A stretch of DNA of 64,000 nucleotides from Clostridiales bacterium (lineage in GTDB: Bacteria > Bacillota > Clostridia > Oscillospirales > Oscillospiraceae): assembly GCA_029010715.1 (NCBI GenBank), contig JAQXKZ010000007.1, positions 1 through 64,000 on the forward strand, written 5' to 3'. A program made the position numbers and the translations under genes. This document shows positions 1-64,000 of this stretch, in pieces (positions within the stretch are counted from its first letter, which is position 1; every line of letters starts with the position of its first letter). Under the pieces are notes generated by a model. It searched no databases. It had not been told where the DNA came from and saw only the letters and a list, made by a program, of their open reading frames with translations.

Positions 1-107
1 GGTTGAGCAACAGGAGGCTTGATGTACGTTACAGAGGGAATAAGGGGATTGCATTGGCATATGTAAACGTATATGCAAGTGTTCCCGGTTTTATTTGGAG
101 TATGGCT

Positions 108-851
108 TTACTCTTCCGCGTCTTCCCAGTTGTGCCAGACGTTCTGGACATCGTCGTTATCCTCAAACATGTCGAGCATCTTCTGCATATTCTTGACATC
201 GTCCTCATTGGTGAGCTTGATGTAGCCGTTCTGCGGAAGCATCTCGACCTGAGCGGAGAGCAGCTTGTAGCCCTTCGCAGTCAGAGCGTCAGCCACGGAA
301 GCGACATCGTCCTCTGCAGTATATACGGTCATGACTTCGCCGTCGGACTCAAAATCGGCAGCGCCTGCGTCCAGTGCATCCATCATGACGGTGTCCTCAT
401 CGAGCTCCTCGTCCTCATTGTCAATGACGATAACACCCTTGCGGTCGAAGGACCAGGACACGCAGTTGGCGGCACCCATGTTCCCGCCGTACTTATCGAA
501 ATAGTGACGGATCTCGCCCGCGGTGCGGTTGCGGTTGTCGGTCATGGTCTCGATAATGACCGCAACGCCGCAGGGACCGTAACCTTCATAGGTGATCTTC
601 TCATAGTTTTCGGTATTGTTTGCGCCGAGCGCTTTGTCGATGGTGCGCTTGATATTGTCATTCGGCATGTTGGCGGCCTTTGCCTTGGCAATTACGGCAG
701 CCAGTCTGGAATTACTGCGCGGATCACCGCCGCCGCCCTCCTTGACAGCCACGATCATTTCTCTGGCTATCTTGGTGAAAGCCTGCGCACGCTTGGCGTC
801 AGCCGCCCCTTTGGTCTTCTGTATATTGTGCCACTTGGAATGTCCTGACAT
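108..851 (-). CDS. yebC: YebC/PmpR-family protein
   Basis: A 247-residue cytoplasmic protein of the YebC/PmpR (TACO1) family. The N-terminus SGHSKWHNIQ and the following KRAQAFTKIAREM segment are hallmarks of the family, and the length is normal. Family members act as DNA-binding regulators, and some have been linked to translation of difficult (proline-rich) stretches; which role applies here cannot be read from sequence. The ATG at 851 has AGGAG eight bases upstream. A good sigma-A-type promoter lies just upstream, between this gene and the SipL-like gene, so it is probably a separate transcription unit. Identification is confident, function less so. Confidence 0.95.
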   Translation of the reverse strand: MSGHSKWHNIQKTKGAADAKRAQAFTKIAREMIVAVKEGGGGDPRSNSRLAAVIAKAKAANMPNDNIKRTIDKALGANNTENYEKITYEGYGPCGVAVIIETMTDNRNRTAGEIRHYFDKYGGNMGAANCVSWSFDRKGVIVIDNEDEELDEDTVMMDALDAGAADFESDGEVMTVYTAEDDVASVADALTAKGYKLLSAQVEMLPQNGYIKLTNEDDVKNMQKMLDMFEDNDDVQNVWHNWEDAEE

Positions 852-905
852 ATAAACAGCTCCTCTTGTATCATGTGTATATGCGATGCATTATTAACGG
901 CAAAT

Positions 906-934
906 ATTTTATCATATTGATTGCACTGTGACAA
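906..934 (-). promoter_or_regulatory. promoter of yebC
   Basis: On the minus strand TTGTCA (929-934) and TAAAAT (906-911) are separated by 17 bases, about 55 bases upstream of the yebC start. The promoter begins directly after the stop codon of the upstream SipL-like gene. Confidence 0.6.
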
Positions 935-943
935 GCTATTTTT

Positions 944-2446
944 TCATATTGTTTTGGGTATGAGCAGAAGTCTGGCCGGGTTCTCTTCGTCAAGTTTGTT
1001 AGCGGCACTTATTTTCTCCATACTCGAATGATACTGTTTTGCGAGTTCCCACAGTGTCTCCCCATCGGGCCTTACAAGCGTTACTGCCGGAAACATTGAA
1101 GTATCGTATTTTTCCTCCTCGTTGAGCTCTACGCTCTCGACCTTCTTCAGCTCCACACTGCTGCAGGTGAGGCAGCTGAGTTCAAGTGCCAGATGTCCGT
1201 CAACAAACTGTCCGTCAGGCCGCAGATACACATCCGTCAGCCTTGCGCCGCTTATGCGCATGCCGCCCGACGCGCTCTCCCCTTCCATGCTTATGCTCCG
1301 CCTGACCGCGGAAATCTGTCCCTGATTTGTCCTGTACACGACGTCCATGTTCACGGAGGCCGTCAGCTTCGTCTGTTCCTGGGAAATATGCGCAACGGTC
1401 AGAAACGCACTGAGCACATCGGTGCAGTCATCGACAATGCTTATCCTCTCGTCCGCGGTCAGTTTCACCTTCTGGATATCCGAGACCATGTCGAAGCGGC
1501 ACTGCAGCACATTACATTGGGCCGGCATTACATTGCTGTACGCATCGGCTATATACACCATACGCTCTCGGCTGCGGGATACGATCTGCATCACGGCATG
1601 TATCTCGGCGTCGAGAGACTTGTCGCCGTTTATTATATCGGTAATATCAAAGTATGCTCCCGTGAGTTCGATCCGGACATTGCAGCCGTCAATACGCTCC
1701 TGTCCGATATCCACTATCTGAGAAAACGGCGTCGAGAACTCAGTTCGTACCGGGTAATTCACTTCATCCGACAGGTAGCATGCTGAGATGTCAGCGCTGC
1801 CCTTTACGATGACCTTGGTACCGATAAGCTGGCTGTCGCTGACGCTAAAATCCACCTGAGCGGCAACAAGCCTTGAAGGGACGGGTTTTCCGCTCGGGAA
1901 AGTAAACTGTTCGTTTATCGCAAAGGTTTTCTCGCAGGCGGCATTTGTAAATGTCAGCTCAGCGCTCTCATATCTCGCATGCAGGCCGCTGCAGACATCT
2001 GCCGGCAGCGCCGACTCGAGACACACGCTTTCCTGCCTGTAGCAGCTCAGCTCCCCACATATTTCAAACGTTACCGAAACCTTGCGGGGATTTATCACGC
2101 GGGCCTCGGCGTTGGCAATGCTCAGGCCGATCTGCGCTACCGCATCCGTGCCGGCATCCGGCACCTCATACTCGATCGAAAACGACTTGCTGAGTCTGAC
2201 AAAAGACATGCTCTCCTGACTCTCGGTTATGTACAGCAGCGCCGCGCTGGCCTCTCCGGATATCAGCACGCCTCTGCTCGTAAGATCCTTGCTTTTGAGT
2301 ATCACCCAGCTGTGCACCGCCGCTATGCGACCTATATCGTCATCTGTATCCGGCACGACGCTCTCCGCCGACTCCTGTATCTTTTTCGTCTGGTGGTATA
2401 TTTCCCTGAATGTGTTTATGCACTTATTATCAAAGCTTATTTCCAT
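944..2446 (-). CDS. SipL/SpoVID-like spore coat morphogenetic protein
   Basis: A 500-residue protein made of a long DUF3794/SPOCS-like region (roughly residues 1-430) and a C-terminal LysM domain (about 455-498, containing GETLWELAKQYHSSMEKISA). This architecture is that of SpoVID in Bacillus and SipL in Clostridioides difficile, which bind the coat ATPase SpoIVA through the LysM domain and encase the forespore. It lies 54 bases downstream of spoVM, the peptide that anchors SpoIVA to the forespore membrane, which supports a coat-basement role. AGGAG sits nine bases before the ATG at 2446. No signal peptide is apparent, as expected for a mother-cell cytosolic protein. The SipL role is inferred from architecture plus context. 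Confidence 0.85.
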   Translation of the reverse strand: MEISFDNKCINTFREIYHQTKKIQESAESVVPDTDDDIGRIAAVHSWVILKSKDLTSRGVLISGEASAALLYITESQESMSFVRLSKSFSIEYEVPDAGTDAVAQIGLSIANAEARVINPRKVSVTFEICGELSCYRQESVCLESALPADVCSGLHARYESAELTFTNAACEKTFAINEQFTFPSGKPVPSRLVAAQVDFSVSDSQLIGTKVIVKGSADISACYLSDEVNYPVRTEFSTPFSQIVDIGQERIDGCNVRIELTGAYFDITDIINGDKSLDAEIHAVMQIVSRSRERMVYIADAYSNVMPAQCNVLQCRFDMVSDIQKVKLTADERISIVDDCTDVLSAFLTVAHISQEQTKLTASVNMDVVYRTNQGQISAVRRSISMEGESASGGMRISGARLTDVYLRPDGQFVDGHLALELSCLTCSSVELKKVESVELNEEEKYDTSMFPAVTLVRPDGETLWELAKQYHSSMEKISAANKLDEENPARLLLIPKTI

Positions 2447-2500
2447 ACATCATTGCTCCTTGCTGCACAGTTTGTACAGCATATGCCGGTCCCGTTCCCG

Positions 2501-2572
2501 TTATTCCCCAAGCCTGAGCTTCGCGATCAGATTGGAAATGAATTTCGGCAGTTTGAAAATAAAAACTCTCAT
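2501..2572 (-). CDS. spoVM: stage V sporulation protein SpoVM (23 residues)
   Basis: A 23-codon gene starting MRVFIFKLPKF and ending LIAKLRLGE. SpoVM of Bacillus (MKFYTIKLPKF...) shares the KLPKF core at identical positions, including Lys7, Leu8 and the functionally important Pro9, followed by a short amphipathic helix. SpoVM sits on the convex forespore membrane, anchors SpoIVA and so starts coat assembly. AAAGGAG lies six bases before the ATG at 2572. Synteny agrees: in Bacillus spoVM lies downstream of prkC and rsgA, as here, and the next gene is a SipL/SpoVID-like protein. The peptide is too short for default gene finders. The match was made by eye, but start, ribosome site, motif and context all agree. 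Confidence 0.88.
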   Translation of the reverse strand: MRVFIFKLPKFISNLIAKLRLGE

Positions 2573-2615
2573 GTCCGCTCCTTTCTTTTATGGCCCATGT
2601 CAAAGCGGCCGCCGC

Positions 2616-2768
2616 TCAGCAGCTGCGTATAAACCATATGCCCAGTCCGATAAGCGCCGCCGCAAGAATAAACCACCAGAACTCCGTCGGCAGGACAAGG
2701 GACAGTATTATCACGACGCCCGCAATTATCGCCACGCAGCCCCATATACTGTGGTTCCCTTTGCGCAT
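2616..2768 (-). CDS. small membrane protein (50 residues), between rsgA and spoVM
   Basis: A 50-residue peptide: a short basic N-terminus (MRKGNHSIWG), then two closely spaced hydrophobic stretches (about 11-27 and 31-47) separated by PTE, ending FIRSC. It would form a small hairpin-like membrane protein. GGGAGGCGG lies about seven bases before the ATG at 2768, and that ribosome-binding site is itself one arm of a strong hairpin. It is in the same orientation as rsgA and spoVM and 43 bases upstream of spoVM, so possibly cotranscribed. I do not recognise a named family. A sporulation-associated role is only a guess from position. Confidence 0.7.
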   Translation of the reverse strand: MRKGNHSIWGCVAIIAGVVIILSLVLPTEFWWFILAAALIGLGIWFIRSC

Positions 2769-2775
2769 AAAAAGA

Positions 2776-2820
2776 CCGCCTCCCGCTGAATGGATTCCTC
2801 ACATTCTACGCGGGAGACGG
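2776..2820 (-). promoter_or_regulatory. hairpin enclosing the ribosome-binding site of the 50-residue membrane protein
   Basis: On the minus strand CCGTCTCCCGC pairs with GCGGGAGGCGG (11 bp, one G-U type mismatch), with a loop of about 23 bases. It is followed by TCTTTTT and then the ATG at 2768. The second arm contains the GGAGG of the downstream gene. It can be read as an intrinsic terminator for the rsgA operon or as a translational or attenuation switch. Confidence 0.5.
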
Positions 2821-3001
2821 TTGTTTTATGCTTCTTTTGTCACTTATATGTATTTTCAACCAGACTCCTGCTAAAAGCATACTCAGTCTGCTTATGGCAG
2901 CGCCGCAGGCGCGCGGTGGCCTTTGCGCTTTCAGTGCAGTGCTACGGCGCCGAAAGTATCGAATTTGCAATAAAGCGTCCGCTTTATGTTGTAAAACTGT
3001 A

Positions 3002-3880
3002 TCATACTTCCCACGACTTACGCTGTGCAGCAATTTCGTACAGGCGCTGATACGAGCGGTAACGGCTCGCCGTTATCTCTCCGTCATCCACGGCCTGCCT
3101 CACCGCGCAGCCCGGTTCCTTCAGGTGGGCGCAGTCATTGAAACGGCATTTGCCGATATACGGAGCAAATTCGATAAAACAATGCTGAATGTTTTCCTTG
3201 CTTATCTCGCAGAGCATCTCCACGTCCAGCGAGGCGAAGCCCGGTGTGTCGGCAATGTATGTACCGTTTCCCAGCTCATAGAGCTGCACATGTCTCGTCG
3301 TATGCTTGCCGCGGCCAAGCCTTTCGCTTACGGCGCCCGTCTCAATATTCGCCCCGGGCAGCAGAGCATTGAGTACGCTCGACTTACCGACGCCTGAATT
3401 GCCGGTAAAAGCGCAGACCTGTCCGCGCAGAGCCTCACGCAGGCTTTCTATGCCCTCACCGGTCTCGGCGCTGGTGCGTATAACGTCAAAACCGGCGCGG
3501 GTGAAAATATCATACAGCTCCTCGGCAGTATCAATATCCGTCTTGTTTATGCACAGCAGCAGCCGGCACTCCGCCTCGGCAGCTATCACGGATACGCGGT
3601 CTATAAGAAACGGATCCGTCACGGGATTCGTGTTTGCCGCGACAAATACCAGCGTGTCAATATTGGCCACAGCAGGACGGATAAAGAAGTTACGGCGTTC
3701 GTACAGACTGTCTATGCGTCCTTTTCCGTTAGGCTCAACACTGCAGCGTACCCTGTCCCCAACCAGCGGTGAGGTGCCGTCCATTCTGAATTTGCCGCGC
3801 GCTCTGCATTCGATTATCCCTTCCGGGGTATCGACATAATAAAAACCGCTGAGCGCTTTGACTATGATTCCCTCTGCCAT
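3002..3880 (-). CDS. rsgA: ribosome small-subunit-dependent GTPase A
   Basis: A 292-residue circularly permuted GTPase that helps mature the 30S subunit. An N-terminal OB-fold precedes the G domain; the permuted order is visible because NKTD (about 112-115) comes before the P-loop GNSGVGKSS (160-168). A C-terminal Cys/His cluster (GKCRFNDCAHLKEPGC) is the zinc-binding motif of the family. The length is normal. The gene begins three bases after the prkC stop, the same prpC-prkC-rsgA order as in Bacillus, and is presumably cotranscribed. Confidence 0.96.
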   Translation of the reverse strand: MAEGIIVKALSGFYYVDTPEGIIECRARGKFRMDGTSPLVGDRVRCSVEPNGKGRIDSLYERRNFFIRPAVANIDTLVFVAANTNPVTDPFLIDRVSVIAAEAECRLLLCINKTDIDTAEELYDIFTRAGFDVIRTSAETGEGIESLREALRGQVCAFTGNSGVGKSSVLNALLPGANIETGAVSERLGRGKHTTRHVQLYELGNGTYIADTPGFASLDVEMLCEISKENIQHCFIEFAPYIGKCRFNDCAHLKEPGCAVRQAVDDGEITASRYRSYQRLYEIAAQRKSWEV

Positions 3881-3883
3881 TTA

Positions 3884-5572
3884 TCACCTGTATTCGTCCG
3901 GACCGGACGAGACCTTGAGATAGATTTTGGAGTGTTCCTCTATTTCCGTAAATGCGTCGATGCTCTGGCCTATGACAGTGCCGGCATCGAGATCGCTCGT
4001 AACCCGGTCGGAGCCGCCGTAACTCAGGCCGACGCTCTCCAGCTTGGAAATGGCGGCGTCCTCGGACAGGCCGACCAGATTCGGCATAACTACCTGCCCG
4101 ATCTTAGGTCCGCTGCTGACCGTAACATATACGGTTGAGCCGGAGCTGAGCTGCTCATTGGCAGCAGGGCTGGTGCTTATAACATAATCCTTTGTCACGG
4201 TATCGGAGGTCGCGTTCTCTATTTCCACAACGAATCCCGCCTGTTCGAGACGGTTCTTCGCCTCTCTGTAGTCGATATTCGACACATCCGGCACCGGAGC
4301 GAAGATAACGCCCGTGCTGACAGTCAGTTCCACGCGTATGCCCTCAGGCGTGACCATCATGCTGCGGCCGGCTTCCGGATTCTGGTTAAGGATGGTTCCG
4401 GCCTCGCTGTTGGTATCTACGACATAAACGACGTCGAACTTATACATTGAGGCGATATCCACATTTTCAAGTACGGATTGATAGTTGCTCCCTACAAAGC
4501 TCGGCAGACTGATACGCTCCGCCGGGGCGAAAACATCGCCGAGCCAGAAGTCCCACAGAAAAACGAACAGAGCTATGCTCAGCGAAATCGCCCCGAAAGT
4601 ACCTGTAAGGAAGCTCACACGCCCCGCCCTTTTATGCCGGAGCGCATAGCGTTCGCTGTCGAGCTCGCTTACGGAGCGTATCGGAACGACCGCGGGGTTT
4701 TCAAATCCTTCCTCTTCCGCGGCTTCCTCAGCCTTGAGCTGAGCTTTGGTAAATTCGTCGAGATCGGTCAGAAGCTCATTTGCCGACTGGTATCTTTCGT
4801 CTATCGGCGCGCTCATGGCCTTAAGGCATATCCTCTCAAGCTCCTGCGGTATATCCGGGACTATGGCATGCGGCGGCTCCGGATCAGCGTTCATGTGCTT
4901 GACAGCGATCTCGCCGATGGAATCTCCCTCGTACGGCTTGTGCCCGGTCAGCATCTCGTACATGACGACGCCAAGTGAATACAGGTCGCTCCTGGCATCG
5001 GGACACTCTCCGCGGGCCTGTTCGGGCGCGATATAGTGTATTGAACCTATGGCCTGTCCGTTGTTCTCATATATCTCGTTTTCCAACGCGGCAATACCGA
5101 AGTCGCTCAGCTTTATAGTACCGTCACGCAGCATCATAACGTTCTGAGGCTTAACGTCACGGTGTATAATGCCACGCTCATGCGCATGCGCGAGCGCCTT
5201 GGCCATCTGTTTGCTGAAATGCAGAACCTCACGCCATGCCAGTGCGCCGCGCCGGTCCATATACTGTCTCAGTGTGATCCCGTCCACCAGCTCCATAACT
5301 ATGTATTCGAAATCATCGTTGTGGCTGACGTCGTATACGGCTACGATATTTGGATGGGACAGCATCGCGACCGCGTGTGCCTCCGCGCAGAAGCGGCTGC
5401 GAAAATCCTCGTCGGCAGCCATATCATCACGCATTATCTTTACGGCAACGTTACGGTTGAGTCTGTGGTCAAGGGCTTTGTAGACCAGGGCCATGCCGCC
5501 TTCGCCTATGACCTGCAGTATCTCATATCTTTCATCAAGCAGCATGCCGATGTATTTGTCGTTGTTTTCCAT
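3884..5572 (-). CDS. prkC: PASTA-domain Ser/Thr protein kinase
   Basis: A 562-residue membrane kinase. The cytosolic kinase domain (about 14-272) has the Gly-rich loop GEGGMALV, Lys45, HRDVKPQN (catalytic Asp139) and DFG at 157-159. A transmembrane helix lies near 319-345, followed by three extracellular PASTA repeats to the end. PASTA domains sense muropeptides or lipid II, and the kinase tunes growth, cell-wall metabolism and spore germination in Firmicutes. It lies 21 bases downstream of its cognate phosphatase prpC. All catalytic residues are present. Confidence 0.96.
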   Translation of the reverse strand: MENNDKYIGMLLDERYEILQVIGEGGMALVYKALDHRLNRNVAVKIMRDDMAADEDFRSRFCAEAHAVAMLSHPNIVAVYDVSHNDDFEYIVMELVDGITLRQYMDRRGALAWREVLHFSKQMAKALAHAHERGIIHRDVKPQNVMMLRDGTIKLSDFGIAALENEIYENNGQAIGSIHYIAPEQARGECPDARSDLYSLGVVMYEMLTGHKPYEGDSIGEIAVKHMNADPEPPHAIVPDIPQELERICLKAMSAPIDERYQSANELLTDLDEFTKAQLKAEEAAEEEGFENPAVVPIRSVSELDSERYALRHKRAGRVSFLTGTFGAISLSIALFVFLWDFWLGDVFAPAERISLPSFVGSNYQSVLENVDIASMYKFDVVYVVDTNSEAGTILNQNPEAGRSMMVTPEGIRVELTVSTGVIFAPVPDVSNIDYREAKNRLEQAGFVVEIENATSDTVTKDYVISTSPAANEQLSSGSTVYVTVSSGPKIGQVVMPNLVGLSEDAAISKLESVGLSYGGSDRVTSDLDAGTVIGQSIDAFTEIEEHSKIYLKVSSGPDEYR

Positions 5573-5593
5573 AGCATTCTCCGTTTCGGGGGG

Positions 5594-6340
5594 TTACTTC
5601 ATCACTGCGACTACCGTTACATTGTCTCTGGCACCGCGTTTAAGCGCCTTGCTCATAAGCGCACGGCATATCAGCTCGGGCTCCTGATACTCCTTGGCAT
5701 AGTCAAGCATTTCCAGGTCGGTAACCATATTTGAAAGTCCGTCCGAGCACAGCAGCAGAATGTCGCCGCTCTGCAGGGTAAACTCGAAATAGTCAGCCTC
5801 CACCTCAGCCTCAGAGCCAAGCGCGCGCGTTATGACATTTCGCTGCGGGTGTCTCTTGGCCTGCTCCTTTGTTATAGCGCCGACCTCGACCAGCTCCTCG
5901 ACGAGCGAGTGGTCCCGGGTGATCTGGTAGATGCTGTTGCCGCGGCGGGATATATGATAGGCGCGGCTGTCGCCGACATTGATAATATACCCATTACCGT
6001 TGGACTTAATCACGCCGCCGACAAGAGTGGTACCCATGCCGTTGTATGCCTCGTCAAACTTTGAGTATTCGTAAGAAACCCCGTTTGCCTCCGCGCACGC
6101 GCTCTGCAGGATATCCCTGTAGTCGAAGTTACGGTTCGTGCGAGAAGTAAGCTTGGCATAGATATACGAGACAAATGCCTTGTTAGACAGCTGGCTTGCA
6201 AGCCCGCCTGCCTTCGCTCCGCCCATTCCGTCGCACAGCGCGACAATGAGACTGCTGCGCTGGTCACACTTTTCTATTATGAAGCAGTCCTGATTGTCTT
6301 TTCTGACCATACCCTTGTCGGTTAGTCCAAAGCTCTTCAT
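5594..6340 (-). CDS. prpC: PP2C-family Ser/Thr phosphatase
   Basis: A 248-residue PPM/PP2C phosphatase that reverses PrkC phosphorylation. The N-terminal GLTDKGMVRKDNQDCF and ALCDGMGGAKAG motifs carry the metal-binding aspartates, and the C-terminal GARDNVTVV motif is intact. A longer open frame extends upstream to 6427 into rlmN, but family alignment favours the ATG at 6340 (MKSFGLTD), preceded by GAGG. Its start is 35 bases past the rlmN stop. The pairing with prkC is the conserved Firmicute arrangement. Confidence 0.95.
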   Translation of the reverse strand: MKSFGLTDKGMVRKDNQDCFIIEKCDQRSSLIVALCDGMGGAKAGGLASQLSNKAFVSYIYAKLTSRTNRNFDYRDILQSACAEANGVSYEYSKFDEAYNGMGTTLVGGVIKSNGNGYIINVGDSRAYHISRRGNSIYQITRDHSLVEELVEVGAITKEQAKRHPQRNVITRALGSEAEVEADYFEFTLQSGDILLLCSDGLSNMVTDLEMLDYAKEYQEPELICRALMSKALKRGARDNVTVVAVMK

Positions 6341-6374
6341 TTTGGCCTCGTTTTCTCCCGGCTCATCCTCCGGG

Positions 6375-7406
6375 TTACTGCCTGCTCTGCATTTTTCTGC
6401 GCAGCTGGCCGCAGGAAGCGTCCACATCCCCGCCGAGCTTACGCCTGACTGTAACGTTTACACCTTCGCTCTCCAGCACCTTAATGAAAGCCCGGAGGTG
6501 CTCCGGCGTGGACGGCTGAAAAGGCCGTTCATCCACATGGTTGAGAGGTATAAGATTCACATGGGCCGCCACGGAGCGCGCGTGCTTTGCCAGCAGACGC
6601 GCGTGGCGCTCGGTGTCGTTGACTCCGTCGATCATAGCATATTCAAAAGATATGCGGCGACCTGTCTTTTCATAGTACTTTCTGCAGGCGGCGATAAGCG
6701 CGTCTACCCCTCGGCCGCGGTTTGCAGGCATGATTTTTGATCTGGTTTCGTCGTCCGGCGCATGCAGGGAAACCGAAAGAGTCAGCTGCAAGTCGCGCTG
6801 TGCAAGATCGTCGAAGCGTTCGATGATGCCGCAGGTGGACAATGAGATATGCCGCATACCGATGTTCATACCTTTCGGATGGTTCACAAGCTGCAGAAAA
6901 CGCATAACATTGTCGAAATTATCGAGGGGCTCTCCGATGCCCATCAGCACGATATTCGATATGGGTTTGCCGGAGTCGATCTGCGAATACATCACCTCGT
7001 CGAGTATCTCGGACGGCTCGAGATTTCTGACGAGTCCTCCGATTGTAGACGCACAGAACGCGCAGCCCTGGCGGCAGCCCACCTGAGAAGACACGCAGAC
7101 CGTATTGCCGTGCTTATAGCTCATGACGACCGTCTCGACGGCGTTGCCGTCCCTTAGCTCCCAGAGGTACTTTATCGTGCCGTCCGTCGCGGATATCTGC
7201 TTATTCAGCACCTTTGGCATATAAAGGTCGTATTCAGCTTTAAGCCTTTCCCGCAGGGGCTTTGAGAGATTGGTCATGCCGTCGAAATCCCTCACGCCGC
7301 GGCTCAGCCACTGAAAAACCTGCGCCGCCCTGAATTTCTGCTCGCCGAGGGTCTCAAAGTCCTTCTCAAGCTCCTCCGGCAGCATAGAAAGAATATCTTT
7401 TCCCAT
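6375..7406 (-). CDS. rlmN: dual-specificity 23S rRNA/tRNA adenine-C2 methyltransferase RlmN
   Basis: A 343-residue radical-SAM enzyme that methylates A2503 of 23S rRNA (and A37 of some tRNAs). The CxxxCxxC cluster motif is GCRQGCAFCAS, and the SAM-binding GIGEPLDN and the late catalytic Cys (DASCGQL, near the C-terminus) are present. I prefer the ATG at 7406 (MGKDILSM); a GTG at 7421 would add five residues. It sits between rsmB and prpC, as in Bacillus. Confidence 0.95.
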   Translation of the reverse strand: MGKDILSMLPEELEKDFETLGEQKFRAAQVFQWLSRGVRDFDGMTNLSKPLRERLKAEYDLYMPKVLNKQISATDGTIKYLWELRDGNAVETVVMSYKHGNTVCVSSQVGCRQGCAFCASTIGGLVRNLEPSEILDEVMYSQIDSGKPISNIVLMGIGEPLDNFDNVMRFLQLVNHPKGMNIGMRHISLSTCGIIERFDDLAQRDLQLTLSVSLHAPDDETRSKIMPANRGRGVDALIAACRKYYEKTGRRISFEYAMIDGVNDTERHARLLAKHARSVAAHVNLIPLNHVDERPFQPSTPEHLRAFIKVLESEGVNVTVRRKLGGDVDASCGQLRRKMQSRQ

Positions 7407-7436
7407 AGTATATTCACTCACACGCGCTGTACGGCG

Positions 7437-8747
7437 CTATATCTTTCTCAGTTTCGCGACAAAAAATCCATCCGTGCCGTCCACATTGGGCCAGAATGTA
7501 TACATTCCGTCCGGAGCGTCAGCTCCGCATGTCCTGAATGCATCCGTGCGGAAAGCTTTATTGCGCGCCAGAAAAGCTCTGACTGTCTCCTCGTTCTCCT
7601 CCGAAAGCACAGTACATGTCGAATATATCAGCACGCCGCCGGGGCGGACATAGTGCGAAACGTTGTCCAGGATGGCGCTCTGTATCTCCGGCAGCCCCTT
7701 TACGCTCTCCGGGACCTTTTCACGTATTTCAGGCTTCTTCCCGATAACGCCGAATCCGGAGCAGGGCACATCCGCGATAACGACATCAAAGCATTCTTCC
7801 ATTGTACTGTCGTATATCCGGGCATCCATCGCGGCTGTTTTTATTATATCTATTCCAAGCCTTGCCGCGCCGCTGCGCACCAGTCTGAGCTTCTTCTCGT
7901 GTATATCACAGGATAGTATCTCTCCTCTGCCCTGCAGTGCCATGGCCGCGGCAAAAGACTTGCCGCCAGGGCTTGCGCAGGCATCCAGTACACGCATACC
8001 CGGCAAGAGCCCGGCAGACTCCACGGCAGCACGCGCGGCCCTGTCCTGAACATAGAACAGTCCCTCGTCATAGCCCGGAAGCTCTGCAGCCTGCCTGCCT
8101 TCAAGCACGATACAGCCCGGGAGCACGTCGGATTCCTTATAGGGTATATCCGCTCTGGCAAGGGCGCGCACATAGTCCGCAGGGCTGACCTTCAGCGTAT
8201 TGACCTGTATGGTGAGCGGAGGCGGCGTATTGTCAGCAGCAAGAAATGCCTCCGCAAAATCGTATCCCCCGCGGTCCATCAGATACCCGACCAGCCATTC
8301 CGGGTGGCTGTACTTCACCGCCAGATATGAAGCCGTCCCCTTACCGGGAATCTCCGGCAGGGCGTCTGTATTGTCCGCGATCTTCCTGAGCACGGCGTTG
8401 ACCAGCCCGGAAGCTCTGGCACAGCCCTGACTTTTGCACAGCGCGACAGCCTCGCTCACAGCGGCCCTCGCCGGTATACGGTCCAGAAAGAGCAGCTGAT
8501 ACACTCCCATGCGCAGAATATCACGCAGCTTCGGCTCCAGCTTGCCGGAGCAGTAGTAACCTATATAGAAATCACACAGACGGCTGTTCTGCAGCACTCC
8601 CAGGCAAAGTCTGGAGGCCAATGCGGCGTCACGGCGGCTGAGTTCATATTTTTTTATTGCGGCATCTATAGAGCTGCCCGACCACGCGCCGTCTCTGCGG
8701 CAGCGTCTCAGTGTCTCCAAAGCGGCTTCTCTGGCGCTTACCTGCAT
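7437..8747 (-). CDS. rsmB: 16S rRNA (cytosine967-C5)-methyltransferase RsmB
   Basis: A 436-residue SAM-dependent rRNA methyltransferase. An N-terminal NusB-like RNA-binding domain (about 1-130) is followed by the catalytic Rossmann domain with the SAM motif DACASPGGKS, the DVPCSGFGV motif and the catalytic STCTV cysteine. The ATG at 8747 is preferred over a TTG at 8753; translation starts almost on top of the fmt stop codon, so the two are likely coupled. The length is typical. Confidence 0.94.
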   Translation of the reverse strand: MQVSAREAALETLRRCRRDGAWSGSSIDAAIKKYELSRRDAALASRLCLGVLQNSRLCDFYIGYYCSGKLEPKLRDILRMGVYQLLFLDRIPARAAVSEAVALCKSQGCARASGLVNAVLRKIADNTDALPEIPGKGTASYLAVKYSHPEWLVGYLMDRGGYDFAEAFLAADNTPPPLTIQVNTLKVSPADYVRALARADIPYKESDVLPGCIVLEGRQAAELPGYDEGLFYVQDRAARAAVESAGLLPGMRVLDACASPGGKSFAAAMALQGRGEILSCDIHEKKLRLVRSGAARLGIDIIKTAAMDARIYDSTMEECFDVVIADVPCSGFGVIGKKPEIREKVPESVKGLPEIQSAILDNVSHYVRPGGVLIYSTCTVLSEENEETVRAFLARNKAFRTDAFRTCGADAPDGMYTFWPNVDGTDGFFVAKLRKI

Positions 8748-8749
8748 AT

Positions 8750-9670
8750 TCAATCTACCTTAATTTTATGTCCTCTCAAAAAATCACCGGCACTCATACG
8801 GCGTTTTCCGGGTGCCTGAAGTTCGGTAATGCGCAGCGTTTCTCCGCCGGCGCAGGCGATCTCCAGCCCATTATCACCGGCGCTGACAACTGTGCCGGGC
8901 GCCTTGTCCGTTCTGCCGGCGGTATATTCAGCGGCAAAAACTCTGAAAGTCCTGCCCTCCAGCTCCATGGTTGCGACCGGCCAGGGCTGCAGCCCGTATA
9001 TATGTTTGAGCACCTCGCGCGGCGTTCTGTTCCAGTCTACAGGGCATACTGACTTGTCAAGCATCGTAACGTAGCTTGCCTTACTGTGGTCCTGCGGTAT
9101 GCGCGGCGCCGTGCCTGCGGCAATATCCCGCAGAGTCCTTACAAGAAGCTCGGCGCCCATATCCTTCAGACGGTCAAAGAGTTCTCCGGAGGTCTCGTAT
9201 TCGCCGATCTCCGTCTCCGCCGTGTATATGGTGTCTCCGGTATCCATCTCGCTGGCGAGATACATAGTCGTAACGCCGGTCACTTTATCACCGTTGAGTA
9301 CGGCCCACTGTATCGGCGCGGCGCCTCTGTACTTTGGCAACAGCGAAGCGTGAACGTTGATTGCCCCGTACCTCGGCACGGCCAGAATGTCGTCGGGCAG
9401 TATGCGGCCGTACGCCACTACGACGAGTATATCGGGCGCAAGCTCCTTTATTTGGGCAAGCGCCGTGCCGTCGCGCATCTTGAGCGGCTGATAAACCGGA
9501 ATCCCGTTCTCAAGCGCAAGCTCCTTGACCGGAGAAAAGCTCATCTCCATGCCGCGGCCTCTGGGCTTGTCCGGCTGAGTGAATACACCGACAACGTCAA
9601 ACTTGGCGTCTATCAGCTTTTTCAGCGAGGCCGCCGCGAAGTCCGGCGTCCCCATAAAGACTATACGCAT
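8750..9670 (-). CDS. fmt: methionyl-tRNA formyltransferase
   Basis: A 306-residue enzyme that formylates initiator Met-tRNA using 10-formyl-THF. It shows the start MRIVFMGTPDFAAASLKKL, the folate-site SLLPKYRGAAPIQWA motif and the C-terminal tRNA-binding domain. An open frame continues upstream to 9874, but the family start is the ATG at 9670, a few bases after the def stop at 9675. The def-fmt pairing removes and adds the same formyl group and is widely conserved. Confidence 0.96.
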   Translation of the reverse strand: MRIVFMGTPDFAAASLKKLIDAKFDVVGVFTQPDKPRGRGMEMSFSPVKELALENGIPVYQPLKMRDGTALAQIKELAPDILVVVAYGRILPDDILAVPRYGAINVHASLLPKYRGAAPIQWAVLNGDKVTGVTTMYLASEMDTGDTIYTAETEIGEYETSGELFDRLKDMGAELLVRTLRDIAAGTAPRIPQDHSKASYVTMLDKSVCPVDWNRTPREVLKHIYGLQPWPVATMELEGRTFRVFAAEYTAGRTDKAPGTVVSAGDNGLEIACAGGETLRITELQAPGKRRMSAGDFLRGHKIKVD

Positions 9671-9674
9671 AGGC

Positions 9675-10172
9675 TCAGTATTCCCCGCTTTCCATCTCGT
9701 CATCAGAAAGCATTCGATCACACCTGGAGGTAAACAGCACGCCCTCCAGATGGTCAAGCTCATGGCAGAAGCAGCGCGCGGTGAGCCCTGTGCCTTCGAC
9801 CTCGAACCACTCACCGAAACGGTTCTGTGCTCTGACCTTAACGTCCATCGGACGCTTGACGAGCCCGTATTCACCGGGAACGCTCAGGCATCCCTCAGGG
9901 CCGTATTGCTCACCGGAGGCTTCGATGATCTCGGGGTTTATAAGCTCTATAATGTATTCATCCTCGCCCTCGGGGACATTCGTCTCGAGTACAATAACCG
10001 CTCTGCGCAGGACTCCTACCTGCGGGGCAGCAAGACCGACTCCGCTCTGTGTCCTGAGAGTGTCTGCCATATCGTCGAGCAGCTGGTGGAGCCGGCTGTT
10101 AAAATCCGTTATCAGGCGGCATTTTCTGTAGAGACCCGGATCCTCTTTGGTGAGCACATTTCTAAGCGCCAT
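9675..10172 (-). CDS. def: peptide deformylase
   Basis: A 165-residue metalloenzyme that removes N-formyl from nascent proteins. All three motifs are present: GVGLAAPQVG, EGCLSVPG and HELDHLEG (metal-binding Cys and two His, catalytic Glu). The start is the ATG at 10172 with GGAGG six bases upstream; an in-frame extension to 10229 runs into the priA end and is not needed. It lies upstream of fmt in the same operon. Confidence 0.96.
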   Translation of the reverse strand: MALRNVLTKEDPGLYRKCRLITDFNSRLHQLLDDMADTLRTQSGVGLAAPQVGVLRRAVIVLETNVPEGEDEYIIELINPEIIEASGEQYGPEGCLSVPGEYGLVKRPMDVKVRAQNRFGEWFEVEGTGLTARCFCHELDHLEGVLFTSRCDRMLSDDEMESGEY

Positions 10173-10225
10173 ATTAATCCTCCATGCGGTTACTCCGCGT
10201 AAAAAAGTTATGTTCAGCCGCGCGC

Positions 10226-12475
10226 TCACTCCGCCGGATCGTTATCAGCGTATACCGCGACGTCTGAGAATCGTTTATCGGTGCAGCATTCTATTACCAA
10301 TCCAGACACCGCGCTGCGCAGGCCGGATATCTTTTTTGCGTAAATAATCACCCTGTAGCGGTAGCGGTTGTTTACCTTCACCACATTCATGGGGGCAGGG
10401 CCGAGTACCACCGCATCACCCGAGCCGCCGAGCAGGGCATCAAGCCTCTGCCGTATATAGCGGCACGCCCTGAACACATGTTCCTCCCGCAAGCCGGAGA
10501 CCGTCACGGACAGCATCTCCGAAAACGGCGGTGTGTTCTGCAGGCGCCTAAGTTCAATCTCCGACTTGTAAAACGCCTCGTAATCCTGACGCGCCGCCAG
10601 AAGAATTGTTTCATTACCGGGAGTAAAGGTCTGTATCACCGCACGGCCCGGCTTCGAGCCGCGTCCGCTTCTGCCGACTACCTGGGTCAAAAGTGAAAAT
10701 GTACGTTCACCGGCCCTGTAGCTGCCGGCATACAGGCTCTGGTCCGCCGATATGACGCCGACCAGGGTCACGTTCTCAAAGTTGAGACCCTTGGTGACCA
10801 TCTGGGTCCCCACCATAATCGGGATGTTTTCTTTTCTGAACCGGTTGAGCAGCTGCTCGTGAGATCCGGCAGCTGAGACCGTGTCTGTGTCAAGGCGCAG
10901 TATCTCTGTGCCCGGGAAAAGCTCACCGAGCTCCGTTTCTATCATCTGCGTACCGGCCCCAACATATTTCAGCTCACCACCGCACTCCGGGCAGTAGTCG
11001 TCAAGCCACTGCGAATAGCCGCAGTAATGACACATAAGACGCCTGTTTGAGCTGTGGTATGTCAGGGAAACGCTGCATCTCGGGCATTTGTAGGTATAAC
11101 CGCACTCGCCGCAGCTTATAAGCTTGTTAGCCCCGCGGCGGTTCAGAAAAAGTATACTCTGTTCACCGCGGCTTATATTGGCCTCAAGCTCTGCGCGTAG
11201 TTTTTCGCTGATATCGCCCCCGTTCCCGCGGCGCAGCTCACGCTTCATATCGACGATCTCGACGGACGGCAGCTGCATATCGTTGTATCTTTCGGCAAGT
11301 TTGAAATACGCATATCTGCCGCTCATCGCGTTGTACATGCTGACAATATCCGGAGTAGCAGAGCCGAGCAGCAGCATACAGCCGGACGCGGCACAGCGGA
11401 ATTTTGCCACATCGCAGGCGTTATAGCGCGGATTGTTCTCCGACTTATATGTCTCCTCCTGCTCCTCGTCAATTATAATGAGTCCAAGGCCCCTGACAGG
11501 AGCGAAAACGGCGCTGCGCGTCCCGATAACGACTCTGGCCTTCCCGCAGCGCACGCGCTTCCATTCGTCATAGCGCTCACCGACGGAAAGGCTGCTGTGC
11601 AGCACCGCGACGTCCTCCCCGAAATGTGAGGAAAACGTCTGTATCATCTGAGGTGTAAGTGCAATCTCCGGGACCAGCAGTATTACCGAACGCCCACGGT
11701 CGAGCTGGCGCCTGATAAGGTGGATGTAAACGCTCGTCTTGCCGCTGCCTGTCACGCCGAAAAGCAGCGCAGCTCCGCTTTTACCGGAAAGAGCGAGCGA
11801 ATTTATGCCTTCAAAGGCCCTTGTCTGCTCAGCGTTCAGGACCGGCATCTCCTCAGTCTCACCGACGTGTATCTCAGGGCGCCTGTAGGCCTCCTTGCTG
11901 TAGAGCTCCACAAGCCCGGCCCTGAAAAGGGCGTTCAGCGGTGCGCGCGTCGCGCCGGTATGCCGAAGCAGATCGCGCACAGGCAGGCATTCGAATGAGC
12001 AGAGTTGCTCAAGCAGGTTTGACTGCTGCGGCGCTTTCACACGTTTTGCCGCGGCTATCGTCGAAGCATCCTCCGGCGCTATCGCAAGTCTGGCCATTTC
12101 AATGGTCTTGTCCTGAACCCTGCGCCTGCCCTCTTCATCAAACCACAAACCCGCCGGGAGCATTGCCTTGACGGCATCATATACCGTGCAGAAAAAGCGT
12201 TCACGCATAAACAGCGCAAGCCTGATCTGCTCCTGACTGAGCAGAGGTTCCTCGTCGAGCACCGCCGTGACAGTTTTAAGCCTGTCATAGTCGCTGTGAT
12301 CAGAAAGGGCAAGGATTATACCCTCGCTTCTGCGGTTTCCGTTTGAGAAAGGAACATATACTCGCGCGCCCGGAAGCGCCTTATCCTGCAGTCCGTCCGG
12401 GATAAGGTAGTCGTAGGGCCTGTCCAGCCAATATGTTGCGGCCGCTACCGCGATTTTTGCCACCGTCTGCGGCAT
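10226..12475 (-). CDS. priA: primosomal replication restart helicase PriA
   Basis: A 749-residue SF2 helicase that reloads the replisome at stalled forks. An N-terminal DNA-binding domain precedes Walker A GVTGSGKTSVY and the DEEQEE Walker B-type motif. The two zinc knuckles (CGECGYTYKCPRC and CHYCGY...CPECGG) sit in the middle, then the C-terminal helicase lobe with VVGRSGRG. The length is normal. The coaBC gene found between rpoZ and priA in Bacillus is absent here. Confidence 0.96.
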   Translation of the reverse strand: MPQTVAKIAVAAATYWLDRPYDYLIPDGLQDKALPGARVYVPFSNGNRRSEGIILALSDHSDYDRLKTVTAVLDEEPLLSQEQIRLALFMRERFFCTVYDAVKAMLPAGLWFDEEGRRRVQDKTIEMARLAIAPEDASTIAAAKRVKAPQQSNLLEQLCSFECLPVRDLLRHTGATRAPLNALFRAGLVELYSKEAYRRPEIHVGETEEMPVLNAEQTRAFEGINSLALSGKSGAALLFGVTGSGKTSVYIHLIRRQLDRGRSVILLVPEIALTPQMIQTFSSHFGEDVAVLHSSLSVGERYDEWKRVRCGKARVVIGTRSAVFAPVRGLGLIIIDEEQEETYKSENNPRYNACDVAKFRCAASGCMLLLGSATPDIVSMYNAMSGRYAYFKLAERYNDMQLPSVEIVDMKRELRRGNGGDISEKLRAELEANISRGEQSILFLNRRGANKLISCGECGYTYKCPRCSVSLTYHSSNRRLMCHYCGYSQWLDDYCPECGGELKYVGAGTQMIETELGELFPGTEILRLDTDTVSAAGSHEQLLNRFRKENIPIMVGTQMVTKGLNFENVTLVGVISADQSLYAGSYRAGERTFSLLTQVVGRSGRGSKPGRAVIQTFTPGNETILLAARQDYEAFYKSEIELRRLQNTPPFSEMLSVTVSGLREEHVFRACRYIRQRLDALLGGSGDAVVLGPAPMNVVKVNNRYRYRVIIYAKKISGLRSAVSGLVIECCTDKRFSDVAVYADNDPAE

Positions 12476-12524
12476 ATCGCCCTTCTCCTTTCCGCAGGCT
12501 CATAAACCCGTAAAGCTCAGCCTC

Positions 12525-12713
12525 TTACTTGATGCTGAGCTTTCCGGTGTAGACTTCGTCGACAGCTATGGAGACGGCTTTTCTCTCAAGGGGGATCTGC
12601 TTCTCTTCTGCCTCGGCGGAGAGGACTCTTGCGCGTCTTGCGACGAGATTGACCAACTGATAACGGCTGCCTATTTTGTCGACCAGTTCGGCGACGGGTG
12701 GATAAAGCATCAT
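12525..12713 (-). CDS. rpoZ: RNA polymerase omega subunit
   Basis: A 62-residue omega subunit. The VDKIGSRYQLVNLVARRAR helix is the conserved core that clamps beta-prime. It is short, as often seen in Clostridia. It lies 46 bases downstream of gmk, the typical gmk-rpoZ arrangement. Confidence 0.92.
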   Translation of the reverse strand: MMLYPPVAELVDKIGSRYQLVNLVARRARVLSAEAEEKQIPLERKAVSIAVDEVYTGKLSIK

Positions 12714-12759
12714 AGTAATTCTCCGTTCTGCCGCATGAATGCGGCCTTTAAATGATTAA

Positions 12760-13359
12760 TCAAACTTCTTTGAGATAATGCGCCCTGTGCGAATATTTGC
12801 AGCGCTCCGCGACCATTATCGCGGCCAGCTCCTTCGCCGCGCTTTCAGCATCGTCGTTGATAATAATATAGTCATAGAAGTCCGCCTCAGCGTACTCCTG
12901 ACGGGCGCGGATCAGTCTGGCTTCAATGGCGCGCTCGGTATCGGTGCCTCTGCCTCTTAGGCGGCGCTCCAGATCCTGCAGGGACGGCGGGATGATGAAT
13001 ATCTTGACGGCATCAGGCTTCTTTTCGTTTATCTGTCTGGCGCCCTGGACCTCGATGTCCAGAATCACGTCAATGCCCGCGTCGATCTGCTTTTCCACGT
13101 AGGCGCGAGGCGTGCCGTAGGAATTAGCCACGTATGTTGCATGTTCGAGGAGCTCGTTATTTTTGACCATCTCGTCGAACTGTTCCAGGTCAACAAAGAA
13201 ATACTCCTTGCCGTCGACCTCTCCCGGTCTCGGCTTGCGCGTGGTCACCGACGTGGAGAAGCACACGTCATCGCGGCCTTCCGTGGCCTTGAATACGACC
13301 GTGCTTTTCCCGGCTCCGGACGGGCCGGAAATAACAAACAGCTTACCTTTGTCCTTCAT
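12760..13359 (-). CDS. gmk: guanylate kinase
   Basis: A 199-residue kinase converting GMP to GDP. It has the P-loop [10 protein letters not shown], the GMP-binding [16 protein letters not shown] segment and the lid region. The start overlaps the end of remA by 17 bases, implying translational coupling. The remA-gmk-rpoZ order matches Bacillus. Confidence 0.96.
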
Positions 13360-13615
13360 TTACTGTACCATCCTCTTCATTTTTATCCGCACAGCGCTCT
13401 GCCAGAAGCTCCGGCGTAAGCGCCGACAGGACAACGTTCCCGCTGTCCATTATTAAGACGGATTTTGTGCTCCGCCCGAACGACGCGTCTATAAGCAAAC
13501 CCTTTTCCCGGACCTCCTGAACCATTCTTTTGATAGGTGCCGATTCCGGGCTTACTATCGAAATGATCCTCTCCGCCGAGACAAGATTCCCGAACCCGAT
13601 ATTTATCAGCTTCAT
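13343..13615 (-). CDS. remA: extracellular matrix regulator RemA (DUF370)
   Basis: A 90-residue protein of the RemA/DUF370 family, starting [20 protein letters not shown], which is diagnostic. In Bacillus it is a DNA-binding activator of matrix and osmoprotection genes that assembles into ring-like oligomers. It lies between yicC and gmk, the conserved position. The targets in this organism are unknown. Confidence 0.93.
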
Positions 13616-13624
13616 AGCAGCCGT

Positions 13625-14503
13625 TTATTCGATATTCTGAATCTGCTCTCTGATCTTCTCTATCTCGGCTTTCAACCCGACGACCAGATGTGCAACATCA
13701 GAATTCTGGCATTTTGAGCCAATGGTGTTTGCTTCGCGGTTAAACTCCTGAATAAGGAAATCTATCTTTCTGCCTGTAGGAGAGCTGCCGTTTATCATTG
13801 TTGTCAGCTGACTCATGTGGCTGCGCAGTCTCACAGTCTCCTCGTCAACGGCTATATGGTCGGCAAATACAGCGGCCTCAGCAAGAATGCGGTTCTCATC
13901 TATGCCGGCCGTGCCGAGCACCTCGGACATCTTCGCTTCAAGTCTGGCCCGGTACTCTGCGACGGTTTTGGGGCTCTCCTGCTCGATCTGTGTGACATAG
14001 CGGTCAATGGTGGCAAGCCTTGTCAGGACATCGTCTCTGAGCTTCTCACCCTCTCTGAGACGCATTGTGTCAAAGTCACTGAGCGCCTGTTCCGCCACAC
14101 TTGCAATCCCCTTGGATATGGCCTCCGCGTCGAGATCGGCCTTTTCCACCGTGAGCACGTCCGGGAAACGGCTGACGCTCATTGCAGTCATATCGTTGGG
14201 AAGAGAGTATTCATCGGAGATGTGCCCGATCGCCTCGATGTAGCCCTTCAGCAAGGTCTCATTCACCTTGACTTTCATGCCTTTTGCTTCTGATGTGTCG
14301 ACATTCACGAATACATCGATCTTACCGCGGCTGATATGCCTTTGTACTGCGGACTTCACAGCGTCCTCTGCGAACATGAAGCTCCTGGGCATACGTATGG
14401 ACGCATCAAGGAACTTGTTGTTGACGCTTTTCAGTTCAACAGTGATAGTCAGGTCATCAACAGCACCTTTGGCGCTGCCGTAGCCGGTCATGCTTTTTAT
14501 CAT
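13625..14503 (-). CDS. yicC: YicC/YloC-family endoribonuclease
   Basis: A 292-residue member of the YicC/YloC family, with MIKSMTGYGSAK at the N-terminus and the C-terminal REANTIGSKCQN signature (DUF1732). The family contains endoribonucleases, and the Bacillus homologue yloC is the neighbour of remA, as here. The length is typical. It lies nine bases upstream of remA in the same operon. Confidence 0.93.
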   Translation of the reverse strand: MIKSMTGYGSAKGAVDDLTITVELKSVNNKFLDASIRMPRSFMFAEDAVKSAVQRHISRGKIDVFVNVDTSEAKGMKVKVNETLLKGYIEAIGHISDEYSLPNDMTAMSVSRFPDVLTVEKADLDAEAISKGIASVAEQALSDFDTMRLREGEKLRDDVLTRLATIDRYVTQIEQESPKTVAEYRARLEAKMSEVLGTAGIDENRILAEAAVFADHIAVDEETVRLRSHMSQLTTMINGSSPTGRKIDFLIQEFNREANTIGSKCQNSDVAHLVVGLKAEIEKIREQIQNIE

Positions 14504-14517
14504 AATACCTCCGACTT

Positions 14518-14925
14518 TCAGTTTAACTGAACTATATCAAACGTAATTGGCTTTTTGTTTTTGCCGAGTCTCTGGCTCATCACGATGATCGCCGCGCCGA
14601 TCAGCAATCCCGCAAAGCTTGACGCAACACAAACGCCTTCCCCGGCACCCGCTGCATAGGCGACAGCGTAACCGAACACTACAAGAACAATCGGCAGGAT
14701 ATATACAAGCATAGCCGCCCCGTATATTTTTGAGGACTTGCTCTCTATCACAACGCGCTGACCCGGCTTCGCATCCACCTGATTTCTGGCCAGGGTTTTA
14801 AGTTCGCTCTGGAATATGCAGCTCTCGCAGTTTCCGCAGTTGCTGCCGCATGCGGTGGTCCTCGTAACCACCACCTCTGCCATACCGTTCGGCAGGCATT
14901 TCGTGACTATCGCATCCTGAGTCAT
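14518..14925 (-). CDS. RseC/MucC-like SoxR-reducing system protein
   Basis: A 135-residue membrane protein. The N-terminal part contains a cysteine cluster (ACGSNCGNCESC), followed by two transmembrane helices (about 70-110). This is the RseC/MucC layout; in proteobacteria RseC helps reduce SoxR or modulates envelope stress signalling, and in Clostridia homologues are often linked to Rnf-type electron transfer. No rnf genes are near here; instead the gene overlaps the end of cdaR by one base. Confidence 0.82.
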   Translation of the reverse strand: MTQDAIVTKCLPNGMAEVVVTRTTACGSNCGNCESCIFQSELKTLARNQVDAKPGQRVVIESKSSKIYGAAMLVYILPIVLVVFGYAVAYAAGAGEGVCVASSFAGLLIGAAIIVMSQRLGKNKKPITFDIVQLN

Positions 14926-16187
14926 CAGCTCACCTTCCTTATCTCGACCGAGATCGTGTTCTCCTTTTCGCCTATCGCGCCGACGTCGGTAAAGCCGTCG
15001 ACGTATATCTTCACCGTCGGCATATATGTGCCCGTGGACTCCTTGTAATCTGTGAGATCCGCAACCGCCCGGATATTCTCGTTCCTGATCTGTGCCAGAA
15101 CCTCCGGAGTACCGCGCAGGGTGATCTCCTTGCTCTCGGTTATTATATCCGCTTCGTAGCCTTCAGTAACATTCGTACATGAGAAGTTTGAGACCCTGAA
15201 GGTCTTTGTCTCCAGTCCTACGATTTCAATCGTGACGGTCGCCTTCGTTTCGCCGGTGGTGTTGCGCAGTCCGTTGTCTATCGGTATAGTGTAGGTCTCG
15301 GTAAAGGTGGAGCTGAAGTCAGTCAGATCTATCGTGGCAAGGATAATTTTGTTCATACCCGCAAGCAGCGCTGAATCCCCGGCAAGCGTGACTGACTCAG
15401 GCTCTATCGTGATCTTGGTGTTCGTGCTGTTGGCGCCGGCACCCTCAATGATATTGACGCCGAGATTTACTTCCTTGAGCGTGAGCAGCGGCAAAGTCGC
15501 CCTGACAACATCCGTCGAAAAGCTTATACCGGTCGTGGAGCAGGGCTCGTTGTTTGCGTCCATCAGCGTAAAGCCGGTCTCGACCGTATAGGTGCTGTCG
15601 ACATTATCCTTGCCGAAAGTCACCCATGCGTATTCAACATTCTTCAGATACGCCTCCGAGCCGGTTATCGTAATGGTAGAAGGCTCAAACACAGGCGTTT
15701 CCGCAGTGAATCCCTCGGCCAGCGAGCCGTCAAAGCTGCCGCGCACCTGGATGGACTTTGAAGTCTGCGCAGATACCATGAAGTTTATGGTTTCGGGCGT
15801 TCTTCGGCTCTCCGACAGCTTGCTCGTATCTATACCGTCCGGGTAAACTATCGTGTACTGCTGCGAGGTGTACGCGGCTCTCGAGAGCTTGCTGACGTCT
15901 ATCTGCGCGGTGAGCTTGTCGGAGCTCAGCGAGCCCACGATACGCCTCGGTCCAACAACATCCACAGTGACGGTGCTTGTATCCATATCGGTAATGACGA
16001 GGTTTCTGGAATCTCTCAGTATATCCTCGCCCACCAGCTCGACCTTGACGCCTCTGAAAGTCGTTTTGGACTCGTCCGTCTCCACGCTCGTGACATACAC
16101 CCAGATAGTCAGCGAAGCAAGCAGAGAGACGATCATCCAGAAGGCTTTGCTGTTATATATTTTTTTCATCCTGCTTTTCGTCGTCAT
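14925..16187 (-). CDS. cdaR: YbbR-domain regulator of diadenylate cyclase
   Basis: A 420-residue protein with an N-terminal membrane anchor (about 13-31, SKAFWMIVSLLASLTIWVYV) and several extracytoplasmic YbbR repeats. CdaR binds and modulates the membrane diadenylate cyclase CdaA. It overlaps the end of cdaA by 35 bases, so the two are translationally coupled, as in other Firmicutes. glmM, the usual third gene, is not present here. Confidence 0.92.
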   Translation of the reverse strand: MTTKSRMKKIYNSKAFWMIVSLLASLTIWVYVTSVETDESKTTFRGVKVELVGEDILRDSRNLVITDMDTSTVTVDVVGPRRIVGSLSSDKLTAQIDVSKLSRAAYTSQQYTIVYPDGIDTSKLSESRRTPETINFMVSAQTSKSIQVRGSFDGSLAEGFTAETPVFEPSTITITGSEAYLKNVEYAWVTFGKDNVDSTYTVETGFTLMDANNEPCSTTGISFSTDVVRATLPLLTLKEVNLGVNIIEGAGANSTNTKITIEPESVTLAGDSALLAGMNKIILATIDLTDFSSTFTETYTIPIDNGLRNTTGETKATVTIEIVGLETKTFRVSNFSCTNVTEGYEADIITESKEITLRGTPEVLAQIRNENIRAVADLTDYKESTGTYMPTVKIYVDGFTDVGAIGEKENTISVEIRKVS

Positions 16188-17037
16188 TGTTTTCTACCTT
16201 GATAAATTTCCTGACGTAATACATGAAACTGTGTTTCTCTGTTTTCTCGTCCTCGCGTATAAGCTCGGCCCGGAGCAGCTTGTCCAGCGCCTCCGGAGTG
16301 AGGTGGCGTTTGAGCTTTCCGTCCATTGCCACGGATATCGCACCCGTCTCCTCGGACACTATCACGACCACCGCGTCAGACTCTTCGCTCAGGCCTATGC
16401 CCGCGCGGTGGCGCATGCCGAGGTCCTTACTGAGATTGGTGCTCTGAGTCAGAGGAAGCACGCAGCCGGCGGCAGCAACGCGGCCATCTCGGATTATCAC
16501 GGCGCCGTCATGCAGAGGAGCCTTGTTGAAGAACATGTTCTTCAACAACTCCGCAGTCGTATCGGCGTTGATGACAGTACCTGTACTGATAATGGAATTG
16601 AGCGCCACGCTGCGCTCGATTATGATCAGCGCGCCGGTTTTGGAATCGGACATGTCTCTGCAGGCCTGAACGGTCTGGGATATGGAAGAATCCATAACAG
16701 TACCGGTGGCCGAACGTCCGGTGGTGAAGCCGCTGCCCATGCGTTCCAGCAGGCGTCTGAGTTCCGGCTGGAACAGAATCAGCAGCGCGATCAGGCCAAG
16801 TTCGACAGCCTTGCGGAGAATATAGTTTATCATCGTCAGTTTGAAAACGTCCGATATCCACAATATCAGCAGGATAACTATAAGGCCCTTTGCCAGATTA
16901 TGTGAATTTGTTTTTCTGACGAACCCTATTGCCTTATATATCAGGTACGCAACTATTATGATGTCGAGAAAGTCGGATATGCCCATCGTTGAAAGGTAAT
17001 TGATGGACCGACCGAGTGCATTGCTGATTACTTCCAT
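16153..17037 (-). CDS. cdaA: membrane diadenylate cyclase CdaA
   Basis: A 294-residue c-di-AMP synthase. Three N-terminal transmembrane helices (about 20-95) precede the DisA_N cyclase domain with the catalytic DGA (177-179) and RHR (209-211) motifs. c-di-AMP controls potassium and osmolyte uptake and wall homeostasis. I choose the ATG at 17037 with GAGGAA upstream; a TTG at 17064 would add nine residues. A strong promoter lies about 65 bases upstream. It heads the run of genes extending to the spoVM region. Confidence 0.95.
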   Translation of the reverse strand: MEVISNALGRSINYLSTMGISDFLDIIIVAYLIYKAIGFVRKTNSHNLAKGLIVILLILWISDVFKLTMINYILRKAVELGLIALLILFQPELRRLLERMGSGFTTGRSATGTVMDSSISQTVQACRDMSDSKTGALIIIERSVALNSIISTGTVINADTTAELLKNMFFNKAPLHDGAVIIRDGRVAAAGCVLPLTQSTNLSKDLGMRHRAGIGLSEESDAVVVIVSEETGAISVAMDGKLKRHLTPEALDKLLRAELIREDEKTEKHSFMYYVRKFIKVENNDDEKQDEKNI

Positions 17038-17101
17038 TGACGCTTCCTCATCTGAACGTTTCAAAACAGCGCCATGCCGACGCCGCGATACTTATCACTG
17101 T

Positions 17102-17130
17102 ATTATAAAGCAAAAGCAAAAAAAAGGCAA
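17102..17130 (-). promoter_or_regulatory. promoter upstream of cdaA
   Basis: On the minus strand TTGCCT (125-130 within 17,1xx) and a perfect TATAAT (17102-17107) are separated by 17 bases containing a run of eight T. It lies about 65 bases before the cdaA ATG and probably drives cdaA-cdaR and genes beyond. Confidence 0.65.
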
Positions 17131-17135
17131 CAACA

Positions 17136-18257
17136 TTAAACGGTTGAATGTAATAATTCTCGTATGGCCGCAGCCGCTTTTCTGACGCCGGCCGCGTCTG
17201 TAAAAGGGGAAAAGCTGGCCCTGACCGTGCCCGTGCCGAGCGTACCCGCGCTGCGGTGCGCAAAGGGCGCACAGTGCAGTCCGCCGCGCACACATATACC
17301 CCTGTCAGCAAGCCCCTGTGCCAGATCCTCGCAGTCCGGCCCAATACATCTGAACGACAAAACACCGCTCTGACTCCCTTCAGGACCCGCAAACAGCTCT
17401 ATACCGCGGCATCCCTCCAGCCCGGAAAGCATCACTCCGAGCAGCTCCTGTTCATGCGCGAATATGCGCTGCAGCCCAAGGCCACGTACATAGCTTATTC
17501 CCGCCGACAGTCCCGCGATCCCCGGAACATTGTGTGTTCCGGCCTCCATACGGTCAGGCAGGTAGTCGGGCATTACCTGCGGTATGCTGTCCGAACCGGA
17601 CCCGCCGCAGAGCAGCGGTTCTCCTGCCCTGCCGCATATCAGTAATCCCGTTCCCTGCGGACCGAAGAGCGATTTGTGCCCCGGCATCGCTATGAAATCG
17701 GCGCCCAATGTCAGGTAATCCACGTCGAGTATACCTGCCGACTGCGAAGCGTCAACTATCAGCGGCACCTTATGCCTCCGGCACAGTTCCGCGATCTCGT
17801 ATACGGGAAGTATGAAACCGAACACGTTCGAAACATGTGTGCATATGACAAGGTCCGCGCCGGAAATTTTTTTCGCAAAAGCCTTCAGTATTTCCTCCCG
17901 GTCAAACAGCCGCGACGACGCGATATCCACACGCGCGCCCAGCTGCGCCAGAGGACGCGTAACGGAATTGTGTTCATACCCGGACACGAGCACGCGCGAC
18001 CCCGCGTGTGCCAGCGAGCGTATCGCGATATTGAGCGCATGGGTCGCATTCATTGTAAAAACTATGCGCTCAGGCTCCGGCACATTGAACAGCTCCGCTG
18101 CGTTTTCCCTGCAGTGAAACACTATTTCGGCCGCTCTCATCGCGGGTCTGTGTCCGCCGCGTCCGGGACTGGCGGCAGAGTTCATGGCCGTCAGCATGGC
18201 TCTGCCCACAGATTCCGGTTTTATCATTGTCGTAGCGGCATTGTCAAGATATATCAC
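17136..18257 (-). CDS. cysteine desulfurase-family aminotransferase (class V)
   Basis: A 373-residue PLP enzyme starting MIYLDNAATTMIKPESV. The PLP-lysine region is AMPGHKSLFGPQGTG, and the C-terminal RGGLHCAPFAH carries the active-site cysteine expected of desulfurases. It is shorter than NifS/IscS and resembles the class V subgroup often found beside DUF3343 proteins. It overlaps the DUF3343 gene by 14 bases. Sulfur (or selenium) transfer to the neighbouring protein is plausible but inferred. Confidence 0.88.
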   Translation of the reverse strand: MIYLDNAATTMIKPESVGRAMLTAMNSAASPGRGGHRPAMRAAEIVFHCRENAAELFNVPEPERIVFTMNATHALNIAIRSLAHAGSRVLVSGYEHNSVTRPLAQLGARVDIASSRLFDREEILKAFAKKISGADLVICTHVSNVFGFILPVYEIAELCRRHKVPLIVDASQSAGILDVDYLTLGADFIAMPGHKSLFGPQGTGLLICGRAGEPLLCGGSGSDSIPQVMPDYLPDRMEAGTHNVPGIAGLSAGISYVRGLGLQRIFAHEQELLGVMLSGLEGCRGIELFAGPEGSQSGVLSFRCIGPDCEDLAQGLADRGICVRGGLHCAPFAHRSAGTLGTGTVRASFSPFTDAAGVRKAAAAIRELLHSTV

Positions 18258-18504
18258 GGCTTTGTACCTCCGTATATTCTCCGCCGTCCCCGCGCTTGAA
18301 CAGCTTACCGTTGAGCAGCTTGTTAGCGCGGAGAATCGCCACTGCCTCGCCGAAGCGCCTGTACAGGCTCACCGCATAGCCGCAGCCGCTGCTGCTCAGG
18401 CCCTGCGGCGCCTTGACGACGACAGCGCTTATTCCTTTTCCCTCCAGCAGTGCCGCGGCCCGCTGGGCGTAGGTAAGTGACCGGCACATTATTAGATACT
18501 GCAT
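18244..18504 (-). CDS. DUF3343 putative Se/S-carrier-like protein
   Basis: An 86-residue protein of the DUF3343 family. An N-terminal MCRSLTYAQRAAALLEGKGI segment precedes a central SSSGCGYAV motif whose cysteine is the candidate carrier residue. The ATG at 18504 has GGAG six bases upstream and is preferred to one twelve bases earlier. It is translationally coupled to the cysteine desulfurase-like gene downstream. Family annotation as a persulfide or selenide carrier comes from genomic association and is not proven. Confidence 0.82.
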   Translation of the reverse strand: MQYLIMCRSLTYAQRAAALLEGKGISAVVVKAPQGLSSSGCGYAVSLYRRFGEAVAILRANKLLNGKLFKRGDGGEYTEVQSRDIS

Positions 18505-18552
18505 TAAATTCTCCATTCCGCCGCAATAAAGTCGGCTGTTTTATATGAATAA

Positions 18553-18589
18553 AGGATTCCGGCACAGCGAATCGCTGTGCCGGAATCCT
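18553..18589 (-). terminator. intrinsic terminator after ispF
   Basis: An 18-bp perfect inverted repeat (AGGATTCCGGCACAGCGA and its complement, one-base centre), followed on the minus strand by TTTATT. It lies about 60 bases past the ispF stop, separating ispDF from the DUF3343 unit. Confidence 0.75.
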
Positions 18590-18647
18590 GATCAGTTCTG
18601 GAACATTGCACAGATTCAATACATCTTATGCTTTGCTCCGGTATGTG

Positions 18648-19124
18648 TTAGCTTTTCTCCTCTATGAGAGCGACCGCGTGCGCGGCTATCCCGAGGCCTT
18701 CTCCCGTAAATCCGAGCTTTTCCTCCGTAGTCGCCTTGACGCTGACTCTGTCGGTGCCGACGCCCATAGCGTTGGCAAGCACCTCACGCATCCGCCGGAT
18801 ATACGGCGCCAATTTTGGTCTCTGCGCTATCACCGTGCAGTCGACATTGGCGACGGTCCAGCCGTTTTCGCCGAGCACGCGCATGACCTGACGCAGCAGC
18901 GCAGTGCTGTCCGCGCCGAGGAAGCGGTCGTCGCTGTCCGGGAAGATCTTACCGATGTCGCCCAGAGCCGCAGCGCCGAGCAGCGCATCCATCAGCGCGT
19001 GCGTCAGGACATCTGCGTCCGAATGGCCAAGCAGTCCCTTTTCGTACGGGATCTCGACCCCGCCGAGTATAAGCCTGCGGCCTTCGACCAGCTTATGAAC
19101 ATCATACCCATGCCCTATTCGCAT
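18648..19124 (-). CDS. ispF: 2-C-methyl-D-erythritol 2,4-cyclodiphosphate synthase
   Basis: A 158-residue MEP-pathway enzyme. The metal-binding GHGYDVH (residues 4-10) and [19 protein letters not shown] motifs are intact, and the length is standard. Its start overlaps the ispD end by 23 bases. With ispD it supplies two steps of non-mevalonate isoprenoid synthesis. Confidence 0.96.
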
Positions 19125-19848
19125 TCCAGTCTCCCCTGTTTTTGATTATAGCCTCAGCAGTGACCATGTCGTTCGGCGTCGTTATCTTTATATTATCCGT
19201 ATCGCCCATGACCGTATGAGTCGTTATACCCATAATATCCATAGCCGAGCAGTCATCAGTTATCGGCAGAGCGTCTTTTGCCGCCTTTGTAAGCGCACCC
19301 TTTATAAGATCCGCGTCAAAGACCTGCGGAGTCTGAACGCGCACGGTGCGGCTTCTGTCGACGGTACCGGTAACGTTCCCGTTGTCATCAACGAGCTTCA
19401 GCGTATCTGTGCTGGGTATGACGGGGATGGATGACATGTGTTCACGCGCATCATAGACGACACGGCTTATCAGGTCCTGCGTAACAAGCGGCCTTGCTCC
19501 GTCGTGTATTGCAATGAGTCTGGCTCCGCTGCGAACCTCGGATACGCCGGCAAGCGCGGACTCCATGCGAGTCGCCCCGCCGCTTATAACCTTTTTGACC
19601 TTAGCAAGACCGCAGTTGTGGCACAGATCCGCGACCTCCTCGATCTTTTCCATGCGTGTGACCACAATAATCTCGTCGACAAGCGGGCTGTCCTGAAATG
19701 CGAGCAGGGTCCTGACAAGGACCGGGATCGGCCCGAGCTTTGCCATCAGCTTGTCGCTTCCCATACGCTGGGAGCTGCCGGCAGCCACAACAACAGCCGA
19801 GCAGACCGGCGGCTTTTCCTTCTTTTTGAAAACTGCCCTGAGATCCAT
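19102..19848 (-). CDS. ispD: 2-C-methyl-D-erythritol 4-phosphate cytidylyltransferase
   Basis: A 248-residue cytidylyltransferase. After about 14 non-conserved residues comes the CTP-binding [15 protein letters not shown] motif, then the HDGARPLV and TDDCSAMD segments typical of IspD. The first residues ([14 protein letters not shown]) are an extension relative to many homologues. It is coupled to ispF. Confidence 0.95.
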
Positions 19849-19891
19849 ATTCTTCCGTCCCTCCGTTCTTCTGCAGATTAGCGGTACGATA

Positions 19892-20923
19892 TCAGCCCTT
19901 CAGCTGTCTTTTCCTGTAGAAGTTCATCATGCCGTCCTGCAGATCGTCCAGGTGCATCAGCATCTTGCCGGCGCCGTAAGCCGCACAGGAGACAGCGTCG
20001 TCCACGACGACCGTCCTTATTCCGGTGCTGCGTTCTATTAGTCTGTCTATACCGTATATAAGACTTCCACCGCCGGACATGATTATTCCGTTTTTGTCAA
20101 GGTCGCCGACGAGCTGAGGCGGCGTCCTCTCCAGAACGCTGTGTATCGCTTCAAGTATCCGGTTCATCGGATCGACAAATGCTTCTATAAGCTCCGTGGA
20201 GCTCACCTGTACGGTTTTCGGCAGGCCGTTGGCAAGGTCTCTTCCCTTGATTTCCTCGAAACCGACATCCGGACGCTTTATAACGCAGCCTATGCTGCGC
20301 TTGAGCTCCTCGGCCGTGCTAAGGCCGATTAACAGCTCGTATTTCTGCTTGATAAATCTGACTATAGCCTCGTCAAAGCTGGAGCCGGCAACCTTAATTG
20401 ACTCGCACTCGACAACGCCGCCGGCCGAAACTATTGCTACCTCGGTCGTACCGCCGCCGATGTCAATAATCATATGTCCGTCCGGCTTTGCGATATCGAC
20501 GCCGGCCCCCATTGCGGTCGCCACGGCAGTCTCGAGCAGGTACACCTTTCTGGCGCCTGCCTCGATCGCCGCATCTATTACCGCACGTTCCTCAACACCT
20601 GTGATGGAGCTTGGAACGCAGGCAAGGATGCAGGGCTTGAAGAGGCTGAAGGAGGTCACGCGGCTGACGAGGTCGCGCAGCATCTGCGCGGTTATTTCAT
20701 AGTCGGAGATAACGCCCGCGTTTATCGGATGTATGGCGACGATGTTTGCCGGTGTGCGGCCTAGCATTTTCTGCGCGTCCTGGCCGATTTTGAGTATCTT
20801 GCCGCTGAATTTATCTACAGCGACAACGGTCGGCTCTCTGGCGACGACGCCTTTTCCCTGCTCAAAAAGCAGCGTGGACGAGGTCCCCATATCTACGGCA
20901 ATATCTCTTTCAAACAGATTCAT
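19892..20923 (-). CDS. MreB/Mbl-family rod-shape actin
   Basis: A 343-residue bacterial actin. The phosphate loops are MGTSSTLLFEQGKG and IDIGGGTTEVAIVSAGG, and the adenosine motif MSGGGSLIYGIDRL is present. It polymerises under the membrane to guide lateral wall synthesis. It stands alone without mreC/mreD and may be an Mbl- or MreBH-like paralogue rather than the main mreB. It lies between ispD and comF on the same strand. Confidence 0.9.
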   Translation of the reverse strand: MNLFERDIAVDMGTSSTLLFEQGKGVVAREPTVVAVDKFSGKILKIGQDAQKMLGRTPANIVAIHPINAGVISDYEITAQMLRDLVSRVTSFSLFKPCILACVPSSITGVEERAVIDAAIEAGARKVYLLETAVATAMGAGVDIAKPDGHMIIDIGGGTTEVAIVSAGGVVECESIKVAGSSFDEAIVRFIKQKYELLIGLSTAEELKRSIGCVIKRPDVGFEEIKGRDLANGLPKTVQVSSTELIEAFVDPMNRILEAIHSVLERTPPQLVGDLDKNGIIMSGGGSLIYGIDRLIERSTGIRTVVVDDAVSCAAYGAGKMLMHLDDLQDGMMNFYRKRQLKG

Positions 20924-20944
20924 TTGACTTCTCCTCGAATATAC

Positions 20945-21604
20945 TTAATCCCGGCGTGTCGCCGCAGCCGCCGCATATACGGCGGAGCAGCCCGCCGCCC
21001 GAAGTACCTTCGCGCACTCGGCAAGCGTGGAACCGGTGGTGACAATATCGTCTATGAGCAGCACGGACAGGCCGCTTATCCTCTCTGCGCCGCGGAAGCT
21101 GTATACGCCGGCGGCGTTTGCGCGCCTTGCCTGTGCATCCCCTGTCCCTGACTGCGGAGGATTATCCACGTTCTTGTCCAGCAGCTTTACGCACGGGAGG
21201 CCGAGCTCTGCGGAAAGCTGCTCCGCTATAATACGGGCCTGATCGTAGCCGCGCTTGCGCAGGCGCCTTCTGCTCAGGGGCACCCATGTGATAATATCGC
21301 AGGAAATTTGATTTTCGTCAATAGATTTTGCAATAAAATCTGCATAAATCCTTCCGTAGGCTGTCAGCCCATTGAACTTATAGCGAAGCAGAGAGTCTCT
21401 GACGCTGCCCTCGTAGTACATCGGAGCGACACAGAGCTCAACATTTCTGACGTCCCTGCGCTGAGAGCCATCCGGCACATACGGGAGTATTTTCCGGCAT
21501 TCTCTGCATACCCCGCTTTCAATATCGCCGTCGTGCAGCAGCCTTCTGCAAAAAGTGCAGCGCGGCGGATACAGCAGGTCGAGCACACGGTCGAGCGGCT
21601 TCAT
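20945..21604 (-). CDS. comF: ComF-family phosphoribosyltransferase
   Basis: A 219-residue protein. An N-terminal four-cysteine zinc finger (YPPRCTFC...CREC) is followed by a PRT domain with the PRPP-binding motif VLLIDDIVTTGSTLAECA. ComF is linked to natural transformation, and comEC and recD2 are also in this window. The ATG at 21604 overlaps the recD2 stop (ATGA), so it is coupled. Confidence 0.92.
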   Translation of the reverse strand: MKPLDRVLDLLYPPRCTFCRRLLHDGDIESGVCRECRKILPYVPDGSQRRDVRNVELCVAPMYYEGSVRDSLLRYKFNGLTAYGRIYADFIAKSIDENQISCDIITWVPLSRRRLRKRGYDQARIIAEQLSAELGLPCVKLLDKNVDNPPQSGTGDAQARRANAAGVYSFRGAERISGLSVLLIDDIVTTGSTLAECAKVLRAAGCSAVYAAAAATRRD

Positions 21605-23826
21605 GAGTCTGCCCCGCACAGCTTGCGCAGTCTCACGCGCAGTGCGGTATAGCGTCTGGACTGGCGGAAATTGTCTATCATCTGATAGGCCGTCTGATCG
21701 TCGCCCACAATGATAAGCAGCTCTCTCGCACGCGTCACGGCGGTATAGAGTACGTCGCGCGTCATAAGCATCCTGGAGCCCTGCCCGAGGGAAAGTATTA
21801 CCGCTCTGTACTCGCTGCCCTGCGCTTTATGTACAGTGACTGCCCACGCATGTTCAAGCTCTATCAGCGCGTCGAAGCCGTAGGTGGCAAGCTTGCCGTC
21901 AAAGCTCACGGTCAGGGTCTCGGCATCGGTGTCAATCGTCAAAAGCTTTCCGACATCTCCGTTGTATATTCCGGTTCCCGACTCGGTGCGGTCCTCGTTA
22001 CACCACATGATGTCATAGTTGTTTCTGATCTGCATGACCCTGTCGCCCTCGCGGAACACGGCGTCGCCGAACAGCTTCTCCTTCTTCCCCGGGCCACCCG
22101 GGTTCAGCGCCTCCTGCAGCTTTCTGTTCAGATTAACTGTACCCAGCTCACCCCTGCGTGTCGGCGAGAGAACCTGAATATCCTCAGGCGGTATTTTCAT
22201 TTTGCCCGGCAGCCTTACGGCGCAAAGCTCCGTGATCGTCTCCACGGCGCTCCCGGCCTGCAGTCGTTTCAGTCTGAAAAAGTCCCCCGAGTTTTCCGCA
22301 AGGTTCGGATGCTCGCCCCTGTTTATCATGTGGGCGTTGCGTATTATCCTGCTGTTTTCGGTCTGACGGAATATCTCCGTCAGCCGTACCGCTGCGACTG
22401 CCCCGCTTCTGATAAGAGCGGAAAACACATTGCCCGGTCCCACCGACGGAAGCTGATCCGCGTCGCCGACCATGACCAGCCTCGCATCCGGCGGCATGGC
22501 GCGCAGGAGCGCGCCCATCAGGCAGATATCGACCATGGAGCACTCGTCGAGTATAACCGCGTCGCAGTCGAGCCTGTCGCTCTCATCCCTGGTAAACACA
22601 ACTCTGTCATTATCCTCGTCGAACCTCGCGCCGAGAAGCCGGTGCACCGTTGCCGCATCCCGTCCGGTCAGCTCGGTCATGCGTTTTGCCGCGCGGCCCG
22701 TGGGGGCGCAGAGCAGCGTCTTTATTCCCAGCTCGTCGAACATGGCGAGTATTGCCCGTATGGAGGTGGTCTTGCCTGTGCCGGGGCCTCCGGTGATCAC
22801 GAGCAGCTGGTTTTTCAGAGCCAGCTCCAGTGTCTGCTTCTGCAGCGGCGCATAGCTTATTCCATGCAGGGCCTCCAGCTTCCGCAGGAGCTTCGCGGTG
22901 TCCGCCCTGTCGCTGTATCTGCGTCTGCACATACGTGCGAACTGCTCCGCCGCATCCGTCTCCGCCTCATACAGCTCCGGCAGATAACAGGCCCTGCAGT
23001 TGGCTATCTCCTCATACTTCAGCTGCCCGTCCTCAATAAGCGTATCTATACAGCGGTCGACCTCGTCCGCTTCGACGCCTATAAGCTCCGCCGTTGCGTT
23101 GGCAAGCTTTTCACGGGGTATAAAGCAGTGTCCGTTTCCGGCGTTGTGCGCAAGCTCGAATATCACAGCGGCCCCTATACGTTTTTCACTGCTGCCCTCC
23201 ATGCCGAGCTCAAGCGCCATCGTGTCGGCCTCGGCAAAAGTCCCGCCTATAAGCGCGCTGCACAGGACATAAGGGTTTTCGCGCAGCGTGTCAATGGCCC
23301 TGTCGCCGTAGTATTTCTGCATACGCAGAGCCAGCACCGGCCGCAGCCCGAAGGAGCAGACGAACTCCATCAGCATCCGCATGCCCGCCTGCTGTCTGAA
23401 ACTGGCGGACATCTGTTTGGCCTTTGTGCTGCTTATCCCCTTTATCGACGCAAGCTTTTCCCATGAATTGAGCATCACGTCAAGCGACTTGTCGCCGAAG
23501 CGGTCGACTATCAAGGCAGCCGTGGCAGGTCCGACGCCCTTTACCGACCCGCTCGCCAGAAACTGATAAATCGCGTTGGCGCTCGTCGGCAGCAGTCTCT
23601 GGGCAAACTCCGCCTTAAACTGGCGTCCGTGTACGCTGTGATTCATCCAGCCTCCGCTGACGATCATCGACTCCCCGGCCGCCGCATACGGAAAGCATCC
23701 GACGACGGTAACAGGCTCGTCACTGCCGTCACGCAGGCGGAGCACGGTATAGCCGTTCTCTTCATTTTTATAGATCACCGCTTCTACGGTTCCTGACAGC
23801 TCGAGCAGTTCGTTATCCTGATCCAT
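21601..23826 (-). CDS. recD2: RecD2-like SF1B DNA helicase
   Basis: A 741-residue 5'-3' helicase. The long N-terminal region with helix-hairpin-helix motifs (GSVKGVGPATAALIVDRFG) distinguishes RecD2 from RecD of RecBCD. Then come Walker A GGPGTGKTTS, DECSMVD and the C-terminal TVHKAQGSEYRAVIL motif. The length is standard. The role is recombination and mismatch-linked DNA repair. It is coupled to comF downstream. Confidence 0.95.
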   Translation of the reverse strand: MDQDNELLELSGTVEAVIYKNEENGYTVLRLRDGSDEPVTVVGCFPYAAAGESMIVSGGWMNHSVHGRQFKAEFAQRLLPTSANAIYQFLASGSVKGVGPATAALIVDRFGDKSLDVMLNSWEKLASIKGISSTKAKQMSASFRQQAGMRMLMEFVCSFGLRPVLALRMQKYYGDRAIDTLRENPYVLCSALIGGTFAEADTMALELGMEGSSEKRIGAAVIFELAHNAGNGHCFIPREKLANATAELIGVEADEVDRCIDTLIEDGQLKYEEIANCRACYLPELYEAETDAAEQFARMCRRRYSDRADTAKLLRKLEALHGISYAPLQKQTLELALKNQLLVITGGPGTGKTTSIRAILAMFDELGIKTLLCAPTGRAAKRMTELTGRDAATVHRLLGARFDEDNDRVVFTRDESDRLDCDAVILDECSMVDICLMGALLRAMPPDARLVMVGDADQLPSVGPGNVFSALIRSGAVAAVRLTEIFRQTENSRIIRNAHMINRGEHPNLAENSGDFFRLKRLQAGSAVETITELCAVRLPGKMKIPPEDIQVLSPTRRGELGTVNLNRKLQEALNPGGPGKKEKLFGDAVFREGDRVMQIRNNYDIMWCNEDRTESGTGIYNGDVGKLLTIDTDAETLTVSFDGKLATYGFDALIELEHAWAVTVHKAQGSEYRAVILSLGQGSRMLMTRDVLYTAVTRARELLIIVGDDQTAYQMIDNFRQSRRYTALRVRLRKLCGADS

Positions 23827-23853
23827 CCGGGCTACCTCGCAGTCCTCATTAAT

Positions 23854-26715
23854 TTATGACTTGTTATCGCAGCCAGCCCTCACCGCGTTCTCAAGAACAG
23901 GCTTGAGAAACTGCCCGGTAAAGCTCTCCCCGCATCCGGCACAGTCCTCCGGAGTCCCGGAGAACACAAGCCGGCCACCCATATCGCCGCCTTCGGGGCC
24001 GAGGTCGATTATTCTGTCTGCAACCTTTATCACGTCGAGGTTATGCTCGATAACGACGACGGTGTTCCCTGCGTCTACCAGGCGGTCGAGGATATTTATG
24101 AGCCTGTGCACATCCGCGATGTGGAGGCCCGTGGTAGGCTCGTCGAGCACATACACGGTTGAACCGGTACTGCGCTTTGCAAGCTCGGTCGCGAGCTTGA
24201 CGCGCTGCGCCTCGCCGCCGGAAAGCGTAGTGCTTGACTGCCCAAGCTTAACATAGCCAAGACCGACTTCATACAGCGTCCGTATCTTCCCGAGTATTTT
24301 CGGCTGATTGGCAAAGAAGCCGCAGGCCTCCTCGACCGTCATATCGAGCACGTCCGCGATGTTCCTGCCCTTGTACTTAACTTCAAGCGTCTCGCGGTTA
24401 TAGCGCTTGCCGCCGCAGACGTCACACGGCACATACACGTCCGGCAGAAAATGCATCTCAACCTTTATAAGGCCGTCGCCCGAACATGCCTCACAGCGTC
24501 CGCCCTTGACGTTGAAGGAGAATCGTCCCTGATTGTAGCCGCGCAGCTTTGCATCCTGCGTGGAGGCAAAGAGGTCGCGGATGTCGTTGAACACTCCGGT
24601 ATATGTGGCGGGGTTGGAGCGCGGTGTGCGGCCTATCGGACTCTGGTCGAGAGCGATGACCTTATCGACATACTCAGTGCCGTCAATACCGGCACATTTT
24701 CCGGGACGTACCTTTACGCGGTTTTTCTCAGCCGCGAGAGTCTTGTACAGTATCTCGTTTATAAGCGACGACTTTCCGCTGCCGGATACGCCGGTTACGA
24801 CCACGAGCTCTCCGAGCGGTATTTCCACGTCGATGTTCTTCAGATTGTTCTCGCAGGCGCCGTGGATAACAAGGCGCTTCCCGTTTCCCGGCCTGCGTTT
24901 TTCAGGTACCGGTATGAATCTCTTCCCGCTCAGGTACTGTCCCGTAACGGACTCAGGGCATGCGCATATATCACTGACGGTTCCCGCTGCGACAACACGT
25001 CCGCCGTTGGCGCCGGCGCCGGGTCCGATATCGACTATATAATCCGCCGCGCGCATCGTGTCTTCGTCGTGCTCGACAACTATAAGCGTATTGCCCAGAT
25101 CGCGCATCTGTCTGAGTGTATTCAGCAGCTTCTCATTGTCGCGCTGGTGCAGGCCTATACTAGGCTCATCCAGAATATACAGCACGCCCATGAGGCTTGA
25201 GCCTATCTGTGTGGCGAGCCTTATCCTCTGGCTCTCACCGCCGGAAAGCGTCGCCGCCGATCTCGACAGCGACAGATAGCCCAACCCGACGTTAACCAGA
25301 AAGCCCAGTCTCGCTTTTATCTCTTTCAGGATACGCTCTGCTATCGCGCTCTCCTTTTCGCTGAGCTTCAACGAATCTATGAACTCCAGAGCCTTAAATA
25401 CGGACAGCTCCGAAAACTCCGCGATATTCATCCCGCCCACGGTCACCGCGAGCGCGGTTTTCTTCAGCCTGCGGCCCTCGCACACGGGGCACCTGACCTC
25501 AGACATGCACTCCTCTATATCCGCGCGCATGGCAGGACTCTGCGTCTCCATATAGCGGCGCTGAAGATTGTTGACTATGCCCTCAAAGGGGCGCTTTATA
25601 ATGCCGTAGCCCTCATTCTTCTCGTATTTCAGCTGAAGCGGCTCGTCTTTTGTTCCGTAGAGGATCGCATCCACCGCTTCGCGCGGCAGCTCCTTTACAG
25701 GATCCGTCAGCTTGAAATGGAAGCGTTTGGACAAAGCGTCAAAATACATGCGGGAGATCGAGTCACCGCGTATATTTCCCCAGCCCGATGCAACGATACC
25801 GCCGTCCATAATGCTCAGATTCGGATTTGGCATTATAAGCTCGGGGTCAACAAGCAACTGTACGCCGAGCCCCGTGCAGGTAGGGCAGGCGCCGTGCGGG
25901 CTGTTGAACGAAAACAGGCGCGGTGTGAGCTCCTCTATGGATATACCGCAGTCATCGCAGGCGTAGTTCTGCGAAAATGTGAGCTGTTCCCCGCTTCCGG
26001 GCAGGTCGACATACATCAAGCCTCCAGCGAGCGACAGCGCGGTCTCCGCCGAGTCCGTGAGTCTGCGCGAGATATCGGGTTTTATTACAAGGCGGTCGAC
26101 AATTATCTCTATATCGTGCTTTTTGTTCTTTTCAAGCTTTATCTCCTCCGAGAGGTCGTAAATGATGCCATCCACACGCGCACGCACATAACCGGACTTT
26201 CTTGCGTCCTCAAGCACCTTCACATGCTCGCCCTTTTTCGAGCGTATGACCGGGGCCAGGATCTGCAGCTTTGTCCCCTGCGGGAGCTCCATTATCCTGT
26301 CGACTATCTGGTCTATGCTCTGCTGCTTTATCTCCTTACCGCACTTCGGGCAGTGCGGTACGCCGATCCGTGCCCAGAGCAGTCTCAGGTAGTCGTATAT
26401 TTCGGTGACGGTACCGACCGTCGAGCGGGGATTGCGCGACGTCGTTTTCTGGTCTATGGATATCGCCGGGGAAAGCCCGTCGATATAGTCCACGTCAGGC
26501 TTGTCCATCTGTCCGAGAAACATCCTCGCATAAGAGCTCAGACTCTCCACATAGCGTCTCTGTCCCTCAGCGTATATGGTGTCAAAGGCCAGGCTGGATT
26601 TACCGCTTCCCGACAAGCCGGTGATGACCACCAGTTTGTCTCTGGGTATCTCCAAATCAATATTCTTCAGGTTGTTCTCCCTGGCGCCTTTTATATAAAT
26701 GCTGTTATGCAGCAT
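23854..26715 (-). CDS. uvrA: excinuclease ABC subunit A
   Basis: A 953-residue damage-recognition ATPase of nucleotide excision repair. It has two ABC ATPase modules (Walker [10 protein letters not shown] near residue 31 and GVSGSGKSS near 640), two LSGGE(S/A)QR signatures, and zinc cysteines ([16 protein letters not shown]...CDVCGG). It is full length. uvrB and uvrC are not in the window. Confidence 0.97.
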
Positions 26716-26756
26716 GGTTCGTACTCCGTTTCTATGCTTATATTTCTACGCTTGTA

Positions 26757-27236
26757 TCAATCACAGACGATATCGGCCGTTTTCGCCCTGACGAGCTTTA
26801 TAAGCTCCGCCGGGGGGAGTTCGACCTGGTATCCGATCTTTCCTGCGCTGACAACTATAGAGTCCAGCGTTTCGCAGCTTGAGTCAATGACAGTAGCATA
26901 CTGCTTTTTCATACCTATCGGCGAGCAGCCGCCGCGTACATATCCGGTAAGGGCATTTATCTCGCTGACGTGTATCATCGCCACAGATTTTTCTCCCACC
27001 GCTTTCGCCGCCTTTTTGAGGTCAAGCTCAGCCGTGACCGGTATGTCAAACACATATATATTCCCGCCGGCCCCGCGCGTAACAAGCGTCTTGAATACCT
27101 TCGCCGGGTCAAGACCGGTCAGCTTCGCAACGGTCGCTCCGTCTACGGCCCCTTCGCCGTGCGCGTATTCATATGCTTTGTAATTAATTTTTCTCTGATC
27201 CAGAATACGCATCACATTTGTTTTCTGCTCTGCCAC
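26757..27236 (-). CDS. ybaK: Cys-tRNA(Pro)/Cys-tRNA(Cys) deacylase YbaK
   Basis: A 159-residue trans-editing enzyme of the YbaK/ProX superfamily. The RKINYKAYEY N-terminus, the KTLVTRG motif and the GGCSPIGMKK segment are characteristic. A GTG start at 27236 is chosen because GGAGG lies eight bases upstream; an in-frame extension to 27308 lacks family support. It removes Cys misacylated onto tRNA-Pro. Confidence 0.93.
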   Translation of the reverse strand: MAEQKTNVMRILDQRKINYKAYEYAHGEGAVDGATVAKLTGLDPAKVFKTLVTRGAGGNIYVFDIPVTAELDLKKAAKAVGEKSVAMIHVSEINALTGYVRGGCSPIGMKKQYATVIDSSCETLDSIVVSAGKIGYQVELPPAELIKLVRAKTADIVCD

Positions 27237-27346
27237 AGCAAATACCTCCGTCAGCCGGCGCACAGCCGGGAATTTATTAATTATACTCCAAACATCATGT
27301 TCTTTCAACTGTAATTGCAGATACAGATATTGCGGTTACGTACTCA

Positions 27347-27394
27347 AAAAGCTGCCGGACCGCATAGTACATACCTGCGGTCCGGCAGCTTTTC
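27347..27394 (-). terminator. intrinsic terminator after the TetR gene
   Basis: A perfect 16-bp stem (AAGCTGCCGGACCGCA and its complement) with an 11-base loop, flanked by T runs in both directions. It lies 12 bases past the TetR stop. Confidence 0.85.
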
Positions 27395-27405
27395 TGCGGA
27401 GCGGA

Positions 27406-27963
27406 TTATTTACTCTGAAAACGATCCATAAGATTCTCAACGCTTTTATCCATGACTCTGAGTATCTTATCCTCGACAATCTCCTTCGGGAAATGCATCC
27501 CCATATCCATCCAGTAGGATATGAAACCTATCGCGCATTCGGAATAGAATTCCACAACAAAATCAAAGTCCTGCTTTTCAATATTGCGGCCCTCGGCCAC
27601 GATATCCGCAAAGCCGCGGACACACTCCTGCAGTCTTCCCTTGATATAGCGGAGCATGTACAGCCTGCTGTTGGAGTTATACACGTTCAGTGCAAAAGCG
27701 GAGTTCTCCTGCAGATACTTGATCCACATCATAACGTCGGATTTCCACCTGTCATAAACAACTTCCTTGGGCAAATTGGCGTTTGCATCCTCCTCAAATA
27801 TCCATTCGAGAAGATCGTAAACGTCGTCAAAATGATAATAGAACGTCTGCCTGTTAACTCCGCAAAGCTCAACAAGATCTTTCACCGTGATCTTATCAAT
27901 CGGCTTCACTTCCATCATTTTTTTCAGCGCAGCAGCGAGCGCTTTTTTTGTAGATGTTGCCAA
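27406..27963 (-). CDS. TetR-family regulator (DhaS-like)
   Basis: A 185-residue regulator. The N-terminal HTH reads ITVKDLVELCGVNRQTFYYHF, and the C-terminal half resembles the TetR_C domain of DhaS-like regulators. I prefer a TTG start at 27963 (ATSTKKALAAALKK after the initiator), with GGGGGG upstream, since homologues start there; an ATG at 27978 is the alternative. A promoter lies just upstream. The target is unknown. Confidence 0.85.
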   Translation of the reverse strand: MATSTKKALAAALKKMMEVKPIDKITVKDLVELCGVNRQTFYYHFDDVYDLLEWIFEEDANANLPKEVVYDRWKSDVMMWIKYLQENSAFALNVYNSNSRLYMLRYIKGRLQECVRGFADIVAEGRNIEKQDFDFVVEFYSECAIGFISYWMDMGMHFPKEIVEDKILRVMDKSVENLMDRFQSK

Positions 27964-27993
27964 GACCGGTCCCCCCATTCATTCCGTTTTTAT

Positions 27994-28023
27994 ATTATAT
28001 CACACATCTGTCTTGTCGGTAAA
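27994..28023 (-). promoter_or_regulatory. promoter of the TetR gene
   Basis: On the minus strand TTTACC (28018-28023) and TATAAT (27994-27999) are spaced by 18 bases, about 30 bases before the TTG start. Confidence 0.5.
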
Positions 28024-28241
28024 GGCTTTTTATATGAAAACCTTTTTACCTGCAAAATTATTCTGCAATATGTTTTTTCTGTTGCCTCATTATTTATCAA
28101 TCATCTTCCGTCCATATAAAATCCGCGGCATTTTACAACTAAGAAATAAAATACCGCTTACATACGAAACAATTACCTGCTATTCTGTATACAGAAACAG
28201 AGTTTTCTCATCTTTTTCATTTTTGTCCTCATAAATAAAGC
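28024..28241. other. AT-rich intergenic stretch
   Basis: An AT-rich gap between the TetR promoter and the terminator of the ACT-domain gene. I see no reading frame with a ribosome site and no strong fold. Confidence 0.5.
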
Positions 28242-28273
28242 AGAGGGACCGGGTACAAAAGCCCGGTCTCTCT
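28242..28273 (-). terminator. intrinsic terminator after the ACT-domain gene
   Basis: A 12-bp stem (AGAGGGACCGGG against CCCGGTCTCTCT, one mismatch) with an eight-base loop, followed on the minus strand by CTGCTTTATTT. It starts 13 bases past the stop codon. Confidence 0.75.
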
Positions 28274-28285
28274 GTTTTGCTGCGC

Positions 28286-28723
28286 TTATTCAACAGCCAG
28301 CAGCCTGACCTGCTCAGTGCCGGGGGTATTCTCCATTGCGTTTATCAGTTCAGTCATGCTTCCTGTCATCGAGTTTATTTCGAGCGAAAGTGTGACGCTG
28401 GCCTTGCCACGAATGGGCAGGCTCTGCGTTATCGTCAGTACGCTTCCTCCGGCTTCGGAAATCTTCGCCAGCAGCGCGCTCAGCACACCCTGTTCATGCG
28501 CGAGCATCATCGACAGCACTGCCTTGTGTCCGCTGCCCAGCTCTGCCGGTTCCAGAATATAGTCCTTGTATTTATAATACGTGCTTCTTGAAATGCCGAC
28601 ACGCCTGACAGCCTGACTCACATCCTTTACCTTTCCGTCTTCCAGCAGACGTTTGGCTTCCACAACTTTCTCATAATATTCCGGCAGTATATCCTTGCAT
28701 ATCATCAGGTAGTTGTCCAGCAT
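28286..28723 (-). CDS. ACT-domain regulator (UPF0735/PheB-like)
   Basis: A 145-residue protein of the UPF0735 family. An N-terminal helix-turn-helix-like region (VSQAVRRVGISRSTYYKYKDYI, about residues 40-61) is joined to a C-terminal ACT domain, usually an amino-acid sensor. The start is the ATG at 28723 with GGAGG eight bases upstream; a GTG at 28744 is possible. It is transcribed divergently from the large flavoprotein, and its likely promoter overlaps an 18-bp palindrome, suggesting autoregulation. The ligand is unknown. Confidence 0.85.
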   Translation of the reverse strand: MLDNYLMICKDILPEYYEKVVEAKRLLEDGKVKDVSQAVRRVGISRSTYYKYKDYILEPAELGSGHKAVLSMMLAHEQGVLSALLAKISEAGGSVLTITQSLPIRGKASVTLSLEINSMTGSMTELINAMENTPGTEQVRLLAVE

Positions 28724-28773
28724 CAATTCATCCTCCAAACTCACAGTGTATGTTTCAGAATTTTTATGTGTAT

Positions 28774-28802
28774 ATCATACTCTGTCTTTGCACAAAAGAC
28801 AA
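28774..28802 (-). promoter_or_regulatory. promoter of the ACT-domain gene, overlapping a palindrome
   Basis: On the minus strand TTGTCT (28797-28802) and TATGAT (28774-28779) are 17 bases apart. The -35 lies inside the palindrome AAAAGACAAGTGTCTTTT (28794-28811), a likely operator. Confidence 0.55.
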
Positions 28803-28871
28803 GTGTCTTTTCGTGAAAGCGTCCTGTGCAAAAACAGGCGGGCACCCTCTGCGTTCAGGGTATAAAACGTT

Positions 28872-28909
28872 TTGACAATTTCCTGTCAAGTGTACAAATT
28901 GCCTGTCAA
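28872..28909 (+). promoter_or_regulatory. inverted and direct repeats upstream of the flavoprotein gene
   Basis: TTGACA (28872-28877), six bases, then TGTCAA (28884-28889) form an inverted repeat. A second CCTGTCAA follows exactly 20 bases after the first. This looks like a regulator binding site upstream of the predicted promoter at 28923-28951. Confidence 0.45.
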
Positions 28910-28922
28910 TGCCTGAAAATTC

Positions 28923-28951
28923 GTGACATTTATTATTTTGTATGTTATCAT
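28923..28951 (+). promoter_or_regulatory. promoter of the flavoprotein-hypA operon
   Basis: GTGACA (28923-28928), 17 bases, TATCAT (28946-28951), about 50 bases upstream of the ATG at 29001. Confidence 0.5.
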
Positions 28952-29000
28952 CAGATGTGTTTAGAGTATCTCTATTCTTCTGAAGAAGGGAGTTGCCCAG

Positions 29001-31718
29001 ATGGTAACAAATAAAGAAAATCTTTTAAGGCTTGGCAAAAAGATGACCGACCGGATTCCATATAAGCTCGGACTTGAAAAGCTTGACGATAGCTGCCCGG
29101 AATACTGGGGATTGGTAAACATACTCGACGATGATATGGTCAACATCGCTCTGAGCATGAAGCAGCGCGTTCCCATGACTCTCGACGAGATTTCCGAGTC
29201 CTCCGGCTGGACAGACAAGGCCGCTCTGGAAAAGAAGCTCTATGACATGGGCTGCATAGGCATGATCGAATGGAACTGGGAAAACAAGGACCGCACTAAG
29301 CAGTATATCCTGCCGCTGTTTGTTCCCGGATCCGCTGAGTTTTTCAACATGCGCAGGAGCTTAGTCAACGAGCATCCCGAGGTCTGCGACTTTTTCAACG
29401 CGATGACCCAGCTGCCTCTTGAAAAGGTAACGGCTATGGTTCCCCCCGGAGGAGCCGGCATTGGTATGCATGTCATCCCCGTCGAGAAAGCAATCCCCGC
29501 CAATTCCAAGTCCGTCAGCATTGAGCATCTCTCCCACTGGCTGAAGAAATACGATTATTATTCTGTCGGCATCTGCTCCTGCCGCCGTTCTCAGAGCGTC
29601 CGCGGCGAGGGCTCCGGTGATGTTGAGGACTACTGGTGCATTGCTGTCGGCGACTGCGCAAGATACTGCGACGAAACCCATAAGGACGGCAAGACAGCCA
29701 CATATGAAGAGGTCATGGATATCCTCCGGCGCGCAGAGGACGAGGGCTATGTTCACCAGATAACCAATATAGACGGTGAAGACAAAATATTCGCCATCTG
29801 CAACTGTGCGCCCGGCGTGTGCTACGCTCTGCGTACCTCTCAGCTGTACAATACCCCAAATATGTCCCGCAGCGCTTATATTGCTCACGTCGACAAAGAG
29901 AAATGCGTCGCCTGCGGCAAGTGCGTCGAGGTATGCCCCGCCGGCGCCGCCAAACTCGGTCAGAAGCTCTGCACTAAAAACGGCTACATCAAATATCCCA
30001 AGCACGAGCTTCCCGACGCCGCCAAGTGGGGCCCCGAAAAGTGGAACCCCAATTACCGCGACGACAATATGATAAACTGCTACGACACCGGCACCTCCCC
30101 CTGCAAGGCGGCGTGCCCGGCGCATATCGCAGTTCAGGGCTACATCAAGATGGCCGCAGAAGGAAGATACCTCGATGCGCTCAAGCTCATCAAGCAGGAC
30201 AACCCCTTCCCCGCCGTCTGCGGCAGCATCTGCAACCGCCGCTGTGAGCAGGCATGCACACGCGGAAGCGTTGACAGTCCCGTCGCTATCGACGAGATCA
30301 AGAAGTTCATTGCTGAACAGGAGCTGAAATCCGAGACACGCTACGTTCCCGCGCCAAAGGCAAAGAAGCAGCAGCTCGTTCCCTACGAGCAGAAGATTGC
30401 CGTCATCGGCGCCGGCCCCGCCGGTATGAGCTGCGCCTATTATCTGGCAAATATGCTCTATAAGGTCACCGTGTTCGACCGCAATCCGGCCCCCGGCGGC
30501 ATGCTGACTCTAGGCATACCCAACTTCCGTCTGGAAAAGGATGTTGTTAACGCCGAGATAGATGTCCTGCGTGAGATGGGTGTTGAATTTAAATGCGGCG
30601 TGGAGGTCGGCAAGGACATCACCCTCGACGAGCTTCGCGCTCAGGGCTACAAGGCCTTTTACCTTGCTATCGGCGCGCAGAAGTCCTCTCCCATCGGTGT
30701 TCCCGGTGAGGAGCTTGAGGGCGTATTCGGCGGCGTTGACTTCCTGCGCGAGGTCAATCTCGGCAATATGCCTGCAATAGGCAAAAAGTGCGCTGTAATC
30801 GGCGGCGGCAACGTCGCTATGGACGTATGCCGTACCGCCGTCCGCTGCGGTGCTGACGAGACCTATATAATCTACCGCCGCTCTGAGGCTGAAATGCCCG
30901 CAGATGAGGAAGAACTCGCCGAGGCTATGGCAGAAGGCGTCAAGTTCCGCTTCCTCTCCGCTCCCGCAGAGATCGTCGGCAAGGACGGCAAGGTCTGCGC
31001 GATCAGGGTTGAGCGTATGGAACTCGGCGAACCCGACGAGAAGGGCCGCCGGACACCTGTTGGCACCGGCGAATTCGAGACTATCGAGGTAGACAGCGTT
31101 ATCGGTGCGGTCGGCCAGAAAGTCGACCTCGGCGGTATCGCTCCCGAGGGCATGACCTTCAACAAAAACGGTACTGTCATTGTCGATCCCGTAACCGCTC
31201 AGACCAGCCAGAGCGACATCTTCGCAGGCGGTGATTTCGCGACCGGACCCAAGTTTGCAATTGACGCCATCGCTGCGGGCCGCATCGGCGCAGAATCCCT
31301 GCACCGCTTCGTCAATCCCGGCCAGAGCCTCACCATAGGCCGCAACCGCCGCGAGTTTATCGAGCTCAACAAAGACGAAGCAGTTATTCCCGTCAGCTTT
31401 GACAACTCTCCGCGTCAGGTCCCCGGCCATGACGCCGCAAAGTCCAAGACCTTCGCTAACGACCGTCTCACCTTCACCGAGGAACAGATCCGCAGGGAAG
31501 CTTCCCGCTGCCTTGGCTGCGGCGCCACCGAGGTTGATGAGAATCAGTGCATCGGCTGCGGCCTCTGCACCACCAAGTGCGAGTTTGACGCGATCCACCT
31601 GAGCCGCGATCTGCCCGAGGCATCAAAGATGTACAAGGCCGAGGACAAGCTCAAGGCCATACTCCCCTATACCGTCAAGCGCGGAGTCAGGATAATAAAG
31701 AATCGGAACAACAAGTAA
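29001..31718 (+). CDS. multi-FeS FAD/NAD(P)-dependent oxidoreductase (GltD-like)
   Basis: A 905-residue flavoprotein. The N-terminal ~290 residues contain cysteine motifs (GICSCRR, CNCAPGVC) of no family I can name with certainty. A [4Fe-4S] ferredoxin motif follows near 305 (CVACGKCVEVCP). Next is a glutamate-synthase small-subunit-like part: the CKAACP...CNRRCEQACTRG cluster region, FAD motif VIGAGPAGMS (about 467) and NAD(P) motif VIGGGNVAMD (about 598). A C-terminal ferredoxin (CLGCG...CIGCGLCTTKC) ends the protein. Such proteins move electrons between NAD(P)H and ferredoxin-like partners; the substrate is unknown. GGGAG precedes the ATG. The stop overlaps the hypA start. Confidence 0.85.
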   Translation: MVTNKENLLRLGKKMTDRIPYKLGLEKLDDSCPEYWGLVNILDDDMVNIALSMKQRVPMTLDEISESSGWTDKAALEKKLYDMGCIGMIEWNWENKDRTKQYILPLFVPGSAEFFNMRRSLVNEHPEVCDFFNAMTQLPLEKVTAMVPPGGAGIGMHVIPVEKAIPANSKSVSIEHLSHWLKKYDYYSVGICSCRRSQSVRGEGSGDVEDYWCIAVGDCARYCDETHKDGKTATYEEVMDILRRAEDEGYVHQITNIDGEDKIFAICNCAPGVCYALRTSQLYNTPNMSRSAYIAHVDKEKCVACGKCVEVCPAGAAKLGQKLCTKNGYIKYPKHELPDAAKWGPEKWNPNYRDDNMINCYDTGTSPCKAACPAHIAVQGYIKMAAEGRYLDALKLIKQDNPFPAVCGSICNRRCEQACTRGSVDSPVAIDEIKKFIAEQELKSETRYVPAPKAKKQQLVPYEQKIAVIGAGPAGMSCAYYLANMLYKVTVFDRNPAPGGMLTLGIPNFRLEKDVVNAEIDVLREMGVEFKCGVEVGKDITLDELRAQGYKAFYLAIGAQKSSPIGVPGEELEGVFGGVDFLREVNLGNMPAIGKKCAVIGGGNVAMDVCRTAVRCGADETYIIYRRSEAEMPADEEELAEAMAEGVKFRFLSAPAEIVGKDGKVCAIRVERMELGEPDEKGRRTPVGTGEFETIEVDSVIGAVGQKVDLGGIAPEGMTFNKNGTVIVDPVTAQTSQSDIFAGGDFATGPKFAIDAIAAGRIGAESLHRFVNPGQSLTIGRNRREFIELNKDEAVIPVSFDNSPRQVPGHDAAKSKTFANDRLTFTEEQIRREASRCLGCGATEVDENQCIGCGLCTTKCEFDAIHLSRDLPEASKMYKAEDKLKAILPYTVKRGVRIIKNRNNK

Positions 31719-32062
31719 TGCACGAACTCGGTACCGTAATATATATCATCGAGACCGTTGAAAAGCTCGCCGTCGAGAACCATCTGACTACAGTCGGTTC
31801 GGTAACGCTCGAGGTGGGCGAAGTCAGCGGTATCATCCCCGGTTATCTGACTGATTTCTGGCTGTACGCGCGGAAGAAGTCTGAGCTTCTCAAGGAAGCC
31901 GAACTGAAAATAGATACTCTTCCCGCTGTTACCTACTGTCAGGACTGCCGGCAGACATATCCGACTGTCCAGTACGCCAAGGAGTGTCCCTACTGTCACA
32001 GCTTCAATACCTTCCTTGTAACCGGGAACGAGTACAATATCAAGGAAATAGAGGGAATGTAG
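31718..32062 (+). CDS. hypA: hydrogenase maturation nickel metallochaperone HypA
   Basis: A 114-residue HypA/HybF-family protein. The nickel-binding N-terminus MHELG and the zinc site with two CxxC motifs (CQDC and CPYC) are intact, and the length is right. HypA delivers nickel to [NiFe]-hydrogenase or urease. No hypB, hydrogenase or urease gene is in the window, so its client is elsewhere or different. The ATG shares its A with the TAA of the upstream flavoprotein, giving tight translational coupling. Confidence 0.92.
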   Translation: MHELGTVIYIIETVEKLAVENHLTTVGSVTLEVGEVSGIIPGYLTDFWLYARKKSELLKEAELKIDTLPAVTYCQDCRQTYPTVQYAKECPYCHSFNTFLVTGNEYNIKEIEGM

Positions 32063-32138
32063 TCTCCCTCACATGCGTCTCCGCCTGAAAGGGACACGCA
32101 TGTATGACGGCATACACTTTCGCCAATCGGAGAAAGTC

Positions 32139-32175
32139 AAAAAATATCACCTGACCGTGGTCAGGTGATATTTTT
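32139..32175 (+). terminator. bidirectional intrinsic terminator after hypA
   Basis: AAAAATATCACCTGACC pairs perfectly with its complement around a GT centre, and T/A runs flank it on both sides. It closes the flavoprotein-hypA operon. Confidence 0.85.
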
Positions 32176-32414
32176 ATCTGTTAAGATACAATTCAATTCC
32201 GGATTCACTGTCATCCACGCGTACGCTCTCAGTGAAGCGGGCCGCTTACACAGCTTATATGCCCCGGTATTTTCCGGGCTGTAGTCAGCGGCACATGGCC
32301 GGATCTACCGAAAGGCTTCGGGTCTTGCTGAGCTTTTTACGGGGTTCATCATGACGCGTTGTGACGTGCACCGCGCGGTATCGGACGCTCTCAGCGGCAC
32401 AATCAATCGGATTT
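32176..32414. other. intergenic stretch between hypA terminator and ABC transporter
   Basis: About 240 bases with several small hairpin-forming segments (for example near 32,295-32,315 and 32,258-32,275) but no credible gene. The large ABC transporter gene ends at its right edge. Confidence 0.4.
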
Positions 32415-35333
32415 TTACTCCGTCCTCAACGCTTCGACCGGGTCTTTCTTCGCCGCAAGACCGGAGGGTATCAGGCCCGCGATAAATGTCAGGCCCACGC
32501 TTATGACGACCAGAGCCACAGCGCCTACCGCAGGGAGCGCAGAATTGATTGCATAAATGCCGGTCAGATTATGGACGACGATATTTATCGGTATGTTGAG
32601 AAGCAGTGTCGAGCCTATGCCTATGACGCCGGCTATCAGTCCGATAATAAAGGTCTCGGCGTTGAACACACGCGAAACATCGCGCTTCGACGCGCCGATC
32701 GCGCGCAGTATACCTATCTCCTTTGTACGCTCCAGTACGCTTATGTAGGTTATGATGCCGATCATGATCGACGATACGACAAGTGATATTGCAACAAATG
32801 CAATGAGCACATAGCTTATAACGTTGATGATCGTCGAAATTGAGCTCATAAGCAGAGCGACGATGTCGGTATACTCTATCTTGTCATCCTCGTCAACAGA
32901 ATCGTTGTAACGCTCTATGGCATCGGCGATAGCGTCCTTGTTCTCAAAGGTCGAGGCATAGATGTTTATCTTGCTAGGATTATCCAGATCAACGTAACCG
33001 AGCTTCTTCAGGTTATCCTTCAAAGTACTCGTGGAATACACCGGAGGCATGGCATTTTCATAAAGCCAGAGGTAGTCGTCATCCTCCAGACTCAGCAGCT
33101 CGAAGTCGTGCGCAAGAGTGCTGTCGGACAGGTAGCTGTACATCCTCTCCATCTGGATCGCGTACTGCTCCCTGATCTGTTCGCTCATCATCTTCCCGAC
33201 ATACTCAAAGAGCGTGTCATCATCCATCTTCTTCAGCATTGAGGAATAGCCCGGGTAATAATCCAGAACCATCTTTTCGATATCCTCGCGCGTCAAGTCC
33301 TCCATCTGCTCGTCGATGAGTTCCTGTACATAATCGTCCTCCGGGACGCTCATGTATTTTACATACAGGTCGGCAAGCTCCTCATCGGTCGCGTTGGCAA
33401 TATATTCTTTTGCCGCTTCTGTCTTGCTGCTCTTGGTGAATGCTTCATCTTCATCATCAAGGAACGGGAGATTGTTGAACACATCGTGTTCCGGATCGGC
33501 AAGCTGTTTCCTGACGAGTTCTTTTTTCGCTGCCTCGTTGACGACATGTTCGACCAGCTCGTGGGTGTATCCAATCGCCCCGGTCATCATGCCGGACATG
33601 GCGTCTTCATTCTGACGGATAATGCCGACGATCTTTACCTCAAGCCCGTTCTTATACAGGGTCTTCAGGCCGAGGTCCTCGTTATCGACCTTGATGTATT
33701 CACCCTCGTCATCGTCATATTCATATTCGTCCGCAGGGAAGATATACCGGAAGGTACGGCTGCATACATCTTCATAGCTCCAGCTCTCCTTGTCGGTGCG
33801 CAGGCTCTCCTGAGCCATGAACGCCTCCATATCCTCAGACAGGGTTGAATTTGACTTCAGCCCCAAAGCATACAGAACGAGGTCCGAAACCTCGTTGTTG
33901 TTGTCGACAACAAGCACGACCTCATCGTATTTATCCGGCCAGCGCCCGTACAGAACATCATACTGTTCTTTCAGCAGCGGGTTTATCGCCTCGCCGTTCT
34001 CTCCCGGAAGCATCTCCTGCCACGCGTCCATCGCCGAATATGCGTCGCCGAAGGTATTAAAGTATGTGCTGTAATCGCCGCCGAAGGTCTGGGACATGGC
34101 ATTCTGGAACAGCTCAACAACATCGGTCTTGACGATATTGCCGTCGACGTCCTCCGCGTACAGGTTCATGTCAAGGTCATAAGAATACTGGATAGAGCTG
34201 ATATACTGATTTATCTCGTTGCCGTCTTTCTCAATGTACTCCTTGAATGCCTTCAGGTTGTTTGTCTGGGTATCGGCAGAAACCATTGAGTTCATCATTT
34301 CATACATTACAGTGCTGGAATAAACCGCATCCTTGTCGTGCTGGTTCTCCACGGCATCTGCATGCACACCCATAAGCGAGGTCATCATGCTGGTCATATC
34401 AACTGCCTCTGCCTGTAGGGTTATCGGGTAGCTGGAGAGCGTATCCTCCTGCACCTTGTCGATGTAGTTCTGTATACCGTTTGAAAGCGACATAATAAGC
34501 GCAATGCCGATGATGCCTATACTACCGGCAAAAGCTGTAAGTATAGTCCTCGCCTTTTTGGTCAAAAGGTTGTTCGTAGACAGGGCAAGGGCGGTCAGGA
34601 AACTCATCGAGGTCTTTTTTGTCTTTGCCGGCACGAGCCGTGGCTCCCCATCGGAGCTGTACGGCGCGCTGTCATCCACGATAAGGCCATCCCTGAGGCG
34701 GATAACGCGGCTCGCGTAGTTCATCGCAAGCTCCGGGTTATGCGTGACCATTATAATGAGCTTATCCCTGGATATATCTTTGAGTATATCCATGATCTGC
34801 ACCGACGTCTCGGAGTCAAGCGCGCCGGTCGGTTCATCGGCCAGGAGTATGTCAGGATCGTTTACCAGAGCTCGTGCAATCGCGACTCGCTGCATCTGTC
34901 CGCCGGACATCTGATTCGGCTTTTTGTTGAGCTGATCGCCCAGACCGACCTTTTTCAGCGCCTCAGTCGCTCTCTCCCTGCGCTCAGCCGGCGCCACGCC
35001 AGACAGGGTCAGTGCGAGCTCAACATTTGACAGCACTGTCTGATGCGGGATAAGATTATACGACTGGAACACAAAGCCTATCGAGTGGTTACGGTATGAG
35101 TCCCAGTCTTCGTCTGTGAAGTTCTTCGTGGACTTATCATTGATTATAAGATCCCCGGAGGTGTATTGATCCAAACCGCCGATAATATTGAGCAACGTCG
35201 TTTTACCACAGCCGGAATGTCCCAGAATCGCAACGAACTCATTTTCGCGAAACTCCAGATTAATGCCCTTCAGTGCGTGCACGCATGAGTCACCGACAGT
35301 GTAGTCCTTTTTGATTTCCTTTAGTTTGAGCAT
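32415..35333 (-). CDS. MacB-like ABC transporter, fused ATPase and permease
   Basis: A 972-residue fusion. The N-terminal ATPase (about 1-230) has Walker A GHSGCGKTT, signature SGGQMQRVAIARAL and DEPTGALD. A first membrane helix lies near 255-285, then a long acidic extracytoplasmic domain (about 290-825). A FtsX/MacB-type C-terminus with three helices (about 835-965) follows. This is the Firmicute single-polypeptide form of lipoprotein or peptide exporters. It is probably a homodimer; the substrate is unknown. It is a lone gene transcribed away from tRNA-Arg. AAGG upstream of the ATG is a modest ribosome site. Confidence 0.9.
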   Translation of the reverse strand: MLKLKEIKKDYTVGDSCVHALKGINLEFRENEFVAILGHSGCGKTTLLNIIGGLDQYTSGDLIINDKSTKNFTDEDWDSYRNHSIGFVFQSYNLIPHQTVLSNVELALTLSGVAPAERRERATEALKKVGLGDQLNKKPNQMSGGQMQRVAIARALVNDPDILLADEPTGALDSETSVQIMDILKDISRDKLIIMVTHNPELAMNYASRVIRLRDGLIVDDSAPYSSDGEPRLVPAKTKKTSMSFLTALALSTNNLLTKKARTILTAFAGSIGIIGIALIMSLSNGIQNYIDKVQEDTLSSYPITLQAEAVDMTSMMTSLMGVHADAVENQHDKDAVYSSTVMYEMMNSMVSADTQTNNLKAFKEYIEKDGNEINQYISSIQYSYDLDMNLYAEDVDGNIVKTDVVELFQNAMSQTFGGDYSTYFNTFGDAYSAMDAWQEMLPGENGEAINPLLKEQYDVLYGRWPDKYDEVVLVVDNNNEVSDLVLYALGLKSNSTLSEDMEAFMAQESLRTDKESWSYEDVCSRTFRYIFPADEYEYDDDEGEYIKVDNEDLGLKTLYKNGLEVKIVGIIRQNEDAMSGMMTGAIGYTHELVEHVVNEAAKKELVRKQLADPEHDVFNNLPFLDDEDEAFTKSSKTEAAKEYIANATDEELADLYVKYMSVPEDDYVQELIDEQMEDLTREDIEKMVLDYYPGYSSMLKKMDDDTLFEYVGKMMSEQIREQYAIQMERMYSYLSDSTLAHDFELLSLEDDDYLWLYENAMPPVYSTSTLKDNLKKLGYVDLDNPSKINIYASTFENKDAIADAIERYNDSVDEDDKIEYTDIVALLMSSISTIINVISYVLIAFVAISLVVSSIMIGIITYISVLERTKEIGILRAIGASKRDVSRVFNAETFIIGLIAGVIGIGSTLLLNIPINIVVHNLTGIYAINSALPAVGAVALVVISVGLTFIAGLIPSGLAAKKDPVEALRTE

Positions 35334-35361
35334 TTAACAACCTTCTATTGCTAAGAATTTA

Positions 35362-35390
35362 TTGACATACAGACTTATCTGAGTTACAAT
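35362..35390 (+). promoter_or_regulatory. promoter of tRNA-Arg
   Basis: TTGACA (35362-35367), 17 bases, TACAAT (35385-35390), sixteen bases before the mature tRNA start. A near-consensus sigma-A promoter. Confidence 0.8.
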
Positions 35391-35406
35391 ACATAAGCTT
35401 TGATTT

Positions 35407-35483
35407 GCGCCCGTAGCTCAGCAGGATAGAGCGTCCGCCTCCTAAGCGGAAGGTCGCGCGTTCGAATCGCGCCGGGCGTGCCA
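35407..35483 (+). tRNA. tRNA-Arg (anticodon CCU)
   Basis: The 77-nt cloverleaf includes an encoded CCA. The acceptor GCGCCCG pairs with CGGGCGT (first pair G-U). The D-arm GCTCAGCAGGATAGAGC, the anticodon stem TCCGC/GCGGA with loop CTCCTAA (anticodon CCT), and the T-arm GCGCGTTCGAATCGCGC are all clear. It reads AGG codons. It is flanked by a strong promoter and an intrinsic terminator. Confidence 0.97.
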
Positions 35484-35523
35484 AAAGCCGTCGCAAGCTT
35501 CGTTTCGCTTGCGACGGCTTTTT
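35484..35523 (+). terminator. intrinsic terminator of tRNA-Arg
   Basis: AAAAGCCGTCGCAAGC and its complement enclose a short TTCGTTTC-type loop and end in a T run. It starts directly after the CCA end and overlaps the 3' end of the decayed acetyltransferase on the other strand. Confidence 0.9.
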
Positions 35524-35965
35524 ATGTCCGGCATAAAATCATCGTAAGTTCACTACGCTGCTTCTGGATTGGGGTGACATATATTTTAGCGCAACTCCAT
35601 AAGCCTGTCTGTGTACTTTTTGTTAAATTTATCTGTAACTCTTCCTCTGCAGATATGCCGAAGCATGCGCGGTGGCGCATCTTCTCTCGCGGTGAAAGCC
35701 TCGACAGCGCCGCAGTGCATACTCCCCTGCCGCTGTACTCGGCAAGTATGAAGAACTCGTCGCAGTCGTCATTCATATTCTTCATAAACTCTGCCTGCTC
35801 CCGCACTGTGCGCGTAACCTCTTCCGGATAAGGTACCATGAAGCAGGTCTGCCCTGAGGTGTTTCTGATCTCATTGATTACTGCCTGAGCGTCGGCCTCC
35901 TCCGGGCTTCTTATGAGTACCGTGCGTCCGTCTTTAAGTTTCAGATGGACAGGCTCGATTTTCAT
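35522..35965 (-). pseudogene. GNAT-family acetyltransferase, truncated and frameshifted
   Basis: The first ~108 residues look like the N-terminal half of a GNAT acetyltransferase (LIRSPEEADAQAVINEI ... RHRACFGISAEEE). The acetyl-CoA-binding motif (R/Q-x-x-G-x-G/A) that should follow is missing. Instead the frame runs on through non-family sequence to 35522. In another frame the same DNA encodes KKYTDRLMELR and then a stop at 35586, which resembles a GNAT C-terminal tail. An internal deletion with a frame change explains both. Probably non-functional; a diverged short protein is the alternative. Confidence 0.6.
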
Positions 35966-36107
35966 TTCATTTCTCCGTTTTCATATGTTTATACAGGTAA
36001 TTGCCAGTCCCGGTATAAAGAACCGTAACTGGCAATTATTTTGCATTGATGCCTCTGCGCCGGCGGTATAAACTTTTGGTATGCTTATTACTGAGAGGTA
36101 TACTCAA

Positions 36108-36356
36108 ATGAAGCTCATACCAATACTGCGGCGTATGCTCTCAATGAGCCCTGCTGCGTGGTACATATTCATCCGCTCCGTGCAGCTTACAGGCTTTCTG
36201 CTGCTGTGCTCGTTCATACTCCTTATCGGCTGGAACGGAAACATGCTCACCGGCTATGCAGAGTATATGACTGCCATGTCCCTCTATGAGACAGGACAGG
36301 CCGTACTTCTCATAGGCGTGCTCGTCTCGGTTATAATTGAAGACATTCAAAGCTGA
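36108..36356 (+). CDS. small two-helix membrane protein
   Basis: An 82-residue protein with a basic start (MKLIPILRRMLSM) and two predicted transmembrane helices (about 24-45 and 60-78). GAGAGG lies nine bases before the ATG at 36108. An upstream ATG at 36081 is less well placed. The 3' end overlaps the convergent rnmV gene by ten bases. I do not recognise a family. Confidence 0.6.
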   Translation: MKLIPILRRMLSMSPAAWYIFIRSVQLTGFLLLCSFILLIGWNGNMLTGYAEYMTAMSLYETGQAVLLIGVLVSVIIEDIQS

Positions 36357-36928
36357 ATATCCATAAATTGTTCCCTGCTCATAGTCGCGTTGAGCACATC
36401 CAGCAGAGCGTCGGCGGTAAGACGCTCGGGCAGGCCGAGCCTTTTCACGAGTTCCGCCCGCCTCTGCGCGCTTCCCTCCCGCCCGCTAAGGCCTCTGGCA
36501 TACATGTCGGCCTTGCTTATGCGGTCCGCGCGCTTCTGTTGCGAAGAATCGTCCAGTGTCGCCCCGGCTCTTATCAGCGCGTCCAGCAGAACCTGTGGGC
36601 GCATACCTTCAACGCCCAACTTTCCCTCGCGTGACGGAGCGCTTTTGCGACGCTCCTTTCCGTACACGTCGGGGATATACGCGTGTTTTACCAATGACGG
36701 TTCCACGCAGCCCTTTATATAGTTTCTTATCAAAAAACCCGCGCCGTCAGAATCCGTCATCACTATAAGTCCGCGGACCCCGGCCATAGTGTTCAGCAGC
36801 CTGCGCTTTTGCGCGTCATTGAATATGCCGAAGCCGGACGTCTCGATTATCACTGCGTCTACCACCTGGCTCAGCGCATTTTTGTCATAGCGTCCCTCGA
36901 CTACTATGACCTCCTTTACACTGTGCAT
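36347..36928 (-). CDS. rnmV: ribonuclease M5
   Basis: A 193-residue Toprim-domain nuclease that matures 5S rRNA in Firmicutes. The Toprim acidic motif VVEGRYDKNAL is at the N-terminus and MTDSDGAG carries the second metal site, followed by the DUF4093 C-terminal region. The length is typical. It overlaps the end of holA by 13 bases. Confidence 0.93.
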   Translation of the reverse strand: MHSVKEVIVVEGRYDKNALSQVVDAVIIETSGFGIFNDAQKRRLLNTMAGVRGLIVMTDSDGAGFLIRNYIKGCVEPSLVKHAYIPDVYGKERRKSAPSREGKLGVEGMRPQVLLDALIRAGATLDDSSQQKRADRISKADMYARGLSGREGSAQRRAELVKRLGLPERLTADALLDVLNATMSREQFMDIQL

Positions 36929-37971
36929 TTGACCTCACCCGCAGCTATGCGCACGACCGCCTCCTTAAGAATCTCGCGCGCGTCAAGTCCGCTGCTCTTC
37001 ATTCTGTAATCCGCCTCTCCGCATATCTCCACCGCGCGTATGAGCTGCGGCAGAGTAAAGCCCCTGGCTGCCGATATAAGCTTTGCGGCAATGTAGTCGT
37101 ACTTTATTGCGCACACTTCCATTACGTATTTGCTGCCGAGATTCTGCTCGATAGCCAGTCGGGCGGCATACAGCTTCCTCATCTGCAGCCCCAGAACCGC
37201 CGCCATTGCTATCGGCTCGTTGTTCTTGTCCGAGAGCAGTTCGGCCAGCACGCTCATCGCAGAGTTATACTTCTTCTGCGATATGAGTTCGGTCATCTCA
37301 AACACGACCGCCTCAGGTATATGGTTTGCAGCCGCGTCAACGTCGGCAACCGTGACCCTGTCTCCGCCGGCATATGCCGCGATCTTCTCTATCTCCGGAA
37401 TCAGCCGGTTCATAAATTCCCCGCTGACAAAAATGAGCCGCTGGGCGGCATCCAGTTCTATTCTTTTGCCCGCCGCGGCAAAGCGTCGTGCTATCCAGTC
37501 CGTCAGCATTCCCTGAGACTGCTGAGTAAACTTGAGCTCTTTTGCCGCCGAGCGCAGACCCTTGACAAACCTGATCCTGCCGTCCGGTTCAAACTGGGCG
37601 CTCTGCACGAAGGCGACCGTGCAGTAATCCGGTATATCCGTAAGCAGCTTGAGACATTCCTCCCCGTCCGCAAGTCGGTTTATGTCTATGTCATGAAGCT
37701 CTACGAAGCTGCGTTCACTCATAAACGGGATCGCATCAATTGCCTCCCGCAGCTGTGCCGGGTCAAGCTCCGGCCCGTTTATGCGCTTATAGCTGAAGCT
37801 GTCCTCCCCTTCCGGGAGGCATATTTTTTTCAGCTCATTCAGATACTGCTCTCTGAGATAATCCTCCGGGCCCCAGAGCAGATACAGGCTCCTCGGGCCG
37901 TCCGCTTTAAGCTCACGGACTGCCGCGGAATAATTCAGTTTTTCTTCATCCCTGCCGCGTTTCTTTGCCAT
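36916..37971 (-). CDS. holA: DNA polymerase III delta subunit
   Basis: A 351-residue clamp-loader subunit that opens the beta clamp. The N-terminal segment YLLWGPEDYLREQYLNEL and the central FVELHDID region fit HolA, and the length is normal. It lies five bases after the comEC stop, an arrangement (comEC-holA) seen in many Firmicutes. Confidence 0.93.
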   Translation of the reverse strand: MAKKRGRDEEKLNYSAAVRELKADGPRSLYLLWGPEDYLREQYLNELKKICLPEGEDSFSYKRINGPELDPAQLREAIDAIPFMSERSFVELHDIDINRLADGEECLKLLTDIPDYCTVAFVQSAQFEPDGRIRFVKGLRSAAKELKFTQQSQGMLTDWIARRFAAAGKRIELDAAQRLIFVSGEFMNRLIPEIEKIAAYAGGDRVTVADVDAAANHIPEAVVFEMTELISQKKYNSAMSVLAELLSDKNNEPIAMAAVLGLQMRKLYAARLAIEQNLGSKYVMEVCAIKYDYIAAKLISAARGFTLPQLIRAVEICGEADYRMKSSGLDAREILKEAVVRIAAGEVKCTV

Positions 37972-37975
37972 ATCC

Positions 37976-40231
37976 TCAACCTATCCGTATCTCAACTGTA
38001 CCGTCCAAGTCTGTCCTCAGTACATTATAACCGTAAGTCTGCAGACGTTCAAGTGTTTCCTCGCTCGGGTGTCCATAGCTGTTATAGCCAACGCTTATTA
38101 CCGCCAGCTCTCCGTTCACCGCGCCGAGGATATCCTTTGAGCCGGAATACCCGGAGCCGTGATGCCCGACTATCAGAACTTCTATGCCTTCCAGACCGCG
38201 CGTCCTCACAAGCTTCTGTTCCGTCTCCGCCGGAGCGTCCGCGGTTATCAGCATGTCGTAGCCGTCTATACTGAGCTTTGTCATCAGGCAGCGCTCGTTC
38301 TCACTACCGTTCCCCAGGAAGCTGTATACATCCATGTCTATGCCGCCGCAGCTCAGGTTCGCGTCACGACCAAGCTCCATGATCTTGGTCCCATGCCTTC
38401 GTGCGCTCCCTGCGATGCTGTCATACAGGCCGTCGCTGTCATCCGATCTCTCCGGCAGGATTATGGTTCCAACCTTCATTATTTCCATAAGGCGCGTCAC
38501 ACCCCCGGCGTGGTCAGCGTGCATATGAGTCAGCAGCAGGGCATCAATGTCTTTTCTGCCGCAGCTGAACAGATACGAGGCCGCAATATCGCCCGCATTC
38601 GCCGCATTATGGATATTGCCGCAGTCCACCATAACTGTCACATCACCCGCAAAGGCGGTAATACACTGGCCCTGTCCGACATTTATGACAGTCATCGTAT
38701 CGGTTTTCTCATAATACCGCCTGTTGCATATAAGCACAAGCGCCAACGCAAGCAGTGACGCTGCACCCGCTGCGGCAAAGCAAAGGCCGCGCCTCCTGCG
38801 CGAAAGAAGCGCCGCGAGCAACAGCGCATATCCGGCGGAAATCCAGAGCTTCGCTCCCGCAGTCTCCGTATACAAAACAGCAAACGGCACGGATGCTACA
38901 GCACGCGCGACAAGGAATATATACCTGGCAAGCCATGAGCACAGCCACGCTGCGGCCGTACCCAAGGCCGGCAACGCCGACAGCGCGCAGGACAGCCAGC
39001 CTCCGCAGAAGCACAATGACACCGCCCAGAGGCCTGCAATATTTGTTAACGCCGAAAGCAGAGTGACATATCCGAAGTGTACTGCCGTCAGCGGCAGCGT
39101 GAAAATCATCACACCCAGAGATGCCGAAACCGATGCCAGAACATACCTCAGTGCCCTGCAGTTGACACGCTCAGGCAGTCGCTTTATCCACGCGCCGTAT
39201 ATTTTGCCTGAAAAACAGATTATACCTGCCATCGCGCCGAAGCTGAGCTGGAGACTTATGCTCGCGGCGGCAAATGGATTGCATGCAAGTATTATCGCAA
39301 GTATGGCCGAGAGCGAGGTTACGGGATCGTTTTCGCGGCGCAACACCGGGGCCATGAGCAGCAGAGACTGCATAAATCCGGCACGGACAGCCGACGGGGT
39401 CGCGCCTGTCACAAGCACAAAGAGCCAAACCAGCGCGAGGCATATTAACGCTCCGCGCCGTCCCTTACCCAGAACGAACTGCAGCAAACCAACAAGAAAA
39501 GCGACATGCATACCTGACACCGCCACTATATGCATGAATCCCGCCCTCGTCATCGGTACATACAGACTATCATCACGGTAAAACTCCTGCTTGTCCCCGA
39601 GCATAAGTGACTTCATGAATACCGCCGTGTCCTCCGGGAATATGCGCTCCACTCTGGCGCTGAGAAAGCGGCTCAGCCTTGCAGGAAACGTGCGCAGGTC
39701 AAAGCCGCGGTCTTCAAGGTTTATGCCGTTTTTTGCATTGATTTTAAAAAATATGCCTTTGCTGTGGTAACGGTCATAGCTCTCGCCAAACAGCTCGTCC
39801 GCCGGAGCAAGCTTTCCGGCAAGTTCAATATACTGTCCCGGTACAGCGTCCGCGAGCTCATCTCCGCCGTAAACAAGCGCCTTCAGGTGCGGTAAGCTCC
39901 CTTCTGTAATTTTGACGTCAATCTTGCAGCAGCTGCCGTAATCTGTGGGATAACTCAGTATTCTTCCGCTGAGCTCCAGCGTCTGCCCGTCATATTCCGC
40001 GGCTTTCTGCACCGTGCAGCGACAGTAAACCTGATAATGCAGCAGGCCCATGGCGAAGAAAAGCAGCGCAATAACCGTTGCGCGCAGCCACTTTCTGTGC
40101 ATGGCAGCAAGAGCGGCTCCGAGTACAGCCAGCAGCACAGCCGGCACGGAAAGCCACTCCGTGGGCAGTATGTAATTTGCAGCAAAGATTGCCGCAGAAA
40201 ATGACAGCGCGGCTGTTGCAAGCTTTCTCAC
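37976..40231 (-). CDS. comEC: DNA-uptake channel ComEC/Rec2
   Basis: A 751-residue membrane protein. N-terminal helices and a DUF4131 region are followed by the competence domain (about 210-470, many helices) and a C-terminal metallo-beta-lactamase-like domain with the metal motif THMHADHAGG. It imports single-stranded DNA during transformation. A GTG start at 40231 is preferred because GGAGG lies eight bases upstream; the TTG at 40255 lacks such a site. With comF it hints at transformation capacity, but comEA and comG are not seen here. Confidence 0.94.
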   Translation of the reverse strand: MRKLATAALSFSAAIFAANYILPTEWLSVPAVLLAVLGAALAAMHRKWLRATVIALLFFAMGLLHYQVYCRCTVQKAAEYDGQTLELSGRILSYPTDYGSCCKIDVKITEGSLPHLKALVYGGDELADAVPGQYIELAGKLAPADELFGESYDRYHSKGIFFKINAKNGINLEDRGFDLRTFPARLSRFLSARVERIFPEDTAVFMKSLMLGDKQEFYRDDSLYVPMTRAGFMHIVAVSGMHVAFLVGLLQFVLGKGRRGALICLALVWLFVLVTGATPSAVRAGFMQSLLLMAPVLRRENDPVTSLSAILAIILACNPFAAASISLQLSFGAMAGIICFSGKIYGAWIKRLPERVNCRALRYVLASVSASLGVMIFTLPLTAVHFGYVTLLSALTNIAGLWAVSLCFCGGWLSCALSALPALGTAAAWLCSWLARYIFLVARAVASVPFAVLYTETAGAKLWISAGYALLLAALLSRRRRGLCFAAAGAASLLALALVLICNRRYYEKTDTMTVINVGQGQCITAFAGDVTVMVDCGNIHNAANAGDIAASYLFSCGRKDIDALLLTHMHADHAGGVTRLMEIMKVGTIILPERSDDSDGLYDSIAGSARRHGTKIMELGRDANLSCGGIDMDVYSFLGNGSENERCLMTKLSIDGYDMLITADAPAETEQKLVRTRGLEGIEVLIVGHHGSGYSGSKDILGAVNGELAVISVGYNSYGHPSEETLERLQTYGYNVLRTDLDGTVEIRIG

Positions 40232-40326
40232 TGTTATCGCCTCCGTAAAGGTCAATATCCGGTCTGCAGGCTTTCCTTTAAGTATCGCTCATTAAGGTCC
40301 GGATTTCCCCGCACAGTATGCACGTA

Positions 40327-40362
40327 TAAAAACACTGCGGCGACAGAAACGTCGCCGCAGTG
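40327..40362 (-). terminator. intrinsic terminator after the HIT gene
   Basis: CACTGCGGCGAC pairs with its 12-base complement over a six-base loop; on the minus strand TTTTT follows. It lies just past the HIT stop and closes the alaS operon. Confidence 0.9.
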
Positions 40363-40368
40363 AAAGCA

Positions 40369-40713
40369 TTATATCATTTTGTCGCTGAATTTCATGCCGC
40401 CAAGTATATGAAAATGCAGATGCATAACAGTCTGGCCGCCGTCCGAGCCGCAGTTATTCACGACACGGTAGCCGCTTTTAAGGCCTTCGGCCCCGGCGAT
40501 CTTTGCAATAGCCTCAAAGCAATGCGCAACACAGATGCTGTTCTCTCCGGTGATCTCGTCTGCGCAGGAAACATGCTGCTTCGGTACTACAAGGATGTGT
40601 ACGGGGGCCTGGGGGTTGATGTCCCTGAACGCATATACATGTTCATCCTCATATACTTTGCTGCTGGGGATATCACCGGCTATAATTCTGCAAAACAGGC
40701 AGTCGTCCTTCAT
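40369..40713 (-). CDS. HIT-family nucleotide-binding protein
   Basis: A 114-residue Hint-type histidine-triad protein. It starts with the zinc-site CLFCRII segment and ends with the triad HLHFHILGG. Such enzymes hydrolyse AMP-lysine or adenylates. The ATG at 40713 has GGGAGG seven bases upstream; the longer in-frame start at 40800 lies within alaS and is rejected. It follows alaS by 83 bases, with a hairpin (40761-40793) between, and may clear aminoacyl-adenylates. Confidence 0.93.
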   Translation of the reverse strand: MKDDCLFCRIIAGDIPSSKVYEDEHVYAFRDINPQAPVHILVVPKQHVSCADEITGENSICVAHCFEAIAKIAGAEGLKSGYRVVNNCGSDGGQTVMHLHFHILGGMKFSDKMI

Positions 40714-40796
40714 GGTATTTCCTCCCGAACGCTCAATAATCATTTTCCGATATTTTTTGTCAGGCATCCGGTATTTACCGGGTGCCTGATACCTTC

Positions 40797-43433
40797 TCAC
40801 ATCCTGCTCTCCACAAAGCTCTCGACAGCCCTGAGCGCCTCGTCCAGTCTGGAGACGTCGTTGCCGCCGCCCATCGCGGAGTCGGGCTTGCCGCCGCCCT
40901 TACCGCCGGCGATCGCGGTGATATTCTTTATGATGTCGCCGGCCCTTACGCCCTTTGCCACCGCATCTTTGCCGCAGACGCACTGGAAGGTTATCTTGTC
41001 GCCGTTTACTGCGGCAATTACCGCGACAACGGCAGAATCCTTATCACGCAGCACATCGCCCATACGGCGCAGTGCATTGGCGTCACACTCGCCGTTTCTG
41101 CAGGTGACGATATGCAGTCCGCCTACGGTTTTTGCGCTGCCGAGAAGGGCGTCGGCTCCTCCGGCAGATTCCTTCGCCTTATACTGCTCAATAACACGCT
41201 TTGCTTCGCGCAGCTCGGCCGCCTGCTGCTCGATCTTCTGCACGAGATCGGCGGGGCTGGTCTTGAACATCGCCGCGAGCCTGGCAAGTTCATCCTCTTC
41301 CCTGTGCAGGGTCTCTACCGTCCTGGGTCCGGTGGTAGCCTCAATACGTCTCACACCCGATGCTACAGAGCCCTCGGAAATGATGTGGAAGCTGCCGGCC
41401 TTTGCGGTATTGCTCAGGTGAGTGCCGCCGCAGAGCTCAATGCTGTAGCCGCCCATATTGACAACTCTGACGATATCTCCGTATTTCTCGCCGAAGAGCG
41501 CGGTAGCGCCGGACTTTCTGGCCTCGTCTACAGGCATCTCCTTAACATTTATGTCGTAGCCGGTGAGAATGGCATTGTTTACAAGATCCTCGACCTTTCT
41601 GAGTTCCTCCGGAGTAACCGCAGAGAAGTGAGTGAAGTCAAAGCGGAGGAAGTCAGGCTCGACGAGAGAACCGGCCTGGTGGACATGCTCGCCGAGTACC
41701 TCGCGCAGGGCTTTCTGGAGCAGATGGGTCGCGCTGTGCGCTCTGCCGACGGCAGCGCGGCGCTCCGGGCAGTAGCTTGCGACGACCTGGTCACCGACCG
41801 CAAAATGACCCGATTTGACCACGCCGTAATGCATGAACTTTCCGCCCTTGTTCTTTTGGACATTGTTGACCTCAAACAGGCAGTCTCCGCAGACGATGCG
41901 GCCGTGGTCGGCTACCTGTCCGCCCATCTCGGCATACATTACGGTCCTGTCGAGAACGATTATAGCCTCTGCTCCGGAGGCCACTTCATTCTGCAGCTCA
42001 TCCCCGGAAACGATGGCAAGGATCCTTGCTTCTGTTTCCTTCTTATCATAGCCGACAAACTCAGTCTCGGGAATTTCCTGACCGAAGGTAATGCCGGCCC
42101 AGCCAAGATCGCCGAGCGCTTCTCTCGCCTTTCTCGCTCTGACGCGCTGCTCCTCCATCAGGGCCTTGAAGGCCTCCTCGTCGACAGTCATTCCCTCGTC
42201 AGCGCACATCTCTATAGTCAGGTCGAGCGGGAAGCCGTAGGTGTCGTAGAGCTTGAAAGCATCCGCGCCTGAGAACACAGTCTCGCCCTTCTCCTTATGT
42301 GCCGCGAGCATTTCAGAGAAGATGGCCATGCCTGCGTCGATGGTACGCGCGAAGTTTTCTTCCTCAGTCTTTACGACGCGGGTGATATACTCCTGCTTCT
42401 CGCGCAGCTCGGAATACTGGCATTCGTTCTCATGGATAACGGTGTCAATGACCTTGTAAAGGAAGGGCTCATTGACGCCGAGCAGCTTTCCGTGACGCGC
42501 GGCGCGGCGGAGCAGACGGCGCAGTACGTAGCCGCGCCCCTCGTTGGAGGGCAGGACGCCGTCGCATATCATGAAGGTCGCGCTTCTGATGTGGTCGGTG
42601 ATGACGCGCAGGGAGACGTCCATTTTATGGCTTTTCCCGTAATATGCGCCGGTCAGCTCGCTTACCTTATGGGTGATGTTCATGACAGTATCGACATCGA
42701 ACAGTGAATCCACGCCCTGGCAGACAACGGCCAGACGCTCAAGCCCCATGCCGGTGTCGATATTCTTCTGCTTGAGCTCGGTATAGTGGCCCTCGCCGTC
42801 GTTATCGAACTGGGAAAAGACGTTGTTCCAGACCTCCATGTAACGGTCGCAGTCACAGCCGACAGTGCAGTCCGGCTTTCCGCAGCCGTACTCGGGGCCG
42901 CGGTCAAAGTAAATCTCGGAGCAGGGGCCGCAGGGACCTGCTCCGTGCTCCCAGAAGTTGTCCTCCTTGCCGAAGCGGAAGATACGCTCTGCCGGGATGC
43001 CTATCTCCCTGTTCCAGATATCGAAGGCCTCGTCGTCGTCGACGTATATGGACGGATACAGGCGGTCGGGATCAATGCCGACCCAGTCGGGAGAGGTAAG
43101 AAACTCCCAGCTCCAGGCAATGGCTTCATGCTTGAAGTAATCGCCGAAGGAGAAGTTGCCGAGCATCTCAAAATAAGTGCCGTGGCGGGCGGTCTTGCCT
43201 ATATTCTCGATGTCGCCGGTACGGATACACTTCTGACAGGTACAGACGCGGCGGCGCGGCGGCTCCTGCTCGCCCTTGAAGTATGGCTTCATGGGCGCCA
43301 TGCCGGAGTTTATGAGCAGAAGGCTTGCGTCATTCTGCGGGATGAGCGAGAAGCTGGGCAGCCGCAGGTGGCCCTTTGTCTCAAAGAAGCTCAGAAACAT
43401 CTCTCTCAGTTGGTTAAGTCCGAATTTTTCCAT
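40797..43433 (-). CDS. alaS: alanyl-tRNA synthetase
   Basis: An 878-residue class II synthetase. Its catalytic core begins MEKFGLNQLREMFLSFFETKGH. The editing domain has HSATHLLQKALR, and CGGTHLSNT supplies the zinc-binding cysteine and histidine. A C-terminal C-Ala domain with DHHA1-type glycines (GGKGGGKPDSAMGGG) ends the protein. It is full length. Expression is probably controlled by the upstream alanine T-box, with the zinc-ribbon gene in between. Confidence 0.97.
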   Translation of the reverse strand: MEKFGLNQLREMFLSFFETKGHLRLPSFSLIPQNDASLLLINSGMAPMKPYFKGEQEPPRRRVCTCQKCIRTGDIENIGKTARHGTYFEMLGNFSFGDYFKHEAIAWSWEFLTSPDWVGIDPDRLYPSIYVDDDEAFDIWNREIGIPAERIFRFGKEDNFWEHGAGPCGPCSEIYFDRGPEYGCGKPDCTVGCDCDRYMEVWNNVFSQFDNDGEGHYTELKQKNIDTGMGLERLAVVCQGVDSLFDVDTVMNITHKVSELTGAYYGKSHKMDVSLRVITDHIRSATFMICDGVLPSNEGRGYVLRRLLRRAARHGKLLGVNEPFLYKVIDTVIHENECQYSELREKQEYITRVVKTEEENFARTIDAGMAIFSEMLAAHKEKGETVFSGADAFKLYDTYGFPLDLTIEMCADEGMTVDEEAFKALMEEQRVRARKAREALGDLGWAGITFGQEIPETEFVGYDKKETEARILAIVSGDELQNEVASGAEAIIVLDRTVMYAEMGGQVADHGRIVCGDCLFEVNNVQKNKGGKFMHYGVVKSGHFAVGDQVVASYCPERRAAVGRAHSATHLLQKALREVLGEHVHQAGSLVEPDFLRFDFTHFSAVTPEELRKVEDLVNNAILTGYDINVKEMPVDEARKSGATALFGEKYGDIVRVVNMGGYSIELCGGTHLSNTAKAGSFHIISEGSVASGVRRIEATTGPRTVETLHREEDELARLAAMFKTSPADLVQKIEQQAAELREAKRVIEQYKAKESAGGADALLGSAKTVGGLHIVTCRNGECDANALRRMGDVLRDKDSAVVAVIAAVNGDKITFQCVCGKDAVAKGVRAGDIIKNITAIAGGKGGGKPDSAMGGGNDVSRLDEALRAVESFVESRM

Positions 43434-43449
43434 TTCATTTATCCTCCGT

Positions 43450-43659
43450 TCAGTTCTTTTTCATTCTCTCCGAAAAGCTCTGCTCATCATCAGCGGAGAA
43501 AAGCTCTATCTTTTTACAGTTCGGACAGCGGAGGATCCTCACGCTGAGAGAACCGGAAAGCATATTTGACAGGTGCCCGGTAAAGAAGCCGTACTGTCCA
43601 AGCTGGATATCCTCACAGCCCAAGTCCTCCATACCGGCGCCGCAGCGCAGACATTCCAC
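43450..43659 (-). CDS. small zinc-ribbon protein
   Basis: A 69-residue protein with two CxxC motifs (CLRCG at the N-terminus and CPNC near 48-51) forming a zinc ribbon. It starts with GTG at 43659, with GGAGG eight bases upstream. It is the first gene after the T-box terminator and ends 16 bases before alaS, so it shares alanine-dependent control. The function is unknown. Confidence 0.75.
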   Translation of the reverse strand: MECLRCGAGMEDLGCEDIQLGQYGFFTGHLSNMLSGSLSVRILRCPNCKKIELFSADDEQSFSERMKKN

Positions 43660-43674
43660 AAAACATCCTCCATA

Positions 43675-43895
43675 AAAAAGTATACCTCCGCCCCTGTACA
43701 GGGGCGAAGGTTAAGTTCGCGGTACCACCCTGATTGCAGCGACATGCGCGGCATCTCAAGCGCCCTTAACGCGGACAGACGCCCCGGTCATCCCGGGGAG
43801 GCTCAGAAGTGGCTGTCGGTTTTGAACACGGGACCTTTCAGCGTACAGCCCCTCTCTGTGATGTTCTTCGTCCGACTCTCTTCATCACTGCCAAA
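43675..43895 (-). promoter_or_regulatory. T-box leader, alanine-specific
   Basis: The minus-strand leader contains the universal T-box sequence GGTGGTACCGCG (43718-43729). Stem I begins at GCAGTGATGAAG (about 43880-43892) and has a specifier region reading GCC (43811-43813) followed by ACTTCTGAGC, so an Ala codon. The terminator stem CTTCGCCCC/GGGGCGGAG with a T run lies at 43675-43712. Uncharged tRNA-Ala would stabilise the antiterminator and permit transcription of the zinc-ribbon gene, alaS and the HIT gene. Confidence 0.93.
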
Positions 43896-43914
43896 TCTCA
43901 ATATCAGCTTTATG

Positions 43915-43942
43915 ATTTTACCATAAGCGCCGGGTTTGTCAA
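43915..43942 (-). promoter_or_regulatory. promoter of the T-box/alaS operon
   Basis: On the minus strand TTGACA (43937-43942), 16 bases, TAAAAT (43915-43920). It starts right after the stop of the U32 gene. Confidence 0.75.
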
Positions 43943-43946
43943 GGGC

Positions 43947-45149
43947 TCAGCGGCATTTTCTGACTATCGACAGTCTCGGTGCGTATTTTGGCAGACGCAT
44001 ATGTATCTCCATCATGGCGTGGCGTGTATCCTCTATCTCCTCGCCGTCGGCGTTATACATGTGCTCCGGTGTGAACTTTACGGGCGCCCCGTCAGGAGTG
44101 AGCAGCTCCAGCTCATCTCCACGTGAGAACTTGTTTCGCTGGTACAGGACCGCTTCACCGTCTTCGACGCAGCTCTCTACAACAGCGGCTACATCCGCGC
44201 CGGTGGTATAGCCGGCCTCGGAATAGTGCTGGCCGGGATAACCATAGTAGAATCCGGTGGTATACGGACGGTGGCTGACCTTTTCCGTCTCCTCAAGCCA
44301 GAGTGGGTTAAGCGGTCTTCCGGCCACAGCATCGTCTATGGCGTGGCGGTAGGCATTGGTGACGACGGCGGCATAGTATGCCGACTTCATGCGTCCCTCG
44401 ATCTTGAAGCTTGTGATCCCCGCGTCAATAAGCTCCGACAGGTGTTCTATCATATTCATATCGCGTGAGTTGAGGATATAGGTCCCGCCGTCCTCGGTTA
44501 TCTCGAAGTACTCTCCCGGCCGCTTTTCCTCGACGAGGTGATACTTCCAACGGCAGGGCTGGGCGCACTGGCCGCGGTTGGCGTCACGACCGGTGAAGTA
44601 ATTCGACAGCAGGCAGCGGCCCGAGAATGACACGCACATTGCCCCGTGCACAAAGGCCTCGAGCCGCAGCTCCTTCGGAGTGTTTGCACGTATCCTGCGT
44701 ATATCCTCAAGCGGAGTTTCGCGCGCGAGCACGACGGTGTCCGCCCCAAGCTCATACAGAGCGTTCGCAGCGGCGCTGTTGATGACGCCGAACTGGGTGC
44801 TGACATGCAGCTTTACTCGGGGCGCGTATTTCTTTGCCATGGCAATAACGCCCATATCGGCCACGATGATCGCGTCGGTTCCCAGCTCCTGCAGCCGCTC
44901 CAGATACTCCGGCAGACGCGTAAGCTCATCCTCCCGTGGAAGCGTGTTGCAGGTGACATACACTCTGCGGCCCATGGAGTGAGCAAGAGATATCGCTTTC
45001 TCCAACTGCCCACAGTTGAAATTTCCGGCCGAAGCCCTCATGCCGAACTCAGTACCCGCGAGGTACACGGCGTCGGCGCCATAGCATAGGGCCATCTCCA
45101 AACGCTCCATGTCACCCGCCGGGGAGAGCAGCTCCACTTCGTTATTCAT
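43947..45149 (-). CDS. U32-family protein (TrhP-like tRNA hydroxylation)
   Basis: A 400-residue peptidase-U32-family protein. MELLSPAGD-type N-terminus (VELLSPAGDMERLEMALCYG), HGAMCVSFSGRCLLSNY and RGQCAQPCRWKY with conserved cysteines, and SFKIEGRMKS are all diagnostic. Members such as TrhP form 5-hydroxyuridine in tRNA rather than cleaving peptides. The ATG at 45149 overlaps the end of mltG; longer frames upstream are antisense artefacts. Bacillus has yrrN/yrrO near mltG and alaS, the same neighbourhood. Confidence 0.9.
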   Translation of the reverse strand: MNNEVELLSPAGDMERLEMALCYGADAVYLAGTEFGMRASAGNFNCGQLEKAISLAHSMGRRVYVTCNTLPREDELTRLPEYLERLQELGTDAIIVADMGVIAMAKKYAPRVKLHVSTQFGVINSAAANALYELGADTVVLARETPLEDIRRIRANTPKELRLEAFVHGAMCVSFSGRCLLSNYFTGRDANRGQCAQPCRWKYHLVEEKRPGEYFEITEDGGTYILNSRDMNMIEHLSELIDAGITSFKIEGRMKSAYYAAVVTNAYRHAIDDAVAGRPLNPLWLEETEKVSHRPYTTGFYYGYPGQHYSEAGYTTGADVAAVVESCVEDGEAVLYQRNKFSRGDELELLTPDGAPVKFTPEHMYNADGEEIEDTRHAMMEIHMRLPKYAPRLSIVRKCR

Positions 45150-46509
45150 AATTCTGCGTAGCGACGAAGGCATTGAAGTCGCCCTCGTTTGTGAAGAACT
45201 GGTGCGTGCCGGACGCCGTGTCGAGAGCATAGTAGAAGTAGTCCGTTGAATCGGGCCAAAGCGCAGCCTTGATAGAGGCCAGACCCGGGTTGCTGATCGG
45301 CGTGGGCGGCAGACCAAGCTTGATACGCGTGTTGTAGGGGTCATCCCTGGCAAGCATCTCCGCCGTCGGCGCACCCTCGTGGTCAGTATACGGATAGAGC
45401 ACAGCGGCGTCTATTCCGAGCTGCATGTCATAATTAAGGCGGTTAAAGATAACGGATGCGATGACCGGGCGTTCAGCGTCATTGGCCGCCTCTTTTTCAA
45501 TAAGTGAAGCGACATTTACAATCTCATCCAGACCTATTCCCAGTTCTTCCATGCGGGCGTTCATGTCATCGTCGATCTTTTTGTTGAAGTTATCGAGCAT
45601 CTTGTTGATCGCGCTGGAGGCCTGCATACCCACATAGAACTCATAGGTATCCGGGAAGAGATAGCCTTCAAGGCGGTATGCGCCCAGACTGTCCTTGCCT
45701 TCAAGGAAGCTGTATTTAAAGGTCTCATTCGCCGCCGCGTCCATAAGAGCGTTATAGCTGGAAACGCCGTTCTCCTCAAGGCGGAGGAATATCTGATGCA
45801 TTGAAAAGCCCTCCGGTATGACTACCTTTACCGTCGCGGCAGAGGTGGAACCGGCCCGCATATTGGATACGAGCGCATGGTAGTCAAAGGTGGAGCGGAG
45901 CTTATATTCGCCGGGGCTCACCTTTGTGTCCGAGTGGGTGAACTTGCAATAGGTCTCGAACAGCCACTTATACTCTATCAGTCCGGCGTCCTTCAGCGCA
46001 GAGGCCACGTACTCCATATCAGCGTAAGTAACGCGCTTGGTGCCGATCTTGTTTCCGTTTTCATCAAGCTTGTCTACGGTCTCAGACTGGAAAATCGAGC
46101 TGGGCAGAGTGACAACCGCATTGAAATCGTCCTTATTCAACGCAAGCATATCGCTGGCAGCCATCCAGGCAAGACAGGCCAGCACAACGCTGACACAGAC
46201 GATGAAAGCAAAATACATCATACCGCCAAGGCAGCCGGAGCGATACTCGTGGCTCTGACGCACAGGCCTGTAATCACGCTCGGATTCCTCGTCGCCGGTA
46301 TAGTTGTGCTGCCGCCTTCCGTCGGAGTCAGTCAGGAATCTGTCGACTTTTTTCATCGGTGCTTCCTTCGTCAGGTTCTTTCTCTCTTTTTTCGTATCCG
46401 TCACGGGCGGCGGAGCAGAATCAACGCCGGAGGTCCTGGCGTCGGTGCTGCTTATCTGCTCGTCGTGGATACGGAATATCTCGTTGATTTTTTCTATATC
46501 GTCGGACAT
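45142..46509 (-). CDS. mltG: endolytic transglycosylase MltG
   Basis: A 455-residue membrane enzyme that cuts nascent glycan strands. The long charged cytoplasmic N-terminus (about 1-95) is followed by one transmembrane helix (about 96-118). The YceG domain comes next, with the catalytic glutamate in ASLIEKEAANDAERPVIAS and DPYNTRIKLGLPPTPISNPG near the end. The ATG at 46509 has GAGGAG upstream. Its stop overlaps the U32 start. Confidence 0.94.
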   Translation of the reverse strand: MSDDIEKINEIFRIHDEQISSTDARTSGVDSAPPPVTDTKKERKNLTKEAPMKKVDRFLTDSDGRRQHNYTGDEESERDYRPVRQSHEYRSGCLGGMMYFAFIVCVSVVLACLAWMAASDMLALNKDDFNAVVTLPSSIFQSETVDKLDENGNKIGTKRVTYADMEYVASALKDAGLIEYKWLFETYCKFTHSDTKVSPGEYKLRSTFDYHALVSNMRAGSTSAATVKVVIPEGFSMHQIFLRLEENGVSSYNALMDAAANETFKYSFLEGKDSLGAYRLEGYLFPDTYEFYVGMQASSAINKMLDNFNKKIDDDMNARMEELGIGLDEIVNVASLIEKEAANDAERPVIASVIFNRLNYDMQLGIDAAVLYPYTDHEGAPTAEMLARDDPYNTRIKLGLPPTPISNPGLASIKAALWPDSTDYFYYALDTASGTHQFFTNEGDFNAFVATQNYE

Positions 46510-46703
46510 TGTATGCTCCTCTTAGGTAACAGCGCCACGTGCTGCCTGCTTCAAAGTAGCAAGCGCACACGGCACGGCATATTATGGCACGAGCGATGCA
46601 GCTACGGCTGCACTGTCTCGGATACGCTTTCATGATTGCCTGCCCCCGTCCGCACGCCCCGGCAGGCAGAGCAAAATTCAAGTGCGGAGAAAGGGAAATA
46701 AAT

Positions 46704-46844
46704 ATGTTCTGCAATTCCTGTAACAACAGCGGCCTCTGGCTGATCATACTCATTATAATCCTCTTCGGCGGCGGTTGTGGATGTGGCTGCGGCAACAGCT
46801 GCGGCTGCGACAATAACAACAACGGCTGCGGCTGCGGCTGCTAA
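46704..46844 (+). CDS. Cys/Gly-rich small membrane peptide
   Basis: A 46-residue peptide: MFCNSCNNS, a hydrophobic helix (LWLIILIIILF), then a tail of alternating Gly and Cys with an Asn-rich break (GGGCGCGCGNSCGC...NNNNGCGCGC). About ten cysteines in total. Similar short peptides are common in Clostridia and resemble YjcZ-type sporulation peptides, but I cannot assign a family. A GGAGAAAGGG ribosome site precedes the ATG and a terminator follows. It is the only plus-strand gene in this stretch. Confidence 0.65.
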   Translation: MFCNSCNNSGLWLIILIIILFGGGCGCGCGNSCGCDNNNNGCGCGC

Positions 46845-46854
46845 GCACTGCGTC

Positions 46855-46880
46855 AGGGGCTTCGGAAGGAGCCCCTCTTT
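46855..46880 (+). terminator. intrinsic terminator after the Cys/Gly-rich peptide
   Basis: AGGGGCT pairs with AGCCCCT over an eight-base loop, followed by CTTTATAT. It overlaps the last bases of tmk on the other strand. Confidence 0.65.
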
Positions 46881-47553
46881 ATATATCCAGAGTGTTAAGG
46901 ATCACGGAATAGATCTCGTCGTTTTTCTCATCGGCCTCCCGCTCAAGTCCGTCCCTGCTGCAGGCAATCCGCGTCCATCCGTAATGCGCGGCAGCCATGT
47001 CTGCCGTGTGCAGGCAGCGTCTCAGGTACTCGGTATCCTTCTCATGGATATCAGCATGGGTGTGCGTCTTGGCCTCGCGGCGTCTGATCCGGCGCGTAGC
47101 GATATCAATATCCACGTCAAGGTATATGACAAGGTCCGGCCTCGGCAGCCCCATCTTCACATACTCCAGATCGGCAAGCCACGAAAAAAACTCCGGCAAT
47201 TCTCCGTCCGGAAGCTTGCAGCCCTGATGAACGGCATTCGAGGTAGTATAGCGGTCAGACAGAATAAGGCCGCCGCTTTCATATATCTTACCCCAGTCAT
47301 CCCTGTAGGATGCGAAACGGTCCACGGCAAAAAACGTGGCCGCGGTGTATGCGTTAACATCCGACGGCTTCGAGCCGAAGGCTCCGCCGAGGTAAAGACG
47401 TATAAGCGCGCTGCTCTCTTTGTCGTAGCGCGGGAATACAATGTGATTATAGGCAATTTTATCTCTTTCCATTCTCTCACACAGACGGCGGTACTGCGAC
47501 GATTTGCCGCTGCCGTCTATGCCTTCAAGGACGATCAGCTTTCCCTTGCTCAT
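46879..47553 (-). CDS. tmk: thymidylate kinase
   Basis: A 224-residue kinase forming dTDP. It has the P-loop EGIDGSGKSSQ, the DRYTTSNAVHQG motif, and a LID region (RRIRRREAKTHTHADIHEKD). It is slightly longer than the E. coli enzyme, and belongs to the subgroup in which DRY replaces the more common DRF/DRY variants. It lies ten bases after the cobB stop. Confidence 0.93.
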   Translation of the reverse strand: MSKGKLIVLEGIDGSGKSSQYRRLCERMERDKIAYNHIVFPRYDKESSALIRLYLGGAFGSKPSDVNAYTAATFFAVDRFASYRDDWGKIYESGGLILSDRYTTSNAVHQGCKLPDGELPEFFSWLADLEYVKMGLPRPDLVIYLDVDIDIATRRIRRREAKTHTHADIHEKDTEYLRRCLHTADMAAAHYGWTRIACSRDGLEREADEKNDEIYSVILNTLDI

Positions 47554-47562
47554 TTGCTCTCC

Positions 47563-48279
47563 TCATACCTGGCTGAACACATCGCCGAGCTTCTCGTTTA
47601 TGACCAGATCGGCTTCGCTGTCATAGGGTGTCGCGCTCAGATTTACAAGCACAAGCTTATTCCCTCGGTAATAGTTTATAAGCCCGGCGGCAGGATAGAC
47701 GTTCAGCGAGGTCCCGCCTACAATAAGCACGTCGGCGTTTCTGATATAGTTGGCGGATTTATACAGGATATCCTGATCGAGCTGTTCCTCATACAGGACG
47801 ATGTCCGGCCGGATGACACCGCCGCAGCCGCAGCGCGGCACGCCTGCGCCCTTGTTGATAATATCCGACGGGTATGGCTTGCGGCAGCGCGAGCAATAGG
47901 CGCGCAGAATGCTGCCATGCAGCTCCAGCACATTTTTACTGCCGGCAGCCTGATGCAGTCCGTCGATATTCTGGGTAATGACCGCTTTAAGCTTCCCCTC
48001 GCGCTCCAGCTCCGCAAGGCGCAGGTGCGTGCGGTTAGGCTTGACGCCCTCGACGACAAGCTTCTCCCGGTGGAAGCGGTAATACTCCTCAGGGTAACGC
48101 TCAAAAAAGCTGTGACTGAGTATGGTTTCCGGGGGGTACTTCCATTTCTGATTGTACAGGCCGTCCACGCTTCTGAAGTCGGGAATGCCGCTTTCAGTGC
48201 TGACACCGGCTCCGCCGAAAAAAACAATATTATCGCTGCCGGCTATCATATCCCGAAACTGTGCTATTTTCGCATCCAT
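47563..48279 (-). CDS. cobB: NAD-dependent protein deacylase (sirtuin)
   Basis: A 238-residue Sir2 protein. The NAD motif GAGVSTESGIPDFRS, the QNIDGLHQAAG motif with the catalytic His (LELHGS), and four zinc cysteines (CSRCRKP...CGCGG) are present. It removes acyl groups from lysines using NAD. It is transcribed with tmk. Confidence 0.95.
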   Translation of the reverse strand: MDAKIAQFRDMIAGSDNIVFFGGAGVSTESGIPDFRSVDGLYNQKWKYPPETILSHSFFERYPEEYYRFHREKLVVEGVKPNRTHLRLAELEREGKLKAVITQNIDGLHQAAGSKNVLELHGSILRAYCSRCRKPYPSDIINKGAGVPRCGCGGVIRPDIVLYEEQLDQDILYKSANYIRNADVLIVGGTSLNVYPAAGLINYYRGNKLVLVNLSATPYDSEADLVINEKLGDVFSQV

Positions 48280-48402
48280 GATGTTACCGCCTTTAAAATC
48301 ATTTTATTAATTATATCTCATTTCCCGTCCGATTGCAAACACAGCGATGTGAACAATTTGCAAAGACAGGCAAATCCATCGGAATCAGCCTGTCTTGTCC
48401 GT

Positions 48403-49023
48403 TTATATTCCGGCTTCCGCTTTCGCGCTGATACCGGCGGCAAGCTCCTCGCAGCGTTCGAGAGTAATCTCGTTCTCGCGGCGGATGACGTAGCGGTAGG
48501 TATCATCGGGAGATTTATCGGCCATGGCCACGATATACAGGCGCGCAGCCCTGATCGCGCCGAGCGCCGAAACGGCAGCCTCTGCGAGATACGGCATCGC
48601 ATCGCCGGCGCTGCAGATCTCCGTCAGCTCCTGCATAAGCTCAAGAGCCTGAGACATCATGTTGACAATCTCCGCGCATATGCTGACCGCTGTCTGACGC
48701 GTAGCCTCTATCCTGCGCTCGTCGTTTTCCCTGAGTGCCATGCGAAGCGGTCCGCGGCACTTGACGTCCTCATCAATGAGCTGAACCATATAGCCGCGTA
48801 TGATCTCGGCGTTGCGCGCGATATAGTCCAGACGCTCATTGGCTTCAACGGTCTTTGCCGCGAGTCCTGCGGCCCGGCACATGAATGCGGCGGAAACCGC
48901 GGCTATCCAGGCAGCCCCGCTCCCGGTGTCGACCTTTGCATTCGGATCTGCCAGAGCCCTGGTAAATTCGTCAGCGGTCTTGTTCCTGAAAATGTCTATG
49001 ATTATTTTTTCTTTTTCGGCCAT
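48403..49023 (-). CDS. cyclodeaminase/cyclohydrolase-family protein
   Basis: A 206-residue helical protein of the FTCD_C family, which includes formimidoyl-THF cyclodeaminase and methenyl-THF cyclohydrolase (FchA). The TGSGAAWIAAVSAAF segment matches the conserved PGGGSVAA-like motif. Which one-carbon reaction it catalyses cannot be told, and no folate genes are adjacent. It follows prfC by 14 bases. Confidence 0.82.
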   Translation of the reverse strand: MAEKEKIIIDIFRNKTADEFTRALADPNAKVDTGSGAAWIAAVSAAFMCRAAGLAAKTVEANERLDYIARNAEIIRGYMVQLIDEDVKCRGPLRMALRENDERRIEATRQTAVSICAEIVNMMSQALELMQELTEICSAGDAMPYLAEAAVSALGAIRAARLYIVAMADKSPDDTYRYVIRRENEITLERCEELAAGISAKAEAGI

Positions 49024-49037
49024 AACCGTAGCTCCTT

Positions 49038-50630
49038 TCAGTCTCTGTTGAACTCTCTCAGGCGCAGTCCCTCATTCTTCTGCAGCGCCCAGTTGATGCA
49101 CCATTCGGAGGTGAACAGCAGCAGATTATTGCCCTTGAAGTCCTGTACCCATTTGGTGTCGCTCGTAAGATTCAGATCGTGTATATTAACGTCCTCGTTC
49201 TCTACCCAGCGCACAAATTCGTACGGCATCGAGCGCCGGCGTATATCGACACCGTATTCGGTCTTGAGGCGGTACTCCAGCACTTCAAACTGCAGCACGC
49301 CGACAACGCCGACGATAACTTCTTCGACGCCTGTGAAGGGCTCGTGGAATATCTGTATTGCGCCCTCCTGCGCGATCTGGGTAATTCCCTTTTCGAACTG
49401 CTTGCGCTTCATTGTGTCCACGCGCTCGACAGCGGCAAAGTGTTCGGGCGCGAACGTGGGTATGCCCTCGAACTGCACGTTCATGCCGGTCTCGCATATG
49501 GTATCACCGATTGAGAAAATCCCCGGATCAAACACGCCGATTATATCCCCGGCGTAGGCCTCGTCAATTATCGCGCGCTCCTGAGCCATAAGCTGCTGCG
49601 GCTGGGCAAGGCGCAGATTCTTTCCGCCCTGTACATGGAAATACTCCTTGTCGCGCTGGAAGCGACCTGAGCAGATGCGCATAAACGCTATCCGGTCCCG
49701 GTGAGCCTTATTCATGTTTGCCTGTATCTTGAAAACAAACGCCGAGAAACGGCTGTCTGTCGGTTCGACAAAATTTTCTCCCGATTTTCTCGGCAGCGGC
49801 GGCATGGTCATCTTCAGGAAGCTCTCAAGAAAGGGTTCTACGCCGAAGTTATTCAGAGCCGAGCCGAAGAACACGGGGCTGAGCCGTCCGGCACGCACCT
49901 CGTCAATATCAAAGTCATAGCCGGCACCGTCAAGCAGCTCTATGTCGTCGGAGAGAATCTTTCTGAGCTTTTCGCCTATAAGTGAGTCGAGCTTCTCTGT
50001 TTCATCAAGGCGGCACTCTATCGCCCTGATCTTGTCCTGACCGCGGTGGAACTCGTTGAAGGCAAGTATCTCGCACTTCTCGCGGTCGTACACGCCCTTG
50101 AAATCACGCCCGCAGCCGATGGGCCAGTTCATGGGATAGGTCCCGATCCTGAACTCATTCTCCAGCTCCTCCATCAGCTCATAGGGACTCCGCGCCTCGC
50201 GGTCGAGCTTATTTATGAAGGTGAATATCGGCACATGACGCATTGCGCAGATCTTGAAGAGCTTGCGGGTCTGCGGCTCTATGCCCTTGGCTGCGTCAAT
50301 CACCATAACAGCAGAGTCCGCCGCCATTAGCGTGCGGTAAGTGTCCTCGGAGAAGTCCTGATGGCCCGGGGTATCAAGGATATTGATACAGTAGCCCTCA
50401 TATTCAAACTGCATTACCGAGGACGTGATGGATATTCCGCGCTGCTTCTCAAGCTCCATCCAGTCGGAGACTGCATGGCGCGCGGTGGCCTTGCCCTTCA
50501 CTGAGCCGGCCATCTGTATCGCTCCGCCGTAGAGCAGCAGCTTTTCTGTCAACGTAGTCTTACCCGCGTCCGGGTGGGATATTATCGCGAACGTTCTGCG
50601 GCGTTCGATCTCTTTCCTGTAATCCGGCAT
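49038..50630 (-). CDS. prfC: peptide chain release factor 3
   Basis: A 530-residue translational GTPase that recycles RF1/RF2. It shows G1 SHPDAGKTTLTEKLL, the DTPGHQDFSEDTYRTL switch II region and NKLD, followed by RF3-specific domains II-III. The ATG at 50630 has GAGGA upstream; a longer frame to 50729 covers the promoter and is rejected. The length matches the family. Confidence 0.96.
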   Translation of the reverse strand: MPDYRKEIERRRTFAIISHPDAGKTTLTEKLLLYGGAIQMAGSVKGKATARHAVSDWMELEKQRGISITSSVMQFEYEGYCINILDTPGHQDFSEDTYRTLMAADSAVMVIDAAKGIEPQTRKLFKICAMRHVPIFTFINKLDREARSPYELMEELENEFRIGTYPMNWPIGCGRDFKGVYDREKCEILAFNEFHRGQDKIRAIECRLDETEKLDSLIGEKLRKILSDDIELLDGAGYDFDIDEVRAGRLSPVFFGSALNNFGVEPFLESFLKMTMPPLPRKSGENFVEPTDSRFSAFVFKIQANMNKAHRDRIAFMRICSGRFQRDKEYFHVQGGKNLRLAQPQQLMAQERAIIDEAYAGDIIGVFDPGIFSIGDTICETGMNVQFEGIPTFAPEHFAAVERVDTMKRKQFEKGITQIAQEGAIQIFHEPFTGVEEVIVGVVGVLQFEVLEYRLKTEYGVDIRRRSMPYEFVRWVENEDVNIHDLNLTSDTKWVQDFKGNNLLLFTSEWCINWALQKNEGLRLREFNRD

Positions 50631-50667
50631 AATACTTCCTCTACTGTTTCTAAAAACTTGGCAATAT

Positions 50668-50695
50668 ATTATATCCGCTGCAGCTGAAATTGTAA
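50668..50695 (-). promoter_or_regulatory. promoter of prfC
   Basis: On the minus strand TTACAA (50690-50695), 16 bases, TATAAT (50668-50673), about 38 bases upstream of the prfC ATG. Confidence 0.6.
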
Positions 50696-50756
50696 AGATT
50701 TTCTTAGGCTGCGGCATAAGTTCATTCATTTATCTTTGGAATAATCGGTTTTCGCA

Positions 50757-50785
50757 TTGACTGACTGTAATGCTTTTGATAAAAT
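50757..50785 (+). promoter_or_regulatory. promoter of the NhaC-family gene
   Basis: TTGACT (50757-50762), 17 bases, TAAAAT (50780-50785), 35 bases before the ATG at 50820. Confidence 0.7.
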
Positions 50786-50819
50786 ATAGATAATTTTGCA
50801 TAAAGAAGGAAATACCGCA

Positions 50820-52130
50820 ATGAAAAAAGGAAATTCAAAGGCGCTCCTGCCCATACTTGTGTTCCTCGTTCTGTATCTCGGACTCGGTATACTGTTTGAA
50901 TACATACTCAGGATTCCCATGGGCTTTTACAACATCCCCATAGTCGTGACCTTTCTTATTGCCCTGCTCGTCGCATGTCTGCAGAATCCCGGCCGCAGCT
51001 TTGACGAGAAGCTTGCCCTGATGGGTGCCGGCATCGGTGACAAAAACATCGTCACGATGATCCTCATTTTTCTCGAGGCCGGCATGTTCGTCGGCGTCGT
51101 CGGACGCAGCAGCGCAGAGAGCGTGGCGTATTTTACGCTTTCCATTATCCCGGCGAAGTATGCTGTCGCAGTCCTGTTTGTCGTCGCCTGTTTCGTCTCC
51201 ACCGCCATGGGCACCTCCGTCGGCACCATTACACTCCTGACTCCCATAGCCGCAGCCGTGGCTGACGCCTCCGGCTTCTCTCTCCCTCTGTGCATCGGCA
51301 CTGTTATGGGCGGCGCCATGTTCGGGGACAACCTCTCCTTTATCTCCGACACGACCATTGCCGCCTGCAACGGCCAGGGCTGTGAAATGAAGGACAAATT
51401 CCGCGAGAACTTCGGCATCGCGTTCCCCGCGGCTGTAGTGACGCTCATCCTCATCCTCGTTCTTTCGCTGAACACTCCGCTGGCGAGCAGCGTAGTCAGG
51501 GAATACAACCTCATCCAGGTCATTCCCTACGTTCTGGTCCTTATAGGCGGCATTGCCGGTATCAACGTATTTATCGTTCTTTTGGCCGGCATAGTCTCAG
51601 GCGCGATAATCATGCTCGCGACCGGCGCTACCGCCGTGACCGCGCTGCTCGGCAGCATGGGCTCTGGCGCAGCGGGTATGTTTGAGACGACAATGGTCGC
51701 GATACTGGTCTCCGCGATCTGTGCGCTCATCCGCGACTACGGCGGCTTTGACGCATTGCTCTACTGGATACGCAGTGTGTTTAAGGGCAACAAGGGCGGA
51801 CAGCTCGGCATGGGCCTGCTGGTCGGCGCGATGGACATCGCTACCGCAAACAACACCGTCGCCATAGTCATGGCCAACCCCATCGCCGCCGAGATGGCCG
51901 AGAGCTACGGCATCAGCAGGAGGAAAACCGCTTCCCTGCTCGACACATTTTCCTGCGTCTTTCAGGGTATTATCCCCTACGGCGCGCAAATGCTCGTCGC
52001 AATATCCGCAGCAACCGCGCTGGGCTTTGAGGTGTCGGCATTTGATATCTTCCCCTATCTGTTTTACCCCTATCTGCTGCTCGTAAGCTCCCTGATTTTC
52101 ATCTTCATCATTCCTGAGCGAAAGAAGTGA
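50820..52130 (+). CDS. NhaC-family Na+/H+ antiporter
   Basis: A 436-residue membrane protein with about 11-12 helices, matching the NhaC family (GTSVGTITLLTPIA, GGAMFGDNLSFISDTTIAA). It likely exchanges sodium for protons, or a small organic acid in some homologues. The ATG at 50820 follows AAGGAA and is favoured over one 24 bases earlier. It has its own promoter and a double terminator downstream. Confidence 0.92.
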   Translation: MKKGNSKALLPILVFLVLYLGLGILFEYILRIPMGFYNIPIVVTFLIALLVACLQNPGRSFDEKLALMGAGIGDKNIVTMILIFLEAGMFVGVVGRSSAESVAYFTLSIIPAKYAVAVLFVVACFVSTAMGTSVGTITLLTPIAAAVADASGFSLPLCIGTVMGGAMFGDNLSFISDTTIAACNGQGCEMKDKFRENFGIAFPAAVVTLILILVLSLNTPLASSVVREYNLIQVIPYVLVLIGGIAGINVFIVLLAGIVSGAIIMLATGATAVTALLGSMGSGAAGMFETTMVAILVSAICALIRDYGGFDALLYWIRSVFKGNKGGQLGMGLLVGAMDIATANNTVAIVMANPIAAEMAESYGISRRKTASLLDTFSCVFQGIIPYGAQMLVAISAATALGFEVSAFDIFPYLFYPYLLLVSSLIFIFIIPERKK

Positions 52131-52153
52131 GCCTAGCACACTCTGTACAAGCC

Positions 52154-52217
52154 GAGAGCGCCGCGTGTTTAACCGCGGCGCTCTCAGCTTGCCAAAAAGT
52201 CCCGCTTGGACTTTTTT
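52154..52217 (+). terminator. tandem hairpins terminating the NhaC gene
   Basis: The first hairpin is GAGAGCGCCGCG with its complement (52154-52185). The second, AAAAAGTCC/GGACTTTTTT (52194-52217), carries the T run. Together they end the plus-strand transcript. Confidence 0.8.
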
Positions 52218-52518
52218 GACCGCTTTAACCGCCGGGCTTTTTTGAGCTTATCAAAATGCCGTTTCCGATATGACACTGTCATGAAAATAGTCGCTCCGGA
52301 CAGATTTACGCATAGTGCGGTCATCCATATGCGGTATCTCGTGTTCGTAGTTATGCATGCTGCTCCCCCATTTGATTTTGTGCTTTCAATATATCACAGG
52401 CAGTATATTAGAGGGCGGTTTTCGCATTTGCCTTCGGGCAGCCATATACCATACCCCCACAGCAAAATATCCGTCCTGCAGAAATGCAGGACGGATCGTG
52501 TTTTCCGGGTATAAAGGC
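52218..52518. other. intergenic stretch after the NhaC and NSS transporter genes
   Basis: Both neighbours converge here. A 35-codon minus-strand frame at 52251-52358 has a GGGGGAG site but no recognisable protein features. A hairpin around GTCCTGCAGAAATGCAGGAC (about 52,473-52,492) may terminate the NSS gene. Confidence 0.4.
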
Positions 52519-53877
52519 TTATATCAGCCCCTGAATCAGGATGACCAGGATAAGGATCGGAAGCACCCATTTGAAGTAGGGCTTCAGCTTAGGCGAGAGC
52601 TTTATTCCGCTGCCCCTGTTCACCTCAGCGATGTAGCTGTCAAAGCCCCAGCCCCATTTGCTGACGCAGAACAGCAGGTAGATCAGCGAGCCGCAAGGCA
52701 GCAGCAGATTGCTGACAAGGAAATCCTCACTGTCGAGCACATCGCGCGGACCGATAATGTGCAGATCGCTCCACAGGTTATATCCGAGCACGCAGGGCAG
52801 GCTTGCCGCAGCAAGGACAAGCAGATTTATCAGTACGGCTTTGCGGCGGCTCCAGCCGAATGTATCCATGCACATGGCCAGAATATTCTCAAAAACAGCC
52901 AGCACGGTCGAGAAGCTCGCAAAAATCATGAACAGGAAAAACAGCGCGCCCCAGAATCTTCCGCCGGCCATATTGACAAATACCTGCGGCAGAGTCACGA
53001 ATATCAGCGACGGTCCCTGATCCGGCGCGACGCCGAAGGAGAAGCAGGCGGGAAATATTATCATACCGGCCATCAGCGCAACGAAGGTGTCCAGCGCACA
53101 TATGCGCACCGCTTCTCCGGTCAGGGTATGCCCGTCGCTCATATAGCTGCCGAATATCTCCATGGCGGCGATACCGAGGCTGAGCGTGAAGAAGGCCTGA
53201 TTCATCGCATCAGTAATGAGGCTGCCAAAGCCCCGGCTTCTGACGCTGTCAATCGACGGCAGGAGGTAAAACTTTATGCCCTCCCCGGCCCCGGGAAGCG
53301 TCAGGCTGTGCACCGCGAGCACCATGATAAGCGCAAGCAGCGCGAGCATCATATACTTCGATATACGCTCCAGACCCTTTTGCAGGCCGAAACTGCATAC
53401 CGCAAAACCGGCAACGACAACCATCTCGGTCCACATTGCCATCTCTCCCGGGGAGGACAGGAGCTTTGCGAACATCCCGCCGACCTCGTCCGAACTCATA
53501 CCGGCATGGAAGGCTCCGCTGAGAAAGCGGCCGAAATAGCTGGCCATCCAACCGGCGACCGTGGTGTAATACATCATCAGCAGATAGCAGCCGAGCATAC
53601 AGAACCATCCGTGTATATGCCACTTTTTCCCGGGAGCTTCGAGCGTTCTGTAGGCCAGCACCGCGCTGCCGCGGCCGGCGCGGCCGACTGCCAGCTCCAT
53701 CGTAAGCACAGGCACGCCCATAACGAGCAGGCACAGCAGATAAAACAGCACGAAGTATCCGCCGCCGTTCTCACCCGTTATGTACGGGAAGCGCCAGACA
53801 TTGCCTATGCCTATGGCGCAGCCTGCACTGACCAGCAGGAAGCCGAGCCGTGAACCGAAGGATTCTCTTTTCATCAT
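52519..53877 (-). CDS. NSS-family sodium-dependent amino acid transporter
   Basis: A 452-residue neurotransmitter:sodium symporter family member with about 11 helices, close to the size of MhsT and Tyt1. The helix-1 motif AGCAIGIGNVWRFPYITGENGGG forms the substrate and sodium site (quoted here only as the GNVWRFP core plus neighbours). It probably imports a hydrophobic or aromatic amino acid with Na+. It is divergent from a LysR gene that shares its promoter region. Confidence 0.9.
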   Translation of the reverse strand: MMKRESFGSRLGFLLVSAGCAIGIGNVWRFPYITGENGGGYFVLFYLLCLLVMGVPVLTMELAVGRAGRGSAVLAYRTLEAPGKKWHIHGWFCMLGCYLLMMYYTTVAGWMASYFGRFLSGAFHAGMSSDEVGGMFAKLLSSPGEMAMWTEMVVVAGFAVCSFGLQKGLERISKYMMLALLALIMVLAVHSLTLPGAGEGIKFYLLPSIDSVRSRGFGSLITDAMNQAFFTLSLGIAAMEIFGSYMSDGHTLTGEAVRICALDTFVALMAGMIIFPACFSFGVAPDQGPSLIFVTLPQVFVNMAGGRFWGALFFLFMIFASFSTVLAVFENILAMCMDTFGWSRRKAVLINLLVLAAASLPCVLGYNLWSDLHIIGPRDVLDSEDFLVSNLLLPCGSLIYLLFCVSKWGWGFDSYIAEVNRGSGIKLSPKLKPYFKWVLPILILVILIQGLI

Positions 53878-53904
53878 TTGTTCCTCATTCGCAAAAGATA
53901 TGCT

Positions 53905-53934
53905 TATTCTAACGGCAAAAACGGCCCTTTACAA
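53905..53934 (-). promoter_or_regulatory. promoter of the NSS transporter
   Basis: On the minus strand TTGTAA (53929-53934), 17 bases, TAGAAT (53906-53911). The -35 and spacer lie in the palindrome at 53917-53945. Confidence 0.55.
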
Positions 53935-53945
53935 GGGCCGTTTTT
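53917..53945. promoter_or_regulatory. palindrome between divergent NSS and LysR genes
   Basis: AAAAACGGCCCTT and its exact complement surround a three-base centre. It looks like a bidirectional terminator but lies upstream of both genes and overlaps both predicted promoters, so an operator or attenuator role is possible. Confidence 0.6.
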
Positions 53946-53957
53946 GCATGTTAAGAT
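53928..53957 (+). promoter_or_regulatory. promoter of the LysR gene
   Basis: TTTACA (53928-53933), 18 bases, TAAGAT (53952-53957), 30 bases before the ATG at 53987. It shares its -35 region with the divergent NSS promoter. Confidence 0.5.
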
Positions 53958-53986
53958 AAGAAAAACTTATATTCAGGGCTGATAAT

Positions 53987-54895
53987 ATGAACAGGAACCA
54001 ATTGAGATACTTTGTTGCAGCGGCGGAGAGTCAGAGCTTCACCAAGGCCGCAGAGCAGTTTTATATTTCGCAGACTGCCATAACACAGCAGGTACATCTG
54101 CTCGAGGAGATGCTGGGCTGCAGCTTGTTTGACCGCGGTACGCGGCCGGTTTCGCTGACCCCCGCAGGTAAGATATTTCTTATAGAAGCCCGGGCAATAC
54201 TTGACCGCATGAGTCAGGCGGCCGACCGTGTACACGACGCCTCCACCGGGCTCACCGGCAGCCTGCGCGTCGGATATTTGCGCGGCTATGAACGCAGCGA
54301 TCTCTCCGTACTTATGCGCCGCTTCCACAGGCAGAACAGCAATGTGCTCATCAGCTTCTACCGCTGTTCGACGGATGCTCTCGCGGCAGGGCTGATGCAT
54401 CAGGAATACGATGTAATCTTCACATGGGACAGTACGAACCTGAAAACTCAGGAGGACATAGAGTACATATGTGCAGAAAAAGCCCGGCTCATGGTGGCGC
54501 TGTATGCCGGTCACCCACTGTCCCGCCGGCGTCAGTTGAACCGCAGCGAGCTTCGCGGCGAAAACATACTCTACATGTCCCCCGACTCCGCCAATGATTC
54601 CTACGGCGATGCATTCTTCATGCAGCTGTATAAGGATGCCGGTTACAAGCCAAACATACTCTTCCGCTCATCGGATGCGGAAAGCATACTGATGATGGTC
54701 GCCGCGGAGGAAGGCATATCCGTACTTCCGGAGTACTTCACGGATAAACTCTACAACGCGGATAATCTTGTCTTTGTCCCTCTCGTCGGCGAAGGTGAAC
54801 AGGAAGAGATCATAGCGGTATGGAATAAAGGCAACGGCAACCCTGTTCTCAGGCAGTTCGTTTCCGTACTCAGAGCTGCGCTTCCTCTGCGCTGA
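53987..54895 (+). CDS. LysR-family transcriptional regulator
   Basis: A 302-residue regulator. The N-terminal winged HTH (MNRNQLRYFVAAAESQSFTK start; SQTAITQQVHLLEEMLG recognition helix) is joined to a periplasmic-binding-like effector domain (about 90-300). Its divergent placement 110 bases from the NSS transporter suggests it controls that gene. The 3' end overlaps the convergent DUF5131 gene by 26 bases. Confidence 0.93.
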   Translation: MNRNQLRYFVAAAESQSFTKAAEQFYISQTAITQQVHLLEEMLGCSLFDRGTRPVSLTPAGKIFLIEARAILDRMSQAADRVHDASTGLTGSLRVGYLRGYERSDLSVLMRRFHRQNSNVLISFYRCSTDALAAGLMHQEYDVIFTWDSTNLKTQEDIEYICAEKARLMVALYAGHPLSRRRQLNRSELRGENILYMSPDSANDSYGDAFFMQLYKDAGYKPNILFRSSDAESILMMVAAEEGISVLPEYFTDKLYNADNLVFVPLVGEGEQEEIIAVWNKGNGNPVLRQFVSVLRAALPLR

Positions 54896-55712
54896 TCTGC
54901 AGCGCGTTCCCATCCTTCTTCTGCAGGGACGCTTTCCGGTAAGCCGCCTTCTCAGGCATGAAATAGTCGCCGATACGGTAGTCGATGCCGGCCTTGCGCG
55001 CCTGCACCAGCTGGTAGCCCCGCTTTATCCGGTACATCCTTCCGTCCTTGATAAAATACGCACCCGTCTGATGGAAGCGAAAAGGTATGTCCTTCTCCAC
55101 GCACTGGCGGCGCAGATCCAGTATCCAGTCATAATTGCAGGGTCTGGCCTCCACGCCGGATTCTCCACCTACGGAGACTTCCTCGATGCTGCCGTCCAGA
55201 TAACGCGATATATCCATGCGCTCCAGTAACGGCGCGGCAATAATCGACCTGTGCTTTATCGGCAGCTCCCGGAAGATAGGCAGGCGGTAGTCCGCACGGT
55301 CCTGATTTTCCACCGTGCAGCCTATGATAACATTGTCATAACCGTCTCCCCAATCGCAGGGCAGACAGTACTCAAGGCGGTCAATGCGCTTTGTGAAGAA
55401 ATAGAACCAGCAGTCGCTGCGCTCGCGTATCATCTCCCAGCACTCAGGCCGCCATGCGTCGGCATCCTTCAGCAGAAAATCAGACGTAAAACAGGTAAAG
55501 ACCACTTTTCCGGGCGGGATCTTATAGCTCCCGTCCCTCTTTCTCTTTACGGGAAGCATGAAGCTGCCCGTCTTGCGGCATATGCTGCTGTCCGTCTGCA
55601 CCCCGTACATCTCATCCTGCCGGTAGACGTAGCAGTACCTGCATCCCGGGCTGATCCTGGTGCAGCCGTGCCACGGATTCCAATCTGCATATACGTTTTC
55701 CCGTGTATCCAT
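54870..55712 (-). CDS. DUF5131-family protein (phage Gp37/Gp68-like)
   Basis: A 280-residue DUF5131 protein. The N-terminal WNPWHGCTRISPGCRYCY motif carries three cysteines spaced like a radical-SAM cluster. GESGVEARPCNYDWI and FHQTGAYF are further family hallmarks. Members occur in phages and bacteria; the chemistry is not established as far as I know. It lies 37 bases after the GyrI-like gene. Confidence 0.88.
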   Translation of the reverse strand: MDTRENVYADWNPWHGCTRISPGCRYCYVYRQDEMYGVQTDSSICRKTGSFMLPVKRKRDGSYKIPPGKVVFTCFTSDFLLKDADAWRPECWEMIRERSDCWFYFFTKRIDRLEYCLPCDWGDGYDNVIIGCTVENQDRADYRLPIFRELPIKHRSIIAAPLLERMDISRYLDGSIEEVSVGGESGVEARPCNYDWILDLRRQCVEKDIPFRFHQTGAYFIKDGRMYRIKRGYQLVQARKAGIDYRIGDYFMPEKAAYRKASLQKKDGNALQISAEEAQL

Positions 55713-55749
55713 ACCCGCTCCTCAGCTTTTTTCACGTCCCGGCCGGATG

Positions 55750-56382
55750 CTACCGTATCCTTACAGGGTGCCTGATAACTGTCCTCCATTTCTCCGGTGA
55801 AACCCTGCGCGCGTCGGACAGATAAATCTCATGATGCAGCCGCACATCGGAGAAGTCATTTTCATAGCCCTTCTCTGCAAGATATGCATCCATCAGCGCA
55901 ACGCTCGCCGGTTCGTCGTCAAACGGTCCGATATGCATCATCTGCACACAGAGTCCTTCGTCAACACGCAGGAACTCCACAGCGGAAAAATCCTGTTTTT
56001 TCTTTTTCTCTGCCTCGGCGACCGCCCAGTCGAAGTCAGCTTTCGACACGAAATCCGGGAGGCGGATAACAGATATCCAGTGAAACGAGGATTTATCGGA
56101 ATAGTCAAAGCCGTCGACACCCGGCTGCCACCAGAAGCCCTCCAGCGGTGGGACAACGTAATCAAAATACCCGTCTATCCAGCGCCCTGCCTTCCCGCTC
56201 ATTTTGATGGTAAAGGCGGCGCCATAGAGCAGTCCGATCGCGGTTTTATATTTCCCGCCCTCCTCGTTCGGGTCGCCCTCGCCGCGCACGGCAAGATAAT
56301 TCATCGGCGGCACCGTAACGATCTCCGGTTTTGCCTTGGGCATGTAAAATTCTTTGTACTCTTTCTTATAATCAAATGCCAT
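55750..56382 (-). CDS. GyrI-like small-molecule-binding protein
   Basis: A 210-residue protein of the GyrI-like (SOUL/SHS2-type) fold, beginning MAFDYKKEYKEFYMPKAKP with the following MNYLAVRGEGDPNEEGGKY segment conserved. Such proteins bind small lipophilic molecules or act as effector domains. No DNA-binding domain is attached. It is probably cotranscribed with the DUF5131 gene. Confidence 0.85.
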   Translation of the reverse strand: MAFDYKKEYKEFYMPKAKPEIVTVPPMNYLAVRGEGDPNEEGGKYKTAIGLLYGAAFTIKMSGKAGRWIDGYFDYVVPPLEGFWWQPGVDGFDYSDKSSFHWISVIRLPDFVSKADFDWAVAEAEKKKKQDFSAVEFLRVDEGLCVQMMHIGPFDDEPASVALMDAYLAEKGYENDFSDVRLHHEIYLSDARRVSPEKWRTVIRHPVRIR

Positions 56383-56804
56383 TTTTAAGCCCCCCGATTA
56401 AATACTTATCTGCCTCGTCCTTTTTCAGTTTTGCAAATATGGCCTGCCGGACAGCCCCGGCAGGCCTGTATTCCGTACTATATATTGCTTTCGTTATATA
56501 TCGTCAGATATGATAACATCAGTCAGGCACGATGTCAACATATCTGCCGCCGTATTCCGGGGAGGCAGGTGAAGAGCGGTCATACAAAGCGGCGTATTGG
56601 CAGGCCGTGGGTATAAGCCATAATAAATGACATATTCCGGCTGTCTGTTCTGACCGGACCGTTTTAGTTCAACCGGAACAGTTTCCGGCCAGCTTGCTTC
56701 CAACAAGAGAGAAGCAAACGGAGGCTGCCGGACGGATATAAGCGCGCCCGGGACTCCGCAGTATACAGCTGTGTATGCTTCATTTTTCCGTCGCAGTATA
56801 TAAA
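56383..56804. other. intergenic stretch with a strong hairpin
   Basis: No credible gene. A ten-base-pair stem, GGCCTGCCGG with its complement (56438-56463), sits in AT-rich flanks, upstream of the GyrI-like gene and downstream of glycerate kinase. It may be the glycerate kinase terminator, although a clear T run is lacking. A 70-codon minus frame at 56494-56706 has no family features. Confidence 0.4.
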
Positions 56805-57941
56805 TTACTGCATACCGGCCCTTATAAGCCTCATTACGCGCTCAGCTGCGGCTTCAATATTCTCCCCGGCATGTGCCATGGCGTCGTCGAGCGTCGTAAT
56901 ACGGCTGACCGTGCTCTCCATCGCGTCGACTCCGCAGGCATAAAGCTCCTCCGCACCTTCGCCTATGGAGCCTCCAATCGCAATGACCGGAATGTTTTTG
57001 ATACGTTTGGTCCTCCTCGCCACTCCGTCAGGAACCTTGCCGTAAGCGCTCTGCGAGTCAAGCCGCCCCTCTCCCGTTATAACGAGGTCGGCACAGCGGA
57101 TGTGAGAGTCAAAATCTATCGTGTCAAGCACCAGCTCAATGCCGGGTCGGACCTTCGCGCCGAGGAAGGCCATGAACACACAGCCGAGGCCGCCCGCAGC
57201 GCCTGAACCCTCGCGCTCTGCCGTGTCAATGCCAAACTGCTTACGCAGCACCCGGCCGTAGTTTTCCAGCGCCGCGTCAAGTATACGTACCTGCTCCGGA
57301 CTCGCGCCCTTCTGTGGCGCGAAAACATATGCCGCGCCCTCCGGACCGTAGAGCTTGTTCTTCACGTCACACGCAAGTATGAATTCGCAGTCTTTCGCCT
57401 CCGGCAGAAGCCCGGCCGGATCAATTCTGTCAAGGCGCGCCAGTTCAACGCCGCCGGATGCGAGCTGGGCTCCGTCACTGTCAAGAAAGCTTATCCCGAG
57501 CGCCTGGGCTATGCCCAGGCCCCCGTCAGTCGTAGCGGAACCACCAAGGCCGAGTATGATTTTCTTCGCCCCCTTTTCCAGTGCATGCCTGACGAGAAGC
57601 CCCGTGCCATAGGTAGAGGCGTGCAGCGCGTCACGCTCACTGGCGGGAACCAGAGTAAGTCCCGAGGCCGCCGCCGTCTCTACGATCGCCGTGCCGTCCG
57701 GCAGCAGTCCGTAGCATGCGCTTATTGGCCTGCCAAGCGGGTCGCGCGTATCGACGCTGACCATTCTGCCGTTCGCCGCAGCAACAAGAGATTCCACCGT
57801 ACCCTCTCCCCCGTCTGCAATAGGCAGCTCCACAGTATCAGCAGACGGGAACACTCTCTTTATCCCACGGCTCATGTATTCAGCGGCCTCGCGCGCAGTG
57901 CAGCTGCCTTTAAATGAGTCTGCAGCGATTACTATTTTCAT
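56805..57941 (-). CDS. glxK: glycerate kinase (GlxK/GarK family)
   Basis: A 378-residue kinase phosphorylating D-glycerate. It begins MKIVIAADSFKGSCTAREAA, with DGGEGTVESLV, GLGGSATTDGGLG and GEGRLDSQSAYGK, all typical of the GlxK/GarK family. The length is normal. It is a single gene with no glyoxylate genes nearby. Confidence 0.93.
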   Translation of the reverse strand: MKIVIAADSFKGSCTAREAAEYMSRGIKRVFPSADTVELPIADGGEGTVESLVAAANGRMVSVDTRDPLGRPISACYGLLPDGTAIVETAAASGLTLVPASERDALHASTYGTGLLVRHALEKGAKKIILGLGGSATTDGGLGIAQALGISFLDSDGAQLASGGVELARLDRIDPAGLLPEAKDCEFILACDVKNKLYGPEGAAYVFAPQKGASPEQVRILDAALENYGRVLRKQFGIDTAEREGSGAAGGLGCVFMAFLGAKVRPGIELVLDTIDFDSHIRCADLVITGEGRLDSQSAYGKVPDGVARRTKRIKNIPVIAIGGSIGEGAEELYACGVDAMESTVSRITTLDDAMAHAGENIEAAAERVMRLIRAGMQ

Positions 57942-58223
57942 TTTATTCTCCTTTTCCGTCCGCCCGACGCAGGCACGGCCGCCTTCTCATCTCTCCCGCC
58001 CCTGCGTTTTCCCGGGCTTTTGCATATCACATAACGTTAAATCTGACCCTGACCAAAGTATATATCATATTTTATAATACCACACGCTCAGAATCAAGGC
58101 CGACAGCGTTTATCTGAAAAAAAGTCCTCCTTCCGCCGCTGTTTCGGAGCACGCGGACAGTGTCATACAGCATACTGCGGCATTTGCTGACAGGTGTACG
58201 GCAGAATAAGTGTAAATTTTGTG
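57942..58223. other. intergenic stretch between divergent glxK and ogt
   Basis: A spacer between two divergent genes. AT-rich sequence around 58,050-58,080 (TATTATAAAATATGATATAT on the minus strand) may hold the glxK promoter, but no clean -35/-10 pair is evident. No reading frame is supported. Confidence 0.4.
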
Positions 58224-58252
58224 CTGGCAAAAATCCGTTAATGCTGTATAAT
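58224..58252 (+). promoter_or_regulatory. promoter of ogt
   Basis: CTGGCA (58224-58229), 17 bases, TATAAT (58247-58252), about 115 bases before the ATG. Confidence 0.5.
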
Positions 58253-58367
58253 AAGGGCAGTCATATTAAACAGAGCTGCATTTTACGGCACCGGCGCTGC
58301 ATGCGGCAAGCTTTTCTGCCAAAAATTGCGCCTATACTATTCCCACAGCCATATCCGAGGTACAGAC

Positions 58368-58901
58368 ATGACATACACACTTCACTACGATTCGCCGCTT
58401 GGCGGCATATTGCTGGCAGCAGACGAAACCGGTCTGACCGGGCTTTGGTTCGAGGGTGAAAAATATTATGCAGACAGCCTTCCGGCGGAACACAGAGAGC
58501 GGGAGACACCGGTTCTTACAGACACAATACGCTGGCTGGACATATATTTCAGGGGCGTGGAGCCTGACTTTACACCGCCGCTGCATCCTGCCGGTTCCGG
58601 GTTCAGGAAGGCGGTATGGGAGCTTCTTCTTCAGATACCCTACGGGCACACCACGACATACGGGGAGCTTGCGCGCCGGCTGGCGTCACAAAAGAAACTG
58701 TCCAAAATGTCCGCACAGGCGATAGGCGGCGCTGTTGGGCATAACGAGATTTCAATTATCATTCCCTGCCACCGGGTCGTCGGTACAGACGGCAGTCTGA
58801 CCGGTTACGCGGGAGGTATCGAAAAAAAGGTCAGGCTATTGGAACTGGAAAAGGCCGATATGAAAAATTTTTTCATCCCGGCCAGGGGCACAGCACTTTA
58901 A
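58368..58901 (+). CDS. ogt: methylated-DNA--[protein]-cysteine S-methyltransferase
   Basis: A 177-residue suicide repair protein that removes O6-methyl from guanine. The acceptor cysteine is in IIPCHRVVG, preceded by the helix-turn-helix AIGGAVGHNEISI and YGELARRL, and followed by LTGYAGGIEKK. The ATG at 58368 has GAGG seven bases upstream; an in-frame ATG at 58326 is rejected. Confidence 0.95.
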   Translation: MTYTLHYDSPLGGILLAADETGLTGLWFEGEKYYADSLPAEHRERETPVLTDTIRWLDIYFRGVEPDFTPPLHPAGSGFRKAVWELLLQIPYGHTTTYGELARRLASQKKLSKMSAQAIGGAVGHNEISIIIPCHRVVGTDGSLTGYAGGIEKKVRLLELEKADMKNFFIPARGTAL

Positions 58902-59159
58902 CGCAGAGCCTATTATCCTATTATATAGCGGCATTCATCGCCGGGAAAGGATTTGACCAAGCTCGGGAATCCGTATGCTCCGGATACCCGCCGCCAACGA
59001 ACATATCCTAAGCAGGCTAACCGCTCAACTCCCGTGTGAGCGGATAATCCACGGCGTCCGCAGACAATGCCGGCAGGTATGCGGACCGGCATCGCAAAGC
59101 ATTGCCCGTTTTGTTGTACAGTTACGCTCGATATTTAAGAGTGTCCGGAGGTGTTCTCA

Positions 59160-60146
59160 ATGGCAAGATCCGCCAATCAGAAACTGAAGCTGCTCTATCT
59201 GATGCAGATGCTGTTGGAGAGAAGCGACGAGAATCACACGCTTACCGTTCAGGAAATGATCGGCGAGCTTGCAAAGCACGACATCGCGGCCGAGCGCAAG
59301 AGTATATACGGCGACCTGGAGTCCCTGCGCCTGTTTGGGCTGGACATCGTGCAGACCAAGGGAAAGACGACGGGCTACTACATTGCAAGCCGGGATTTTG
59401 AACTGCCGGAGCTTAAGCTGCTCGTTGACAGCGTGCAGTCCTCCAAGTTCATCACGCACAAAAAGACGCTTGCTCTGATAAAGAAGATCGAGGGGCTTGC
59501 CAGCGTATACGACGCCCAGCTTTTGCAGCGGCAGGTCTACGTCCGGAACCGCGTGAAAAGCATGAACGAGAGCGTCTATTACAACGTCGACGAGATCTCA
59601 AACGCCATAAGCAGCGACCGCATGATACGTTTCAGATATTTCGAGCTCGATATAAGCAAGCGGCGCCGCTACCGTCACGACGGAGCGGTGTACGAGATCA
59701 GTCCGTTTGCCCTCATGTGGGACGACGAGAACTACTACATGCTAGGCTACGACGCCGGCGCGGCAAAGATGAAGCACTACCGCGTGGACAAGATGGTCGG
59801 TATTGAAGCCGCCGAAAGCGGACGGCTGGGCAAGGAGTGCTTCGCAGATATTGATATGTCCTCATATTCAACACAGGTGTTCGGGATGTTTACGGGCAGC
59901 GAGCAGAAAGTGAAGCTGCGCTTCTCCAATCAGCTCGTCGGCGCCGTGATAGACCGTTTCGGTAAAGAGATCATGCTCATTCCCGATGGGGACGAGCATT
60001 TCACCGTGAGCGTGGACGTAGCAGTCAGCCCGCAGTTTTACGCATGGCTGTTCGGCTTCGGTACGGCCGTGGAGATTCTTTCGCCGGAGAGCGCACGGCG
60101 TGAGATCAGATTGAGAGCCGCTGAAGTCGCAGAGCTGTACTTTTGA
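59160..60146 (+). CDS. WYL-domain transcriptional regulator
   Basis: A 328-residue regulator with an N-terminal DeoR-like HTH (about 1-70; VQEMIGELAKHDIAAERKSI), a central WYL domain (about 145-225, RYRHDGAVYEISPFALMWD) and a C-terminal WCX extension. WYL proteins sense nucleic-acid or nucleotide ligands and often control DNA-repair or defence loci. GGAGG lies eight bases before the ATG at 59160. Its target is not evident. Confidence 0.92.
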   Translation: MARSANQKLKLLYLMQMLLERSDENHTLTVQEMIGELAKHDIAAERKSIYGDLESLRLFGLDIVQTKGKTTGYYIASRDFELPELKLLVDSVQSSKFITHKKTLALIKKIEGLASVYDAQLLQRQVYVRNRVKSMNESVYYNVDEISNAISSDRMIRFRYFELDISKRRRYRHDGAVYEISPFALMWDDENYYMLGYDAGAAKMKHYRVDKMVGIEAAESGRLGKECFADIDMSSYSTQVFGMFTGSEQKVKLRFSNQLVGAVIDRFGKEIMLIPDGDEHFTVSVDVAVSPQFYAWLFGFGTAVEILSPESARREIRLRAAEVAELYF

Positions 60147-60652
60147 CAAAAGAATCACGTCCGAGGCAGTGAATACCATTGTCCGGCATGTGCAAAACGC
60201 CTGTTCGTCCTGTACATGGACATCGATCAGGAACTTCCTTTCCGCGCGTCTCTCCCCTTGCTCTGCAAGGCCGGTGAGGCGCAGAAGGAACACTTGCAGC
60301 CTGTTGTCGCTGTAATACGAATCTGACAGCTATCGGGCTTTGTATTCCCGGCAAGCGCGCCATAATCGGTATATGCCGGAAATACAGGACAGATATGCCC
60401 TGTCAATTCCGCGGCTGCGGGTATCACTGCCGTCACTGCGTCGCATGGTATCCCGGTAAAGCCGGGACGGGACGCCGTCCTTCCCGGTAAGTCGGACCGT
60501 TTGAAAGAGTGTCCTTCAGTAAGTTCAATTTGCAGCAGAATTAGAATAATTCATATGCAAATGCGTCTTTTTACAGTAAGTAACCGAAAATCGGCTACAA
60601 TATATTCACAACACATCCACAAAAGAAATGATTTTTTGAAAGGGGTATTACC
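60147..60652. other. gene-free stretch upstream of rubrerythrin
   Basis: About 500 bases. A frame from about 60,149 to 60,330 encodes a CPAC motif but has no start codon and looks like a remnant at most. Small hairpins occur around 60,448-60,490. Near the rubrerythrin gene a TACAAT (60596-60601) may be its -10, without a well-spaced -35. Confidence 0.4.
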
Positions 60653-61198
60653 ATGAACAAATCAACCAAGTATGCAGGAACTCAGACCGAGAAAAACCTC
60701 CAGGCTGCCTTTGCCGGTGAATCAGAAGCACGCAATAAATACACCTATTTTGCTTCCGTCGCTAAAAAGCAGGGCTTCGAGCAGATCTCGGCGCTGTTTC
60801 TGAAAACGGCAGACAACGAAAAAGAGCACGCAAAGCTGTGGTTCAAGGAGCTCCAGGGTATCGGCAGCACCGCCGAGAATCTGCTTGCCGCTGCCGAGGG
60901 TGAGAATTACGAGTGGACCGACATGTACGAAGGTTTTGCCAAAACCGCTGAAGAGGAAGGCTTCCATGAACTGGCTCAGCGCTTCAGAATGGTGGCTGCA
61001 ATTGAGAAGCATCACGAGGAGCGCTACCGCGCCCTGCTGCACAATGTAGAAATGGCAGAGGTCTTTGCCAAGAGCGAGGTCAAGGTTTGGGAGTGCCGTA
61101 ACTGCGGCCATATCATAGTCGGCGAGAAGGCCCCCGAAGTCTGCCCCGTATGCAATCATCCCCAGAGCTACTTCGAGATCCACGCTGAGAACTATTAA
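60653..61198 (+). CDS. rbr: rubrerythrin
   Basis: A 181-residue non-haem iron peroxidase for peroxide detoxification in anaerobes. The di-iron four-helix domain has [12 protein letters not shown], the EKEHAKLW helix and EEEGFHELA and EKHHEERY ligands. The C-terminal rubredoxin-like domain has CRNCGHI and [15 protein letters not shown] precedes the ATG. It is a monocistronic unit with its own terminator. Confidence 0.97.
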
Positions 61199-61254
61199 TA
61201 GAGCAGAAGATCTGTATTTGCAAACACTGCGGAAAAACTGTGTCTGCACAAATC

Positions 61255-61285
61255 AAAAACCGACGCTGAAAATGCGTCGGTTTTT
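61255..61285 (+). terminator. intrinsic terminator of rubrerythrin
   Basis: AAAAACCGACGC and its exact complement around a seven-base loop, ending in five T. Confidence 0.88.
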
Positions 61286-61434
61286 GCATGCACCGAGAAG
61301 GCAGGCAGTTTTTTCGTATAATCCGCCGGTATACCATATCCCGTGCTTCGGAAATGCGCTCATATAGGCGGTGTTTCCACCATAATGCATATGCCGCATT
61401 TGCTTTTTTGGTCATCATAGTGCATGATCCTTAA

Positions 61435-61466
61435 CAAAAAACGCTGTCGGAATAATCCGACAGCGT
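61435..61466 (-). terminator. intrinsic terminator of the restriction-modification operon
   Basis: ACGCTGTCGG/CCGACAGCGT with a six-base loop, followed on the minus strand by TTTTTGTT. It lies about 125 bases past the endonuclease stop, beyond a repeat array. Confidence 0.88.
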
Positions 61467-61494
61467 AAATGAAGTGTAATGATAATAATTATAC

Positions 61495-61556
61495 GGTTTC
61501 ACAGGGTTTCATTTGGTTTCACTTGAAAATGAAACCATAGCCGTAGAAGTGAAACC
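61495..61556. repeat. GGTTTCA/TGAAACC array, left flank of the restriction-modification cassette
   Basis: GGTTTCA occurs at 61495, 61505 and 61515, exactly 10 bases apart. Its complement TGAAACC occurs at 61530 and 61550, 20 bases apart. The third and fourth copies form an inverted repeat with an eight-base spacer. The array lies between the endonuclease stop and the terminator. Confidence 0.85.
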
Positions 61557-61590
61557 ATACAGCACCATTAAAGCTATGTAATCTTGTGCG

Positions 61591-62421
61591 TTATCTTTTG
61601 CTGAGCTGCTCAAAAAGGTCAGTTCCTAACATCTTCAAAGAAGTCCGTGCAACCTCAAGCATAACCAAAATCATGTCCTTGTCGTTCCAATGACCGCCTT
61701 CGCCCTTGGTATATATTGAAGCAGCCTGCAACATAATTGTTGCACCACTGCACTTCACAAATCTGTTTTTACACAGATTTGTATTTATAGGCATACCATA
61801 ATTAGCGGCGGTCAATCTATCAAGCCTATTCAATGTTCCGTCGTTATAAACTAATGTGACCACTCTGCCGTCAGGTCGTGTAACAGTAACATTTTGCGTT
61901 AGGAAATTAGAGCCTTCCAAAAACAGAACATACGGGAAATATCGCTCTGCTAACATAAAGTTCGCAATCTCACTGATATTCTTATATGCTCTTTCGATTG
62001 CGTTGCCTGCTGCCATGAGGTCTTGGTTATTCTTTTTACCAACAAGTTTTCCGGTCTGAATATTTTCGATATCTTTTCCTTGATGTTTGGCTTCGGACAC
62101 TAACACAACACGCCAATTTCCCTTATCGTCTTGCACTTCAATAATGCCGCCATCCGGTCTAATGCTCGCACTCTCTACAAACAGCGTTTGCCCGAGATAA
62201 GAATCTATCTTTTGGAGCGCCGCATTTATTTCTTTCTTCGATAAATCCTTTCTGTAGCGAAATTTCAACATAGGAAATTCAAATTCGAGCTGTTTGATTA
62301 CAAAAAGAGAAGTATTACCAACTTCCTTGTCGTGGATTTGCGCATCCTTGTGGAAAATTGTAATAGGTCCCTGTCCCTCTTTTTGCTGTGCTGTTAGTCT
62401 GCTCGACTGACCTTTTTTCAT
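61591..62421 (-). CDS. EcoRI/RsrI-like type II restriction endonuclease
   Basis: A 276-residue protein that aligns almost residue-for-residue with EcoRI (277 residues). The catalytic residues fall in PDGGIIEV (Asp90) and SEAKHQGKD (Glu110, Lys112), one position before EcoRI Asp91/Glu111/Lys113. The DNA-recognition segments GNAIERAYKNISEIANFML and NRLDRLTAANYGMPIN (arginines 199 and 202) are conserved. The predicted target is GAATTC. It starts 14 bases after the methyltransferase stop. The sequence is AT-rich compared with neighbours, which suggests transfer. All key residues are intact, so it is probably active. Confidence 0.93.
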   Translation of the reverse strand: MKKGQSSRLTAQQKEGQGPITIFHKDAQIHDKEVGNTSLFVIKQLEFEFPMLKFRYRKDLSKKEINAALQKIDSYLGQTLFVESASIRPDGGIIEVQDDKGNWRVVLVSEAKHQGKDIENIQTGKLVGKKNNQDLMAAGNAIERAYKNISEIANFMLAERYFPYVLFLEGSNFLTQNVTVTRPDGRVVTLVYNDGTLNRLDRLTAANYGMPINTNLCKNRFVKCSGATIMLQAASIYTKGEGGHWNDKDMILVMLEVARTSLKMLGTDLFEQLSKR

Positions 62422-62435
62422 TGGTATATACCCTC

Positions 62436-63365
62436 TTATTCAGCAGTAAAAAACTCGCCTATACTTTCTGTTTTTCTATAGTCAGCACATTGCCCTAAGT
62501 TTCTCATAAGTTCAAGGTGTTTGTTGAAAAAGTCTACCGATGCAGGGTCATTGTCACACATAATGCAATGCCGCCCCTCTTTGATGCAAACCCTGCCGAC
62601 CGTACCACTTCCGGCAAAAAAATCAAGGACGGTAGAACCGGGGTACGAAAGAGCTTTAATAAATCGTTCGATAATTTCAACTGGTTTCTGTGTGGGATGA
62701 CCAACGCGTTCCTTACTATTTCCGTTAAGTCTACCAATCTGCCATACATTGGTAGGGTTTTTCCCCTTTCGTGTGTTTTCAGGATTTAACCGTTTATCTT
62801 TCAAGGCAAGTAGCAAATCTTCTTCCGAATACGGCACTCTAACAGCGTCCAAATCAAAATAGTAGTCGTTGGATTTTGCTAACCAAATCACTTCTTCATG
62901 CCGGTTTGCAAAATATCTGTGGGCAGACATACCGTTTTTGTAATACCAAATAATGGTGTTAATGAGTTTGAATTTTGTGCGGTGGCGAACATGCTGAATA
63001 ATATCAATCAAATCGCCAGATTTTGCATCTCTAAACTGAATACCGCCAAAAATAACCATATTTCCGTTTTTAGAAAGCACTCTGTATGCTTCGTCAAGCC
63101 ATTTTGCAGCCCATTCAATATAGTTGTCGTAAATATCCCAACCTGCAAGTTCAAGATTATACGGCGGATCAATGCAAATCAGTTGCACGGACTCGTCTGG
63201 TAAATCTTTTAGAAAGTCACAGCAGTCCATAATGCAATGAAGAACTTTAACTTTATCCGGGGATTTAAAGTCCTTTGCACTTTTCTGTTTCATGCTGTTG
63301 TCTTTACGCATTTTATTTAATGACATTAGCGCGTGATTGCTGTGCGATTTATTATGAATAGCCAT
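62436..63365 (-). CDS. adenine-N6 DNA methyltransferase, M.RsrI-like
   Basis: A 309-residue beta-class methyltransferase. The catalytic DPPY motif (66-69) precedes the SAM motif DFFAGSGT (about 248-255), the beta-class order. Segments NGMSAHRYFANRHEE, KRLNPENTRKGKNPTNVW and RVGHPTQKP match my recollection of M.RsrI, the partner of the EcoRI isoschizomer RsrI, rather than M.EcoRI. It should methylate an A in GAATTC. It is transcribed before the endonuclease, so protection precedes cutting. The ATG at 63365 has GAGAGG upstream. AT-rich. Confidence 0.93.
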   Translation of the reverse strand: MAIHNKSHSNHALMSLNKMRKDNSMKQKSAKDFKSPDKVKVLHCIMDCCDFLKDLPDESVQLICIDPPYNLELAGWDIYDNYIEWAAKWLDEAYRVLSKNGNMVIFGGIQFRDAKSGDLIDIIQHVRHRTKFKLINTIIWYYKNGMSAHRYFANRHEEVIWLAKSNDYYFDLDAVRVPYSEEDLLLALKDKRLNPENTRKGKNPTNVWQIGRLNGNSKERVGHPTQKPVEIIERFIKALSYPGSTVLDFFAGSGTVGRVCIKEGRHCIMCDNDPASVDFFNKHLELMRNLGQCADYRKTESIGEFFTAE

Positions 63366-63400
63366 TATTTGGTACCTCTCTCGTTGTTACGCCACTATTC

Positions 63401-63435
63401 GTTATACTATATCACAAATTAAGTCCAATTTGCAA
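63401..63435 (-). promoter_or_regulatory. promoter of the restriction-modification operon
   Basis: On the minus strand TTGCAA (63430-63435), 18 bases, TATAGT (63406-63411). An overlapping alternative is TTGGAC (63423-63428), 16 bases, TATAAC (63401-63406). It lies about 40 bases before the methyltransferase ATG. Confidence 0.6.
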
Positions 63436-63474
63436 TTGTCTCTTAAGACATACATATATCGAGTTTGATTAATG

Positions 63475-63562
63475 ATGAAACTATTATAGTGCATAATGAA
63501 ACTTTTCCCTTGACCATGAAACTATTTCAGCCCCGATGATACTTATCCAATCACAATGAAAC
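63475..63562 (+). repeat. five-copy ATGAAAC iteron array, right flank of the cassette
   Basis: ATGAAAC at 63475, 63496, 63516 and 63556, and a one-mismatch copy ATGATAC at 63536, give spacings of 21, 20, 20 and 20 bases. The extended core is ATGAAACTatt. A sixth, out-of-phase copy is at 63663. Between repeats the sequence is not conserved, so these look like protein-binding sites in helical phase. Confidence 0.88.
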
Positions 63563-63725
63563 TAACCTATACATAAAAGGTTCATTGTAACTTTGTGTAG
63601 CTGTAAAAATGGTGAGGTTTAAGTCCTCTCACTTCGACTTTCGTATAGTTAATTTTCATACAATGAAACGATTCCATTATGCAGAATCATTGAAAAATCT
63701 TATGGCAGAACGGTTTTGGGATATA

Positions 63726-63763
63726 GAAAAAGCACGATGGTTTCGCATCAAAACCATCGTGCT
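63726..63763 (-). terminator. intrinsic terminator after tRNA-Leu
   Basis: AGCACGATGGTTT and its 13-base complement with a seven-base loop; on the minus strand a TTTTTC run follows. Confidence 0.92.
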
Positions 63764-63767
63764 GATT

Positions 63768-63852
63768 TGGTGCGGGTAACAGGGGTCGAACCTGCACGCC
63801 TCCCGGCACGAGAACCTAAATCTCGCATGTCTGCCAATTCCATCATACCCGC
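63768..63852 (-). tRNA. tRNA-Leu (anticodon UAG)
   Basis: An 85-nt class II tRNA with encoded CCA. The acceptor GCGGGTA pairs with TACCCGC, the anticodon stem CGAGA/TCTCG holds loop TTTAGGT (anticodon TAG), a long variable arm (GTGCCGGGAGGCGT) is present, and the T-arm is CAGGTTCGACCCCTG. Confidence 0.96.
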
Positions 63853-63866
63853 ATGCATACAGTATA

Positions 63867-63894
63867 AAAGCCTACTGCTTACGCAATAGGCTTT
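63867..63894 (-). terminator. hairpin between tRNA-Gly and tRNA-Leu
   Basis: AAAGCCTA and TAGGCTTT form an eight-base stem with a 12-base loop; on the minus strand TTTTATA follows. It is either a weak terminator after tRNA-Gly or a processing site in a dicistronic tRNA transcript. Confidence 0.45.
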
Positions 63895-63898
63895 AAAA

Positions 63899-63974
63899 TG
63901 GAGCGGGCAACGAGGCTCGAACTCGCTACCTCCACCTTGGCAAGGTGGCGCTCTACCGGATGAGCTATGCCCGC
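63899..63974 (-). tRNA. tRNA-Gly (anticodon GCC)
   Basis: A 76-nt cloverleaf with encoded CCA. The acceptor GCGGGCA pairs with TGCCCGC, the anticodon loop TTGCCAA (anticodon GCC) sits on stem CCACC/GGTGG, and the T-arm is GCGAGTTCGAGCCTCGT. Confidence 0.96.
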
Positions 63975-64000
63975 GACAGCGTTATATATTTTAGCATATA

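Follow-up and report, generated by a model that had tools for sequence, protein, structure and literature searches.

A probable coat-basement gene cluster of a membrane microprotein, SpoVM and SipL with a putative hairpin-nested promoter in an Oscillospiraceae genome

A 23-codon spoVM gene was identified on the minus strand of a 64,000-nucleotide stretch of DNA (the window) from an Oscillospiraceae genome, between the gene for a 50-aa membrane-type microprotein, designated P50, and sipL. This locus is likely to be the head of a coat-basement cluster, P50–spoVM–sipL, whose transcription would start, in the mother cell of the sporulating bacterium, at a promoter nested in a hairpin and in which P50 would be a membrane-side partner. 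SpoVM and SipL are known kinds of protein in a new arrangement. The spoVM–sipL pair had been described in the initial annotation and was upheld; P50, the promoter–hairpin element and the occurrence of spoIVA after sipL in many relatives had been missed.

In the proposed mechanism, SpoVM would mark the convex outer forespore membrane and anchor SpoIVA, SipL would bind SpoIVA via its LysM domain and drive encasement, and P50 would most likely be a further membrane-side partner in the same layer. One mother-cell promoter ahead of P50 would drive P50, spoVM and sipL, and the membrane-side components of the basement layer may be produced jointly from this locus. The anchoring of SpoIVA by SpoVM is drawn from B. 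subtilis work cited in PMC5607322. According to the same source, heat resistance falls by more than six logs in SpoVM mutants of B. subtilis and by 3- to 5-fold in those of C. difficile, a contrast that bears on how SpoIVA is anchored in clostridia. P50, whose gene neighbours are spoVM, sipL and in some genomes spoIVA, and which also occurs where SpoVM is not found, is a candidate second SpoIVA anchor. Moreover, spoVM genes are rarely recognised (Galperin et al., 2012; PMC3533761), and the cluster provides a practical handle for locating unannotated ones.

P50 microprotein ahead of spoVM

The P50 gene occupies 2616..2768 on the minus strand. Its 50-aa product (alignment A1) has two hydrophobic stretches split by LP..FWWF and basic N- and C-termini, and its hydrophobicity suggests that it is probably a two-helix membrane microprotein. 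The pooled pN/pS over seven genomes was 0.45. All Pfam matches of the window P50 and four other members fell under the cut-off, and the best NCBIfam match among 25 members had an E value of 0.0034, none being convincing. No P50 family beyond CD25622 of C. difficile was reported in the literature searched, which lay outside most subscription journals. Within these libraries and this literature, P50 is thus an unnamed family, possibly one that includes CD25622.

P50 was found in 91 of 150 genomes of the family (a tally that, like that of SpoVM, counts again the members from which profiles A1 and A2 were built), in 57 of 196 genomes of the class (the window's included; about 25 families) and, at a stricter cut-off, in 29 of 249 genomes of the phylum sample, 28 of them outside the class. 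One of 20 phylum loci (L243) and one genome in the class list (G307) are probable false matches. Of the 44 family genomes with both genes, 43 had P50 ahead of spoVM at a distance of at most 241 nt (median gap 21 nt), and in the 44th the contig end cuts P50. In the class, it stood just before spoVM in 20 of 21 genomes with both (gaps of 8 to 74 nt). Outside the class, 20 loci were fetched from the 28, and a SpoVM match, weak in some cases, lay directly downstream of P50 in 14; the other six comprised three loci of family f132, two of f78 and the one probable false P50 match. These matches suggest that P50 and SpoVM are kept together in many bacterial lineages that are only distantly related. 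When 20 further class loci were taken at SpoVM matches, a P50-like ORF was present upstream in five (L129, L130, L134, L135 and, by eye, L121), and SpoVM was present with P50 not matched in 26 family genomes.

P50 was also associated with SpoIVA. Of the 124 SpoIVA-bearing genomes of the family, 87 had P50, versus 4 of the 26 others (p 2.7e-7); in the class, the figures were 51 of 139 with SpoIVA and 6 of 57 without (p 2.2e-4). P50 is not universal, and its profile gave no match in the remaining SpoIVA-bearing genomes (37 of 124 in the family, 88 of 139 in the class). Some genomes of good completeness contained P50 with SpoIVA not matched (G125 and G072 in the family; G203, G229 and G242 in the class).

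Two variations of the gene were seen. At the class loci L099, L101, L109 and L116, two adjacent P50-like matches were present, and the pairing suggests local duplication; both precede spoVM except at L101, which gave no SpoVM. At L064, L072, L076 and partly L059, the place ahead of spoVM is taken by another hydrophobic microprotein, which has an FP or HP turn and is preceded by the same -10-like motif; this substitute may be a diverged P50.

The part assigned to P50 in the basement layer is suggested by its neighbourhood, its co-inheritance and its membrane-protein look. Such a look suits many roles, and the coat link consists of neighbourhood and co-occurrence only. Hence, P50 could instead be a sporulation membrane protein unrelated to the coat, acting for instance in engulfment or cortex synthesis and using the same promoter. 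This reading is the less probable one, and it is opposed by the company that P50 keeps, which consists of basement-layer genes throughout: in many families spoVM, in the window's family sipL, and in f21 a divergent spoIVA. In three f21 genomes from outside the order (G300, G199 and G165; compare L084), spoIVA is divergent and about 200 nt from P50–spoVM. The f21 arrangement represents a separate clustering of the same partners.

P50 was further found where SpoVM was not. No SpoVM was counted in 47 of the 91 P50-bearing family genomes. Four of the 47 (G015, G070, G110 and G147) show a SpoVM-model match beside P50, which in G015 is weak and starts 6 nt after P50; 43 remain. At L040, L046, L048, L050 and L052, the gap between P50 and sipL was about 35 to 76 nt, around or below the size of a spoVM gene. 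Five loci of f25, outside the order, had no SpoVM between P50 and rpmB (the latter recognised by pattern in three and by eye in two), and the f25 genomes gave no SpoVM match at E 0.01. SpoVM was likewise not found downstream of P50 at the three f132 loci. These absences hinge on the sensitivity of a profile for a very short protein, and a genome without a match may carry a diverged SpoVM; NF033436 at E 0.01 missed f59 genomes that profile A2 recovers.

These genomes bear on a further alternative, in which P50 is a homologue of CD25622 and a nearly neutral companion whose pairing with spoVM is an old operon kept by inertia. CD25622 has 50 aa and lies directly upstream of spoVM, with which it is cotranscribed in a sigma-E dependent manner; according to PMC5607322, CD25622 insertions, probably polar on spoVM, caused no defect past that of spoVM mutants. 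If CD25622 is the homologue, this result argues against a large role for P50 in C. difficile. The many SpoIVA-bearing genomes without P50 would also suit a neutral companion. However, P50 is under purifying selection and was retained in 43 to 47 family genomes and at the f25 and f132 loci in which SpoVM was not found. Inertia does not predict retention of P50 after spoVM loss, and this alternative is accordingly considered rather unlikely.

A more far-reaching version of the preferred reading, with P50 as a basement-layer partner, can be put forward only tentatively. P50 may be an old, hitherto overlooked component of this layer in much of the clostridial spore-formers, a hairpin membrane microprotein that works with SpoVM on the curved membrane of the forespore and replaces it as the anchor of SpoIVA and SipL after spoVM loss. 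If true, anchoring by P50 would help explain the dispensability of SpoVM in some clostridia.

Putative promoter and hairpin upstream of P50

A hairpin followed by a T-rich stretch was located at 2769..2821 on the minus strand, directly ahead of P50. Its arms span 2821-2810 and 2786-2775, and the T-rich stretch (2774-2769) abuts the P50 start codon. The 3' arm carries GGGAGG (2784-2779), which is likely the P50 Shine-Dalgarno sequence. The predicted fold of the window hairpin had an energy of -36 kcal/mol with a z value of -6.76, a level reached by 0 of 200 shuffles. At the junction of the 5' arm and the loop lies a -10-like box of the mother-cell (sigma-E/sigma-K) type, CGTAGAAT (2803..2810, minus strand). 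A possible -35-like element read from the sequence, GCATAAA (2825..2831, minus strand), lies 14 nt before it. The -10 consensus of sigma-E and sigma-K is of the CATAnnnT type.

A mother-cell sigma-E motif had earlier been suggested as something to look for upstream of spoVM, and a -10-like box resembling this type was found ahead of P50. The motif N[AG]TANANTG, which like the hairpin was picked after the sequences had been viewed, was present at 28 of 42 family loci, some 40 nt upstream of P50, where shuffles that move two-base blocks, as for the hairpin, gave an expectation of 1.7; in other families it was present at 12 of 43 loci (2.7 expected). It was found in 0 of 16 stretches between P50 and spoVM, and it stood directly before spoVM in four of eight loci without a recognised P50. 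This distribution is as a single head promoter predicts. In 16 chosen loci, the columns GC.TA...T were invariant and a CATAnnnT-type -10 was present, with A or G at the second position. The -35 match over relatives, with spacing left free, averaged 3.95 versus 3.54 ± 0.14 in shuffled sequences. The -10 core could partly be read as sigma-A. A sigma-70 promoter scan gave 1 site versus 0.8 expected. Taken together, the sequences suggest that a mother-cell promoter is probably shared by P50, spoVM and sipL, which would then be expressed on a single transcript.

A GC-rich hairpin was present in 17 of 42 family loci, the window included (0.6 expected); it borders on the P50 start, and its 3' arm contains a Shine-Dalgarno-like stretch. 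By script, nine of the 17 had the -10-like core within or next to the loop, and by eye the core overlapped the 5' arm in the others. Outside the family, a strong hairpin (score 15) was present in 1 of 43 loci (0.65 expected). Covariation was evaluated in 16 hairpins, part of the 22 family loci scoring 13 or more (L039, L047, L056, L067, L069 and L166 were dropped). Six of 12 pairs had both-sided changes, and the covariation score was 0.338 versus 0.232 ± 0.021 in shuffled alignments and at most 0.203 in slid controls. The alignment and the structure were picked from the same sequences, a choice that gives the hairpin an advantage in the slid control.

The position of the hairpin after rsgA and its T-rich tail would fit a plain rsgA terminator, in which case the -10-like box would have no regulatory role. 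Against this reading, the motif persists at family loci that have no strong hairpin, recurs in other families above expectation and stands directly before spoVM at four of eight loci where P50 is missing. This interpretation is regarded as improbable. The nesting of a putative promoter inside a hairpin is newly observed here, and the element is a putative regulatory one. The hairpin that encloses the -10 box is terminator-like; it would halt read-through from rsgA and keep the P50 Shine-Dalgarno sequence of such transcripts paired, and transcripts starting within the hairpin would leave that sequence unpaired. A terminator scan under a short-loop rule (loops of 8 nt or fewer) returned none here, which speaks against this model.

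Identity and conservation of spoVM

The spoVM gene (2501..2572, minus strand; 23 codons plus stop) encodes the peptide MRVFIFKLPKFISNLIAKLRLGE of 23 aa. The initial annotation had assigned this frame to SpoVM on a KLPKF core with Pro9 in register, and both the assignment and the register were confirmed: the ninth residue is P. Pro9 is also invariant in the SpoVM alignment A2, whose members were pre-filtered for P at residues 7-11. Residues 1-16 matched NCBIfam NF033436 (SpoVM_broad) with an E value of 4.2e-4 and 20.2 bits, below the curated cut-off of 31; the E value was 0.012 in the genome-wide scan. The C-terminal half (LIAKLRLGE) diverges from the family consensus. On this locus, the curated SpoVM model thus stayed below its cut-off, and the family profile A2 (25 members, the window peptide included) gave an E value of 1.4e-7. 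At E 0.02 or less, A2 matched 72 of 150 family genomes; the weak matches of G040 and G015 were set aside, leaving 70. The NF033436 cut-off was passed by 12 of the 150, and 48 matches reached E 0.001, of which at least 45 precede a SPOCS match among those listed. Hence, the cut-off was judged strict for this group. The window peptide is called SpoVM because of its place, register and relatives, not because of the NF033436 model. Its gene lies downstream of prkC–rsgA, the conserved place of a spoVM gene, and the genome also has spoIVA. A whole-genome search with the window peptide as the query returned a single copy, that at 2501-2572.

The frame is conserved. Six close relatives (L058, L227, L229, L230, L231 and L232) have a frame of 20 to 28 codons with (K/R/S)LP(K/R)F and Pro9 in register, in the order P50, SpoVM frame, sipL. 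Over codons 2-20, the pooled pS was 0.72 and the pN was 0.37, a ratio of 0.51 (21 pairs, uncorrected), below the value near 1 that would speak against a conserved gene. A chance ORF resembling SpoVM, for which the NF033436 score under the cut-off might be taken as a sign, is extremely improbable and was dropped, being ruled out by the identical frame, place and motif in these relatives, the profile matches in 70 family genomes and a pS twice the pN. When genomes were ranked by the identity of their SpoIVA to that of the window genome, six of the top nine (L138-L146) had a SpoVM match and three (those of L142, L145 and L146) had none. G109, of the same genus, gave no match for SpoVM, SPOCS, SpoIVA or P50, as expected for a lineage that lost sporulation. 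From its sequence, the window peptide is predicted to reside at the forespore membrane and bind SpoIVA.

sipL and the extent of the spoVM–sipL–spoIVA order

The gene after spoVM (944..2446, minus strand) encodes a 500-aa protein in which PF12673 (SPOCS, two stretches, 50.2 bits) and the C-terminal PF01476 (LysM, 22.8 bits) were both over the cut-off, in agreement with its earlier description as SipL/SpoVID-like. Both SPOCS matches in its own genome fell inside sipL, and no other SPOCS protein was found. Of the 124 SpoIVA-bearing family genomes, at least 120 gave a SPOCS match; in those without SpoIVA the figure was at least 4 of 26. The initial annotation had stated that SipL/SpoVID binds SpoIVA through LysM. 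This is true of SipL alone, since C. difficile SipL binds through LysM (PMC6436350) and B. subtilis SpoVID binds SpoIVA independently of LysM (PMC5607322); by analogy with C. difficile, LysM-mediated binding is predicted for the window SipL.

The minus-strand order is fmt, rsmB, rlmN, PP2C phosphatase, prkC, rsgA, P50, spoVM, sipL, yebC, with prkC (PASTA kinase) at 3884..5572 (NF033483) and rsgA at 3002..3880 (TIGR00157), both on the minus strand and over the cut-off. The prkC–rsgA order of the proposed prkC–rsgA–spoVM neighbourhood was correct, with P50 standing between rsgA and spoVM. Positions 944-9745 of the window keep the order fmt–rsmB–rlmN–PP2C phosphatase–prkC–rsgA. In B. subtilis, rpe, thiN and rpmB follow rsgA; none of these was seen between rsgA and sipL here. 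The SpoIVA of the window genome is encoded on another contig, apart from sipL. At that locus (L077, 4114-6381), the ORF after spoIVA resembles cwlD by eye.

The adjacency was well conserved within the family. A SPOCS gene directly followed spoVM in at least 64 of the 70 family genomes with a SpoVM profile match, and two of the other six show sipL at the locus read. In 31 family genomes, spoIVA followed on the strand of spoVM, no more than 5 kb downstream; with two weak matches picked by hand left out, the number is 29. A SPOCS match was listed between the two genes in 29 of the 31; the exceptions were G043 and G115, and sipL was seen in G115 (L028). This count used 76 matches of the NF033436 scan, those omitted having E values of 0.18 or more; the weak ones picked by hand were G094, G128, G005 and G015, and the total of 31 includes two of them, G005 and G128. 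In the class, 60 loci around P50 or SpoVM were read, and SipL was downstream solely in L094 and L112, both of the same taxonomic order; within the stretch read, it was absent at L095 and L136, two further loci of that order. The recurrence of the adjacency across Clostridia had been proposed as a check: the data support an arrangement that is widespread in the former and not general in the latter. No report of it was encountered in the literature searched, most subscription journals being beyond that search.

A collection scan was run with the SpoIVA alignment, the SipL alignment A3 being too diverged. Among 80 named SpoIVA loci (62 with at least 5 kb upstream), 27 had sipL upstream, and spoVM was present as well in 17 of them; Intestinimonas butyriciproducens (L173) and Pseudoflavonifractor phocaeensis (L149) are examples. 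At L138-L146, the nine loci whose SpoIVA is closest to that of the window genome, SipL was not found, although at four of them the sequence upstream is shorter than 5 kb. Therefore, spoIVA seems to be apart from sipL there, as in the window genome.

Comparison with known systems

P50 was compared with the LiaF-TM family (PF22570), to which it has a weak hydrophobic similarity (E 0.0024, 19.1 bits, cut-off 27); unlike PF22570 matches, P50 stands alone at 50 aa. It resembles CD25622 of C. difficile in its length and its place directly upstream of spoVM. In PMC5607322, CD25622 is described as primarily or uniquely of the Peptostreptococcaceae, whereas P50 extends over about 25 families of the class. 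Homology between the two, which were compared by length and position alone, is plausible.

As in C. difficile, the window SipL combines SPOCS (DUF3794) domains with a C-terminal LysM; two SPOCS stretches were detected in it, whereas three are given for C. difficile in PMC6436350. Unlike C. difficile sipL, the window gene is directly after spoVM, a place near which C. difficile has rpmB (PMC5607322). The window SpoVM is like those of B. subtilis and C. difficile in being a basic peptide of about 23 residues with Pro9 and a KLPKF core, encoded downstream of prkC–rsgA; it differs from them in its diverged C-terminal half and in a score under the NCBI cut-off.
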